The notes beneath the pieces were generated by a model. It made no database searches, was not told the DNA's origin, and saw nothing but the letters and a program-made list of their open reading frames with translations. A program made the translations under genes and the position numbers. DNA of 39,474 nt from an uncultured Butyrivibrio sp. (GTDB lineage: Bacteria; Bacillota; Clostridia; Lachnospirales; Lachnospiraceae), in NCBI GenBank assembly GCA_947168335.1, contig CAMVLM010000018.1, positions 1 to 39,474 of the forward strand. Direction: 5' to 3'. This document shows, piece by piece, positions 1-39,474 of this stretch (position 1 is the stretch's first letter; each line of letters begins with the position of its first letter).

Positions 1-2
1 TT

Positions 3-101
3 CTGGAAGGACAGAAACAGAGTAGCAAATTTACCTACGTATATAATTTAAGTTATATTCGACAGTACTATGGATTAATGATAGAATATGGATATGGATA
101 A
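3..101 (+). CDS. C-terminal end of an unidentified gene cut by the window edge
   Basis: An open frame runs from the left edge to a TAA at 99-101 and encodes about 32 residues ending in IRQYYGLMIEYGYG. It has protein-like composition. It overlaps the start of the recombinase by 14 bases, an arrangement typical of translationally coupled genes in one operon. The other two forward frames close within the first 55 bases. No family can be recognised from so short a tail. If it is real, the recombinase is not the first gene of its transcript. Confidence 0.35.
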   Translation: MEGQKQSSKFTYVYNLSYIRQYYGLMIEYGYG

Positions 102-1158
102 GAAAAAAACCGATAAAAACATCGAGAAATTCAATAATATTGTTGATTCGTTGCCTGAGTTCACAAGCAATTTCTTTTATGCAGGAATGACCAACAAATC
201 CATACTTACTGCATTGGCTTACGCTCTGGATCTGCAGTATTTCTTTTCATTTGCAATAAACAACTATGAATACTTTCCGGAGAAGGGACTTCATGACCTG
301 ACGCTTAATGATATCAGCAAAATAACTCCTGTAGATATTGATGCATTCACCCGCTGGATGGCAAAAAGTCAGAATTTATCTGACAAGACAAGGGCCCGCC
401 GCAGGTCGTCCATCTCGGCGTTATATGAATACCTTGTAAATACAGAGAGAAAGCTGAATTATAATCCTGTGGTCAAATCCACCAAGATAGAGATTGATGA
501 ACCGGACTATGTTACCTACATCAATATGGAACAGCAGGATGTTTTGCTTAATTGCATTGAAAACGGAGTTGGTCTGACAAAAAAGCAGCTTGAATATCAT
601 GATGCCGTAAAATCCAGGGACAAAGCCATCGTTTTCCTGTTCCTTGACAGCGGCCTCAGAGTCTCAGAGCTTGCCCGGCTCAGCATCGGAGATGTCGTAT
701 TTGAGGAGAATCTGCTGGATGAATCAAAAAACCAAAATTATGTTTATACCCTGAGAAAAGGTAAAAAACAGCATTCCAAGAAGCCTTCTAAAGTGTTTTT
801 TTCAGATGAATCCAAAGCATATATCACTGAATATCTTGAGGAACGCACCTGCAGAGGTGAGAAGCTTAAGGATAATTCTCCACTGTTCGTAACCAAAGAT
901 GGAACACGCCTATCTGTACGCGCTATACAGGATATGGTCAAAAAATATGTGAAAGCTGCCCTTGGACGCAGCGATATCAGCGTTCATAAGCTAAGATCCA
1001 GCTTTGCCATGGAATTCTATAAACATGAGAAAAACATCCTTGTTCTTCAGGAGCGTATGGGCCATAAATCCATGGCTGCAACCAACATTTATGCCAAGGC
1101 AAGTGATAAGGAGGAAGCAGTTATTGCATCTCAAAACTGGAGAAAGAACAAGAAATAA
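88..1158 (+). CDS. Tyrosine recombinase/integrase, XerC/XerD-like
   Basis: A 356-residue site-specific recombinase that would cut and rejoin DNA through a 3'-phosphotyrosyl intermediate. The N-terminal half (about 35-140) is a SAM-like core-binding domain. The catalytic domain follows, with Arg I in SGLRVSELARL, the HKLRSSF box (His-x-x-Arg), and GHKSMAATNIYAKA carrying the second His and the nucleophilic Tyr. All expected catalytic positions are present, so it is probably active. The start at 88 (ATG GAT ATG GAT) overlaps the upstream frame; a second ATG at 94 is possible. No Shine-Dalgarno is obvious, which fits coupling to the upstream gene. It could serve an integrative element or resolve dimers of this replicon; nothing here decides between them. 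Confidence 0.94.
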   Translation: MDMDKKKTDKNIEKFNNIVDSLPEFTSNFFYAGMTNKSILTALAYALDLQYFFSFAINNYEYFPEKGLHDLTLNDISKITPVDIDAFTRWMAKSQNLSDKTRARRRSSISALYEYLVNTERKLNYNPVVKSTKIEIDEPDYVTYINMEQQDVLLNCIENGVGLTKKQLEYHDAVKSRDKAIVFLFLDSGLRVSELARLSIGDVVFEENLLDESKNQNYVYTLRKGKKQHSKKPSKVFFSDESKAYITEYLEERTCRGEKLKDNSPLFVTKDGTRLSVRAIQDMVKKYVKAALGRSDISVHKLRSSFAMEFYKHEKNILVLQERMGHKSMAATNIYAKASDKEEAVIASQNWRKNKK

Positions 1159-1164
1159 TATTAA

Positions 1165-1344
1165 CAACTTTTGCATGTAACCGGCAAGCACTTTTCCAGA
1201 CGGGAATATATTTTACCGTTTACATTGCAGCAATTATATGAAAAAATGAAGGATTCTATCCGTTGTGAGATTGAAAAATCAAGTACCAGAAGATTTAATC
1301 ATAACATTGACCAGCTCAGAGATATTCTTAATGCCTGTGTTTAA
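1165..1344 (+). pseudogene. Open frame just after the recombinase, probable gene remnant
   Basis: Below the ORF-track cutoff, but the frame between the TAA at 1162 and the TAA at 1342 reads like protein, including REYILPFTLQQLYEKM and RRFNHNIDQLRDILNACV. The only early start is TTG at 1171; the first ATG lies mid-frame. Neither has a Shine-Dalgarno. It begins four bases after the recombinase stop, so it is either a coupled tiny gene or the 3' end of a gene that lost its front. I do not recognise the family. Its end overlaps the minus-strand 58-aa frame by 17 bases. Confidence 0.3.
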
Positions 1345-1504
1345 AGAAACAATGAACAATATGGTCTATTTTCCTGATAACCCCGGATCTGCACTCAGGA
1401 CATATCTCATGCTGCTTCCAGAGCTTTGCAATATCCATGTTTTCAGCCATATTCTGTTCCATTTTTTCTGCATTCATCATACCATTACTACTCTCATGGC
1501 CCAT
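1328..1504 (-). CDS. Small protein of unknown function, 58 aa
   Basis: This minus-strand frame starts with ATG at 1504, immediately after the TAA of the 93-aa ORF (TAAATG, no gap), and encodes 58 residues. The N-terminal part is Met/Glu/Asn-rich. It is followed by a CPEC pair, with further Cys and His near the end (HCFFKHRH), so a small metal site is possible. It was missed by the ORF track because of its length. The plus-strand ORF at 1265-1513 is its shadow. The abutting stop/start implies translational reinitiation from the 93-aa gene. No family is recognised, and it may be a decayed fragment. Confidence 0.4.
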   Translation of the reverse strand: MGHESSNGMMNAEKMEQNMAENMDIAKLWKQHEICPECRSGVIRKIDHIVHCFFKHRH

Positions 1505-1786
1505 TTACTGTGAAATAACTGCCGTTTTAAACTCTTCATACATTGAAAACCCTGTTCTTAAAATCTCTTCAAGATCATCATATGTTCCAAACACCGGATA
1601 TCCCACCCTGTAATCCTGATCTATCAATAGTCTGGAATATATACTCCATGGGCTTCCCAGTATAAGGTTATCTCCATCCCATACAACCCATACAAAATCA
1701 ACATATCCATAACGTAGAATTATATGAAAAGTCAATTCCTGTACAGATTGACCATGAAAGTTTATGAAAGGCAAGTCCTCTCCCAT
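1505..1786 (-). CDS. Unknown 93-aa protein downstream of the toxin gene
   Basis: I do not recognise this protein. It is aromatic-rich with a stretch FVWVVWDGDNLILG followed by an acidic segment (YDDLEEIL). It is soluble-looking, with no signal peptide. The ATG at 1786 has no Shine-Dalgarno. The same frame stays open and protein-like back to the stop codon of the RelE-type toxin (about 16 codons, including RIKKNGRFTPI) without another usual start. Either the gene begins at 1786 or it is the tail of a longer gene fused by deletion to the toxin-antitoxin locus. It lies 48 bases from the toxin stop and directly abuts the 58-aa frame, so the four genes may be co-transcribed. Confidence 0.5.
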   Translation of the reverse strand: MGEDLPFINFHGQSVQELTFHIILRYGYVDFVWVVWDGDNLILGSPWSIYSRLLIDQDYRVGYPVFGTYDDLEEILRTGFSMYEEFKTAVISQ

Positions 1787-1834
1787 AATAGGAGTAAACC
1801 TGCCATTCTTTTTAATTCTTAAATGTGGAGATTT

Positions 1835-2164
1835 CTATTCCTCATACTTATCGCGACCAAATAGAACTGACATATAGTCACGCTTCCTCTGAAGGACTCT
1901 ATCTACATACATCATGATGCCTTCAAGTCTGTAAAAAGCTAGATATTCTTTAAATCTTACAGAATAATAACCTGTAAATAACTCCTCATAATACAAAGGT
2001 GTACCAGTCTTTGGATGCTCCACCATCGATTCTATCTTATCCATTAAATCATCAAGATATTTGTGAGTTATATCGAGGTTACTCGATACCATAAGAACTT
2101 CATCGAAAATGTCATCCATATCGCTTATGGCTTCAGGTGTGTAATCTATATCATAGGCAATCAT
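1835..2164 (-). CDS. RelE/ParE-family toxin of a type II toxin-antitoxin pair
   Basis: This 109-residue protein fits the RelE/ParE superfamily. It has an N-terminal strand (YDIDYTPEAISDMDDIF), two helices, then PKTGTPLY, YYSVRFKEYLAFYRLE and a C-terminal VLQRKRDYMSVLFG strand. RelE members cleave mRNA on the ribosome and ParE members poison gyrase; the sequence does not tell me which. The ATG overlaps the antitoxin stop by four bases, the usual antitoxin-first coupled order. The presumed complex with the upstream Phd-like protein would repress their shared promoter. Such pairs are common stabilisers of secondary replicons. Confidence 0.85.
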   Translation of the reverse strand: MIAYDIDYTPEAISDMDDIFDEVLMVSSNLDITHKYLDDLMDKIESMVEHPKTGTPLYYEELFTGYYSVRFKEYLAFYRLEGIMMYVDRVLQRKRDYMSVLFGRDKYEE

Positions 2165-2424
2165 TTCTGTCTGTTACGGAAGTGTTCCCTGACATCAGCA
2201 GCCGGAACGTATCCTTCTTCCTCTCCGGAACGACGTCCCTTATTAAGTTCACACATGAGGCGAAGCATTGCCCTTGTCTTCTCTATTTCTTCGTCTTCTT
2301 CTATATCTCTAATAGTATATTTTCCACGACCATTTACTGTCAGATATACAGGTGAACCATATTCAACCTTTTCCAGCACAGTATTATAATTTCTAAGATC
2401 TGAAACAGGACTAATTACCGCCAT
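2161..2424 (-). CDS. Phd/YefM-family antitoxin
   Basis: This 87-residue protein begins with the Phd/YefM fold signature: VSDLRNYNTVLEKVEYGSPVYLTVNGRG, a DNA-binding N-terminal domain with the typical 'SDLRN...L..V..G.PV.LT.NG.G' spacing. It is followed by an acidic linker (IEEDEEIEKTRA) and a C-terminal segment that should wrap the toxin. It is the first gene of the pair and overlaps the toxin start (ATGA-type, 2161-2164). Autoregulation by antitoxin or complex binding upstream of 2424 is expected for the family. I could not identify an operator in the 120-base AT-rich gap before it. Confidence 0.86.
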   Translation of the reverse strand: MAVISPVSDLRNYNTVLEKVEYGSPVYLTVNGRGKYTIRDIEEDEEIEKTRAMLRLMCELNKGRRSGEEEGYVPAADVREHFRNRQK

Positions 2425-2495
2425 ATCAATACCTCGCTTTCATACATATTTTAACATCGCTTATTCTTTTAAGCAATATTTTAAGTAAAATCTTA

Positions 2496-2576
2496 CTAAA
2501 CAGATATTCGTTCATAGGCCTTTTTCTGTCTCTGAAGCTCCTTATCCTTAAGCTTTATTGCAACAGACCTTTGCAT
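2496..2576 (-). other. Possible frameshifted C-terminal extension of the 138-aa protein
   Basis: In the frame next to the end of the 138-aa gene there is a 26-codon open stretch starting at ATG 2576 and ending at TAG 2496-2498. It encodes a lysine/arginine-rich helix (KLKDKELQRQKKAYERI). It overlaps the last codons of that gene and continues 52 bases past its stop. A single-base slip would join the two. It may be a real C-terminus lost to a frameshift, a sequencing error, or chance. Confidence 0.25.
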
Positions 2577-2964
2577 CATACACCCTGGCATCTTCATTAC
2601 ATTCATTTTCAGAATAAGACTCATCATCCTCACCAAAAGAAAACTTCTCATCCAAAGCCTTTCTCATCTGCTGCTGACTACTCTCCTTGAACTCCTCATT
2701 CTCCTTAAACTGACGCATTTCTCCACGCTTTTGCTCCAAAGAAGATAAAATCTGTTCAAACTCATCAACTACATCCATCGTTCCAATCTCACCGAGCTCT
2801 CCATCCAGCGTCTTCTCATAAACAAGTGCAGCATCCACTTCCTCACAAATACCATTACTATCAAGGACATTTTCCTTATTGACCTCTTTTACCTCTTTAT
2901 CAAGTTTCCAAATACTCTCATGACTTATATCCTCCGCTCCCTTTTTTCTACTATTTTCAAACAT
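2548..2964 (-). CDS. Acidic hypothetical protein coupled to the AgrC-like kinase, 138 aa
   Basis: The ORF track starts this frame inside the kinase gene. The better start is ATG at 2964 (MFENSRKKGAED), which overlaps the kinase stop (ATGTTTGA) and gives 138 residues. The protein is highly charged, mostly acidic and probably helical/coiled (FEQILSSLEQKRGEMRQFKENEEF), with no membrane segment and no recognised domain. It ends in an odd Cys-containing tail (DAKVCCNKA) with a protein-like continuation in the next frame, so the 3' end may be shifted. The overlap suggests co-translation with the kinase; function unknown. Confidence 0.5.
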   Translation of the reverse strand: MFENSRKKGAEDISHESIWKLDKEVKEVNKENVLDSNGICEEVDAALVYEKTLDGELGEIGTMDVVDEFEQILSSLEQKRGEMRQFKENEEFKESSQQQMRKALDEKFSFGEDDESYSENECNEDARVYDAKVCCNKA

Positions 2965-4267
2965 GCTTTCTGCAAATATGGATTTTCTGCACAAATAATC
3001 CATTTTCTTTGGATGTCTCAGTAAAGACATTATCATAATTTTTCAGAATCATCGATACATTGTATAAACCAATGCCATGCCCCTCTCCCTTGGAAGATAC
3101 CCCTTTTTTATATATTTGAGAAACAGAAAGTCCATGGTCTATAAAAGAATTCGAGATTATGAAAACAATTACGTTGTTCATTGTTCCCATATGTATACTC
3201 AGGGTAGGACATTCTGTTTCCAGGGCGGCTTCAATGGCGTTATCCAGGTAGATTCCAAGAATTCGTGTTAAGTCAACCAAATCGATCCCTGCGTTATCAA
3301 TTTCATCAGGAATATCTATAGTAACTTCGATGTTTTTGTTTATAGCCAGTAAAAGTTTTGAGTAAAAAATACTCTTTATTTCCAGATTTTTTATTCTGGA
3401 TAGATTTGCTAAAGATGCATTCTTATGCGTAAGCTCTTTTGTTAGAGGCATGATGTTCTTATGAAAATATGCATCAAGTTCATCATATCTTTTTTCATCA
3501 ATAAAAATAGCTAGCGTGGAAAGGATATTTACATAATCGTGCTTGAAGGATCGAAGGTTGTTGTAAGTGGCTTCCAGATTATCTGTATACTCCATAAGAG
3601 TATTAAGATCTCTGATCCTTTGCTGCTGCTCATAATTTTTCTTGGTTGTAATAAGTATTAGCACAACTGAAGTAACTGTCATAAATACATAAAGAGTTAC
3701 TAAAATAATCAATGGATAATAACTTTCCTTAGAGATTCCCGCAGACAGGGTCATTATTCCATAGATAAAAAAAGCACTGAAAGCCATTAAAAAGGTGATG
3801 TACAGAAAAAGTTTTTCATCTACTCTTTCAACGATTTTAGACAGATATTTCCTGTACAGTTTTTTGCAGGCAAGAATAATCGGAAAATAAATAGCGGACG
3901 ATACAACAATGATCACTATCATTTCTGTACAGCTTTGTTTTGTATTAGTTATGGGAAGATGTGCAAGAAAGTTAACGAATGCAGACACCGGAAGTACTGT
4001 AAGGCCGATTATTATATAAAGGATAAAATACACAATAGCAGACTTCATTTTACCCGTAAGCCAGCTCAAAAACAGAGCGGGAATAACAAACCATGCAATC
4101 ATCAATGGCTTTAAACCGGAAACAATAATAACATAAAACAATGAGAATAACATGGTAAAAAATAAGCAATAGTCCCTGACTTTTAAGGTGCGGGAATAAA
4201 CCGCTATTAGTCCGATAGTGAACAGTATAGCATTACTGATTGCATTTATAAAAACATATTCCAACAT
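2957..4267 (-). CDS. AgrC-like sensor histidine kinase (GHKL ATPase, HPK10-type)
   Basis: This is a 436-residue membrane kinase. Residues 1 to about 210 form six or so hydrophobic segments, as in the AgrC/ComD/PlnB peptide-pheromone receptors. The phospho-acceptor box is SFKHDYVNIL (His near residue 240). The ATPase domain has the N box LDNAIEAA (about 340) and the G box GHGIGLYNV (about 394). Shine-Dalgarno AAGGAG precedes the ATG. It is transcribed divergently from a LytTR response regulator 78 bases away, which is its probable partner. Usual Agr loci also carry an AgrB protease and a pro-peptide; neither is visible here, so the ligand is unknown. Confidence 0.93.
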   Translation of the reverse strand: MLEYVFINAISNAILFTIGLIAVYSRTLKVRDYCLFFTMLFSLFYVIIVSGLKPLMIAWFVIPALFLSWLTGKMKSAIVYFILYIIIGLTVLPVSAFVNFLAHLPITNTKQSCTEMIVIIVVSSAIYFPIILACKKLYRKYLSKIVERVDEKLFLYITFLMAFSAFFIYGIMTLSAGISKESYYPLIILVTLYVFMTVTSVVLILITTKKNYEQQQRIRDLNTLMEYTDNLEATYNNLRSFKHDYVNILSTLAIFIDEKRYDELDAYFHKNIMPLTKELTHKNASLANLSRIKNLEIKSIFYSKLLLAINKNIEVTIDIPDEIDNAGIDLVDLTRILGIYLDNAIEAALETECPTLSIHMGTMNNVIVFIISNSFIDHGLSVSQIYKKGVSSKGEGHGIGLYNVSMILKNYDNVFTETSKENGLFVQKIHICRKHV

Positions 4268-4276
4268 AGATACTCC

Positions 4277-4306
4277 TTGTAAATTCGGGTATTTACAGAT
4301 TATTAT
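4277..4306 (+). promoter_or_regulatory. Candidate promoter of the LytTR regulator
   Basis: TTGTAA at 4277-4282 and TATTAT at 4301-4306 are separated by 18 bases, a reasonable sigma-A pair reading toward the response regulator. The -35 overlaps the ribosome binding site of the divergent kinase gene, so the two genes would share a compact 78-base control region. Confidence 0.35.
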
Positions 4307-4345
4307 AGACTATATTATTTCTTTTTGGATAAGGGAAATGTTCAG

Positions 4346-5086
4346 ATGATTAAGCTTTATCTATGCGAAGACGATGCGCAGCAAAGAAAACATCTAAAAA
4401 AAGTAATAGAAAACGCAGTGCTTATTGAAAACCTAGATATGGAGTTTTCATGTGTTACAGATAATCCAAACTCTCTTCTTGATAAGGTAGTTACTGAGAA
4501 TTCTGTCGGTCTTTATTTTCTGGATATAGATCTAAAGACCGATATGACAGGACTTACTCTGGCAAAAGAGATCAGGAAATATGATCCCAGAGGATTTATT
4601 GTTTTTGTCACAACCCACTCAGAAATGAGCTATATGACATTTATATACAAGCTCGAAGCACTGGATTTCATTTTGAAAGACGACACAGAGGAAATGGTTA
4701 GGAGGGTGCATGAATGTGTCCTGAAAGCAAATGAAAGATTATCCTCTGTAACTAATAAAAACCCACCCAACTATTCTGTAATAGTCGGCGATAAGATTTA
4801 CACCGTGGATTACGATGAAATACTTTTCTTTGAGACATCTGCCAATGCCCATAAAATAATTCTGCATTGTAAATCCAGACAGCTGGAATTTCCAGGAAAA
4901 ATTAAAGCGATTGAACGCGATCTTGATGACAGGTTCTATCGTTGTCACAGATCCTTTTTAGTAAATACTGAAAATATAAAAGAGGTTGACACTACAAATG
5001 GCTTCATACGAATGATAACAGGAGATGAATGCCTTTTGTCTTTTAGGCAGATCCGGGGACTAAAAGACAAGTTAAAGAACAGTTAA
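4346..5086 (+). CDS. LytTR-family response regulator, AgrA-like
   Basis: A 246-residue two-component regulator. The receiver domain has the acidic pair LCEDD near the start and the phospho-acceptor in YFLDIDL (Asp near 60). The C-terminal LytTR DNA-binding domain (about 145-245) includes the conserved FFETSANAHKI and FYRCHRSFLVN segments. The track uses a TTG at 4325. I prefer ATG 4346 because AAGGGA lies about nine bases upstream and the receiver then starts at once (MIKLYLCEDD). It likely receives phosphate from the divergent AgrC-like kinase and may activate the small membrane-peptide gene just downstream. Confidence 0.92.
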   Translation: MIKLYLCEDDAQQRKHLKKVIENAVLIENLDMEFSCVTDNPNSLLDKVVTENSVGLYFLDIDLKTDMTGLTLAKEIRKYDPRGFIVFVTTHSEMSYMTFIYKLEALDFILKDDTEEMVRRVHECVLKANERLSSVTNKNPPNYSVIVGDKIYTVDYDEILFFETSANAHKIILHCKSRQLEFPGKIKAIERDLDDRFYRCHRSFLVNTENIKEVDTTNGFIRMITGDECLLSFRQIRGLKDKLKNS

Positions 5087-5171
5087 ATAGTACTCCTAAA
5101 TTTACGTTCAAGAATCGTAAGCGTGTACTGATTACCTTCACTATGACGAAAAAGATTCTAAAACCGAATTT

Positions 5172-5211
5172 CGTTGCGTAAATGTTTGCAGTTCGAGTTT
5201 TCTCATATAAT
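5172..5211 (+). promoter_or_regulatory. Candidate activator-dependent promoter of the 61-aa peptide gene
   Basis: A perfect TATAAT sits at 5206-5211, about 40 bases before the peptide start, but no -35 box stands at the right distance. Instead there are short CGTT and CAGTT motifs at about 5172 and 5189, resembling halves of LytTR sites, and an ACGTTCAAG motif further up near 5103. A good -10 without a -35 suggests activation by the adjacent LytTR regulator. This is inference from motif resemblance only. Confidence 0.4.
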
Positions 5212-5251
5212 CATGTTAGTATAAACTATTTTGAAAGAGAGGAAATGTTGT

Positions 5252-5437
5252 ATGAATAATATGATTAAAGGGGCTGTGATAACATTAGGAATCCTAGTTG
5301 TGTTGATAGTTGTAAATATATTATGCAATATAGCAGGACACGAATTGAACTCACTCTATACAGGAGTAATAACGCCTATAATAGCTATGGCGATATATGA
5401 TAAGGTGACCGGAAATTCAACAAATAAAAAGGCGTAA
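5252..5437 (+). CDS. Small membrane protein or peptide, 61 aa
   Basis: The track begins at a TTG (5231). ATG 5252 is preferred because GAGAGGAAA lies eight bases before it. The 61-residue product has one clear transmembrane helix (ITLGILVVLIVVNIL), then a second moderately hydrophobic stretch (TGVITPIIAMAIYDKV) and a polar tail. It has no double-glycine leader and no CPxxG-type autoinducing-peptide core. It follows the LytTR gene by 165 bases and ends before a strong terminator, so it is a single-gene unit. It could be a bacteriocin-like, signalling or regulatory membrane peptide; its role is unknown. Confidence 0.6.
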   Translation: MNNMIKGAVITLGILVVLIVVNILCNIAGHELNSLYTGVITPIIAMAIYDKVTGNSTNKKA

Positions 5438-5558
5438 TAAATTTGCTTTTGTCAGTAAGAGACCAGAAGCGATTCGATTTAATAAATTGCTCATATGAGT
5501 ATCTGAATAGTAGTATATTATATATATAAGAATTGCAGGATACCTACGGATTACGCCT

Positions 5559-5590
5559 AAAAGAACCTGATGCGTCGGGTTCTTTTTTTT
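5559..5590 (+). terminator. Intrinsic terminator after the 61-aa gene
   Basis: AAAGAACC pairs with GGTTCTTT around a short GA/TC-extended loop and is followed by a run of eight or more T. It ends the 61-aa transcript. The A-rich left side may also weakly stop the converging minus-strand genes. Confidence 0.82.
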
Positions 5591-5598
5591 TGTGCTGT

Positions 5599-5805
5599 TC
5601 AGACATGAACAACATGGCCTATTTTTCTGATACGTTCTTTGATCTTATTCTTAATCCTCTTTTTGGTTTTTCTTTTCAAGATAAAAAATACGACGCCGGC
5701 TATAACCGGACCAAGAATTGCAAGTGCGATCTTTATGGTCAACTGTACTTTTAACCAGAAAATCTCGCGTTTCTTTGCTTCGATGGCTCTGCTGATCTTA
5801 CCCAT
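5599..5805 (-). CDS. Basic single-pass membrane protein, 68 aa
   Basis: The track starts at 5817. ATG 5805 is better placed, ten bases after GGAGG (GGAGGTGTCTATG). The 68-residue protein has a short charged N-terminus (MGKISRAIEAKKREIF), one transmembrane helix (IALAILGPVIAGVVFFIL) and a strikingly basic tail (KRKTKKRIKNKIKERIRKI). The positive-inside rule places that tail in the cytoplasm. No family is recognised. It lies directly behind the DUF4003 fragment, whose shifted reading frame overlaps its ribosome binding site. Confidence 0.55.
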   Translation of the reverse strand: MGKISRAIEAKKREIFWLKVQLTIKIALAILGPVIAGVVFFILKRKTKKRIKNKIKERIRKIGHVVHV

Positions 5806-5826
5806 AGACACCTCCAACTGCGACTT

Positions 5827-6198
5827 TTATAAGTGTTTGGATAGGATTTTGATCAAGCCCTTCTTTAACTGCTTATATGATTCCTCCAGCTCAGCAAGGA
5901 TATCTTCTTGACTCTTATCTGTCAGAGCCAGAAGCACCACCAGACCTGTATCCTCATCTGACGTAAGGAATGGATGCTCGCGATTCATACTCTTCAGCAA
6001 CGCATCCGTCTTTTCAATAATGGCATCAGCATCTGCCTGTTTACCGGCATCACAGATTGTCATAGCTGCAAGAACTCTGTATGCTGAATCAAAGAACTTA
6101 CCCTTCTGAAATTTCTCATAAACAGCCTTAACATCCTCCAGATATTTTTCCGGATTCCCGTTAAGCGCCATTCTTGTTGCTAGTATAAATTCGCTGTT
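5827..6198 (-). pseudogene. DUF4003-like fragment, both ends missing
   Basis: The frame resembles the central part of DUF4003 proteins (usually around 300 residues): SAYRVLAAMTICDAG, then REHPFLTSDEDTGLVVLLALTDKS and an acidic helix. Only about 115 residues remain from the ATG at 6171. That ATG has no Shine-Dalgarno, and the frame is protein-like for nine codons further up until a stop. At the 3' end the frame exits into KILSKHL. The neighbouring frame reads on as LDQNPIQTLIKVAVGG up to the next gene, suggesting a frameshift. It is best read as a degraded gene, though a short functional protein cannot be excluded. Confidence 0.5.
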
Positions 6199-6380
6199 TT
6201 AAAACTAAGCTTATATCTTTCAGATTCATATAAGCATGTCAATAGTAATACTGCTGATCCAAAAAATGCTCACCATTAAATTGTTTATAAAGCTTTAATT
6301 AGGGGATTTCCGTATGTCATAGTAAAATTAAATTGAGGGATTTTGAGCACTGAAATATTAACTTCTGTGGGGGAAAGATA

Positions 6381-9368
6381 ATGAGCTCTATAAAAAAATA
6401 CTCCTATGATAAAAAGTCACTGGAAATATATGAGCGTCTTACTGTTCCATTTGCCATTTACCAGTTTGTAGACAAAAAGATCGTTACAATTGCTATATCA
6501 GATGGATTCTGCCAGCTTTTTGGCTATGATGATCCAGCAAAAGCCTACTTTGATATGGATAATGACATGTATCGGGATGTCCATCCTGATGACATCTCAA
6601 GAATAGCTAATGCTGCATATAGCTTTGCCACCAAAGATAGCAAATACGATGTTCTTTATAGGGCGAAACCAATTGACAGTTCTGAATATCGAATAATTCA
6701 CTCTTTTGGAAAGCATGTATATACTGACGAAGGCATACGGCTTGCTCACATATGGTACTCCGATGAAGGAGCATACATCGATAATTCCACCAAGCAGGAA
6801 ATACGCCTGAACCAGGCGCTTAACGATGCGCTTCATGAAAGCAGCTATACAAATGCAAATCAGTATGATTATCTGACGGGCCTTCCCAATATGACTTATT
6901 TTTTTGAGATTGCAGAGGCCGGAAAAGCCAGAGCACAAAAAAGAGGCATCAGGCCAATAATGATGTATATGAATTTCAGTGGCATGAAGTTCTATAACAT
7001 GAATCATGGCTTTGCTGAAGGGGATAAGCTGCTTCAGTCTTTTGCCAAAATGCTGGCAAAAATATATGGAAGTAAGAATTGCTGCAGGATCAGTGCTGAT
7101 CATTTCACAGTGCATACCGAGCAGGATGTCCTGGAAAATAAATTACAGCAAATGTTAAATGCATATAGCGAAATGAATAGTGAAAGTACTCTTCCACTTC
7201 ACATTGGTATATATGTTGGACAAAATGAGAACATTCATACCAGCATTGCCATTGATCGGGCTAAGCTTGCATGCTCATCTCTATCCGGCAGATATGAAAC
7301 AGCCGTGCGCTATTATGATAAAAATCTGAGTGATGATTCTGCAAATAAACAATACATAATTGAAAATATAGACAGAGCACTTTCTGAAAAATGGATCAAG
7401 GCATATTTTCAGCCAATAGTCCGAACTGTTAATGAGCGCGTTTGCGACGTAGAAGTGCTTGCGCGATGGATCGATCCTGAAAAAGGCTTTCTGCCCCCGA
7501 TAAACTTTATCCCCGCACTGGAAGACACCGGCCTAATATATAAACTGGATTTATACATGGTTGATCAGGTAATCAAATCGATCAAAAAACAGCAAAATGA
7601 TGGGGTGAAAATTGTACCATATTCAATCAACCTTTCAAGATCTGACTTTGACAACTGTGATATGGTTGAAGAAATCAGAAAAAGAATTGACGAGGCCGGT
7701 ATTGATCATGACAAGATTACTATTGAAATAACCGAAAGTATCCTCGGAAGTGATTTTGAATTCATCAAAAAACAGATTGAAAGATTTCAGGATCTAGGTT
7801 TTCCTGTATGGATGGATGATTTCGGAAGTGGCTATTCTTCACTGAACATCCTGCAAAGCATCCGTTTTGACCTCATAAAGTTTGATATGAAGTTTATGAG
7901 GCAGCTTGATGAAAACGAGAATGGCAGAGTTCTGCTGGCAGAACTAATGCGTATGGCTACTTCTCTGGGTCTTGATACTGTATGTGAAGGAGTAGAAACA
8001 GAGGAACAGGTTCTTTTTCTTAGAGAAATCGGGTGTTCAAAGCTTCAGGGCTTCTATTTTGGTAAGCCAGAGCCTTTTGAACCAATTTTTAAAAAGTATA
8101 AAGAAAATGCATTGCTGGAAAATGAGAATCCCGATGAATCCGGATACTACGAGAGCATTAGCAGAGTGAATCTATATGACCTTGGAGTAATAATCTCTGA
8201 AAACGAGAATACTACGAATAATGTTTTTAACATGCTCCCGGTAGCCATTTTGGAAACAGATCAAGACCAGGATACATACAGATATTTACGCAGTAATCGT
8301 TCCTATCAAGATTTTGCTAAACGTTTCTTCAATATAGACATTTTAAGCGGTCAGACGATCCATGGCAGTTACAAAAGTGGTTACATAAAAAGCTTTAACT
8401 CGCTGATCAGAGAGTGCTGTGACACAGGAAGTAATGCTTTCTTTGATGAAGTAATGCCTGATGGTTCTACTGTTCATGCTTTTATGCGCCGTATAGATGT
8501 CAACCCGGTCACAGGAAACGCCGCGGTTGCTCTTGCCATTCTTTCTATCAAGAAGGCTGATGAATCCACGACCTATGCTGAAATAACAAGGGCTCTGGCT
8601 GCTGATTATTATAATATTTTCATTATAGATCTGGACACTGATTCATATACTGAATACGTAGCCAAAGTAGCCGGCGAAGAATTATCAACCGAAAGACATG
8701 GAGAGAACTTCTTTGAATCTGCCAAACATGATACGATGGTCCGGATTTTCGAGGAAGACAGGCAATTCTTCCTTGCTGAATTTACAAAGGAAAAGATTCT
8801 CCAGACCATAGCATCACAAGGCATATTTACATTAACATACAGGCTTATAGATACCGGGACACCGGTATATGTCAACATGAAGGTATCTAAGATGTCTGGT
8901 AGTAACCGGATTATTCTTGGTGTAAGTAATGTCGATGCTCAGATGAAAGAAAAAATGAATTATGAAGAGCTTCAAAAGGAAAAAGATACTTTTACAAGAA
9001 TCATGGCTCTTTCTGATGGTTACCTTACCATATACACTGTTGATCCTGATACAGGCGATTATTCTGAATACAGCTCAACAAAAGATTATGACAGCCTGAA
9101 TATAGCAAAAAGTGGCAAAGATTTCTTTTACTGGTCAATGGTAAATGCAGAAACATGTATTTATGAGCCAGACAGGAAACTCTTAAGAGAATCTTTTACA
9201 AAAGAAAATGTTATGAAGGAGATCAAGAAGAACGGGAAATATAGAATCAACTATAATCTTTTGCTTAACGATACTTTTATACCGGTATCACTTAAGGCGG
9301 CTTTATTTAAAGATGGTGATACTGATAAGCTGATCATTGGTGTAAGAGAGTGGACAGACAGAAAATAA
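6381..9368 (+). CDS. PAS-GGDEF(degenerate)-EAL cyclic-di-GMP phosphodiesterase with C-terminal sensor repeats
   Basis: A 995-residue cytoplasmic signalling protein. Residues 10-150 are PAS-like. Residues 160-310 are a GGDEF-type domain (DYLTGLPNMTYFF) whose active-site loop is SADHF instead of GGDEF, so cyclase activity is probably lost. Residues 328-570 are an EAL domain with EVLARW for the signature and intact NLSRSDF, EITES, DDFGSGYSSL, FDMKF and CEGVETEEQ motifs, so c-di-GMP hydrolysis is expected. The rest is PAS-like, with two copies of one module (about 733-860 and 868-990) that also occurs in the hybrid kinase at 26.5-29.3 kb. ATG is preceded by GGGGGAAAG. It is a monocistronic gene. 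Confidence 0.95.
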   Translation: MSSIKKYSYDKKSLEIYERLTVPFAIYQFVDKKIVTIAISDGFCQLFGYDDPAKAYFDMDNDMYRDVHPDDISRIANAAYSFATKDSKYDVLYRAKPIDSSEYRIIHSFGKHVYTDEGIRLAHIWYSDEGAYIDNSTKQEIRLNQALNDALHESSYTNANQYDYLTGLPNMTYFFEIAEAGKARAQKRGIRPIMMYMNFSGMKFYNMNHGFAEGDKLLQSFAKMLAKIYGSKNCCRISADHFTVHTEQDVLENKLQQMLNAYSEMNSESTLPLHIGIYVGQNENIHTSIAIDRAKLACSSLSGRYETAVRYYDKNLSDDSANKQYIIENIDRALSEKWIKAYFQPIVRTVNERVCDVEVLARWIDPEKGFLPPINFIPALEDTGLIYKLDLYMVDQVIKSIKKQQNDGVKIVPYSINLSRSDFDNCDMVEEIRKRIDEAGIDHDKITIEITESILGSDFEFIKKQIERFQDLGFPVWMDDFGSGYSSLNILQSIRFDLIKFDMKFMRQLDENENGRVLLAELMRMATSLGLDTVCEGVETEEQVLFLREIGCSKLQGFYFGKPEPFEPIFKKYKENALLENENPDESGYYESISRVNLYDLGVIISENENTTNNVFNMLPVAILETDQDQDTYRYLRSNRSYQDFAKRFFNIDILSGQTIHGSYKSGYIKSFNSLIRECCDTGSNAFFDEVMPDGSTVHAFMRRIDVNPVTGNAAVALAILSIKKADESTTYAEITRALAADYYNIFIIDLDTDSYTEYVAKVAGEELSTERHGENFFESAKHDTMVRIFEEDRQFFLAEFTKEKILQTIASQGIFTLTYRLIDTGTPVYVNMKVSKMSGSNRIILGVSNVDAQMKEKMNYEELQKEKDTFTRIMALSDGYLTIYTVDPDTGDYSEYSSTKDYDSLNIAKSGKDFFYWSMVNAETCIYEPDRKLLRESFTKENVMKEIKKNGKYRINYNLLLNDTFIPVSLKAALFKDGDTDKLIIGVREWTDRK

Positions 9369-9546
9369 CCTGATAGAACCAATAATATGGCTGCTGATTA
9401 CCCAACATATGCCAGAAAGCGAACTTTCCTGCAAGTTCAACTTCCCCCATTATCCATTTTTTTAAAAACTGTGATAAAAATATTGCCTGAAATCAAAATC
9501 AATCCTACAATCATCATGTATGTCAAATTATTAGGGGGAATTAAAT

Positions 9547-10014
9547 ATGGAACGAACAGACTATCTCAAAAGAAAATATGGGCTTATTCCCCATGAAGAG
9601 GGCGGATACTTTTCTGAAGTATACAAATCATCCTTTGCTGATAGCGGAAGGCCTTTCATGGGAAGCATTTATTTTCTTCTTGAAGGAGATGAGATTTCAC
9701 ATTTTCATAGGATTGATTGTGATGAAATCTGGTACTTCCATGAAGGCTGCGGAATGGAGATAACAACTCTCATTGATGGGAAAATGTATGTACACAAACT
9801 GGGAAAGGAAAACGAAGAAAACGAAGATCACATGCTTGTAATCCCCAAGGGAGCAATATTTGCCGCAAGAAACACGGATATTTTCAGTTATTCTTTTGTT
9901 TCATGCGCTACTACTCCTGCATTTTCATATGACGGATTTAACCTTATCAGCCGTAGAGAACTTTTTGATATGTATCCAGGTCTTCCTTCAAAGATTTACA
10001 GCCTTGCATTTTAA
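9547..10014 (+). CDS. Cupin-fold protein, DUF985/Cupin_5 family
   Basis: A 155-residue single-domain protein matching the Cupin_5 (formerly DUF985) pattern: HEEGGYFSEVYKS near the N-terminus, SIYFLL, then HFHRIDCDEIWYFHEG with the histidine/glutamate cluster that would bind a metal, and a later VIPKGAIFAARN strand. Members are small beta-barrel proteins of unclear enzymology, some linked to sugar metabolism. ATG 9547 follows GGGGGAATTAAAT, a strong ribosome binding site. The preceding 178 bases have no gene; the ORF called at 9387 there lacks coding character. Confidence 0.87.
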   Translation: MERTDYLKRKYGLIPHEEGGYFSEVYKSSFADSGRPFMGSIYFLLEGDEISHFHRIDCDEIWYFHEGCGMEITTLIDGKMYVHKLGKENEENEDHMLVIPKGAIFAARNTDIFSYSFVSCATTPAFSYDGFNLISRRELFDMYPGLPSKIYSLAF

Positions 10015-10054
10015 GCTATTTTTCTTAATCGCTATTATCAATTAAATCTACTCT

Positions 10055-10094
10055 AAAAGGCATCCCGAGGAAGTTTCTTCCCCGGGATGCTTTT
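10055..10094. terminator. Bidirectional terminator between the cupin and hsp20
   Basis: GCATCCCG...CGGGATGC, with an inner GGAA/TTCC stem, is flanked by AAAA on the left and TTTT on the right. It is placed between two converging genes and can stop both. Confidence 0.87.
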
Positions 10095-10133
10095 CGTTGA
10101 GTATTATTTAGGAGTTTTATGTTATGATGCCCT

Positions 10134-10580
10134 TTAAGCAATCATTATATGTTTCTTTTCAGGGACTTTAGCCTGCTCTTTTTTAGGAATCTCCAAAGTA
10201 AGAACTCCGTGTTTGAAGGATGCTTTTACATCATCTTCTGTTATCTGTTCACCTACATAGAAGCTTCTCTGCATCGAGCCGCTATAACGTTCCTGCCTGA
10301 TAAGGCGGCCCTTCTTATCGTTCTTGTCATTATTAGTGTTCTTTGAGGCACTGATGATAAGATATCCGTCATTCAATTCAAGACTTATATCTTCTTTAGC
10401 AAATCCCGGAAGATCAACACTTACCTCATATTGGTTTTCCTCTTCCTTTACATCTGTTTTCATCAACCTGTCCGCATGACGCCCATAAAGCTTGCGCTCC
10501 ATGTTATTCAGTTCTCTGATATCAGGGAAATTAAAGAGATTATCAAAAAGATTTTCTTCAAAAATACTTGGTGCTAACAT
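10134..10580 (-). CDS. hsp20: Small heat-shock protein Hsp20
   Basis: A 148-residue alpha-crystallin-type holdase chaperone. The crystallin domain (about 42-138) shows YEVSVDLPGFAKEDISLEL, a central RSFYVGEQITEDDVKASFKHGVLTLEIPK and the classical GVLTLEIPK terminal motif. A short variable N-terminus (SIFEENLFDNLFNF) probably drives oligomer formation. Translation starts at ATG 10580 behind AAAGGAGGT. It is under a perfect CIRCE operator and a near-consensus promoter upstream, so HrcA repression with heat induction is expected. The 5' leader may add a temperature-sensing hairpin. Confidence 0.96.
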   Translation of the reverse strand: MLAPSIFEENLFDNLFNFPDIRELNNMERKLYGRHADRLMKTDVKEEENQYEVSVDLPGFAKEDISLELNDGYLIISASKNTNNDKNDKKGRLIRQERYSGSMQRSFYVGEQITEDDVKASFKHGVLTLEIPKKEQAKVPEKKHIMIA

Positions 10581-10663
10581 AATGCTACCTCCTTTGCATC
10601 AAAAACATTTATATGTTCATGAGCATTGGGACGGAGGGTTTGGATCAATGGAATGAGGTCCAT
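10574..10663 (-). CDS. Possible 29-aa leader peptide overlapping the hsp20 start
   Basis: In the hsp20 leader an ATG at 10663 opens a 29-codon frame (MDLIPLIQTLRPNAHEHI...) that ends in TAG overlapping the hsp20 ATG. An AAAGGA lies 13-14 bases before its start. If translated it would move ribosomes through the hsp20 ribosome binding site and couple the two. It is too short to judge by composition and may be chance. Confidence 0.25.
   Translation of the reverse strand: MDLIPLIQTLRPNAHEHINVFDAKEVALC
10578..10637 (-). promoter_or_regulatory. Possible Shine-Dalgarno-masking hairpin in the hsp20 leader
   Basis: On the minus strand CCUCC (10637-10633) can pair with the GGAGG ribosome binding site (10592-10588). 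Between them UGC/GCA, UCA/UGA and AACAU/AUGUU pair around an AUAA loop. This gives a long imperfect hairpin that hides the ribosome binding site, as an RNA thermometer would. I have not computed its energy. Confidence 0.35.
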
Positions 10664-10694
10664 CTGGTCTTCTCTGTTCCTTTGTTCTATATAT

Positions 10695-10723
10695 GGTATA
10701 ACACCAAATTAGCACTCTGTCAA
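10695..10723 (-). promoter_or_regulatory. hsp20 sigma-A promoter
   Basis: Reading leftward, TTGACA (10723-10718) and TATACC (10700-10695) are 17 bases apart. The -35 box lies inside the CIRCE spacer, so bound HrcA would block RNA polymerase directly. Confidence 0.88.
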
Positions 10724-10735
10724 GCAGAGTGCTAA
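10709..10735. promoter_or_regulatory. CIRCE operator (HrcA binding site)
   Basis: TTAGCACTC-N9-GAGTGCTAA is a perfect 9-9-9 copy of the CIRCE consensus. It overlaps the hsp20 promoter. HrcA represses CIRCE-controlled genes until heat shock. hrcA itself is not in this window. Confidence 0.96.
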
Positions 10736-10753
10736 TATATTTTTAAATATTTT

Positions 10754-11926
10754 TTATAGCGCAGCTCTGTAGATTTTCTCTACTTCTGCAGCATCGAGAG
10801 GTCTGATTCTCGATAACTTTATCGTATCATTCATAGTTGCATCCAGAGAAAGCGCTTTTATGTCCTCATCACCAATGTTTTCACCAAGATCTGAAAGACT
10901 AATTGGCATTCCAATTGATTTGAAGAACTCTACTGTCTTGGAAATACCAAGCTTTGCGGCTTTATCATCATCTTCCTCCTGAACTTCCCAGACTTTTCTT
11001 GCGAACTTCGCAAAACGATGAGTTGCTCCTGGATATAACTCAGTTGCCCATGCTCCCCAAACTGCTGCAAGAGACGCGCCATGAGTTGTACCATAGCGGG
11101 CAGAAAGAGCATGTCCAAACTTGTGAACAGAGAAATCTTTTCCTCTGCCACACTCTGTAAGATTATTGTGTGATAAGCTTGATGCCCAGAAAACTTCAGC
11201 CATTGCATGATAATCTGAAGGGTTTTCAACTACAGTTTTTCCGTTTTTAATAACACATCTAAGAAGCCCCTCTGCTATCTCATCTGTCATATCACAGTCG
11301 GATTCTGGAATAAAATATCTTTCCATTGTATGCATCATGATATCGGTAACGCCGGCTGCAAGCTGCTCCTTAGGAAGCGTCATGCCAAGCTCAGGATTTA
11401 CAATGGCAAATCTGCATCTGTTAAATTCAGTATTTATGCCTGCCTTTTTATGAGTTTCTTCATTAGTCAGCACTGCAGAATCACTCATCTCGCTTCCGGC
11501 TGCCGGCATGGTAAGGACTGCTCCAACAGGCAAAGATTTATTAAGTGGCACCTTTTTAGCCCATATATCAGCCAGATCTTCGTCACCATTAGCTGTGCCA
11601 TGAGCAATCGCTTTTGCAGTATCAATGGCACTTCCCCCACCAATACCAATGATAAGGTCGGCCCCAAACTCCAGCGCCTTTTTTACACCCTCTTTTGCAT
11701 GCGCCATTGTTGGATTAGGCTGTGCCCCTCCAAATTCTTCAAATTCAAGCCCTGCTTCTTTCAGTGAGCCTTTAACTCTGTCCAAAAGTCCACTTCTTAT
11801 GACACTTCCCTTTCCATAAACAAGAAATGCCTTTTTTCCATATTTTGCAGCTACTTTTCCTGTCTCGTTTTCAGTTCCTTTTCCAAATACAACCTCTGTC
11901 GGCGTATAAAATCTAAAATTATCCAT
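10754..11926 (-). CDS. Iron-containing alcohol dehydrogenase, butanol dehydrogenase (BdhA/YqhD)-like
   Basis: A 390-residue group III alcohol dehydrogenase that reduces aldehydes with NAD(P)H in the cytoplasm. The N-terminal cofactor domain has FGKGTENETG, the GIGGGSAIDTAKAIA nucleotide loop and TMPAAGSEMS. The C-terminal metal domain has GVTDIMMHTMERYF and SVHKFGHALSARYGTTHGASL, providing the Asp and three His ligands. Length and motifs fit the BdhA/YqhD clade. ATG 11926 follows AAGGGGCAGAATA. In a fermenter its likely use is disposal of reducing power as alcohol, or aldehyde detoxification. It sits upstream of hsp20 in the same orientation, but hsp20 has its own promoter. Confidence 0.94.
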   Translation of the reverse strand: MDNFRFYTPTEVVFGKGTENETGKVAAKYGKKAFLVYGKGSVIRSGLLDRVKGSLKEAGLEFEEFGGAQPNPTMAHAKEGVKKALEFGADLIIGIGGGSAIDTAKAIAHGTANGDEDLADIWAKKVPLNKSLPVGAVLTMPAAGSEMSDSAVLTNEETHKKAGINTEFNRCRFAIVNPELGMTLPKEQLAAGVTDIMMHTMERYFIPESDCDMTDEIAEGLLRCVIKNGKTVVENPSDYHAMAEVFWASSLSHNNLTECGRGKDFSVHKFGHALSARYGTTHGASLAAVWGAWATELYPGATHRFAKFARKVWEVQEEDDDKAAKLGISKTVEFFKSIGMPISLSDLGENIGDEDIKALSLDATMNDTIKLSRIRPLDAAEVEKIYRAAL

Positions 11927-11956
11927 TATTCTGCCCCTTTTCTTTTTTTAATTATA

Positions 11957-11986
11957 GTAAAAATTGGCGGCATTTACTGCCGCCAA
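11957..11986 (-). terminator. Terminator after the 28-aa gene
   Basis: TTGGCGGCA and TGCCGCCAA form a perfect nine-base-pair stem with a five-base loop, followed on the minus strand by TTTTT. It starts eight bases after the stop of the 28-aa ORF. Confidence 0.87.
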
Positions 11987-11993
11987 CTCTTTT

Positions 11994-12080
11994 TCAGGAA
12001 TTCTGTTCCTCTTCCATTTTCTTTATCAGTTTATCTATCTCTTCCTGAGAAAGCATTGTCATATCATTTGTTTCTGCCAT
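11994..12080 (-). CDS. 28-aa protein with a FliM/FliN-like N-terminal motif
   Basis: Too short for the ORF track. ATG 12080 follows GGAGGGCGGAT, an excellent ribosome binding site, and the frame ends eight bases before a strong terminator, so it looks like a deliberate miniature gene. The peptide contains MLSQEEIDKLIKKMEEEQ. LSQEEIDxLL is the motif at the start of flagellar switch proteins FliM and FliN/FliY, where in FliM it binds phosphorylated CheY. A free peptide of this type might compete for a response regulator. That is inference; a simple amphipathic helix would also explain the sequence. Confidence 0.62.
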   Translation of the reverse strand: MAETNDMTMLSQEEIDKLIKKMEEEQNS

Positions 12081-12264
12081 ATCCGCCCTCCTATCCTGTA
12101 AGATAATTATTATCATGAAGCTCCATAAAAGTCATTAACAATATCGCTTGCTTTTTTATATTCCATGAATCCGACAAAACAGACAACATCGGATACTATT
12201 TTTCATGAAATATTACTTATTGCGCGGGGAAAACTTTCATGAGTTAAGGGCCAATATTAAAACA

Positions 12265-13077
12265 TTATTTCAATGTACTTATTATCTCATCTCTGGTTTC
12301 AATAATCGCTGCAGCAGTCTTGGGATTATCTGATTTATATTCAAACATTTTTGCGAGGAATCCCTGCTCTATAGCAAGCTCCTTGCTTCGTGGATATACC
12401 AGTTCAAATGCAAGGGCCATATGGGCTATTATAAAATCCGCTGGCTGATGCTTTATACTTCTTGGAATAACCTCATGTTTTCTTATGAAGGTCATTATTG
12501 AGTCTGATACCGGCGATTTTCTGATTTCTTCCTCCGGTACATCAATTATCTCTTCAAGAGGTGTCTCTACATTAACCCTGAATATATCGATCTTGTCGGC
12601 ATCCCTTAATATATTACAGAACATGAAGGTCTCATCATCCAGTCCTTCACTTATTCTGAGCTTATTATGTTCTCTTATTGCTGTTTCGATAAGGGGATAA
12701 TACACGACTTCCGTAAAGAATGTTTCGATAAGCTTATCTTCCTTAAAAAGCAGATCTGCCCCGAATTTTGCATGATCAACGGAATCTGCATCAATAAAAG
12801 TCCCCCATCGCTTTATCTGCTCAAATCTGCCAATGTCATGTAACATGCCCAGAAGCCATGCCACATCAACCTTCTCATCTTCCAGATTGAGAGATTTTGC
12901 TATCTGCTCACAATTATCTGCTACAAAATAAGTATGCTTGATTTTCAGAGCAATTTTCGTATCTTCAGGATTATAATTTCTTGTATATTCAGCAAAACGC
13001 TTCTTAACATTCTCTCTATTAACCATTATGCTTGTATCTTTCAGCCTTTCACTATTATTTGCCGGGCAACCGGTCAT
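12265..13077 (-). CDS. HD-domain metal-dependent phosphohydrolase
   Basis: A cytoplasmic HD-superfamily protein of 270 residues from the first ATG. It carries IKHTYFVADN (first His), LLGMLHDIGRFEQ (HD pair), DHAKFGADLLF, a later IREHNKL and RDADKIDIFR, giving the full set of metal ligands. Substrate is unknown; the superfamily includes nucleotidases and (p)ppGpp or dNTP hydrolases. ATG 13077 overlaps the thioesterase stop by four bases. A second start at 13026 (MVNRENVKKRF, after AGGCTGAAAG) gives a more family-like N-terminus, so the exact start is uncertain. It is the last gene of a three-gene overlapping operon. Confidence 0.87.
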   Translation of the reverse strand: MTGCPANNSERLKDTSIMVNRENVKKRFAEYTRNYNPEDTKIALKIKHTYFVADNCEQIAKSLNLEDEKVDVAWLLGMLHDIGRFEQIKRWGTFIDADSVDHAKFGADLLFKEDKLIETFFTEVVYYPLIETAIREHNKLRISEGLDDETFMFCNILRDADKIDIFRVNVETPLEEIIDVPEEEIRKSPVSDSIMTFIRKHEVIPRSIKHQPADFIIAHMALAFELVYPRSKELAIEQGFLAKMFEYKSDNPKTAAAIIETRDEIISTLK

Positions 13078-13535
13078 TTGTTTCCAAAAGTCAGGTTTTT
13101 CTCAAGCACAGGAACTTTGCTGGCAAAGAATGAAAACTCTCCGCTATCCAAAAGATTTCCCTCATCATCAGTTACTCTGATATCAAAAACAAGAATATGT
13201 TTACCCGTCTTAAGTTTCATGCACTCGCAATAAATATACTCTGTATTTACAGCAGGCAGTAAAAAGTTAAGATTTGCGGAAACTGTTGTTACATAAAATC
13301 CTGACATGCTGCCAGTAGCGCCAGCCATTGCATCGACGAAGGACAATAATGCTCCGCCATGTATGCTGCCATAGGTATTATGAAGTCTTTCATCACATTT
13401 AACCCTGGATTTACTATAAGTCGGGCTTAATTCAAGTACCTCAAACCCAATAAACTGATTGTACTGGTTTGAATACAATTCTGCGAGCATCTTTTCTCTA
13501 ATAGCATTCTCTTTTTCTGAACGCGCTTTTCTCAT
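13074..13535 (-). CDS. PaaI/YbgC-type hotdog-fold thioesterase
   Basis: A 153-residue single hotdog domain. After a charged N-terminal helix comes NTYGSIHGGALLSFVDAMAGAT, the hallmark helix of PaaI-like acyl-CoA thioesterases (HGG followed by an acidic residue in the helix). The strands SANLNFLLPA and HILVFDIRVTDDEG follow. It probably hydrolyses an aryl- or short-chain acyl-CoA in the cytoplasm. Start and stop codons overlap its neighbours by four bases on both sides (ATGA type), so it is translated together with the M48 protease and the HD protein. The functional link among the three is not evident. Confidence 0.87.
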   Translation of the reverse strand: MRKARSEKENAIREKMLAELYSNQYNQFIGFEVLELSPTYSKSRVKCDERLHNTYGSIHGGALLSFVDAMAGATGSMSGFYVTTVSANLNFLLPAVNTEYIYCECMKLKTGKHILVFDIRVTDDEGNLLDSGEFSFFASKVPVLEKNLTFGNK

Positions 13536-14761
13536 GATCTTTCAATCTCCTTTATTGCATCAATTCTCTGTGACAGAGTCGGGTGCGAGTATGATACCTT
13601 TACCACAAAAGGATGAGGATTCAGGTTGGAAAGCGAATCCCCACTCAGCTTTTTCAAAGAAGAAATCAGGGCTTCTCCATAGCCCTCTCTTGCTGCAAAA
13701 GCATCCGCTTCATATTCATGCTTCCTGGACAGATAGTTTCCTATAAGGTCAAATATCAGCGAAACCGGCCAGCTGATCAGTTCCATAAGCGTAAATGCAA
13801 AGAAGTAGTTTACATCTTTAAAACCAAAAGCAATGAACAGCTCTTTAAAATTCAGTATTATTCCCAATGCTAAAACAGAAATAACAATTCTTGTAAAGCC
13901 AAATGGCAGCGATTTTATCATATGATTGTACTGTGCATGTCCAAATTCATGCGCAAATACTGCTACAATCTGATCTGTTCCATATCCGTTTACAAGATTA
14001 TCATCGAGAGAAATTGTCTTTTTCCTGGTAATCCCGATGCAAAAGGCATTTGCTTTAGTGGTTCTTCTGCTTGCATCCTTTACACAAAGCTTTTTTACAG
14101 TTACACCATACTTATCACAGAGTGAAAGAATCGCATCCTTAAGCTCTCCATCTCCCAGGGGCTCAAATTTATTGAAAATTCTCAATATAGGCATGACTAT
14201 GAGATTTATGCCAACAGAAATCAGGATCAGCGCAATCGCGGTAAATATTATTGCGGTGTTACCGAATTTTTCGAAAAGTACCATTACAAGCATCAGAAGT
14301 GCATAAGTCACCACAAAGGATAAAATCGTCTCCTTTATTACATCCGCAACAAATGTCTTTTTTGTTGTTCTGTTCATGCCGTATTTCTCTTCAATTATAA
14401 ATGTACTGTAATACGTGAATGGAAGAGACAAAATAGCGGTAATCAGCTGGAATATAAGGATTGCAAAAAGGTACTGCAGAAAAAGCCCATACCCTGAAAA
14501 AAGCTCAAAAATCCAATTATATCCATTAAAAGCAAGAAGTATTAATTGGAATACTCCAGCTACAATACTGCTGATTATTGAAATACGGCCATGGTCTTTT
14601 TCGTATGATTGCCATTTTTTATACTTCTCTGCATCATATACGTCCTTAACATTATCCGGCAATTCCCTGCTCAGATACGTATTATCCAGATAGTCCATAT
14701 ATTGTCCAAAAACATTTTGCAGAATAAATGATGCAATCAGTATTCCTTTGATCAAAAGCAT
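13532..14761 (-). CDS. M48-family membrane zinc metalloprotease (Ste24/CAAX protease 1-like)
   Basis: This 409-residue protein resembles Ste24-type proteases. It has several N-terminal transmembrane helices, the family segment YYSTFIIEEKYGMNRTTKKTF, the zinc motif HEFGH near residue 269, the third ligand in RKHEYEADAFA, and SHPTLSQRIDAI at the C-terminus. It would cleave membrane-associated or misfolded proteins in the cytoplasmic membrane. A TGATATAAT extended -10 box lies at 14807-14802, 41 bases before the start, so this is the first gene of the M48-thioesterase-HD operon. GGAAGG precedes the ATG. Confidence 0.94.
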   Translation of the reverse strand: MLLIKGILIASFILQNVFGQYMDYLDNTYLSRELPDNVKDVYDAEKYKKWQSYEKDHGRISIISSIVAGVFQLILLAFNGYNWIFELFSGYGLFLQYLFAILIFQLITAILSLPFTYYSTFIIEEKYGMNRTTKKTFVADVIKETILSFVVTYALLMLVMVLFEKFGNTAIIFTAIALILISVGINLIVMPILRIFNKFEPLGDGELKDAILSLCDKYGVTVKKLCVKDASRRTTKANAFCIGITRKKTISLDDNLVNGYGTDQIVAVFAHEFGHAQYNHMIKSLPFGFTRIVISVLALGIILNFKELFIAFGFKDVNYFFAFTLMELISWPVSLIFDLIGNYLSRKHEYEADAFAAREGYGEALISSLKKLSGDSLSNLNPHPFVVKVSYSHPTLSQRIDAIKEIERS

Positions 14762-14825
14762 TACCTTCCTTCTGTGTTTTTTCTATCCAATAACAGAATC
14801 CATTATATCAAAAAATGCCAAAAGA

Positions 14826-14859
14826 GCGGAACCGGTTGATGGGGTCAACTCGGTTCCGC
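14826..14859 (-). terminator. Strong hairpin, terminator of the 14.96-kb gene
   Basis: GCGGAACCG/CGGTTCCGC, extended by GTTGA/TCAAC with a one-base bulge, makes a stem of 14 base pairs with loop TGGGG. On the minus strand TCTTTT follows. It lies 100 bases after the small membrane gene and just upstream of the M48 -10 box, so an added operator role is possible. Confidence 0.65.
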
Positions 14860-14958
14860 AGGTGAAAGATGCAACAAATTATTGTTATTTGGTTTATTTA
14901 TTTTATTATAATGCGATTATCATAATTATGTCAATGCGTTATCACATATTCGATATCA

Positions 14959-15183
14959 TCAGGCGTGTTTTACTATAAAACCTATTATCATAGCCACTAT
15001 CAATATAGGGAATGCAATGTAAAGCAGACCTCCGAATACCAATGCGGTAAGCATGATAGGGAAGAACACAAGGTAAAGTGCAACCTTAAAAATGTTCCAT
15101 GAAAATCTGAATGCAAATCCTATTAGCCTTCCAATGAATCCAAACATCATAAACATAAATATCATTGTCAATAACATGATCAT
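14959..15183 (-). CDS. Small two-helix membrane protein, about 74 aa
   Basis: A very hydrophobic protein with two predicted transmembrane segments (LLTMIFMFMMFGFIG and ALVFGGLLYIAFPILIVAMIIGFIV) separated by a short basic-aromatic stretch. The track begins at 15189 (MVMIM...), but the AAAGG site touches that ATG. The third codon, ATG 15183, gives better spacing. No family is recognised. It stands alone with its own terminator about 100 bases downstream. Confidence 0.65.
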   Translation of the reverse strand: MIMLLTMIFMFMMFGFIGRLIGFAFRFSWNIFKVALYLVFFPIMLTALVFGGLLYIAFPILIVAMIIGFIVKHA

Positions 15184-15337
15184 CACCATCCTTTTTATGC
15201 GATCAACAAATGTCTTTGTTTATGATATTATTGTATCCTTCCTTTTACATTTGTTACATATCATATAGAGCAAAAATAGTGCCCGTATTTCTCATAATCG
15301 GGGGATTAAGACTTATTCCAAAACAAATACAGCCTCA

Positions 15338-16459
15338 TTATTCCTCAACCAGGACTCCGCATACTACAAATCTAAGCTCATCTTTATCTGTGCAGGTAGA
15401 CAGAGTCACGACCTTCTTTGTGTCATTGACAATAATCTCAGAATCCATATAGGATTTACGTCTAACAGGTTCTGCATCATGTACAAAATCCTTTGATGCC
15501 TCTGCAACATAATCGTATATTACATAGTCATTGGGAACATCCATATACGCAAATATTTCATATTTATTTGTTGTGTCCCCCGTAACTATATAGAAATATC
15601 TGTGATCTTTGATATACTCAGGATCTTTTCTGAAATTTCTAAGACTTCCAAACATTGTACGGTCCTTCATATTATGACCATATACAATTGAATTCGAATC
15701 TGAAAAATCAGCTGATGACCTGTAATCAAGGAAAATAGCTCCGGTATTTGCAGGTTCGCCATCATACCCTAATTCCAGATATTTCTTATTATCCCCGCAT
15801 TGCATAATAGGATAATTTACAGAACCATCTTCAAAATAAACCCATCCAACAGTTTCAGGATACTTTTCGATATATGCCGCCAGATCATTTACAACATTAT
15901 CAGTATTAGTCTTTGTTACAACCACTTCGTCACTGCTTTTGACTGTTTCAGATAAAGAATCACCATTGCCTGTTTTTTCTGTGGTTTCAGAAGACTCTGA
16001 AGTTTCTACATCTTTAACCTCATTGGAAGCTGCTTTAGTCTCAACTTCTTCTGAATTTTCAACAGTTTCAGCCTCTTCTGACGCTTCTGTCGTTTCTTCT
16101 TTTTCTTCTTCTGACACCTTTGTCGTCTCTTCTAATGTTTCCTCTGTTTTTGCTATAGCAGAGTCAGATTTTTCTGCATTATCAGTCTGTCTGGTATCTG
16201 ACAACGGAGAAACAAATCTGCTGCACAAATACACTATCACCCCAATGCATATAACACCGACAAGAAGTATTCCCGCTTTCTTTCTAAAAAACCCGAATAA
16301 CTCACATATTTTCTCCGGAATATATAAAATAATACTCAGAAACACCATCAGACCAAGCGTTAAGTATGTTATAAGCTTTGCGTTATTTCTATGTCTGGTA
16401 ATATGGCCTCTGGCCTTTAAAACCAGTTTTGTAAAGATCTTTTTCTTAAAATTATTCAC
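15338..16459 (-). CDS. Class B-like sortase with long acidic stalk
   Basis: A 373-residue cysteine transpeptidase. The start is GTG (16459) with a weak AGAAG site. Two hydrophobic segments (about 28-47 and 62-80) precede a low-complexity Glu/Thr/Ser stalk (about 88-185). The extracellular sortase domain follows. The catalytic His is in IVYGHNM (about 260), the Cys in TLSTCT (about 355) and the Arg in LRFVVCG. YPIMQCGDNKKYL and the overall layout fit class B or a related class. It would attach proteins to peptidoglycan or to each other. No protein with an LPxTG/NPxTN-type sorting tail occurs in the window, so its substrate is elsewhere. Confidence 0.91.
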   Translation of the reverse strand: MNNFKKKIFTKLVLKARGHITRHRNNAKLITYLTLGLMVFLSIILYIPEKICELFGFFRKKAGILLVGVICIGVIVYLCSRFVSPLSDTRQTDNAEKSDSAIAKTEETLEETTKVSEEEKEETTEASEEAETVENSEEVETKAASNEVKDVETSESSETTEKTGNGDSLSETVKSSDEVVVTKTNTDNVVNDLAAYIEKYPETVGWVYFEDGSVNYPIMQCGDNKKYLELGYDGEPANTGAIFLDYRSSADFSDSNSIVYGHNMKDRTMFGSLRNFRKDPEYIKDHRYFYIVTGDTTNKYEIFAYMDVPNDYVIYDYVAEASKDFVHDAEPVRRKSYMDSEIIVNDTKKVVTLSTCTDKDELRFVVCGVLVEE

Positions 16460-16534
16460 GTACTTCTTCTTTCAATCTGAAAATTTTCTATCGCATTCCA
16501 AAAATGTCTGCACAAACAAGCAATTCTTTTATAT

Positions 16535-17053
16535 TTACATTGCGATCTGGCAGGAACGCATTGTTTCAAGGGCTGCCTGATGTTTTTCAGGAGTAACTCC
16601 AGCACAGCATTTCTCATCAACGGAAATTTTAACTTCTGGCATGTATGCCTTAAGCATAAGTGCATTGGAAACAACACAGATATCCGTACACAGGCCTATC
16701 AGTTCAAGTTCAATTTCCTCTTTTTCAGATATTTCTTTGATTCTGCACGCTAGTTCTGTTGAGCCAAATGTAGGCTTGTTAATAACCGTCGCATCCCTCA
16801 ACGCCTCAGCTATACTGCTCTTTATCTCCCAGCCTTCTGTACCGATGATACAATGCGGAACAGGGAGATTTGCGCCTTCCTGAGTCTCCATATAATCAGG
16901 TTCATGAGTATCTCTTGTTGCAAAAATATCTTTAGCATCATATTCTTTAATTTTACTGATAACAGCAGGTACAATTGCCTCTGCTTCTTTTGTACCAAGA
17001 GCACCATCAATAAAATCGTTTTGCATATCAATAACTACTAAAATCTTTCTCAT
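16535..17053 (-). CDS. Isochorismatase-family cysteine hydrolase (nicotinamidase-like)
   Basis: A 172-residue alpha/beta hydrolase of the isochorismatase superfamily. The catalytic Asp is in LVVIDMQNDF, the Lys in VINKPTFGST and the nucleophilic Cys in GLCTDICVVSNA. Between them FATRDTHEPDYMETQEG resembles the metal-site region of nicotinamidases (D-x-H). Nicotinamide deamidation for NAD salvage is a reasonable guess, but related amidases cannot be excluded. ATG 17053 follows GGAGG. It is transcribed toward the sortase, with a 75-base gap. Confidence 0.91.
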   Translation of the reverse strand: MRKILVVIDMQNDFIDGALGTKEAEAIVPAVISKIKEYDAKDIFATRDTHEPDYMETQEGANLPVPHCIIGTEGWEIKSSIAEALRDATVINKPTFGSTELACRIKEISEKEEIELELIGLCTDICVVSNALMLKAYMPEVKISVDEKCCAGVTPEKHQAALETMRSCQIAM

Positions 17054-17157
17054 ATCGGGCCTCCATTTTTATATCGCATATTCAACTATTATATATTCAT
17101 ACAAGCTTAAATCCAAGTTTCATGAAAATATTAGCCCAATTTTTCTAATTTAATTTT

Positions 17158-19008
17158 TTACTCGTCTGAAGACTCCTGATACTCATCAATTATCAGATTA
17201 AGCTCATGATATGGATTATCAATCAGCTTTATTTCATCGTTAAGCTCTAAAAGCTTATCCTCCGCATAGCTCCACCTGGGCCATTCCGGCAGACTGATGC
17301 TGCCATCACTGCCCTTATTGGGATCTCCTGTTTTGGCGAAGTTCGTCCAATAAGTCTGCATAATCTCTGACAAAGCATAATCATCAGCATCATACATTCC
17401 GGGATGATATGCAAGGTTTCCATATGCATAAACCATCTCACCGGCATGATTATTGCTCAGATAATTATTGGTTTTCGTAAAGAAATACTGATATACCGGC
17501 TTTCCCTGCTTCTCCATATATTTACTCCAGACATTATGGCTGTATGAAAACCATACATCACTGTAAATATAGTTAAGAGAACCCTTTGCCTCTCCCTTGG
17601 CATCCACAACAAAGTAATTATCTCTTGTTATCGAATCGTATGGTATAAGCTCTGCGGCTTTTCCTGCATAATCCCCAAGCACTTCCTGAAGGATTTCTTC
17701 ATAATTCCCACTTGTTGCATTGGTGCTGAGCAAAAATGCATCTGCCTCTTTAAGATTAGATCCATTTAAAAGCGCCTGCTCGTGGTTCTCTCCCTTTTCA
17801 TAAGTAAGATAGGGCATCTCTTTAAGTGCATACCCGTCCACGCACATATCACTGTTCTGAGAACTGGTATTTACAAGCTTTTTCGCATCAATTTCTCTGA
17901 GATCGCTTATGTTGTCTGCATTAAATTCCTTTAATATCTCTTTTCCTGTAGAAAGAGCTTCATCCATATCCCTAAAGGTATGATATGGCTTCCTTCCTGC
18001 AATTCCGCTGCTTTCAGCTATCGCTCTGACAAAAAGTCCATCTGTGAGCGGAGATACACACAGCGCATTAACTGAGGATGATCCTGCTGACTCACCGGCA
18101 ATTGTTATATTATTGGGGTCTCCGCCAAACGAAGCTATATTTTCATGAACCCATTTAAGCGCCATTATCTGATCAAGCAGACCATAGTCTCCGGTTGTGC
18201 CATTAGGAGATTCGCTGATAAGCTCTTCATTTGCCATATATCCGAATATTCCAAGTCGATATGCGAAATTGACCATAATTACACCCTTTTTCGCAAAACT
18301 CTCACCCCGATATTCCGTATAATATGATTGTCCAGATGTAAGTGAACCGCCATGAACATAGAAAATTACCGGAAGAGGTTCATCTCCCAGATCGGCAGGT
18401 CTGTATACATTAAGATATAAACAGTCCTCACTCATTGCATCTTTATACTGATCATCCAGTGAAAATCTGTAATCGTGAGTACCAAGAATCTTGGACAAGG
18501 AAGAATAAAGCGTGGATGACGAAGGCTGCATTGCCATAGGTGCGTAGGTATCACATGCTCTGACACCATCCCAACTGTCAGCCTCCTGAGGTTCCTTCCA
18601 CCTAAGGTCACCAACGGGTGGTTTCGCATAAGGAACACCTGCAAAAATCTCGACCTCATGGTCCTTGCTGTACACTCCTGTTATATCTCCCTGTGCTACA
18701 TGAACTACAGACGTAGCTTCCGGATTCTTATAGGTAACAGCCGGAATACGCTTTTCTTCAGGTGCTGTAAGCACATAATTGATGTAGAAAAGCGCGATAA
18801 GAACCACAAAAGCTCCCGCTGCAACTGCCTTATTCCAGATTTTTATTTTGTTATCACGGGTATCTCTTTTTCGTATCTGTTTTCTTGCATATAAAAGCAA
18901 AAAACATAGTAAAACTGCGATTGCCCATCCTATAAGCCTGTTCTTGGAAAGTTCCAACAGCAGCAGATAAACCGCCGTTATGAATACAATAAAAATACTA
19001 TATACCAT
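17158..19008 (-). CDS. Type B carboxylesterase with N-terminal membrane anchor
   Basis: A 616-residue protein. The first 85 residues contain three hydrophobic helices (two close together, then AVAAGAFVVLIALFYINYVL), so the alpha/beta-hydrolase domain is held at the membrane, probably outside. The esterase domain begins at GDITGVYSKDHEVEIFAGVPYAKPPVG and has EDCLYLNVYRP, the oxyanion region VHGGSLTSG, the nucleophile elbow GESAGSSS (Ser near 307) and the catalytic His in NNHAGEMVYAYGN. It would hydrolyse carboxylic esters, such as plant-derived or lipid esters; substrate unknown. GAGGTAATTGAT precedes the ATG. Most family members lack such a multi-helix anchor. Confidence 0.93.
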   Translation of the reverse strand: MVYSIFIVFITAVYLLLLELSKNRLIGWAIAVLLCFLLLYARKQIRKRDTRDNKIKIWNKAVAAGAFVVLIALFYINYVLTAPEEKRIPAVTYKNPEATSVVHVAQGDITGVYSKDHEVEIFAGVPYAKPPVGDLRWKEPQEADSWDGVRACDTYAPMAMQPSSSTLYSSLSKILGTHDYRFSLDDQYKDAMSEDCLYLNVYRPADLGDEPLPVIFYVHGGSLTSGQSYYTEYRGESFAKKGVIMVNFAYRLGIFGYMANEELISESPNGTTGDYGLLDQIMALKWVHENIASFGGDPNNITIAGESAGSSSVNALCVSPLTDGLFVRAIAESSGIAGRKPYHTFRDMDEALSTGKEILKEFNADNISDLREIDAKKLVNTSSQNSDMCVDGYALKEMPYLTYEKGENHEQALLNGSNLKEADAFLLSTNATSGNYEEILQEVLGDYAGKAAELIPYDSITRDNYFVVDAKGEAKGSLNYIYSDVWFSYSHNVWSKYMEKQGKPVYQYFFTKTNNYLSNNHAGEMVYAYGNLAYHPGMYDADDYALSEIMQTYWTNFAKTGDPNKGSDGSISLPEWPRWSYAEDKLLELNDEIKLIDNPYHELNLIIDEYQESSDE

Positions 19009-19153
19009 ATCAATTACCTCTTCATTATTTTAAATTGTGCATCATTTAATTGTTTTAGATACATTATCATAATTTTTCAAAATATGAAAGTACTGATATA
19101 TAATTTTATGGTATAGTATTCTTCATCGGAAAAAAAGGAGGAATTTATTTACT

Positions 19154-19447
19154 ATGGAACCAGTAAAAAGTATTGACGCGGAAGACGATCAGTTTGCATA
19201 CCGCTATGACACACAACTCCTTATTGACAGAAGAGATAAGGATCTTGATGAAGACGAAATAGCTGACTACATAACAACACATTTTGAGGGTAATTCCCTG
19301 ATCGCTGCAGGTGATGAGGAACTCGTTAAGATTCATTTTCATACAAATGAGCCTTGGAAAATCCTTGAATATTGCAATACTGTAGGAGAAATCTACGACA
19401 TTGTAGTAGAGGACATGATCAGACAGTCAGCCGGAATGCAGGGTTAA
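19154..19447 (+). CDS. Free-standing FakA C-terminal-like (DegV/DAK-related) module
   Basis: This 97-residue protein matches only the final part of FakA/YloV-type fatty-acid kinase subunits. Its YRYDTQLLID, EIADYITTHFEGNSLIAAGDEELVKIHFHTNEPWKILEY and GEIYDIVVEDM correspond to the YxYxTEF..., GDS(L/V)xVxxDdelvKvHvHt and GELxxIkIeNM blocks. The DAK2 kinase domain and middle domain are absent, and there is no open frame for them upstream. AAAGGAGGAATT precedes the ATG and a terminator follows, so it looks like a real small gene and not the end of a broken one. It may be a regulatory or lipid-binding module; function inferred only. Confidence 0.72.
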   Translation: MEPVKSIDAEDDQFAYRYDTQLLIDRRDKDLDEDEIADYITTHFEGNSLIAAGDEELVKIHFHTNEPWKILEYCNTVGEIYDIVVEDMIRQSAGMQG

Positions 19448-19470
19448 TCCCGTTGAAAGAATTACCGACA

Positions 19471-19505
19471 AAAATGGCAGCCCATCTGAATGGACTGCCA
19501 TTTTT
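19471..19505. terminator. Bidirectional terminator
   Basis: AAAATGGCAG and CTGCCATTTTT pair across a 14-base loop, with T-runs on both strands. It separates the FakA-like module from the converging NifX-SlyD gene. Confidence 0.87.
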
Positions 19506-19516
19506 AGCGTTTTTTA

Positions 19517-20419
19517 TCAGCTTACAACTTCTACAAGCTCTATTCTGAAGTTGAGCTCTTTTCCTGCCATCTCGTGATTTGCATCAAATGTGATGGTCTT
19601 GTCATCCTTATCTGTAACCTTTACAGGGAAAGGTCTTCCGTACATATCCTGAAGGTAAACCTGCTGGTCTACACTGAGGTTTTCAGCTCCGGGCATTTCT
19701 GCAATATCAACAGTGAAAATTGCCTCCGGATCCACCTCTCCGTATGCCTCCTCAGGCATAAGATGGATATCTACAGTCTCTCCGACCTCCATGTTTGCTA
19801 CTGCAACGTCAAAACCGTGAATCATCATTCCCATTCCGCACACGAATTCAAGGGGCTCACCTCTGTCATATGATGAATCAAACTGTGTACCATCATTAAA
19901 TGTTCCCTTATAGTGAGCACGTACGGTTTTTCCCGCATTTTTTCCCTCGATAATGGGACCACCATGGCATCCGTGGCAACCGCCGCAGCCGCCTTCTTCA
20001 TCATGACAGCCACCGCATGATTCCTCCTCGTCATGGCATCCGCCACAACCATGCTCTTCTTCATGATCTCCGCAGGTATGTCCTTCTCCATGGTGATCAC
20101 AGTTTACACCTGTATTGATAAGCTCACCCTTAAGGTATGCCTCAACAGCATCATCAGTATTTCCTGATGCACCTGCGCAAAGCTCAATACCATTCTCTTC
20201 AAGAGCAGCCTGAGCACCACCGCCGATACCGCCGCAAATAAGAACATCGATGTCCTTTCCTGCAAGAAGTCCTGCAAGTGCGCCGTGTCCGCTTCCTTCT
20301 GAACCTATAATCTCTGAAGACTGAACATTTCCGTCTTCTACGGTATATACTTTAAATTCCTGAGTATGACCAAAATGCTGAAATACTTCTCCGTTTTCAT
20401 ATGTTACTGCAATCTTCAT
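19517..20419 (-). CDS. NifX/NifB-like domain fused through a Cys/His-rich linker to an FKBP (SlyD-type) prolyl isomerase
   Basis: A 300-residue protein. Residues 1-104 are a dinitrogenase iron-molybdenum-cofactor-type domain (MKIAVTYENGEVFQHFGHTQEF, DVLICGGIGGGA). Residues 107-153 are a linker with nine Cys and nine His, including three CGGCH units at a ten-residue period. Residues 155-300 are a SlyD-type FKBP with the inserted chaperone flap: VRAHYKGTFNDGTQFDSS, HGFDVAVANMEVGE, PEEAYGEVDPEAIF, FDANHEMAGKELNFRIELVEV. It is probably a soluble metal-binding folding factor. SlyD proteins carry a metal-rich tail used in nickel delivery; here the metal region sits between domains. It is a single gene with its own terminator. 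Confidence 0.88.
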   Translation of the reverse strand: MKIAVTYENGEVFQHFGHTQEFKVYTVEDGNVQSSEIIGSEGSGHGALAGLLAGKDIDVLICGGIGGGAQAALEENGIELCAGASGNTDDAVEAYLKGELINTGVNCDHHGEGHTCGDHEEEHGCGGCHDEEESCGGCHDEEGGCGGCHGCHGGPIIEGKNAGKTVRAHYKGTFNDGTQFDSSYDRGEPLEFVCGMGMMIHGFDVAVANMEVGETVDIHLMPEEAYGEVDPEAIFTVDIAEMPGAENLSVDQQVYLQDMYGRPFPVKVTDKDDKTITFDANHEMAGKELNFRIELVEVVS

Positions 20420-20619
20420 TACTTCCTCCTTAATTGCCTAACAATATTACATTACTTTTTAAACACAAAGTATTACCATTTTATCATTAGTCCTCCAAAA
20501 ATAAAATCACAATTTTCGACGACAAATAATTTTATAAAAGCTTTAAATTTTCCCAGCCGGTTATGTAGTATCATTTTATTAGTACTTATGAATCGCAGCT
20601 GAAAGTGAGGTATTTGATT

Positions 20620-20772
20620 ATGAGTGATGAATTCAGGGAAAAAGCCATTAAAATAATAGTTGATTTCGGAAGTGGTGATGAAGCCGCTCTGAAAGCTCTT
20701 GATGATGCTTCTCTGCTGGCAAAATACTGCGAAGTCACAGGGGAATCTGCCGAAGATTATAAAGATGCGTGA
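20620..20772 (+). CDS. Small acidic protein of unknown function, 50 aa
   Basis: Below the ORF-track cutoff; the track's 20699-20959 entry is an overlapping wrong frame. ATG 20620 follows GAGG with nine-base spacing and opens a 50-codon frame. The product is a predicted all-helical acidic protein: MSDEFREKAIKIIVDFGSG, EAALKALDDASLLAKYCEVTG, EDYKDA. It is divergent from the NifX-SlyD gene across 200 bases of AT-rich DNA. No family is recognised. Codon use and the good ribosome binding site argue that it is real. Confidence 0.62.
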   Translation: MSDEFREKAIKIIVDFGSGDEAALKALDDASLLAKYCEVTGESAEDYKDA

Positions 20773-20897
20773 TGAGAGTTTTCACAAAAAAACCACATTC
20801 TCGTCACGATTTATTACGAATTCTTTTGTAATATTATCATATCAGGAAACACCAATCCTGATGAATCCCCTCATAAAACACTTTTCTTCAAAAAATA

Positions 20898-20933
20898 AAG
20901 GCCGGTCTCCAGCGATAGGAGCCCGGCCTTTCC
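20898..20933. terminator. Terminator of the ABC-F gene
   Basis: GGCCGG(T)CTCC and GGAG(C)CCGGCC pair around AGCGATA, with AAA and TTT at the ends. On the minus strand TTTATTTTTT follows, four bases beyond the ABC-F stop. Confidence 0.88.
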
Positions 20934-20936
20934 TCC

Positions 20937-22496
20937 TTATAATTTCGTTGTCCATTTAGTGCAATCAATCACTTCGGTTGCCAGATCCTGATAAAAATCC
21001 GGTTCGTGACAAACCATAACAACTGTTCCCTTATATTCTTTCAGAGCACGATGAAGCTCTTCTTTAGCATCAACATCCAGATGGTTTGTAGGCTCATCAA
21101 GGACAAGTATGTTTGATTCCCTGTTCATAAGCTTGCAGAGCCTTACCTTTGCCTGTTCACCACCGGAAAGTACTTTACATTTACTCTCGATATGCTTTGT
21201 CGTAAGTCCGCACTTTGCAAGAGCGCTTCGTACTTCATACTGAGAGAAAGACGGAAACTCATTCCATATCTCCTGCAGACATGTAGTCTCTATATCCGGA
21301 GACATTTCCTGCTCAAAATATCCGATTTCAACGTGTTCTCCCCTTTGTACCCAGCCTGAAATCGAGGGAATAATACCAAGCAGGCTCTTCAGAAGAGTAG
21401 ATTTACCAATTCCGTTAGCACCTGTAAGAACAATAAAGGTATTCCTTTCAATCATCAGATTCAGAGGCGTGGACAGTGGTTCATCATAGCCTATGACAAG
21501 ATCCTTTGTCTCAAAAAGAACCTTTCCGGGAGTTCTGGCTGTCTTGAAGTAAAACTCCGGCTTGGGTTTTTCCTGAACCTTCTCAATAAGCTCCATATTA
21601 TCAAGCTTTTTCTGGCGTGCCATAGCCATGTTTCTTGTTGCAACCCTTGCCTTATTTCTTGCAACAAAGTCCTTAAGATCAGCAATTTCCTGCTGTTGTC
21701 TGTTATAAGCAGCTTCTCTCTGAGCCTTTTTCATCTCATAGACTTCCATAAATTTATCATAATCTCCGACATATCTGTCGAGACTGTGTGTCTGACCATC
21801 CATGTGATAAATGATGTTTACGACACTGTTCAGGAACGGAATGTCATGAGAAATAAGAATAAAAGCATTTTCATATTCCTGAAGGTATCTCGTAAGCCAG
21901 ACTATATGCTCTGCATCAAGATAATTTGTAGGCTCATCCAGCAAAAGAATATCAGGCTTTTCCAGAAGAAGCTTGGCAAGAAGAATTTTGGTTCTCTGCC
22001 CTCCTGAAAGCTCTGTTACATCACGGTCAAGGCCAAGTTCCAGAAATCCCAGAGCTCTTGAAACCTCTTCTATCTTTGAATCTATCAGGTAAAAATCGTG
22101 GTTTGTAAGAAGATCCTGTATTGTACCCAGCTCTTCCATATATTCCTCAAGCTGTTTTTCATCCGCTTCTCCCATGGCATCACAGATTTCATTCATTCTT
22201 GTTTCCATGGCATATAGCGGTTCATAAGCAGATGCAAGAACATCTCTGATCGTCATACCTTCTTTGAGAACCGCGTGCTGATCAAGATATCCGGCCTTAA
22301 CATTTTTAGACCACTCAATAGTTCCTGCATCCGGCATGAGTTTGCCGGTTATGATATTCATAAATGTGGACTTACCTTCACCGTTTGCGCCGACAAGTCC
22401 GATGTGTTCTCCCTTAAGAAGTCTGAACGAAACATCATCAAAGATCGCTCTGTCTCCAAAACCATGTGTAAGGTGTTCAACGTTTAAAATGCTCAT
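20937..22496 (-). CDS. ABC-F family ATPase, ribosome-associated
   Basis: A 519-residue soluble protein with two ATP-binding cassettes and no membrane domain. Cassette 1 has Walker A GANGEGKST (about 36), signature LSGGQRTK and Walker B LLLDEPTNYLD. The linker between cassettes (about 250-320) is charged and helical (KKAQREAAYNRQQQEIADLKD), the part that reaches the peptidyl-transferase centre in ABC-F proteins. Cassette 2 has GANGIGKST, LSGGEQAK and LVLDEPTNHLD. It likely acts in translation: rescue, quality control or antibiotic protection. Nothing in the sequence singles out a resistance subfamily. It is a single gene. Confidence 0.94.
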   Translation of the reverse strand: MSILNVEHLTHGFGDRAIFDDVSFRLLKGEHIGLVGANGEGKSTFMNIITGKLMPDAGTIEWSKNVKAGYLDQHAVLKEGMTIRDVLASAYEPLYAMETRMNEICDAMGEADEKQLEEYMEELGTIQDLLTNHDFYLIDSKIEEVSRALGFLELGLDRDVTELSGGQRTKILLAKLLLEKPDILLLDEPTNYLDAEHIVWLTRYLQEYENAFILISHDIPFLNSVVNIIYHMDGQTHSLDRYVGDYDKFMEVYEMKKAQREAAYNRQQQEIADLKDFVARNKARVATRNMAMARQKKLDNMELIEKVQEKPKPEFYFKTARTPGKVLFETKDLVIGYDEPLSTPLNLMIERNTFIVLTGANGIGKSTLLKSLLGIIPSISGWVQRGEHVEIGYFEQEMSPDIETTCLQEIWNEFPSFSQYEVRSALAKCGLTTKHIESKCKVLSGGEQAKVRLCKLMNRESNILVLDEPTNHLDVDAKEELHRALKEYKGTVVMVCHEPDFYQDLATEVIDCTKWTTKL

Positions 22497-22616
22497 ATAT
22501 CTTTTCCTTCCAACTTAAAAATCCGTAATCCACATTATATAATATCTTCTGAAATAAAGCGATTAATGATATCTTAATTCTGTCAGACAAAACATGAATT
22601 CGGAGATGGAAAGCTC

Positions 22617-22853
22617 ATGAATTATACATATATTGTAGAATGTGCCGACGGTACCTATTACTGTGGCTGGACTAATAATCTTGAAAAACGCATTTCAGAC
22701 CACAATGCCGGAAAAGGTGCAAAATACACCAAACCAAGACTCCCTGTTAAGCTCGTCTATTACGAAGAATTTGAAACAAAAGAAGCTGCCATGAGCCGTG
22801 AATGGCACATAAAGCAGCTTCCCAGAGCCGAAAAAGAAAAGTTATTCAAATAG
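22617..22853 (+). CDS. GIY-YIG domain protein, UPF0213/YhbQ-like
   Basis: A complete 78-residue GIY-YIG nuclease-fold protein. It starts [37 protein letters not shown], the standard UPF0213 opening, and ends with [21 protein letters not shown]. The Tyr pair, the Arg of the helix and the Glu (in SREWHIK) are present. Related YhbQ proteins have been linked to DNA nicking and repair. GGAGATGGAAAGCTC precedes the ATG. Its last eight bases overlap the end of the converging aldo/keto reductase gene. Confidence 0.91.
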
Positions 22854-23832
22854 ACAGACTGTCAATCTCATTCAGTTCATCCTGTGAAAAAGCAGTATTC
22901 TCCAATGCTTTGATATTATCAAGTATCTGCGAGGGTCTGGACGCACCGATAAGCACAGAAGTGACTATGCCATCATGAAGTATCCATGAAAGTGCCATTT
23001 CTGCAAGTGTCTGACCTCTTTTCACAGCAATATCATTAAGTTTTCTGACTTTATCAAGCTTATCTGATACCTGATTTTCTTTAAGGAAACGTCCGTCAGT
23101 CCTTATTCTGCTATCCTCCGGTATACCGTTTAAGTATCTGTCAGTAAGCATTCCCTGCGCCAGTGGAGAAAAACATATAATACCCTTATCAAGACGTTTA
23201 GCAGTCATTTTCAAGCCGTTTTTCTCAATAATACGGTCAAATATGTTGTATCTGTTCTGGTTTATCACAAACGGAACATGACGATCTTCAAGAATTTCAG
23301 ATGCTTTTTCAAGTGTTGCACCATCATAGTTTGATAATCCTACATACAACGCTTTTCCGCTTCTGACTATCTGTTCCAAAGCCCCCATTGTCTCCTCCAG
23401 CGGAGTCTCTGGATCCATACGGTGATGATAAAATATATCCACATATTCAAGTCCCAAACGTTTTAAGGACTGATCAAGACTGGAAATAAGATATTTTCTG
23501 CTTCCCCAATTGCCATAGGGACCGGGCCACATATCATAACCCGCCTTGGTTGAAATGATCATCTCATCCCTGTACGCAGAAAAATCCTCTTTCAGTATCT
23601 TGCCAAAATTGGTTTCGGCGCTACCGGGAGCCGGTCCGTAATTATTTGCCAGATCAAAATGTGTGATTCCGTTGTCAAAAGCGGTATGACACATATCTTT
23701 CATATTCTGATAATTTCCGGTATCCCCAAAATTGTGCCACAAACCGAGAGAAACAGCGGGTAATAACAATCCGCTTTTTCCGCAGCGGTTATAGGTCATC
23801 TTTTCATATCTGTTTTCATCTGCTTTATACAT
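22846..23832 (-). CDS. Aldo/keto reductase, YghZ-like (L-glyceraldehyde 3-phosphate reductase type)
   Basis: An NADPH-dependent TIM-barrel reductase. From [26 protein letters not shown] to the end it follows E. coli YghZ closely: [16 protein letters not shown] (catalytic Asp and Tyr), [15 protein letters not shown] (Lys), [10 protein letters not shown] (His), [18 protein letters not shown] and [12 protein letters not shown]. The track starts at 23934 inside the upstream gene. ATG 23832 ([12 protein letters not shown]) after AAAAGGGACAG matches the YghZ N-terminus and gives 328 residues. It probably detoxifies aldehydes such as L-glyceraldehyde 3-phosphate or methylglyoxal. It lies 37 bases behind the UPF0340 gene, in the same direction. 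Confidence 0.93.
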
Positions 23833-23869
23833 TGTCTGATACTGTCCCTTTTCGTGTTTTTTTATCTGT

Positions 23870-24433
23870 TTACATAAGGTTCTCATCATAAATGGCACGC
23901 TGTCCACCAACATATTTGGGACGATGGCGGGCACAGATTATAGGTGCCGCACCGATTTTTCGAAGAGATATCCGCATGGGAACAACAACGCTGTGCATGT
24001 GCATTCCTATCATGGTTCCGCCGATATCAATTCCTGCATCAGCTTTGGCCTTAACTGACTCAACAAGAATAGGATCATCAAATCTCTCATATGCAACTGT
24101 ACCAAGTGCCCCGCCTGCATGATTGGGCTGCGGAATTGCATTAACCTGCTCAAAATCATATTTATCAAGTATTTCTCTCTCTACTACCAGCGCTCTGTTC
24201 AGATGTTCGCAGCACTGAACTGCAGCAAATATTCCATTTTCCTTCAAAACGGGAATTATTCCATCATAAACAGCCTTAGCTGCATCAACATTTGTAGCAG
24301 TTCCGATCTGGTCACCCAAAATCTCACTTGATGAGCAGCCTATAACAAAAATATCACCCTTCTTAAGCCTGGCCTCCTTAAGTATTTCTGAGACCGCGGT
24401 CCTGCTTTGTTCTTCAACTTCTTTGAAATCCAT
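23870..24433 (-). CDS. UPF0340 family protein (YwlG-like)
   Basis: A 187-residue protein of the UPF0340/TIGR01440 family: GDIFVIGCSSSEILGDQIGTATN, AVQCCEHLNRALVVE, VNAIPQPNHAGGALGTVAYERFDDP, DAGIDIGGTMIGMHMHSVVVPMR and the KYVGGQRAIYDEN ending are all characteristic. It is soluble. The function is not established; the conserved Cys pair and His cluster (CCEH, HMH) suggest a ligand or metal site. AAGGTAAGGAAA precedes the ATG. It is transcribed with the aldo/keto reductase that follows. Confidence 0.87.
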   Translation of the reverse strand: MDFKEVEEQSRTAVSEILKEARLKKGDIFVIGCSSSEILGDQIGTATNVDAAKAVYDGIIPVLKENGIFAAVQCCEHLNRALVVEREILDKYDFEQVNAIPQPNHAGGALGTVAYERFDDPILVESVKAKADAGIDIGGTMIGMHMHSVVVPMRISLRKIGAAPIICARHRPKYVGGQRAIYDENLM

Positions 24434-24483
24434 TTACTTTTTCCTTACCTTTTACTCATTTTTCTATGCTGCTTTCAGACGCT

Positions 24484-24828
24484 TTAATGCCTTTTGGGCT
24501 CTAAAGCCTTCTCTTCATTCTTGATCTCCCAGTGTATAAGGAAAGTCAGCGCTGCTCTTAACGCAATAATTGCACCTAGAATGCCGAGCTCAGCCCACTC
24601 TCTGACTACAACAGTCCTCAAAACCTCTCCACCCAGCTTAAATTCAAGTGCCAGGGCAATACCCTGCGCAAGCTCAAGCCTTATGGAATCATTTTTCCTT
24701 ATCCACATGATAAAGCTCTTTACACCGGTGTAGACAAGAATACATATACCGAAAAACTCCAATAACAGAGTAGAGAATTCTACAACATAGCGCAATATGT
24801 TTTCAGCAACAGAATATACACCTTCCAT
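24484..24828 (-). CDS. DUF1622 membrane protein
   Basis: A 114-residue integral membrane protein with three predicted helices (FSTLLLEFFGICILVYTGV, a semi-hydrophobic LAQGIALALEFKLGGEVLRTV, and ELGILGAIIALRAALTFLI). The spacing and the motif LELAQGIALALEFKLGGEVLRT are typical of DUF1622. The role is unknown. AAAGGAGAATCTGCT precedes the ATG. It lies 50 bases upstream of the UPF0340 gene in the same orientation and may be the first gene of that unit. Confidence 0.82.
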   Translation of the reverse strand: MEGVYSVAENILRYVVEFSTLLLEFFGICILVYTGVKSFIMWIRKNDSIRLELAQGIALALEFKLGGEVLRTVVVREWAELGILGAIIALRAALTFLIHWEIKNEEKALEPKRH

Positions 24829-24957
24829 AGCAGATTCTCCTTTACTTTTTTGAAAAAATCCTTCCGTTTTGACAGCTTTAATTATACGTGTTATTTATCC
24901 CTTGGTCTATCCTTATGCGTAATTTCGATTATATTGGACTGATTTTTATCCAAACAA

Positions 24958-24982
24958 AAGGAGGCAGTCTGGCTGCCTCCTT
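24958..24982 (-). terminator. Terminator of metY
   Basis: AAGGAGGCAG pairs perfectly with CTGCCTCCTT around TCTGG. On the minus strand TTTTG follows. It starts 12 bases after the metY stop. Confidence 0.88.
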
Positions 24983-24994
24983 ACAAAATATCTA

Positions 24995-26272
24995 TTAAAT
25001 TGCTGCAAAACCCTTTTCCAGATCTGCAATGATGTCATCTGCATGCTCTGTTCCAATTGAAAGTCTGATAGTGCTCTGTGTTATGCCCTGATCAAGAAGC
25101 TCTTCCTCGGAAAGCTGTGAGTGTGTTGTAGTAGCAGGATGAATAACAAGGCTCTTAACATCAGCTACGTTTGCAAGGAGTGAGAATATCTCAAGGCTAT
25201 CGATGAACTTCCATGCTTCTTCTTTTCCTCCCTTAATCTCAAAGGTAAAGATTGATGCTCCGCCATTAGGGAAGTACTTCTGATACAATGCATGATCAGG
25301 ATGCTCAGGCAGTGAAGGATGATTAACCTTTGCAACCTTGGGATGCTTACTAAGGAAATCTACAACCTTCTTGGTATTCTCAGCATGTCTTTCCAGTCTG
25401 AGTGAAAGTGTCTCAACACCCTGAAGTAACAGGAATGCGTTGAACGGAGAAATTGTAGCACCTGTATCTCTAAGCAGGATAGCTCTGATAAATGTAACGA
25501 ATGCAGCAGGTCCTACAGCATCATAGAATGAAATTCCGTGATAGCTGGGGTTAGGATCAGCAATGTTAGGATACTTTCCGCTTGCCTTCCAGTTGAACTT
25601 ACCGCCTTCAACGATTATTCCACCAAGAGTTGTGCCATGTCCGCCGATAAACTTTGTTGCTGAATGAACTACGATGTCTGCGCCATGCTCTAATGGTCTG
25701 ATAAGGTAAGGTGTTCCGAAGGTATTATCAATAACAAGCGGAAGTCCATGCTTATGAGCAATTTCTGCAATTGCATCAATATCCGGGATATCACTGTTGG
25801 GATTTCCAAGAGTCTCAAGATAGATTGCTCTTGTGTTATCCTTTATAGCTCCCTCAACCTCTGCAAGGTTATGTGCATCTACAAATGTTGTATCCACGCC
25901 ATACTGAGGAAGTGTGTGTGAAAGAAGGTTGTAACTTCCACCGTAGATTGTCTTCTGCGCTACGATATGTCCACCGTTTGCTGCAAGAGCCTGAATTGTA
26001 TATGTGATAGCTGCTGCACCGGATGCAACTGCAAGTGCTGCGGTTCCGCCTTCAAGGGCTGCTAATCTCTTCTCTAAAACATCCTGTGTTGAATTTGTAA
26101 GTCTTCCGTATACATTACCTGCATCAGCAAGTGCGAATCTGTCAGCTGCGTGCTGGCTGTTTCTGAATACATAAGAAGTTGTCTGATAAATCGGAACTGC
26201 TCTTGAATCTGTAGCCGGATCCGGCTGTTCCTGTCCTACGTGTACCTGAAGTGTCTCAAATTTATAACTCAT
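24995..26272 (-). CDS. metY: O-acetylhomoserine sulfhydrylase (homocysteine synthase)
   Basis: A 425-residue PLP enzyme of the Cys/Met metabolism family that makes homocysteine from O-acetylhomoserine and sulfide, the direct sulfur-assimilation step to methionine. Key segments are [94 protein letters not shown] (PLP lysine near 206) and [16 protein letters not shown]. Length and the DPNPSYHG insertion fit MetY, not the shorter MetB/MetC. GGGAGGATTATATT precedes the ATG. The upstream region holds a perfect inverted repeat but no recognisable SAM riboswitch. Confidence 0.95.
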
Positions 26273-26372
26273 AATATAATCCTCCCAATATCTTGTATTT
26301 GTTTGTCGTGTTTTGTTCTGATGGGATTACTATACTACTATTCAGATAGGATTTATAATACAGATAAAATAT

Positions 26373-26403
26373 ATGGTGTTATAGCTTCAACCTATAACAC
26401 CAT
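26373..26403. repeat. Perfect 12-bp inverted repeat between metY and the hybrid kinase
   Basis: ATGGTGTTATAG and CTATAACACCAT are perfect complements around a seven-base spacer (CTTCAAC), 100 bases upstream of metY and 58 bases past the kinase stop. On the minus strand it is followed by ATATATTTTATC. It may be a low-GC terminator for the kinase transcript or an operator for metY; the position fits both. Confidence 0.7.
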
Positions 26404-26460
26404 CAGAAATTTCACTATATGTTATATATAAATATGTCAGCCAACCCCCGCATGGTTGAG

Positions 26461-29319
26461 CTATTTTATCAGGCTCTCAAGCGTTTCATAAAGCATTTCA
26501 GGCTCTATCGGTTTGGATAAGTGTGCATTGAGACCTGACTGCAGGCTTCTCTGTACATCCTCGTCAAAAGCATTGGCCGTAAGCGCAATAATAGGGATAG
26601 TTCCGGCATCTGCTCTTTCCAGGGCTCTGATGGCTCTCGTTGCCTCAAGTCCATCCATTTCAGGCATTCTCATGTCCATCAATATGGCATCATAATATCC
26701 ATCAGGATGGCTTCCAAACAGTTCAACAGCAAGCTTGCCATTCTCTGCATGGTCAACCTCAATTTCTCTCTTCTTAAGAAGCATCATGGCTATTTTTGCA
26801 TTAACAGCGACATCCTCTGCAAGAAGTATATGCCTGCCCTTAAGCTCTGCCTTACTTTTTTTGTTTTGTTCCTTCAGTGCAACTGCTTTCCCAAACTGCT
26901 GCAAAATACTATTTGCATTCAAAGGCTTTGACATAAAGCTGTCCACACCTGCTTTTTTTGCTTCCTCAAGTATTTCGTCCCAATGATATGCAGCCAAAAT
27001 AACAATTGCCGATTCATTGCCTATTATTTCCCGAATTTTACTGGTAGTTTCTATTCCATCCATTTCAGGCATTTTCCAGTCAACCAGTATCAGACTGAAC
27101 TGCTCACGTCTTGCATCCTTGAGCCGTACCATCTCAACAGCCTCCTGCCCGGAATGTGCTATCTGGACGGAAACTCCGACTTTTTCAAGCTCAACCTGCG
27201 CAAAATCGCAGGCTACGGGGTCATCATCCACAATAAGTACACTTATCTCATTGGGTGAAATTTCACCGATACCGTCATACTTCTGATCCGAATCTGCAAG
27301 TGTGATCTTGATTGTGAAAGTAGTTCCCACATTCTTTTTACTTTCTACCGATATCTCACCATTCATCATCTCAATAATACTCTTGGTGATAGGCATACCC
27401 AGTCCTGTACTTCCATACTTTGTTTTTGTGGTCAGATCCTCCTGACTAAAAGGTTCAAAGAGCTTAGGCAGGTATTCCTCGCTCATACCGATCCCGGTAT
27501 CCTTTATAACAAATCTGAATACAGACTGCTTATCATAATGTGCAACTCTTTCTATAGTAAAGTCTATTTCCCCGCCTTCCTCAGTGAACTTTACAGAATT
27601 GCCAAGAATATTGATAAATACCTGTTTGAGCTTCATGTCATCGCCCACATAGTAATCACCGGTATCTCCTACTCTTTCCCACTTCCAGTTGATACCCTTA
27701 TCCTTGCACTGACCTTCTACCATAACATTGATCTGATTCAGCAGCTCAGAAAGCGAAAAAACCTCATTTCTGATTACCATTCTTCCTGCTTCAATACGGG
27801 ACATATCCAGAATATCATTGATAATTTTCAGCAGGTGATCCGCAGATGTTCCTATTTTCTCCAAATAATCCCTGGTATTTTCAGAGAGATCCGTATCATT
27901 AAGTGCAATTCTGTCCAAACCTATGATGGCATTCATAGGTGTTCTTATCTCATGACTCATGTTGGAAAGGAACGCGGTCTTTGCCTTGTTTGCGCTCTCT
28001 GCCGCTGCCAGTGCATCACTCAGCGCCTGACTCTGCGTAAGTGTTTTCCTTGTTTCTGCATCCACATCGGTAAATCCAAGCCCTATTGCATGCACGATGT
28101 GGTCATCTCTGTCCTCAGGATGGCGCACGCCTGCCATTCGTATCATCTCATAGGATTCCAGACCGTTTCTGTCTGTCATGTACCTATAGGTTATGATTCT
28201 CTCAGATTCAAGCCCTTTCCTTATCTGATCCGGATTTACAAAATTAAGGAAATCCTCTCTGTATTTATCGGTTACATATTTCTCGGCATAGGAAACCAGA
28301 GTTTCAATATACGAAAAATGCTCACCGGGCTTCAATCCATTATCCAGCTGGGAATGAGACTGATAGCAAACCCCTTCGTTTTTATCAAGATCTATATAGT
28401 AGACACTTCTATACTCTGAAGAAAGAGCTGTGATCATACTATTGGCCTGAGAATGCAGGTTTTTGCTGTATTCCCTCAAATCCTCTTTTATCTGATGAAT
28501 CCTGTGTGAAAGCTCCTTTACAGCATCTGAATTATACGATTCCTCAGTTATTTTCACCTCGCTAGGATTTATTTCTTTGGTTAATTCATCAATATCACTT
28601 GCTACCTCAGAGATTTCCATTGTCATAAGCTTAAGCTGATTCCTTAGTTCCTTAGTAGCGAAGAAAACAAGTAGCGCACCAAGCAGCACTGCAAGAAAGC
28701 TGTTTATAAATATTACTTTTGTCTGTTTGGAAATCTGTTCATCATACCATTCTGCCGAGAAGTCAACAGCTACAATTCCACTGACATTTCCATCCGAATC
28801 GAACACCGGACTATAAGCACTATAAAACTTCCCCCATGAATCCGTGTAGGGCTCTTCATCAACCGCTGCTGTCCCTTGTGATGCCTTATCCAGCGCTTCT
28901 GTATAAACAACCGGATCCCCAAAAAGACCCGGATCTTCTATTGTTGGATCTACAGTGAAAACGAACTGTTTCTCACCTATTTTGCGAACGCAATAGATAT
29001 ATCTCAGATCAATATTATCCTGAAAAACCACCAGAGTATCATTGATTTTTTGATAAACCTCTGTACCTTCATCCTCTGCCTTTAGCGTTTTGAGGTCATC
29101 TCCGTTCAACATGGCTGCTGCAGATTTGGATATATCGAGCATGCGGTTCTGTATGAGCGTTCTCATAGCCGCTTTGGAATTCCCGACAAGAACAGCGCCC
29201 AAAAGCAAATTGAACGCAAGAAGAACAACTGATATTATTATCGTCAATTTTGCGGAAAAACCAGAAATTCGTTTAATTTTCCCGCCTATATTACCGGTTT
29301 TTTTATTGGCAGATTCCAT
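26461..29319 (-). CDS. Hybrid sensor histidine kinase with extracellular sensor, PAS-like module and two receiver domains
   Basis: A 952-residue inner-membrane kinase. A transmembrane helix near 25-47 and another near 203-222 enclose a Cache-like extracellular domain (FVFTVDPTIEDPGLFGDP, GIVAVDFSAEWYDE). Next come a linker, a PAS-like module (about 295-425), HisKA (FLSNMSHEIRTPMNAIIG, His near 453) and HATPase_c (NILGNSVKFTEEGG, DTGIGMS, GSTGLGMPI). Receiver 1 has ILVDWKMPEMDG, and receiver 2 has ILMDMRMPEMDG with ALTANAFDED. No Hpt or output domain is attached, so phosphate must pass to an unlinked partner. AGAGGTATCAGCT precedes the ATG. The neighbouring anion permease is transcribed divergently and could be a target. 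Confidence 0.96.
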   Translation of the reverse strand: MESANKKTGNIGGKIKRISGFSAKLTIIISVVLLAFNLLLGAVLVGNSKAAMRTLIQNRMLDISKSAAAMLNGDDLKTLKAEDEGTEVYQKINDTLVVFQDNIDLRYIYCVRKIGEKQFVFTVDPTIEDPGLFGDPVVYTEALDKASQGTAAVDEEPYTDSWGKFYSAYSPVFDSDGNVSGIVAVDFSAEWYDEQISKQTKVIFINSFLAVLLGALLVFFATKELRNQLKLMTMEISEVASDIDELTKEINPSEVKITEESYNSDAVKELSHRIHQIKEDLREYSKNLHSQANSMITALSSEYRSVYYIDLDKNEGVCYQSHSQLDNGLKPGEHFSYIETLVSYAEKYVTDKYREDFLNFVNPDQIRKGLESERIITYRYMTDRNGLESYEMIRMAGVRHPEDRDDHIVHAIGLGFTDVDAETRKTLTQSQALSDALAAAESANKAKTAFLSNMSHEIRTPMNAIIGLDRIALNDTDLSENTRDYLEKIGTSADHLLKIINDILDMSRIEAGRMVIRNEVFSLSELLNQINVMVEGQCKDKGINWKWERVGDTGDYYVGDDMKLKQVFINILGNSVKFTEEGGEIDFTIERVAHYDKQSVFRFVIKDTGIGMSEEYLPKLFEPFSQEDLTTKTKYGSTGLGMPITKSIIEMMNGEISVESKKNVGTTFTIKITLADSDQKYDGIGEISPNEISVLIVDDDPVACDFAQVELEKVGVSVQIAHSGQEAVEMVRLKDARREQFSLILVDWKMPEMDGIETTSKIREIIGNESAIVILAAYHWDEILEEAKKAGVDSFMSKPLNANSILQQFGKAVALKEQNKKSKAELKGRHILLAEDVAVNAKIAMMLLKKREIEVDHAENGKLAVELFGSHPDGYYDAILMDMRMPEMDGLEATRAIRALERADAGTIPIIALTANAFDEDVQRSLQSGLNAHLSKPIEPEMLYETLESLIK

Positions 29320-29513
29320 AGCTGATACCTCTAAATATCATATTTAAAGTACAACGCTATTCCACCTTAAATTATATCTGATATGCAGCTCTATAACCAT
29401 AATTAAGAAATGCACATATCATTAAGTTTCTATGAACATTATTATGTTTTTATTTTCTGACGAAGTGGTATATTATTATTTGGCCCAAAAAGTCGTGAAA
29501 GGATTTATTTAAG

Positions 29514-30644
29514 ATGAATAAGATAAAGAATATATTTAAACAGATGAGTCACGATCCGGTTCTTTGCATCGCCTGGATTTTAGCTATAATTTCAGCGATA
29601 TATGTCCATCCTGACAAAAAATATATTAGCTATATAGACTTCAGGTCCCTTGGTATCCTCTGGGGATTGATGATAGTAATTCAGGGATACAGAGAGAATT
29701 CCCTTTTTGAAAAAACCGGTGAAATCCTGCTTAAAAAAGTCTCACGCGGCTATCAGCTTGCTATGGTTCTTATTCTTATGTGCTTTTTTGGAAGTATGCT
29801 CATCACAAATGACGTGGCACTTATTACCTTTGTTCCGTTCGCTATGATGACTCTGAATAACTGCGACAGACAGGATCTGATGATTCCCGTTATTGTTCTT
29901 CAGACTATTGCCGCAAATCTTGGAAGTATGCTTACTCCTGTAGGTAACCCGCAGAATCTGTATATCTACGGGCTGACAGGCATGAGCATAACGGAGTTTA
30001 TCTCAACGATGCTCCCCTATACGCTGCTTACAGCTATACTTCTTTTGATCAGTATCTTTATTCTTCCCGGAAAATGGGAAAAGCTTGCTAATACAAACGA
30101 TAATCACAGTGTGGTAAAAAGCTTTGGTACACCATTTCAGATTGCTGTATACAGTATTCTCTTTATAATTGCTCTTTTATGCGTACTGAGAATTATTCCT
30201 TATCAGATAATGGTAATCATAATTCTGGCTGTAGTAGCCATCATGGACGGCAAAATACTGCTTCGCGCAGATTATATGCTGCTCATCACTTTTATTGGAT
30301 TTTTTATTTTTACAGGAAATATGGAACGGATACCTCAGATTAAAGCATTCCTCTCAGACGTAGTATCCGGCAGAGAATTTTATGTATCATTGATAACAAG
30401 CCAGTTTATCAGCAATGTTCCGGCAACTCTTATGCTGTCAGACTTTGCCCAAAATTATAAGGAACTCCTAGCAGGTGTAAATGTAGGCGGCCTGGGAACA
30501 CTTATAGCATCCATGGCCAGCCTCATTTCCTTCAAGCTTTTTTCCAACGATTTCAAGGAAAAGCGCCTGAAATATGTTATCACCTTTACTGTAATGAACC
30601 TTATTTTCTTAGCATTTCTTGTTGCCCTTCACGCTCTTATCTGA
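29514..30644 (+). CDS. Ion-transporter-superfamily anion permease (SLC13/ArsB/CitMHS-like)
   Basis: A 376-residue protein with about ten hydrophobic helices. Two segments mark the ion-transporter (IT) superfamily: MLITNDVALITFVPFAMM followed by NLGSMLTPVGNPQNLYIYG in the first half, and the pseudo-symmetric SLITSQFISNVPATLML in the second. The GNPQN and SNVPA hairpins form the substrate and sodium sites in relatives, which carry citrate or other dicarboxylates, sulfate or arsenite. It is somewhat shorter than typical members. The substrate cannot be told. GAAAGGATTTATTTAAG precedes the ATG. It overlaps the converging membrane gene by eight bases. Confidence 0.88.
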   Translation: MNKIKNIFKQMSHDPVLCIAWILAIISAIYVHPDKKYISYIDFRSLGILWGLMIVIQGYRENSLFEKTGEILLKKVSRGYQLAMVLILMCFFGSMLITNDVALITFVPFAMMTLNNCDRQDLMIPVIVLQTIAANLGSMLTPVGNPQNLYIYGLTGMSITEFISTMLPYTLLTAILLLISIFILPGKWEKLANTNDNHSVVKSFGTPFQIAVYSILFIIALLCVLRIIPYQIMVIIILAVVAIMDGKILLRADYMLLITFIGFFIFTGNMERIPQIKAFLSDVVSGREFYVSLITSQFISNVPATLMLSDFAQNYKELLAGVNVGGLGTLIASMASLISFKLFSNDFKEKRLKYVITFTVMNLIFLAFLVALHALI

Positions 30645-31512
30645 GTGTGAAGGAAGAACCATCCTCATAATCATCTGTTTCGTCATCTTCCGGCTGCTTT
30701 GTTCCATTTTCCGGTACCTTCACAATAAGTTCCAGAATTCTGCTGTGCCTGAAAACAAATACAGCGACAAGAAGAAACAGATGTGTATAAAAGGCTCCGA
30801 CTATATAATAGTTTCTTTCAAGCAGAAATCCTGCCTCAAAGCCTATATAACAGAATATTCCCGACAAGCTTAAGCCAAGCATCAGAAGCGGCAGCTTCAT
30901 AAATGTATTCTTGATTGCCACAAGGAAATCCTTAAATGAAGCATCAAAATATACAAATCTACCGACCATAAGTCCCAGATAGTACATCATAACAGGACTG
31001 TATTCGCTTTCATCTCCGATAATATTCAGAAAAACCAGAATAAAAATCACATAAAACATGCCAAGCATCCTGACAGATGCCTTCTCTTCTCTGGATATCT
31101 TGTTAAGCGGAATAATCAGCTTGTCCAATATAGTATTAAAAACGCAGGACAAACAGATAAGCATAAGTAATACAAAATCTTTCCAGTTGCTCCAGATATG
31201 TGCAAATAATGCGAAATATCCTGATCTGATGCCCGCAGCCTGAACAAGAGTATATATATGATTAAGTACAACATATGCACAGGCAAATGACATGACCGAA
31301 GTTGCCGATATTATCATTTCATAAAACAGCTGTACCATTTTATGGAATCTTTCACTTAAAACTGCTCTTCTTTTTCTGCCTCCGGTAGTTACTGTTGCTG
31401 TGCCGGCATATATAAACAGGTCACATATGATTACCCCAACAAAGGCAATCAGTAAAAATATAATTTTCTTAACCGGTGTAAAATCCGGATTGGTATATGC
31501 ATCCAGCGACAC
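30637..31512 (-). CDS. Polytopic membrane protein of unknown function, 291 aa
   Basis: I do not recognise this protein. It has about seven hydrophobic segments, beginning IIFLLIAFVGVIICDLFIYAG and ending HLFLLVAVFVF, a basic cytoplasmic loop (TTGGRKRRAVLSERFHKM) and an acidic C-terminal tail (PEDDETDDYEDGSSF). The start is GTG at 31512, supported by GGGAGGAGAATAATTC just upstream. It follows the J-domain gene by 25 bases in the same orientation and is the last gene of that cluster, suggesting a joint role at the membrane. Confidence 0.72.
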   Translation of the reverse strand: MSLDAYTNPDFTPVKKIIFLLIAFVGVIICDLFIYAGTATVTTGGRKRRAVLSERFHKMVQLFYEMIISATSVMSFACAYVVLNHIYTLVQAAGIRSGYFALFAHIWSNWKDFVLLMLICLSCVFNTILDKLIIPLNKISREEKASVRMLGMFYVIFILVFLNIIGDESEYSPVMMYYLGLMVGRFVYFDASFKDFLVAIKNTFMKLPLLMLGLSLSGIFCYIGFEAGFLLERNYYIVGAFYTHLFLLVAVFVFRHSRILELIVKVPENGTKQPEDDETDDYEDGSSFTLR

Positions 31513-31537
31513 GAATTATTCTCCTCCCATTTCTGCC

Positions 31538-32011
31538 TTAAAATATAAACATTGAAACTACAACCTTAAAAAGAAAAGAAATCAGTTGTATCAGAATGAA
31601 GAATCGAAAAATACTTCCAAAGGCACTTACCCCGTATGATGTCCTTCTGTTCCAGTAATTTGGATCATTAAAGCCTCCAAAATTGCCTGTACGCCATTCC
31701 CATTGCCATTGACCATTTGTATTACCAAATGGATTCCACTCTTCATAAGGATTGCTTTCAGTTCCATAGGACGTACTCTGTCCTTCATAGCTGTAGGATG
31801 CCTGTCGCTGATTATAAGTATGTGTACTTGAATGAGGCTTGGACAGAATATCATAAGCCGCATTAATCTCATTCATCTTTGCAGACGCTGCAGGGTCATT
31901 CGGATGAAGATCCGGATGATACTTTTTTGCCAGTGTTCTGTATGCTTTTTTTATTTCTTCATCAGATGCTCCCGGATTAACTCCCAGCACCTTGTAAGGA
32001 TCTGTCATCAT
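31538..32011 (-). CDS. J-domain protein with C-terminal membrane anchor
   Basis: A 157-residue protein. Residues 1-60 are a full J domain ([36 protein letters not shown]) with the HPD tripeptide needed to stimulate Hsp70 ATPase. A Tyr/Ser/Gln/Trp-rich low-complexity middle follows (about 60-125). A C-terminal hydrophobic helix ([24 protein letters not shown]) ends the chain, so it is tail-anchored. The Gly/Phe, zinc-finger and substrate domains of true DnaJ are absent. It should recruit DnaK to the membrane. AAGGGAACAGAT precedes ATG ATG. The flanking genes also encode membrane proteins in the same direction. Confidence 0.93.
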
Positions 32012-32030
32012 ATCTGTTCCCTTTATTCTC

Positions 32031-32456
32031 TCATGTTGTCTTTATAAACTTGTTTTTGCAATTAGGGCATGTTATCTCAATTCTGCCCTTTCCCTTAGGG
32101 ACACGAATATGCTGCCTGCACTCTTTACATACATAATATCTGCTGGTTTTTCTGTCGCGCCATTGCATTTGAATCAGCTTTGACATGCTTTTGGGTCTTT
32201 TCATTAGCTGAAGAAATTTCTGATTTTCAGAATATCTCTTCGCTATGTTCTTCGAAAATACCCTGAACAATGTGTATCCATATGTCAGTAAAAACATAAT
32301 ATATATAATCCTGTTATTCAAGAACATATTTATGACAAGCAGGATTATAGCCACAAGATTCAAAAATCTTGCCATATCGTCAAATCCGCATCTTCCGTAC
32401 ATAAATCTTGCCATGTTACTTCTAAATCTGTATGAAAACTGTTTTACTTTATCCAT
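32031..32456 (-). CDS. Membrane protein with C-terminal zinc ribbon, 141 aa
   Basis: The track starts at 32681 inside the upstream helicase and terminator. ATG 32456 ([31 protein letters not shown]) is correct because GAGGT lies seven bases before it. Two adjacent hydrophobic helices ([28 protein letters not shown]) follow the basic N-terminus, then a basic linker and a zinc ribbon [15 protein letters not shown]...[10 protein letters not shown] (CxxC, 19 residues, CxxC). No enzyme motif is seen. It lies 19 bases before the J-domain gene. The [13 protein letters not shown] opening is common in unnamed Firmicutes membrane proteins, as far as I recall. Confidence 0.78.
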
Positions 32457-32533
32457 ATTTTTTACCTCAATTTCTAGAATCTGTAGCAGTTTCTTTGTGA
32501 TTATACCCTCAAACTGTGACCGAACTGTTAACA

Positions 32534-32577
32534 GTAAAAAAACAGTGCATCCGGTATTATTCCGAATACACTGTTTA
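32534..32577 (-). terminator. Terminator of the SUV3-like helicase gene
   Basis: AAACAGTGCATCCGG pairs with CCGAATACACTGTTT (two G-U wobbles) around a seven-base loop. On the minus strand TTTTTTT follows. It begins 11 bases after the helicase stop. Confidence 0.88.
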
Positions 32578-32587
32578 AAATGGACCA

Positions 32588-34696
32588 CTAACCCCGTCCC
32601 CATTTGTGCCTTTTTCGGAAGCATTCCTGGCACATATTGAATTTGTAGGACCACTTGAGTTTCTTGCCACAATAGGCACAAGCCCTGAGATTAAGCTTTT
32701 GCTTATCAAGGATTCGGAATATTTTCTCCGAAATAAGACGTTTACCCTCAAGAATACGGTTCAAATCATCAACATCTCCGAAAACTCTGGAAAATGAATA
32801 GAGAAAGTCATATATAGCGCTTGCTGTTTCCAGCTGTAAAAGCGCATTCTTATCCTCTTCATCCACTGTATCTGCGCAATATTCTGTCATGGTCCGGTTT
32901 ATGTCCGGTTGTCTCCCACCGTTTACCATCCTGTAGTAGTCCAGATAAACACCAAATATATCCCTGTTATCCTCATTTATGGGAATTCTTATAAACTTCC
33001 TTATAAGCTCTCTATTGTCTTTTATTCCCTCAAGAGCCTTCGCGATACTGATTTTTTCTGAAATATCACCCTTGTTATAGTATTTCTCCGCCGGAATTTT
33101 ATTCCAAGTTTCAAGAATTGCAGAAATTCTTCCGTCTTTATGAAGAAAATCCTCTGGAATATTTATCATAACCTGACGAAGAGGCACCATTCTGCTGAAT
33201 AAAAGGCCTTCTATGGTTTCAAAATCATAGTAGGAAGTCACATAGCCTGTATCATATATTCCGTATCTGCCCGCTCTCCCGGCAATCTGCTTTACTTCAG
33301 AAGAATTAAGAGGCCTTTCATCCACACCATCAAATTTAATGGTCTGCAGGAAAACAATCCTTCTTATGGGAAGATTCATGCCCATTCCTATGGCATCTGT
33401 TGCAACAACAACATCTGTATCTCCCTCTGCAAATTTCCTGGCTTCCCTGTGCCTTACATCATACGGAAGAGATCCATATATTATGCTGCATTTTATATTA
33501 TGCTGCTGAAGCTCAGCTGCAACACTATGCACATCTTTTCTTGAAAATACAATCAGCGCATCACCTTTTTGTACATCTGAAGGGAAATCAAAATCTCTTG
33601 CCGCTTCATCCATTACAAGAGGCGTTTTTCTTTCATGATACTGCACTTCATATGTATCCTTGCAGGACTCGATCATTCGTATTATAAGAGCCTCAGCATC
33701 CGGTGATGCACAAATATGTACAGTTTTTGCCCTTGCCCCAAGAATCGCAGCTGTCCAGTATCCTCCACGCTGTCTGTCCGCGGCCATCTGTGCCTCATCT
33801 ATAACTGCCATGTCCCACTCTTCTTCAAGGTCCAGCATTTCTATTGTTGAAGACTGGTGAAATGCCCCTGGCATCAGTATTCTTTCTTCCCCAGTTATCA
33901 TTGAGCAGGGCACACCTTCACTGTTCATTCTTTCATACTGTTCATATGCAAGAAGACGTAAAGGTGCAAGATATATCCCATTTTCTGCTCTTTTCAGGTC
34001 TTCTAATGCCTGATACGTCTTTCCGGAATTTGTAGGACCTATATGAATAATGAATCGCCTCTCCATCTCTCTTGCCATTGGATAAAGCTTTGTATAATCG
34101 TCAGGCGTTGAGGTTTCAATATTCTCAAAAAGCAGCTTTCTGGCCTCCATTACCTTTTGATAGCGCCTTACGCCTTTCTGATAATGTGGATTCACCACAA
34201 TCTGTTCAAAAATCACTTGTTCAGACACATTATTCTTGATATAAGAAACGATATCCTTAATGTGTTTTGATTCCCTCAGGTATTTCATTATTACCTTTGA
34301 AATCGCCTTTTTCTTGCCTTCAGAAATGAATCCAAGGATTTCTGCATCATCTGATTCCCAGAGTGCATCGACTATCACATGACCTATTTCCGGCATAAGC
34401 TCTGAAAGATATGTGTTATTCATCCTCCTCTCAAAATCTCTGCAAAACCTTTCAATATTAGATCCTGATATCTCCTGCTTTTCCATTTTTCCATATTCAG
34501 TCCGGATATTTGTATAGATTCTCTCTGTTTTTAATATATTGAGGAGTTCACTGTATACAGCAAAGGCTATCCTGTCATGCTCTCTTTTAAAATAGCTGTC
34601 AAAAGCCTCCTGAGGAAATCTGCCTCGGACTTCCTTCAATTCTTTATTAAAATTTCTTCTTTTTGCGGCGTTTTTATTTGTATATCTCTTTTTCAT
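32588..34696 (-). CDS. SUV3-like superfamily 2 RNA helicase with C-terminal zinc motif
   Basis: A 702-residue helicase. About 200 N-terminal helical residues precede Walker A HIGPTNSGKTYQAL (about 217). Then come GIYLAPLRLLAYEQYERMN, MITGEE, the Walker B box VIDEAQM (about 298), WTAAILGARAKTVHICASP, VVVATDAIGMGMNLPI and KQIAGRAGRYG. The order and wording match SUV3, the mitochondrial RNA helicase of the degradosome, more than bacterial DEAD-box or RecQ types. The C-terminus adds CAYCGKKLKWSYKFNMCQEC. Likely role: ATP-driven unwinding of structured RNA or RNA-DNA hybrids. It lies 42 bases after the UvrD-like gene, probably in one operon. Confidence 0.9.
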   Translation of the reverse strand: MKKRYTNKNAAKRRNFNKELKEVRGRFPQEAFDSYFKREHDRIAFAVYSELLNILKTERIYTNIRTEYGKMEKQEISGSNIERFCRDFERRMNNTYLSELMPEIGHVIVDALWESDDAEILGFISEGKKKAISKVIMKYLRESKHIKDIVSYIKNNVSEQVIFEQIVVNPHYQKGVRRYQKVMEARKLLFENIETSTPDDYTKLYPMAREMERRFIIHIGPTNSGKTYQALEDLKRAENGIYLAPLRLLAYEQYERMNSEGVPCSMITGEERILMPGAFHQSSTIEMLDLEEEWDMAVIDEAQMAADRQRGGYWTAAILGARAKTVHICASPDAEALIIRMIESCKDTYEVQYHERKTPLVMDEAARDFDFPSDVQKGDALIVFSRKDVHSVAAELQQHNIKCSIIYGSLPYDVRHREARKFAEGDTDVVVATDAIGMGMNLPIRRIVFLQTIKFDGVDERPLNSSEVKQIAGRAGRYGIYDTGYVTSYYDFETIEGLLFSRMVPLRQVMINIPEDFLHKDGRISAILETWNKIPAEKYYNKGDISEKISIAKALEGIKDNRELIRKFIRIPINEDNRDIFGVYLDYYRMVNGGRQPDINRTMTEYCADTVDEEDKNALLQLETASAIYDFLYSFSRVFGDVDDLNRILEGKRLISEKIFRILDKQKLNLRACAYCGKKLKWSYKFNMCQECFRKRHKWGRG

Positions 34697-34738
34697 ATTT
34701 TAAGACAGCATCATTGCGGTGCTTCTAATCCTTTAATA

Positions 34739-36898
34739 TCACTTTATCAGTGTCATACCGGTTTCAAATGCGTACGGATACATGAATCTGCGCTCTGCTC
34801 CATCATCAAATTCTACTGAAAACTTGGTTGGAATATCGAATTCATCTACTGAAACATCAGTAATCACTCCCTGACCGTACTTAGGTTGCGATATTCTCTG
34901 ACCTATAACAAGTTCTGCGGGTAGCTCAACATTATTTGTATCCTTATATTTTACAGCATAGTTATTTGTCCGAAGCATCTTCTTTACTGAAGCCCTGGAC
35001 TTCTTCTTTTCTGCCTTGTGTTCAGCTTTTCTTTCCTTTGGCGAGATTATCGATATCTCACTTACAAATGTAGAATCCTCATCGTTATAGGTAAGAATAT
35101 TCAGCTTATTTCTGGCTCTTGTCATTCCAACATAGAAAATTCTGCGCTCCTCCTCGAAATCCTTCAATTCCTGTTTATCCGCAAATTGCTTAATTTCTAT
35201 GACCTTATTGGGAAATACCCCATCACAAGCATCCATAAGATAAACTTCGTCATATTCGAGACCCTTGCTGGAATGTATGGTCGAAAGTATAAACTTTGCA
35301 CTAAAATCAGGTTCCTTATCCCTGAAAATTTCCTGTAGTTCCTGCAGCCTTCGCATAAAGCCATCTATCGTGCTCTCATTGCCCGCTATCATCTTCAGTA
35401 TAAACAACTTATTCGCATCTAAATGATTATTCTCCAGATACTCGCCATAGCCCATAAAACGTTCGATTCTTGTGAGTGCTTTATATGGCTCTTCGTATCT
35501 CATGTTAGAAAGGTGTGTTCTCAGCGAACGACATTTGGCTTTTACATGTGCATTTAACATTTCAGTTTCTTCTACTGCATCAAGTATGGGAATCTCACTG
35601 TTAGATGCAATTCTGCAAAGCCTCTCAGCCTGGGCCTTTTTAAGATAGGTCTGGCATTTAAAATATATTCTCATGAAGCTCTCTTCATCGAACGGATCCA
35701 TGCAAAACTTCAAAATACACTCAATATCCAGAACAACCCTGTGCGTGAAAAATCCCATATCTGAATTTCTCACACGATAAGGGATTCTCTGCCTTTCAAG
35801 GATGTCGACCAGTGGCACTATACTCTCATTATCACGATACAGCACTGCTTTTTGACTTTCTGCATCAGCAGCTACCTTCGCAAGATAATTGTACTGATTT
35901 TTCCTGCTATTTAGCTGAATATAATTTATATCAGTACCTTTTTCTCTTGTGGCCTGCATATGCTTGTCATGGCGCATATCATTATGGCTGATAAATACGT
36001 CTGCAGCAGACACGATCGCAGCATTTGATCTGAAGTTCTGGTCCATTATAAGTACTTTGGCATCAGGATGGTTTTTATCAAAATCAAGAAGTGCTTCGGG
36101 ATATGCAGCTCTGAAACCATAAATACTCTGGTCCTCATCTCCAACCATGAAAAGATTTCCGTTTTCCCCGGAAAGAAGTCCTATTATCATATGCTGGACT
36201 TTGGATGTATCCTGGGCTTCATCAACGCATATATACTGGTATTTATCCTGATAGAATTTAAGAAGTTCAGGCGAACCCTTGAGCATCCTGTATGCATAAA
36301 CCATCTGATCATCATAGTCCATGAGTCCGCGCCTCTTAAGTTCCGCATTATAGGCCTCATATACTGAAAGTATATCTATATCTACATCATTCTCCAGCTT
36401 TTTTATCTCTTCATTTGTCAGAAGCATGTTCTTGCAATATGTAATAAGAGTCCTGACTCCCTTTATGTCACTTTCAGTAGGAAAATCCTTCTTCAGTTTT
36501 ATATAAATATCCGTAAGGATCTTTCCTGTAATCTTTTCATCCGTAACAAGATCATAAGCTTTTTTGCCTATCAGCCTTCCATAATGTTGTATTATTTTCG
36601 CGCATATCCCGTTGATTGTCCTGAACTCCAGAGAATATGAGAAGTCTTCCCCAAATATACTTCTAAAACGTTCAGACATATCTCTGGTTGCTGCAATAGT
36701 GTATGTAAGTGTAAGTATATTCTCCGGATTAATTCCCTTACAATAGAGCATATATCCTAATCTGTTTACCAGCACAGTAGTCTTGCCACTTCCAGGAACC
36801 GCCAGCAAAAGAACAGGTCCATCCGTTGTCCTGACTGCATCAAGTTGCTGGCTGCTTAAGTGTCTTAAATATCTTTCAAAAAACTCATTTTCATTCAT
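34739..36898 (-). CDS. UvrD/PcrA/Rep-type superfamily 1 DNA helicase
   Basis: A 719-residue 3'-5' helicase. Motifs in order: Q motif LSSQQLDAVRT, Walker A LAVPGSGKTTVL (about 33-41), TLTYTIAATRDMSERF, ICVDEAQDTSKVQH, MVGDEDQSIYGFRAA, MDQNFRSN, TIHSSKGLEYDEVYL and RRIFYVGMTRARNKL. The last 60 residues (IGQRISQPKYGQGVITDV) form the Tudor-like tail of PcrA/UvrD, which contacts RNA polymerase. It may serve repair, or replication of this replicon, since PcrA helicases support rolling-circle and theta plasmids. Only a weak AGGATAAATAC site precedes the ATG. It is the gene nearest the iteron region. Confidence 0.93.
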   Translation of the reverse strand: MNENEFFERYLRHLSSQQLDAVRTTDGPVLLLAVPGSGKTTVLVNRLGYMLYCKGINPENILTLTYTIAATRDMSERFRSIFGEDFSYSLEFRTINGICAKIIQHYGRLIGKKAYDLVTDEKITGKILTDIYIKLKKDFPTESDIKGVRTLITYCKNMLLTNEEIKKLENDVDIDILSVYEAYNAELKRRGLMDYDDQMVYAYRMLKGSPELLKFYQDKYQYICVDEAQDTSKVQHMIIGLLSGENGNLFMVGDEDQSIYGFRAAYPEALLDFDKNHPDAKVLIMDQNFRSNAAIVSAADVFISHNDMRHDKHMQATREKGTDINYIQLNSRKNQYNYLAKVAADAESQKAVLYRDNESIVPLVDILERQRIPYRVRNSDMGFFTHRVVLDIECILKFCMDPFDEESFMRIYFKCQTYLKKAQAERLCRIASNSEIPILDAVEETEMLNAHVKAKCRSLRTHLSNMRYEEPYKALTRIERFMGYGEYLENNHLDANKLFILKMIAGNESTIDGFMRRLQELQEIFRDKEPDFSAKFILSTIHSSKGLEYDEVYLMDACDGVFPNKVIEIKQFADKQELKDFEEERRIFYVGMTRARNKLNILTYNDEDSTFVSEISIISPKERKAEHKAEKKKSRASVKKMLRTNNYAVKYKDTNNVELPAELVIGQRISQPKYGQGVITDVSVDEFDIPTKFSVEFDDGAERRFMYPYAFETGMTLIK

Positions 36899-37023
36899 AA
36901 AATATTGTATTTATCCTGCTAATTTTCAATTTATCCGTATTTACTGCTATTATTACACAGCCTGATATCCAAAAACTATAATTGCAATACTAATTTGTAA
37001 AAGTTGCACAATTCTCGATTAAT

Positions 37024-37038
37024 TGACCGCTTTGGTCA
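37024..37038. repeat. 15-bp dyad TGACC-N5-GGTCA
   Basis: A perfect five-base inverted repeat at the left border of the iteron region. A near copy (TGACC-AATAT-AGTCA) lies at 37181-37195. It may be a binding site for a dimeric protein other than Rep. Confidence 0.5.
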
Positions 37039-37065
37039 TGTTGTAAAAAATCATTCTCTCCACTG

Positions 37066-37500
37066 CATGAATTTCTACATAAGTTTAATCCAAGGCAGGT
37101 ATTTCCTGGGTTTTAAAGTTATGTGTAAAATAATGCGCTCTTAATCCTTTCTCTAACTTATGTAATAAATCATGCGTTTTTGACCAATATAGTCATTAAT
37201 TTTGAATCATTTACTGCATGATTTCTTACATAAGTATGCATGGATTTGTACATAAGTTTATTTCTTTTACCAATTTTATGTATTAATCAGGCAAAAGTTC
37301 ATGATTTTGTACATAAGTTAATGCATGGTATTCTACATAAGTTTTCCGGTTTATGATTTTTGGCACTGATTATTCCTAATTCATATCTGATTTCTTTTAC
37401 TGGTGCATTCTTTTCTACATATCTACGCATTATTTTCTACATATGTTTGCTTTCAGTCCTGCATCATTTTCTACATAAGCTTGAGTTTCTTATGTATCAT
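37066..37500. repeat. Iteron array A, degenerate and partly inverted
   Basis: Copies of a unit close to GCATgatttnt-ACATAAGT recur with the ACATAAGT-like core at 37077, 37228, 37250, 37311, 37335, 37417, 37439 and 37473. Inverted cores lie at 37156, 37274 and 37488. Neighbouring direct copies are spaced 22 or 24 bases. Looser order and inverted copies distinguish it from array B; it could be a copy-control or handcuffing region. Confidence 0.85.
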
Positions 37501-37737
37501 TGAATGCAGTGTTCTTTTATGCCCTCCAGGTTCTAGATCATTACAGATTATAAAAACCTTTTTATTTTCCATTTTAAGGGATTTATGTTTTTTGATTGGG
37601 AACAACATCAATACGAAAGTTTAGAGGGCTGTATGGGACAAATATGGACGTTTTTCAGTAAAGCTCCATGAACCATTTATTAAAATATAAAATAGCTGAT
37701 ATATATTTTATGACAATTCCTATGAAATTTCAGAAAC

Positions 37738-37930
37738 ACGCATTATCCTCTACATAAGTAAGCATGAATTTATACATAACTTTGCATTAAGCTTTACATA
37801 AGTTCTCTTATCAACCATGCATGAAACTCTACATAAGTTAACATTTTATGATACATAAGTAAGCATTTTACATTACATAAGTACGCATGTTTTTATACAA
37901 AAGTTTGCATTCAGTAGTACATAAGTAAAT
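37738..37930 (+). repeat. Iteron array B, eight direct copies at 22-bp spacing
   Basis: The ACATAAGT core occurs at 37752, 37774, 37796, 37831, 37853, 37875, 37897 and 37919. All steps are exactly 22 bases except one of 35. The unit is roughly ACATAAGTAAGCATNNATTTNT, about two helical turns, so Rep would bind on one face. This regular array nearest to rep is the likely core origin. Confidence 0.93.
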
Positions 37931-37978
37931 AAAGAAATGCAGTATTTATCAGCATTTGTGGCATATCTAAATAAAAAT

Positions 37979-38025
37979 AAAGAAATGTTGTTTAAATATA
38001 TATTTATAATAAACAACATTTCTTT
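37979..38025 (-). terminator. Inverted repeat after rep, probable terminator
   Basis: AAAGAAATGTTGTTT and AAACAACATTTCTTT are perfect 15-base complements around a 17-base AT-rich loop. It starts 16 bases after the rep stop and is followed on the minus strand by ATTTTTATTTAG. It would keep rep transcription out of array B. The low GC makes it a weak terminator. Confidence 0.65.
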
Positions 38026-38041
38026 GTGGTCGTTAATAAAA

Positions 38042-39193
38042 TTAGTTATCTAAAAGCATATCCTCAATTGCATCATAGTCTGTTCCACTTTCTTGAAATT
38101 TTTCAAAAAGTGTATACTGATGATTAACTTCTTTTTTACGTTTAATACCGGAAGAAATTGGAGCTTTATAATCTTCTTTAAGAGCTTTTATCATCCATCC
38201 TACAATATTGTCGATATTTGTGTTTGATGACTTCAAAATTTCGTATTTTTCAACAATATAGTCATAATTGTATCTTCCTTCTCTTGCTATGGCTCTAAGA
38301 TCGGATATTTTCAATTTTTCATCAAATAAATCCTGAAGATCTTCAATGAAGGTTAATTCATCAGTACTTGAAACAAGTTCTTCTTTAATCGGAAGCGGAA
38401 CTGATTCCAATGTGAAGGTAATTCCAACTACTTTTCCACCCCTACCCTTCTTGATGGGTTCGTATTTAACATTTATATCCGTTGTTTCATTAATTTCTTT
38501 AACAGCAACCTGAAGAACACTTCTGTTAAATTCGCCATATGACTCATATCTTTTTTCTGGAGACTTAGCAACTGCCTTTTCATAATCAGGAAGCTCTGAG
38601 CGGTTCAAAACGCTTTTTACACTATCCAGATTAGCATTTACTATTCCCAGGGCTATTTTAAGTTCTGCAAGACCAAAGGTGATGGTATCTGTTTTAAAAG
38701 CGTAGCTCTTAAGAAGCTCATATAAACGAAAGCTGTATACTGAGTTAAACTGCATCATAATATCGAGATTCAGGTTTGTAAACTTATTTTTGATATTTAT
38801 GATGTAGTCCTTTAGATCTGCATTGTATGTGATCTTAAACTCACCCTGTTCATATTTGGCACGTATTACTACTGCTATATAGTCAAAATAGTGGTTTATT
38901 TCGTCGTTTACGCCGATTGTACGGCCAGTCATCTCGCTTGCAACCTGTTCAAGCTGAGTGTAAAAGCCTCTGTTTGTGATCCCCAGTCTCTTTTTAATCT
39001 CACTTTGTGTAAGGCTTACTACAATATTGCCGGTTTTATCATCAAGAACACTGTCAGAAGCTTTAGCAAGCGATAATGCCATAAGCTTATTTTCTAATAG
39101 TGTTGCGCTGTATTTTGCACCTATGAGAAAATTACTCTTAACATAGTTATTATTCGCATTAACAGCGAGTTTTGCAGGCTTTTTCTTTGCCAT
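38042..39193 (-). CDS. rep: Replication initiator protein, Rep_3 (RepB/RepE-like) family
   Basis: An initiator of about 383 residues. The track's TTG at 39217 is less likely than ATG 39193 (MAKKKPAKLAVN), which has GAGGGG five bases upstream. The Rep_3 pattern is clear: two winged-helix domains with YVKSNFLIGAKYSATLLENKLMALSLAKA, IVVSLTQSEIKKRLGI, then FNSVYSFRLYELLKSYAFK and LGIVNANLDSVKSVL, followed by VLQVAVKEINETTDINVKYEPIKKGRGGKVVGI. The C-terminal 100 residues are an extra helical region. It should bind the 22-bp iterons as monomer, open the origin and load helicase, and repress itself as dimer. No ParA/ParB partition genes are in view. Confidence 0.94.
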   Translation of the reverse strand: MAKKKPAKLAVNANNNYVKSNFLIGAKYSATLLENKLMALSLAKASDSVLDDKTGNIVVSLTQSEIKKRLGITNRGFYTQLEQVASEMTGRTIGVNDEINHYFDYIAVVIRAKYEQGEFKITYNADLKDYIINIKNKFTNLNLDIMMQFNSVYSFRLYELLKSYAFKTDTITFGLAELKIALGIVNANLDSVKSVLNRSELPDYEKAVAKSPEKRYESYGEFNRSVLQVAVKEINETTDINVKYEPIKKGRGGKVVGITFTLESVPLPIKEELVSSTDELTFIEDLQDLFDEKLKISDLRAIAREGRYNYDYIVEKYEILKSSNTNIDNIVGWMIKALKEDYKAPISSGIKRKKEVNHQYTLFEKFQESGTDYDAIEDMLLDN

Positions 39194-39225
39194 TTGTTCC
39201 CCTCTTTTTTCAAACAATTGTAATA

Positions 39226-39253
39226 AATAATGCGCATTTAATTATACATAAGT
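39226..39253 (-). promoter_or_regulatory. rep promoter region with a single iteron
   Basis: On the minus strand TATAAT (39246-39241) lies about 50 bases before the rep ATG. A single iteron (GCGCATTTAATTATACATAAGT on the plus strand) covers that box; its core is at 39246-39253. No good -35 is seen. Rep binding here would block its own promoter. Confidence 0.6.
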
Positions 39254-39254
39254 T

Positions 39255-39474
39255 TATCATAAATTTCTATTTTTTCTAAGATAAATTGTTGAAAAAGTAT
39301 GAAATTTTCGATGATATATATTTAAGAGAAACAGGATCTATATAAGATATAGATATTAATAGTATTAAATAGTATATAAATATGAAATATCTTTAAGTAG
39401 ACACATATAGTATAAACATGAAATAATAGATATATAATATATACATATATATAAAGATATATAAGTATATAAAG
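39255..39474. other. Extremely AT-rich end without genes
   Basis: From about 39255 to the window edge the sequence is almost only A and T, with short TATA/ATATAT runs and a recurring ATGAAAT word (near 39300, 39382 and 39419). No ORF, terminator or iteron is visible. It could be a DNA-unwinding region or simply spacer upstream of rep. Confidence 0.5.

Follow-up and report, generated by a model that had tools for sequence, protein, structure and literature searches.

A conserved fusion of a NifX/ORP-type domain, a Cys/His-rich linker and a SlyD-type FKBP in gut Lachnospiraceae: a candidate metallochaperone

The stretch of DNA that we have analyzed (39,474 nucleotides from an uncultured Butyrivibrio sp., hereafter the window) encodes a protein in which a NifX/ORP-type domain (PF02579) is followed, from the N to the C terminus, by a 47-residue Cys/His linker and a SlyD-type FKBP carrying its insert-in-flap domain. 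This fusion is a real, conserved protein of many gut bacteria. The role that we favor for it, at a probability of about 0.5, is that of a cytosolic metallochaperone that would couple a carrier of metal or Fe-S to a folding chaperone. The presence of both domains and the linker within one ORF had been proposed in an earlier note made from the sequence alone, and was borne out by Pfam, NCBIfam, AlphaFold and Foldseek (Table 1). The Pfam profile search found no domains other than PF02579 and PF00254 in the protein, the Mrp/NBP35 P-loop ATPase domain being absent, and AlphaFold models of 20 natural sequences had two confident domains with a disordered stretch (residues 108-153) between them.

Table 1. 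Coordinates of the fusion gene, its parts and associated features (window positions, except for the paralogue).
Feature	Position	Strand	Details or basis
Whole fusion ORF	19517..20419	-	300 aa, ATG start
NifX/ORP-type domain (PF02579, dinitrogenase Fe-Mo cofactor fold), residues 1-100	20120..20419	-	Pfam, alignment, AlphaFold, Foldseek
Cys/His-rich acidic disordered linker, residues 107-153	19961..20101	-	Composition, alignment, AlphaFold pLDDT
SlyD-type FKBP prolyl isomerase with insert-in-flap chaperone domain, residues 161-299	19523..19939	-	Pfam, PRK10737, Foldseek
Hairpin flanked by A5/T5	19470..19505	.	Fold -26.6 kcal/mol, z -6.7 vs shuffles
L002 paralogue, DUF134-NifX-Cys/His tail	contig C72 432-1229		Host genome

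A scan of genome contigs recovered at least 581 stretches in which a relative is encoded, from which the best 80 were kept and checked for the full fusion. The same domain order, which the earlier note had suggested searching for, was found in every one of these best 80 of at least 581: all span both halves, with 63-77% identity in the best segment, and they belong mostly to Butyrivibrio, Pseudobutyrivibrio, Blautia and other Lachnospiraceae. The full-length fusion is present in 31/200 genomes of the host family (an even sample, one per genus) and in 4/399 across the phylum, of which three belong to the host family and the fourth to a different one. Mean pairwise identity reaches 74% in the NifX part and 75.5% in the FKBP part, against 43% in the linker, as would be expected if both domains were under selection and the tether needed its composition alone. 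Nearly invariant along the alignment are H15-F16-G17, H45, C62, C81, C107, H110, H114, C116, C151 and C194, of which the HFG motif, H45 and C62 are invariant in the NifX/ORP domain. Metagenome-assembled genomes (MAGs) labelled Synergistes (L043), Solobacterium (L070) and Christensenella (L075) also bear the fusion, at about 71-75% identity; they may be mislabelled bins or cases of lateral transfer.

The N-terminal half matches PF02579 (Nitro_FeMo-Co) at residues 9-97 (E 2.2e-21, 76.4 bits vs a curated cut-off of 26.3), is modelled with a pLDDT of about 84-96, and has PH0822 (2yx6) and TM1816 (1o13) among its Foldseek matches. The term NifX-type, as used in the earlier note, should be taken to cover the fold only, the score against the NCBIfam nifX equivalog being 19.2 bits, under its cut-off of 112. 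The best NCBIfam match of the first 100 residues is instead the ORP domain of MrpORP (80 bits vs a 450-bit cut-off), with the match spanning the last 100 positions of that model; scores so far below the whole-protein cut-offs, for MrpORP as for SlyD, are expected because the protein is a fusion. His35 of NifX ligates NifB-co and NifX passes it to NifEN (PMC13128457), while His121 of NafY, located in an HFG motif as in NifX, binds FeMo-co (PMC8496260). The fusion shares with both the PF02579 fold and this cofactor-ligating histidine (H15-F16-G17), but it falls far under the nifX cut-off, bears an FKBP and has no recurring neighbor genes. The Di-Nase domain of MrpORP binds a cluster assigned as [3Fe-4S] and opens with CxHFGHCE and closes with CDH, both proposed as ligands (PMC6345978). 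HFG and the terminal CDH motif occur in the fusion as well; unlike MrpORP, it has neither cysteine of CxHFGHCE and no Mrp/NBP35 ATPase. C81 (window 20177-20179) is a Cys in 22/25 fused proteins vs Tyr, Leu or Phe in 19/19 unfused NifX relatives with a tail, and is possibly a ligand or redox site specific to the fusion.

The linker contains nine Cys and nine His among its 47 residues, exactly as had been counted before, and starts with a CDHH motif. These two amino acids make up 38% of the linker vs 4% of the remainder of the protein (binomial p 8e-14), and the AlphaFold pLDDT is <50 over 108-153. The ten-residue repeat CGGCHDEExx described in the earlier note fared only in part: CGGCH does appear at 125, 135 and 145, but the complete CGGCHDEE occupies 125 and 135 only, the third unit being CGGCHGCH, and CGGCHDEE was found in 0 of the 80 homologues (best 80 of at least 581). 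As a conserved trait the ten-residue repeat is thus ruled out, being unique to the window copy; homologue linkers mostly have a period of about nine residues (46/78 scored), and no tandem array was found in the linker DNA. Across 81 sequences the linker varies between 28 and 99 residues, with 4-12 Cys, 4-14 His and, on average, 9.0 D/E vs 0.56 K/R. Judging by these alignments, what is conserved is the richness in Cys and His together with a CxHH start, rather than the CGGCHDEE repeat.

The C-terminal half is recognized as PF00254 (FKBP_C) at residues 161-231 (E 1e-21, 77.5 bits vs a curated cut-off of 21.1). Its residues 169-298 align with positions 12-139 of PRK10737 (SlyD, NCBIfam), the insert-in-flap domain being covered, although the score (61.7 bits) does not reach the whole-protein equivalog cut-off of 174. 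The best Foldseek matches were FKBP12-IF(SlpA), FKBP12-IF(SlyD) and Thermus SlyD. The fusion is thus like SlyD (E. coli, Thermus) in its FKBP fold with an insert-in-flap domain, and differs from SlyD of the E. coli type by having no C-terminal His/Cys tail, the Cys/His segment and the NifX domain standing N-terminal to the FKBP instead. The ORF stops at the end of the FKBP domain, and just 3/80 homologues (best 80 of at least 581) have any Cys or His within their last 15 residues.

A way to approach the origin of the linker is provided by relatives in which the two halves are separate. A Cys/His-rich C-terminal tail is found in 19/19 unfused NifX relatives, with a CxHH start in 18/19 and a mean of 3.7 Cys and 9.0 His; no tail is present on the unfused relatives of the FKBP half, whose identity to the fused version reaches 75%. 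The most fitting interpretation of the linker is therefore that of a C-terminal NifX/ORP tail, lodged between the two domains. The same comparison rules out a displaced SlyD tail: the likeness that the earlier note had drawn to the nickel-binding tail of SlyD is one of composition, and the descent appears to be from the NifX/ORP tail. Trees of each half were weakly resolved and are compatible with a single origin of the fusion, after which it would have been lost twice on the FKBP side. In a tree of this kind, two unfused FKBP genes (L105, L106) fall among the fused FKBPs and keep a GRNVGK lead-in, which suggests a secondary splitting of the fusion. A simple motif test recognized a DUF134 domain ahead of NifX in 8/19 of the unfused relatives. 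Such DUF134-NifX-tail proteins (PF02001 + PF02579), of which the host genome has one (L002), contain a 60%-identical NifX domain and a Cys/His tail of the CDHH type, but differ from the fusion in their N-terminal DUF134, in having no C-terminal FKBP and in the Tyr/Leu/Phe at the C81 position. The DUF134 domain of L002 gives a weak sigma-70 region 4 match, and at its end the gene overlaps with the beginning of two paired chromate transporter ORFs.

The surroundings of the fusion gene name no partner. No recurring operon partner was found in 80 clustered loci, synteny being limited to a few close Butyrivibrio relatives; a same-strand ORF lies within 80 bases upstream in 16/77 loci and downstream in 24/79, with identities that vary by locus. 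The gene appears to form a transcription unit of its own, and the hairpin next to it is probably a bidirectional terminator that ends its transcript. Convergent with it, at 19154-19447 of the forward strand, is a 97-aa ORF that contains only the middle domain of the FakA/YloV fatty acid kinase (PF21645); it lacks the kinase part, there are stop codons just upstream, and the ORF is probably a gene remnant. Further away in the window (15338-16459, reverse strand) a class B sortase-like protein is encoded, with a long stretch ahead of its sortase domain and an srtB score just under the cut-off (143 vs 154 bits).

In the metallochaperone reading, the protein would consist of two separately folded cytosolic domains joined by a flexible tether of metal ligands. 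The NifX/ORP domain and the Cys/His tail would bind a transition metal or, somewhat likelier, a small iron-sulfur species, with putative ligands in the HFG histidine and in the CDHH motif that opens the tail. The SlyD-type FKBP would bind unfolded or apo clients through its insert-in-flap domain and catalyze prolyl isomerization, and the tether could bring the metal to the client while this is still open. We infer from homologues that the NifX half binds a cluster and that the FKBP half acts as a chaperone and isomerase; that both halves serve one client, and the identity of the metal, we only infer.

We favor a carrier half plus a client-binding half because of the homologies around HFG (NifX, NafY) and CDH (MrpORP). 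The earlier note had likewise proposed one protein that holds metal and folds the receiving apo-enzyme, and this core remains plausible since the domain order is conserved and the His-Phe-Gly motif is kept in the NifX half; the connection of the linker to the SlyD tail, an association with nickel enzymes and the name NifX in any sense beyond the fold are not supported. Also in favor is that no second SlyD-type FKBP was found in the host genome (86% complete), and that in one genome of another family (G340), which additionally has an unfused SlyD-type FKBP, a DUF134-NifX-tail gene (L125) is directly followed by that of an Mrp/NBP35 Fe-S carrier ATPase, a pair that resembles a split MrpORP. Against it count that no conserved neighbor names a client, that the CxHFGHCE cysteines are absent, and that Mrp adjoins in 1/16 of the DUF134-NifX neighborhoods, which have no consistent partner. 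It likewise counts against the reading that related genomes retain SlyD-type FKBPs and NifX-tail proteins in unfused form, so that neither activity strictly needs the tether. A more specific version, which we put forward only tentatively, is that of a metal or Fe-S insertion co-chaperone of anaerobic gut Clostridia, in which cofactor handover would be physically coupled to folding of the apo-enzyme, assisted by the prolyl isomerase, and the linker would act as relay between the two domains.

The main rival to the metallochaperone reading is a metal buffer, store or sensor, in which the NifX domain and tail would sequester or sense metal and the FKBP would be a general folding factor tuned by it. 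We regard this as possible, if rather doubtful. The fusion of the same NifX-tail module to the regulator-like DUF134 in L002 hints at ligand sensing or binding, and a linker of variable length and conserved composition fits a buffer of low specificity. A precedent is IssA, of the same PF02579 fold family, that stores Fe-S as thioferrate with the assistance of its tail (PMC5524996). Both proteins have a PF02579-type (IPR003731) domain and then an unstructured tail (PMC5524996), but that of IssA is cationic, aromatic and glycine-rich with one Cys, whereas the fusion linker is acidic, Cys/His-rich, nearly without Lys or Arg and followed by an FKBP. Moreover, both folded domains are strongly conserved, which points to a role beyond passive buffering.

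An improbable alternative is a nickel metallochaperone, in which the linker would store nickel as the tail of E. coli SlyD does, while the protein would serve in the maturation of LarA, urease, CODH or [NiFe]-hydrogenase. This view draws on SlyD as the nearest fold, with a C-terminal domain that in E. coli binds nickel (PMC11198818), on the composition of the linker, which is similar to that of the SlyD tail, and on HypB, which is encoded in the host genome and in a sampled congener (G143). However, the linker matches the NifX tails, not that of SlyD, and the check on co-occurrence with hydrogenase or other metalloenzyme genes, suggested in the earlier note, gave no association for nickel enzymes. 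Using curated cut-offs, we have compared 34 genomes with the fusion to 46 mostly complete members of the family without it (hand-picked for completeness, not a random sample). HypB was present in 14/34 vs 12/46, CODH (CooS) in 7/34 vs 15/46, LarA in 4/34 vs 4/46 and urease (UreC) in 4/34 vs 5/46 (all p > 0.2); at least one of the four was found in 21/34 vs 26/46, i.e., no association (Fisher p 0.65). Of the 34 fusion genomes, 12, a few of them incomplete assemblies, have none of these markers, also if LarA matches of lower score are included. Nor do nickel genes recurrently adjoin the fusion in the 80 loci, and no Rfam family, the NiCo riboswitch included, was found in the window; near the fusion gene there were no riboswitches, the sole match in 11 homologous loci being a distant TPP riboswitch. 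The fusion thus does not go together with any known nickel enzyme, although it may still have some role with nickel.

Finally, a chance join, an assembly artifact or a recent functionless gene fusion, which has in its favor nothing but that the window belongs to a fragmented genome assembly, is ruled out to our satisfaction by spread and conservation, the fusion being intact across many genera, in isolates and MAGs, with both halves held within one open frame in the homologues.

Both halves belong to known families and metal tails are known on both, but their combination is apparently undescribed; we found no paper on a NifX-SlyD fusion among the open-licence papers searched, though one may exist elsewhere. 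If the protein were only a metal buffer, it would be a minor variant. Little is documented about how strict anaerobes supply their apo-proteins with Fe-S (PMC6345978) or with metals, and, if the metallochaperone reading is true, one protein that unites a carrier with a folding chaperone would offer a way into the timing of cofactor insertion relative to folding. The fusion is conserved in many common gut genera, among them Butyrivibrio, Pseudobutyrivibrio and Blautia, and its naturally unfused relatives are ready controls on the importance of tethering.
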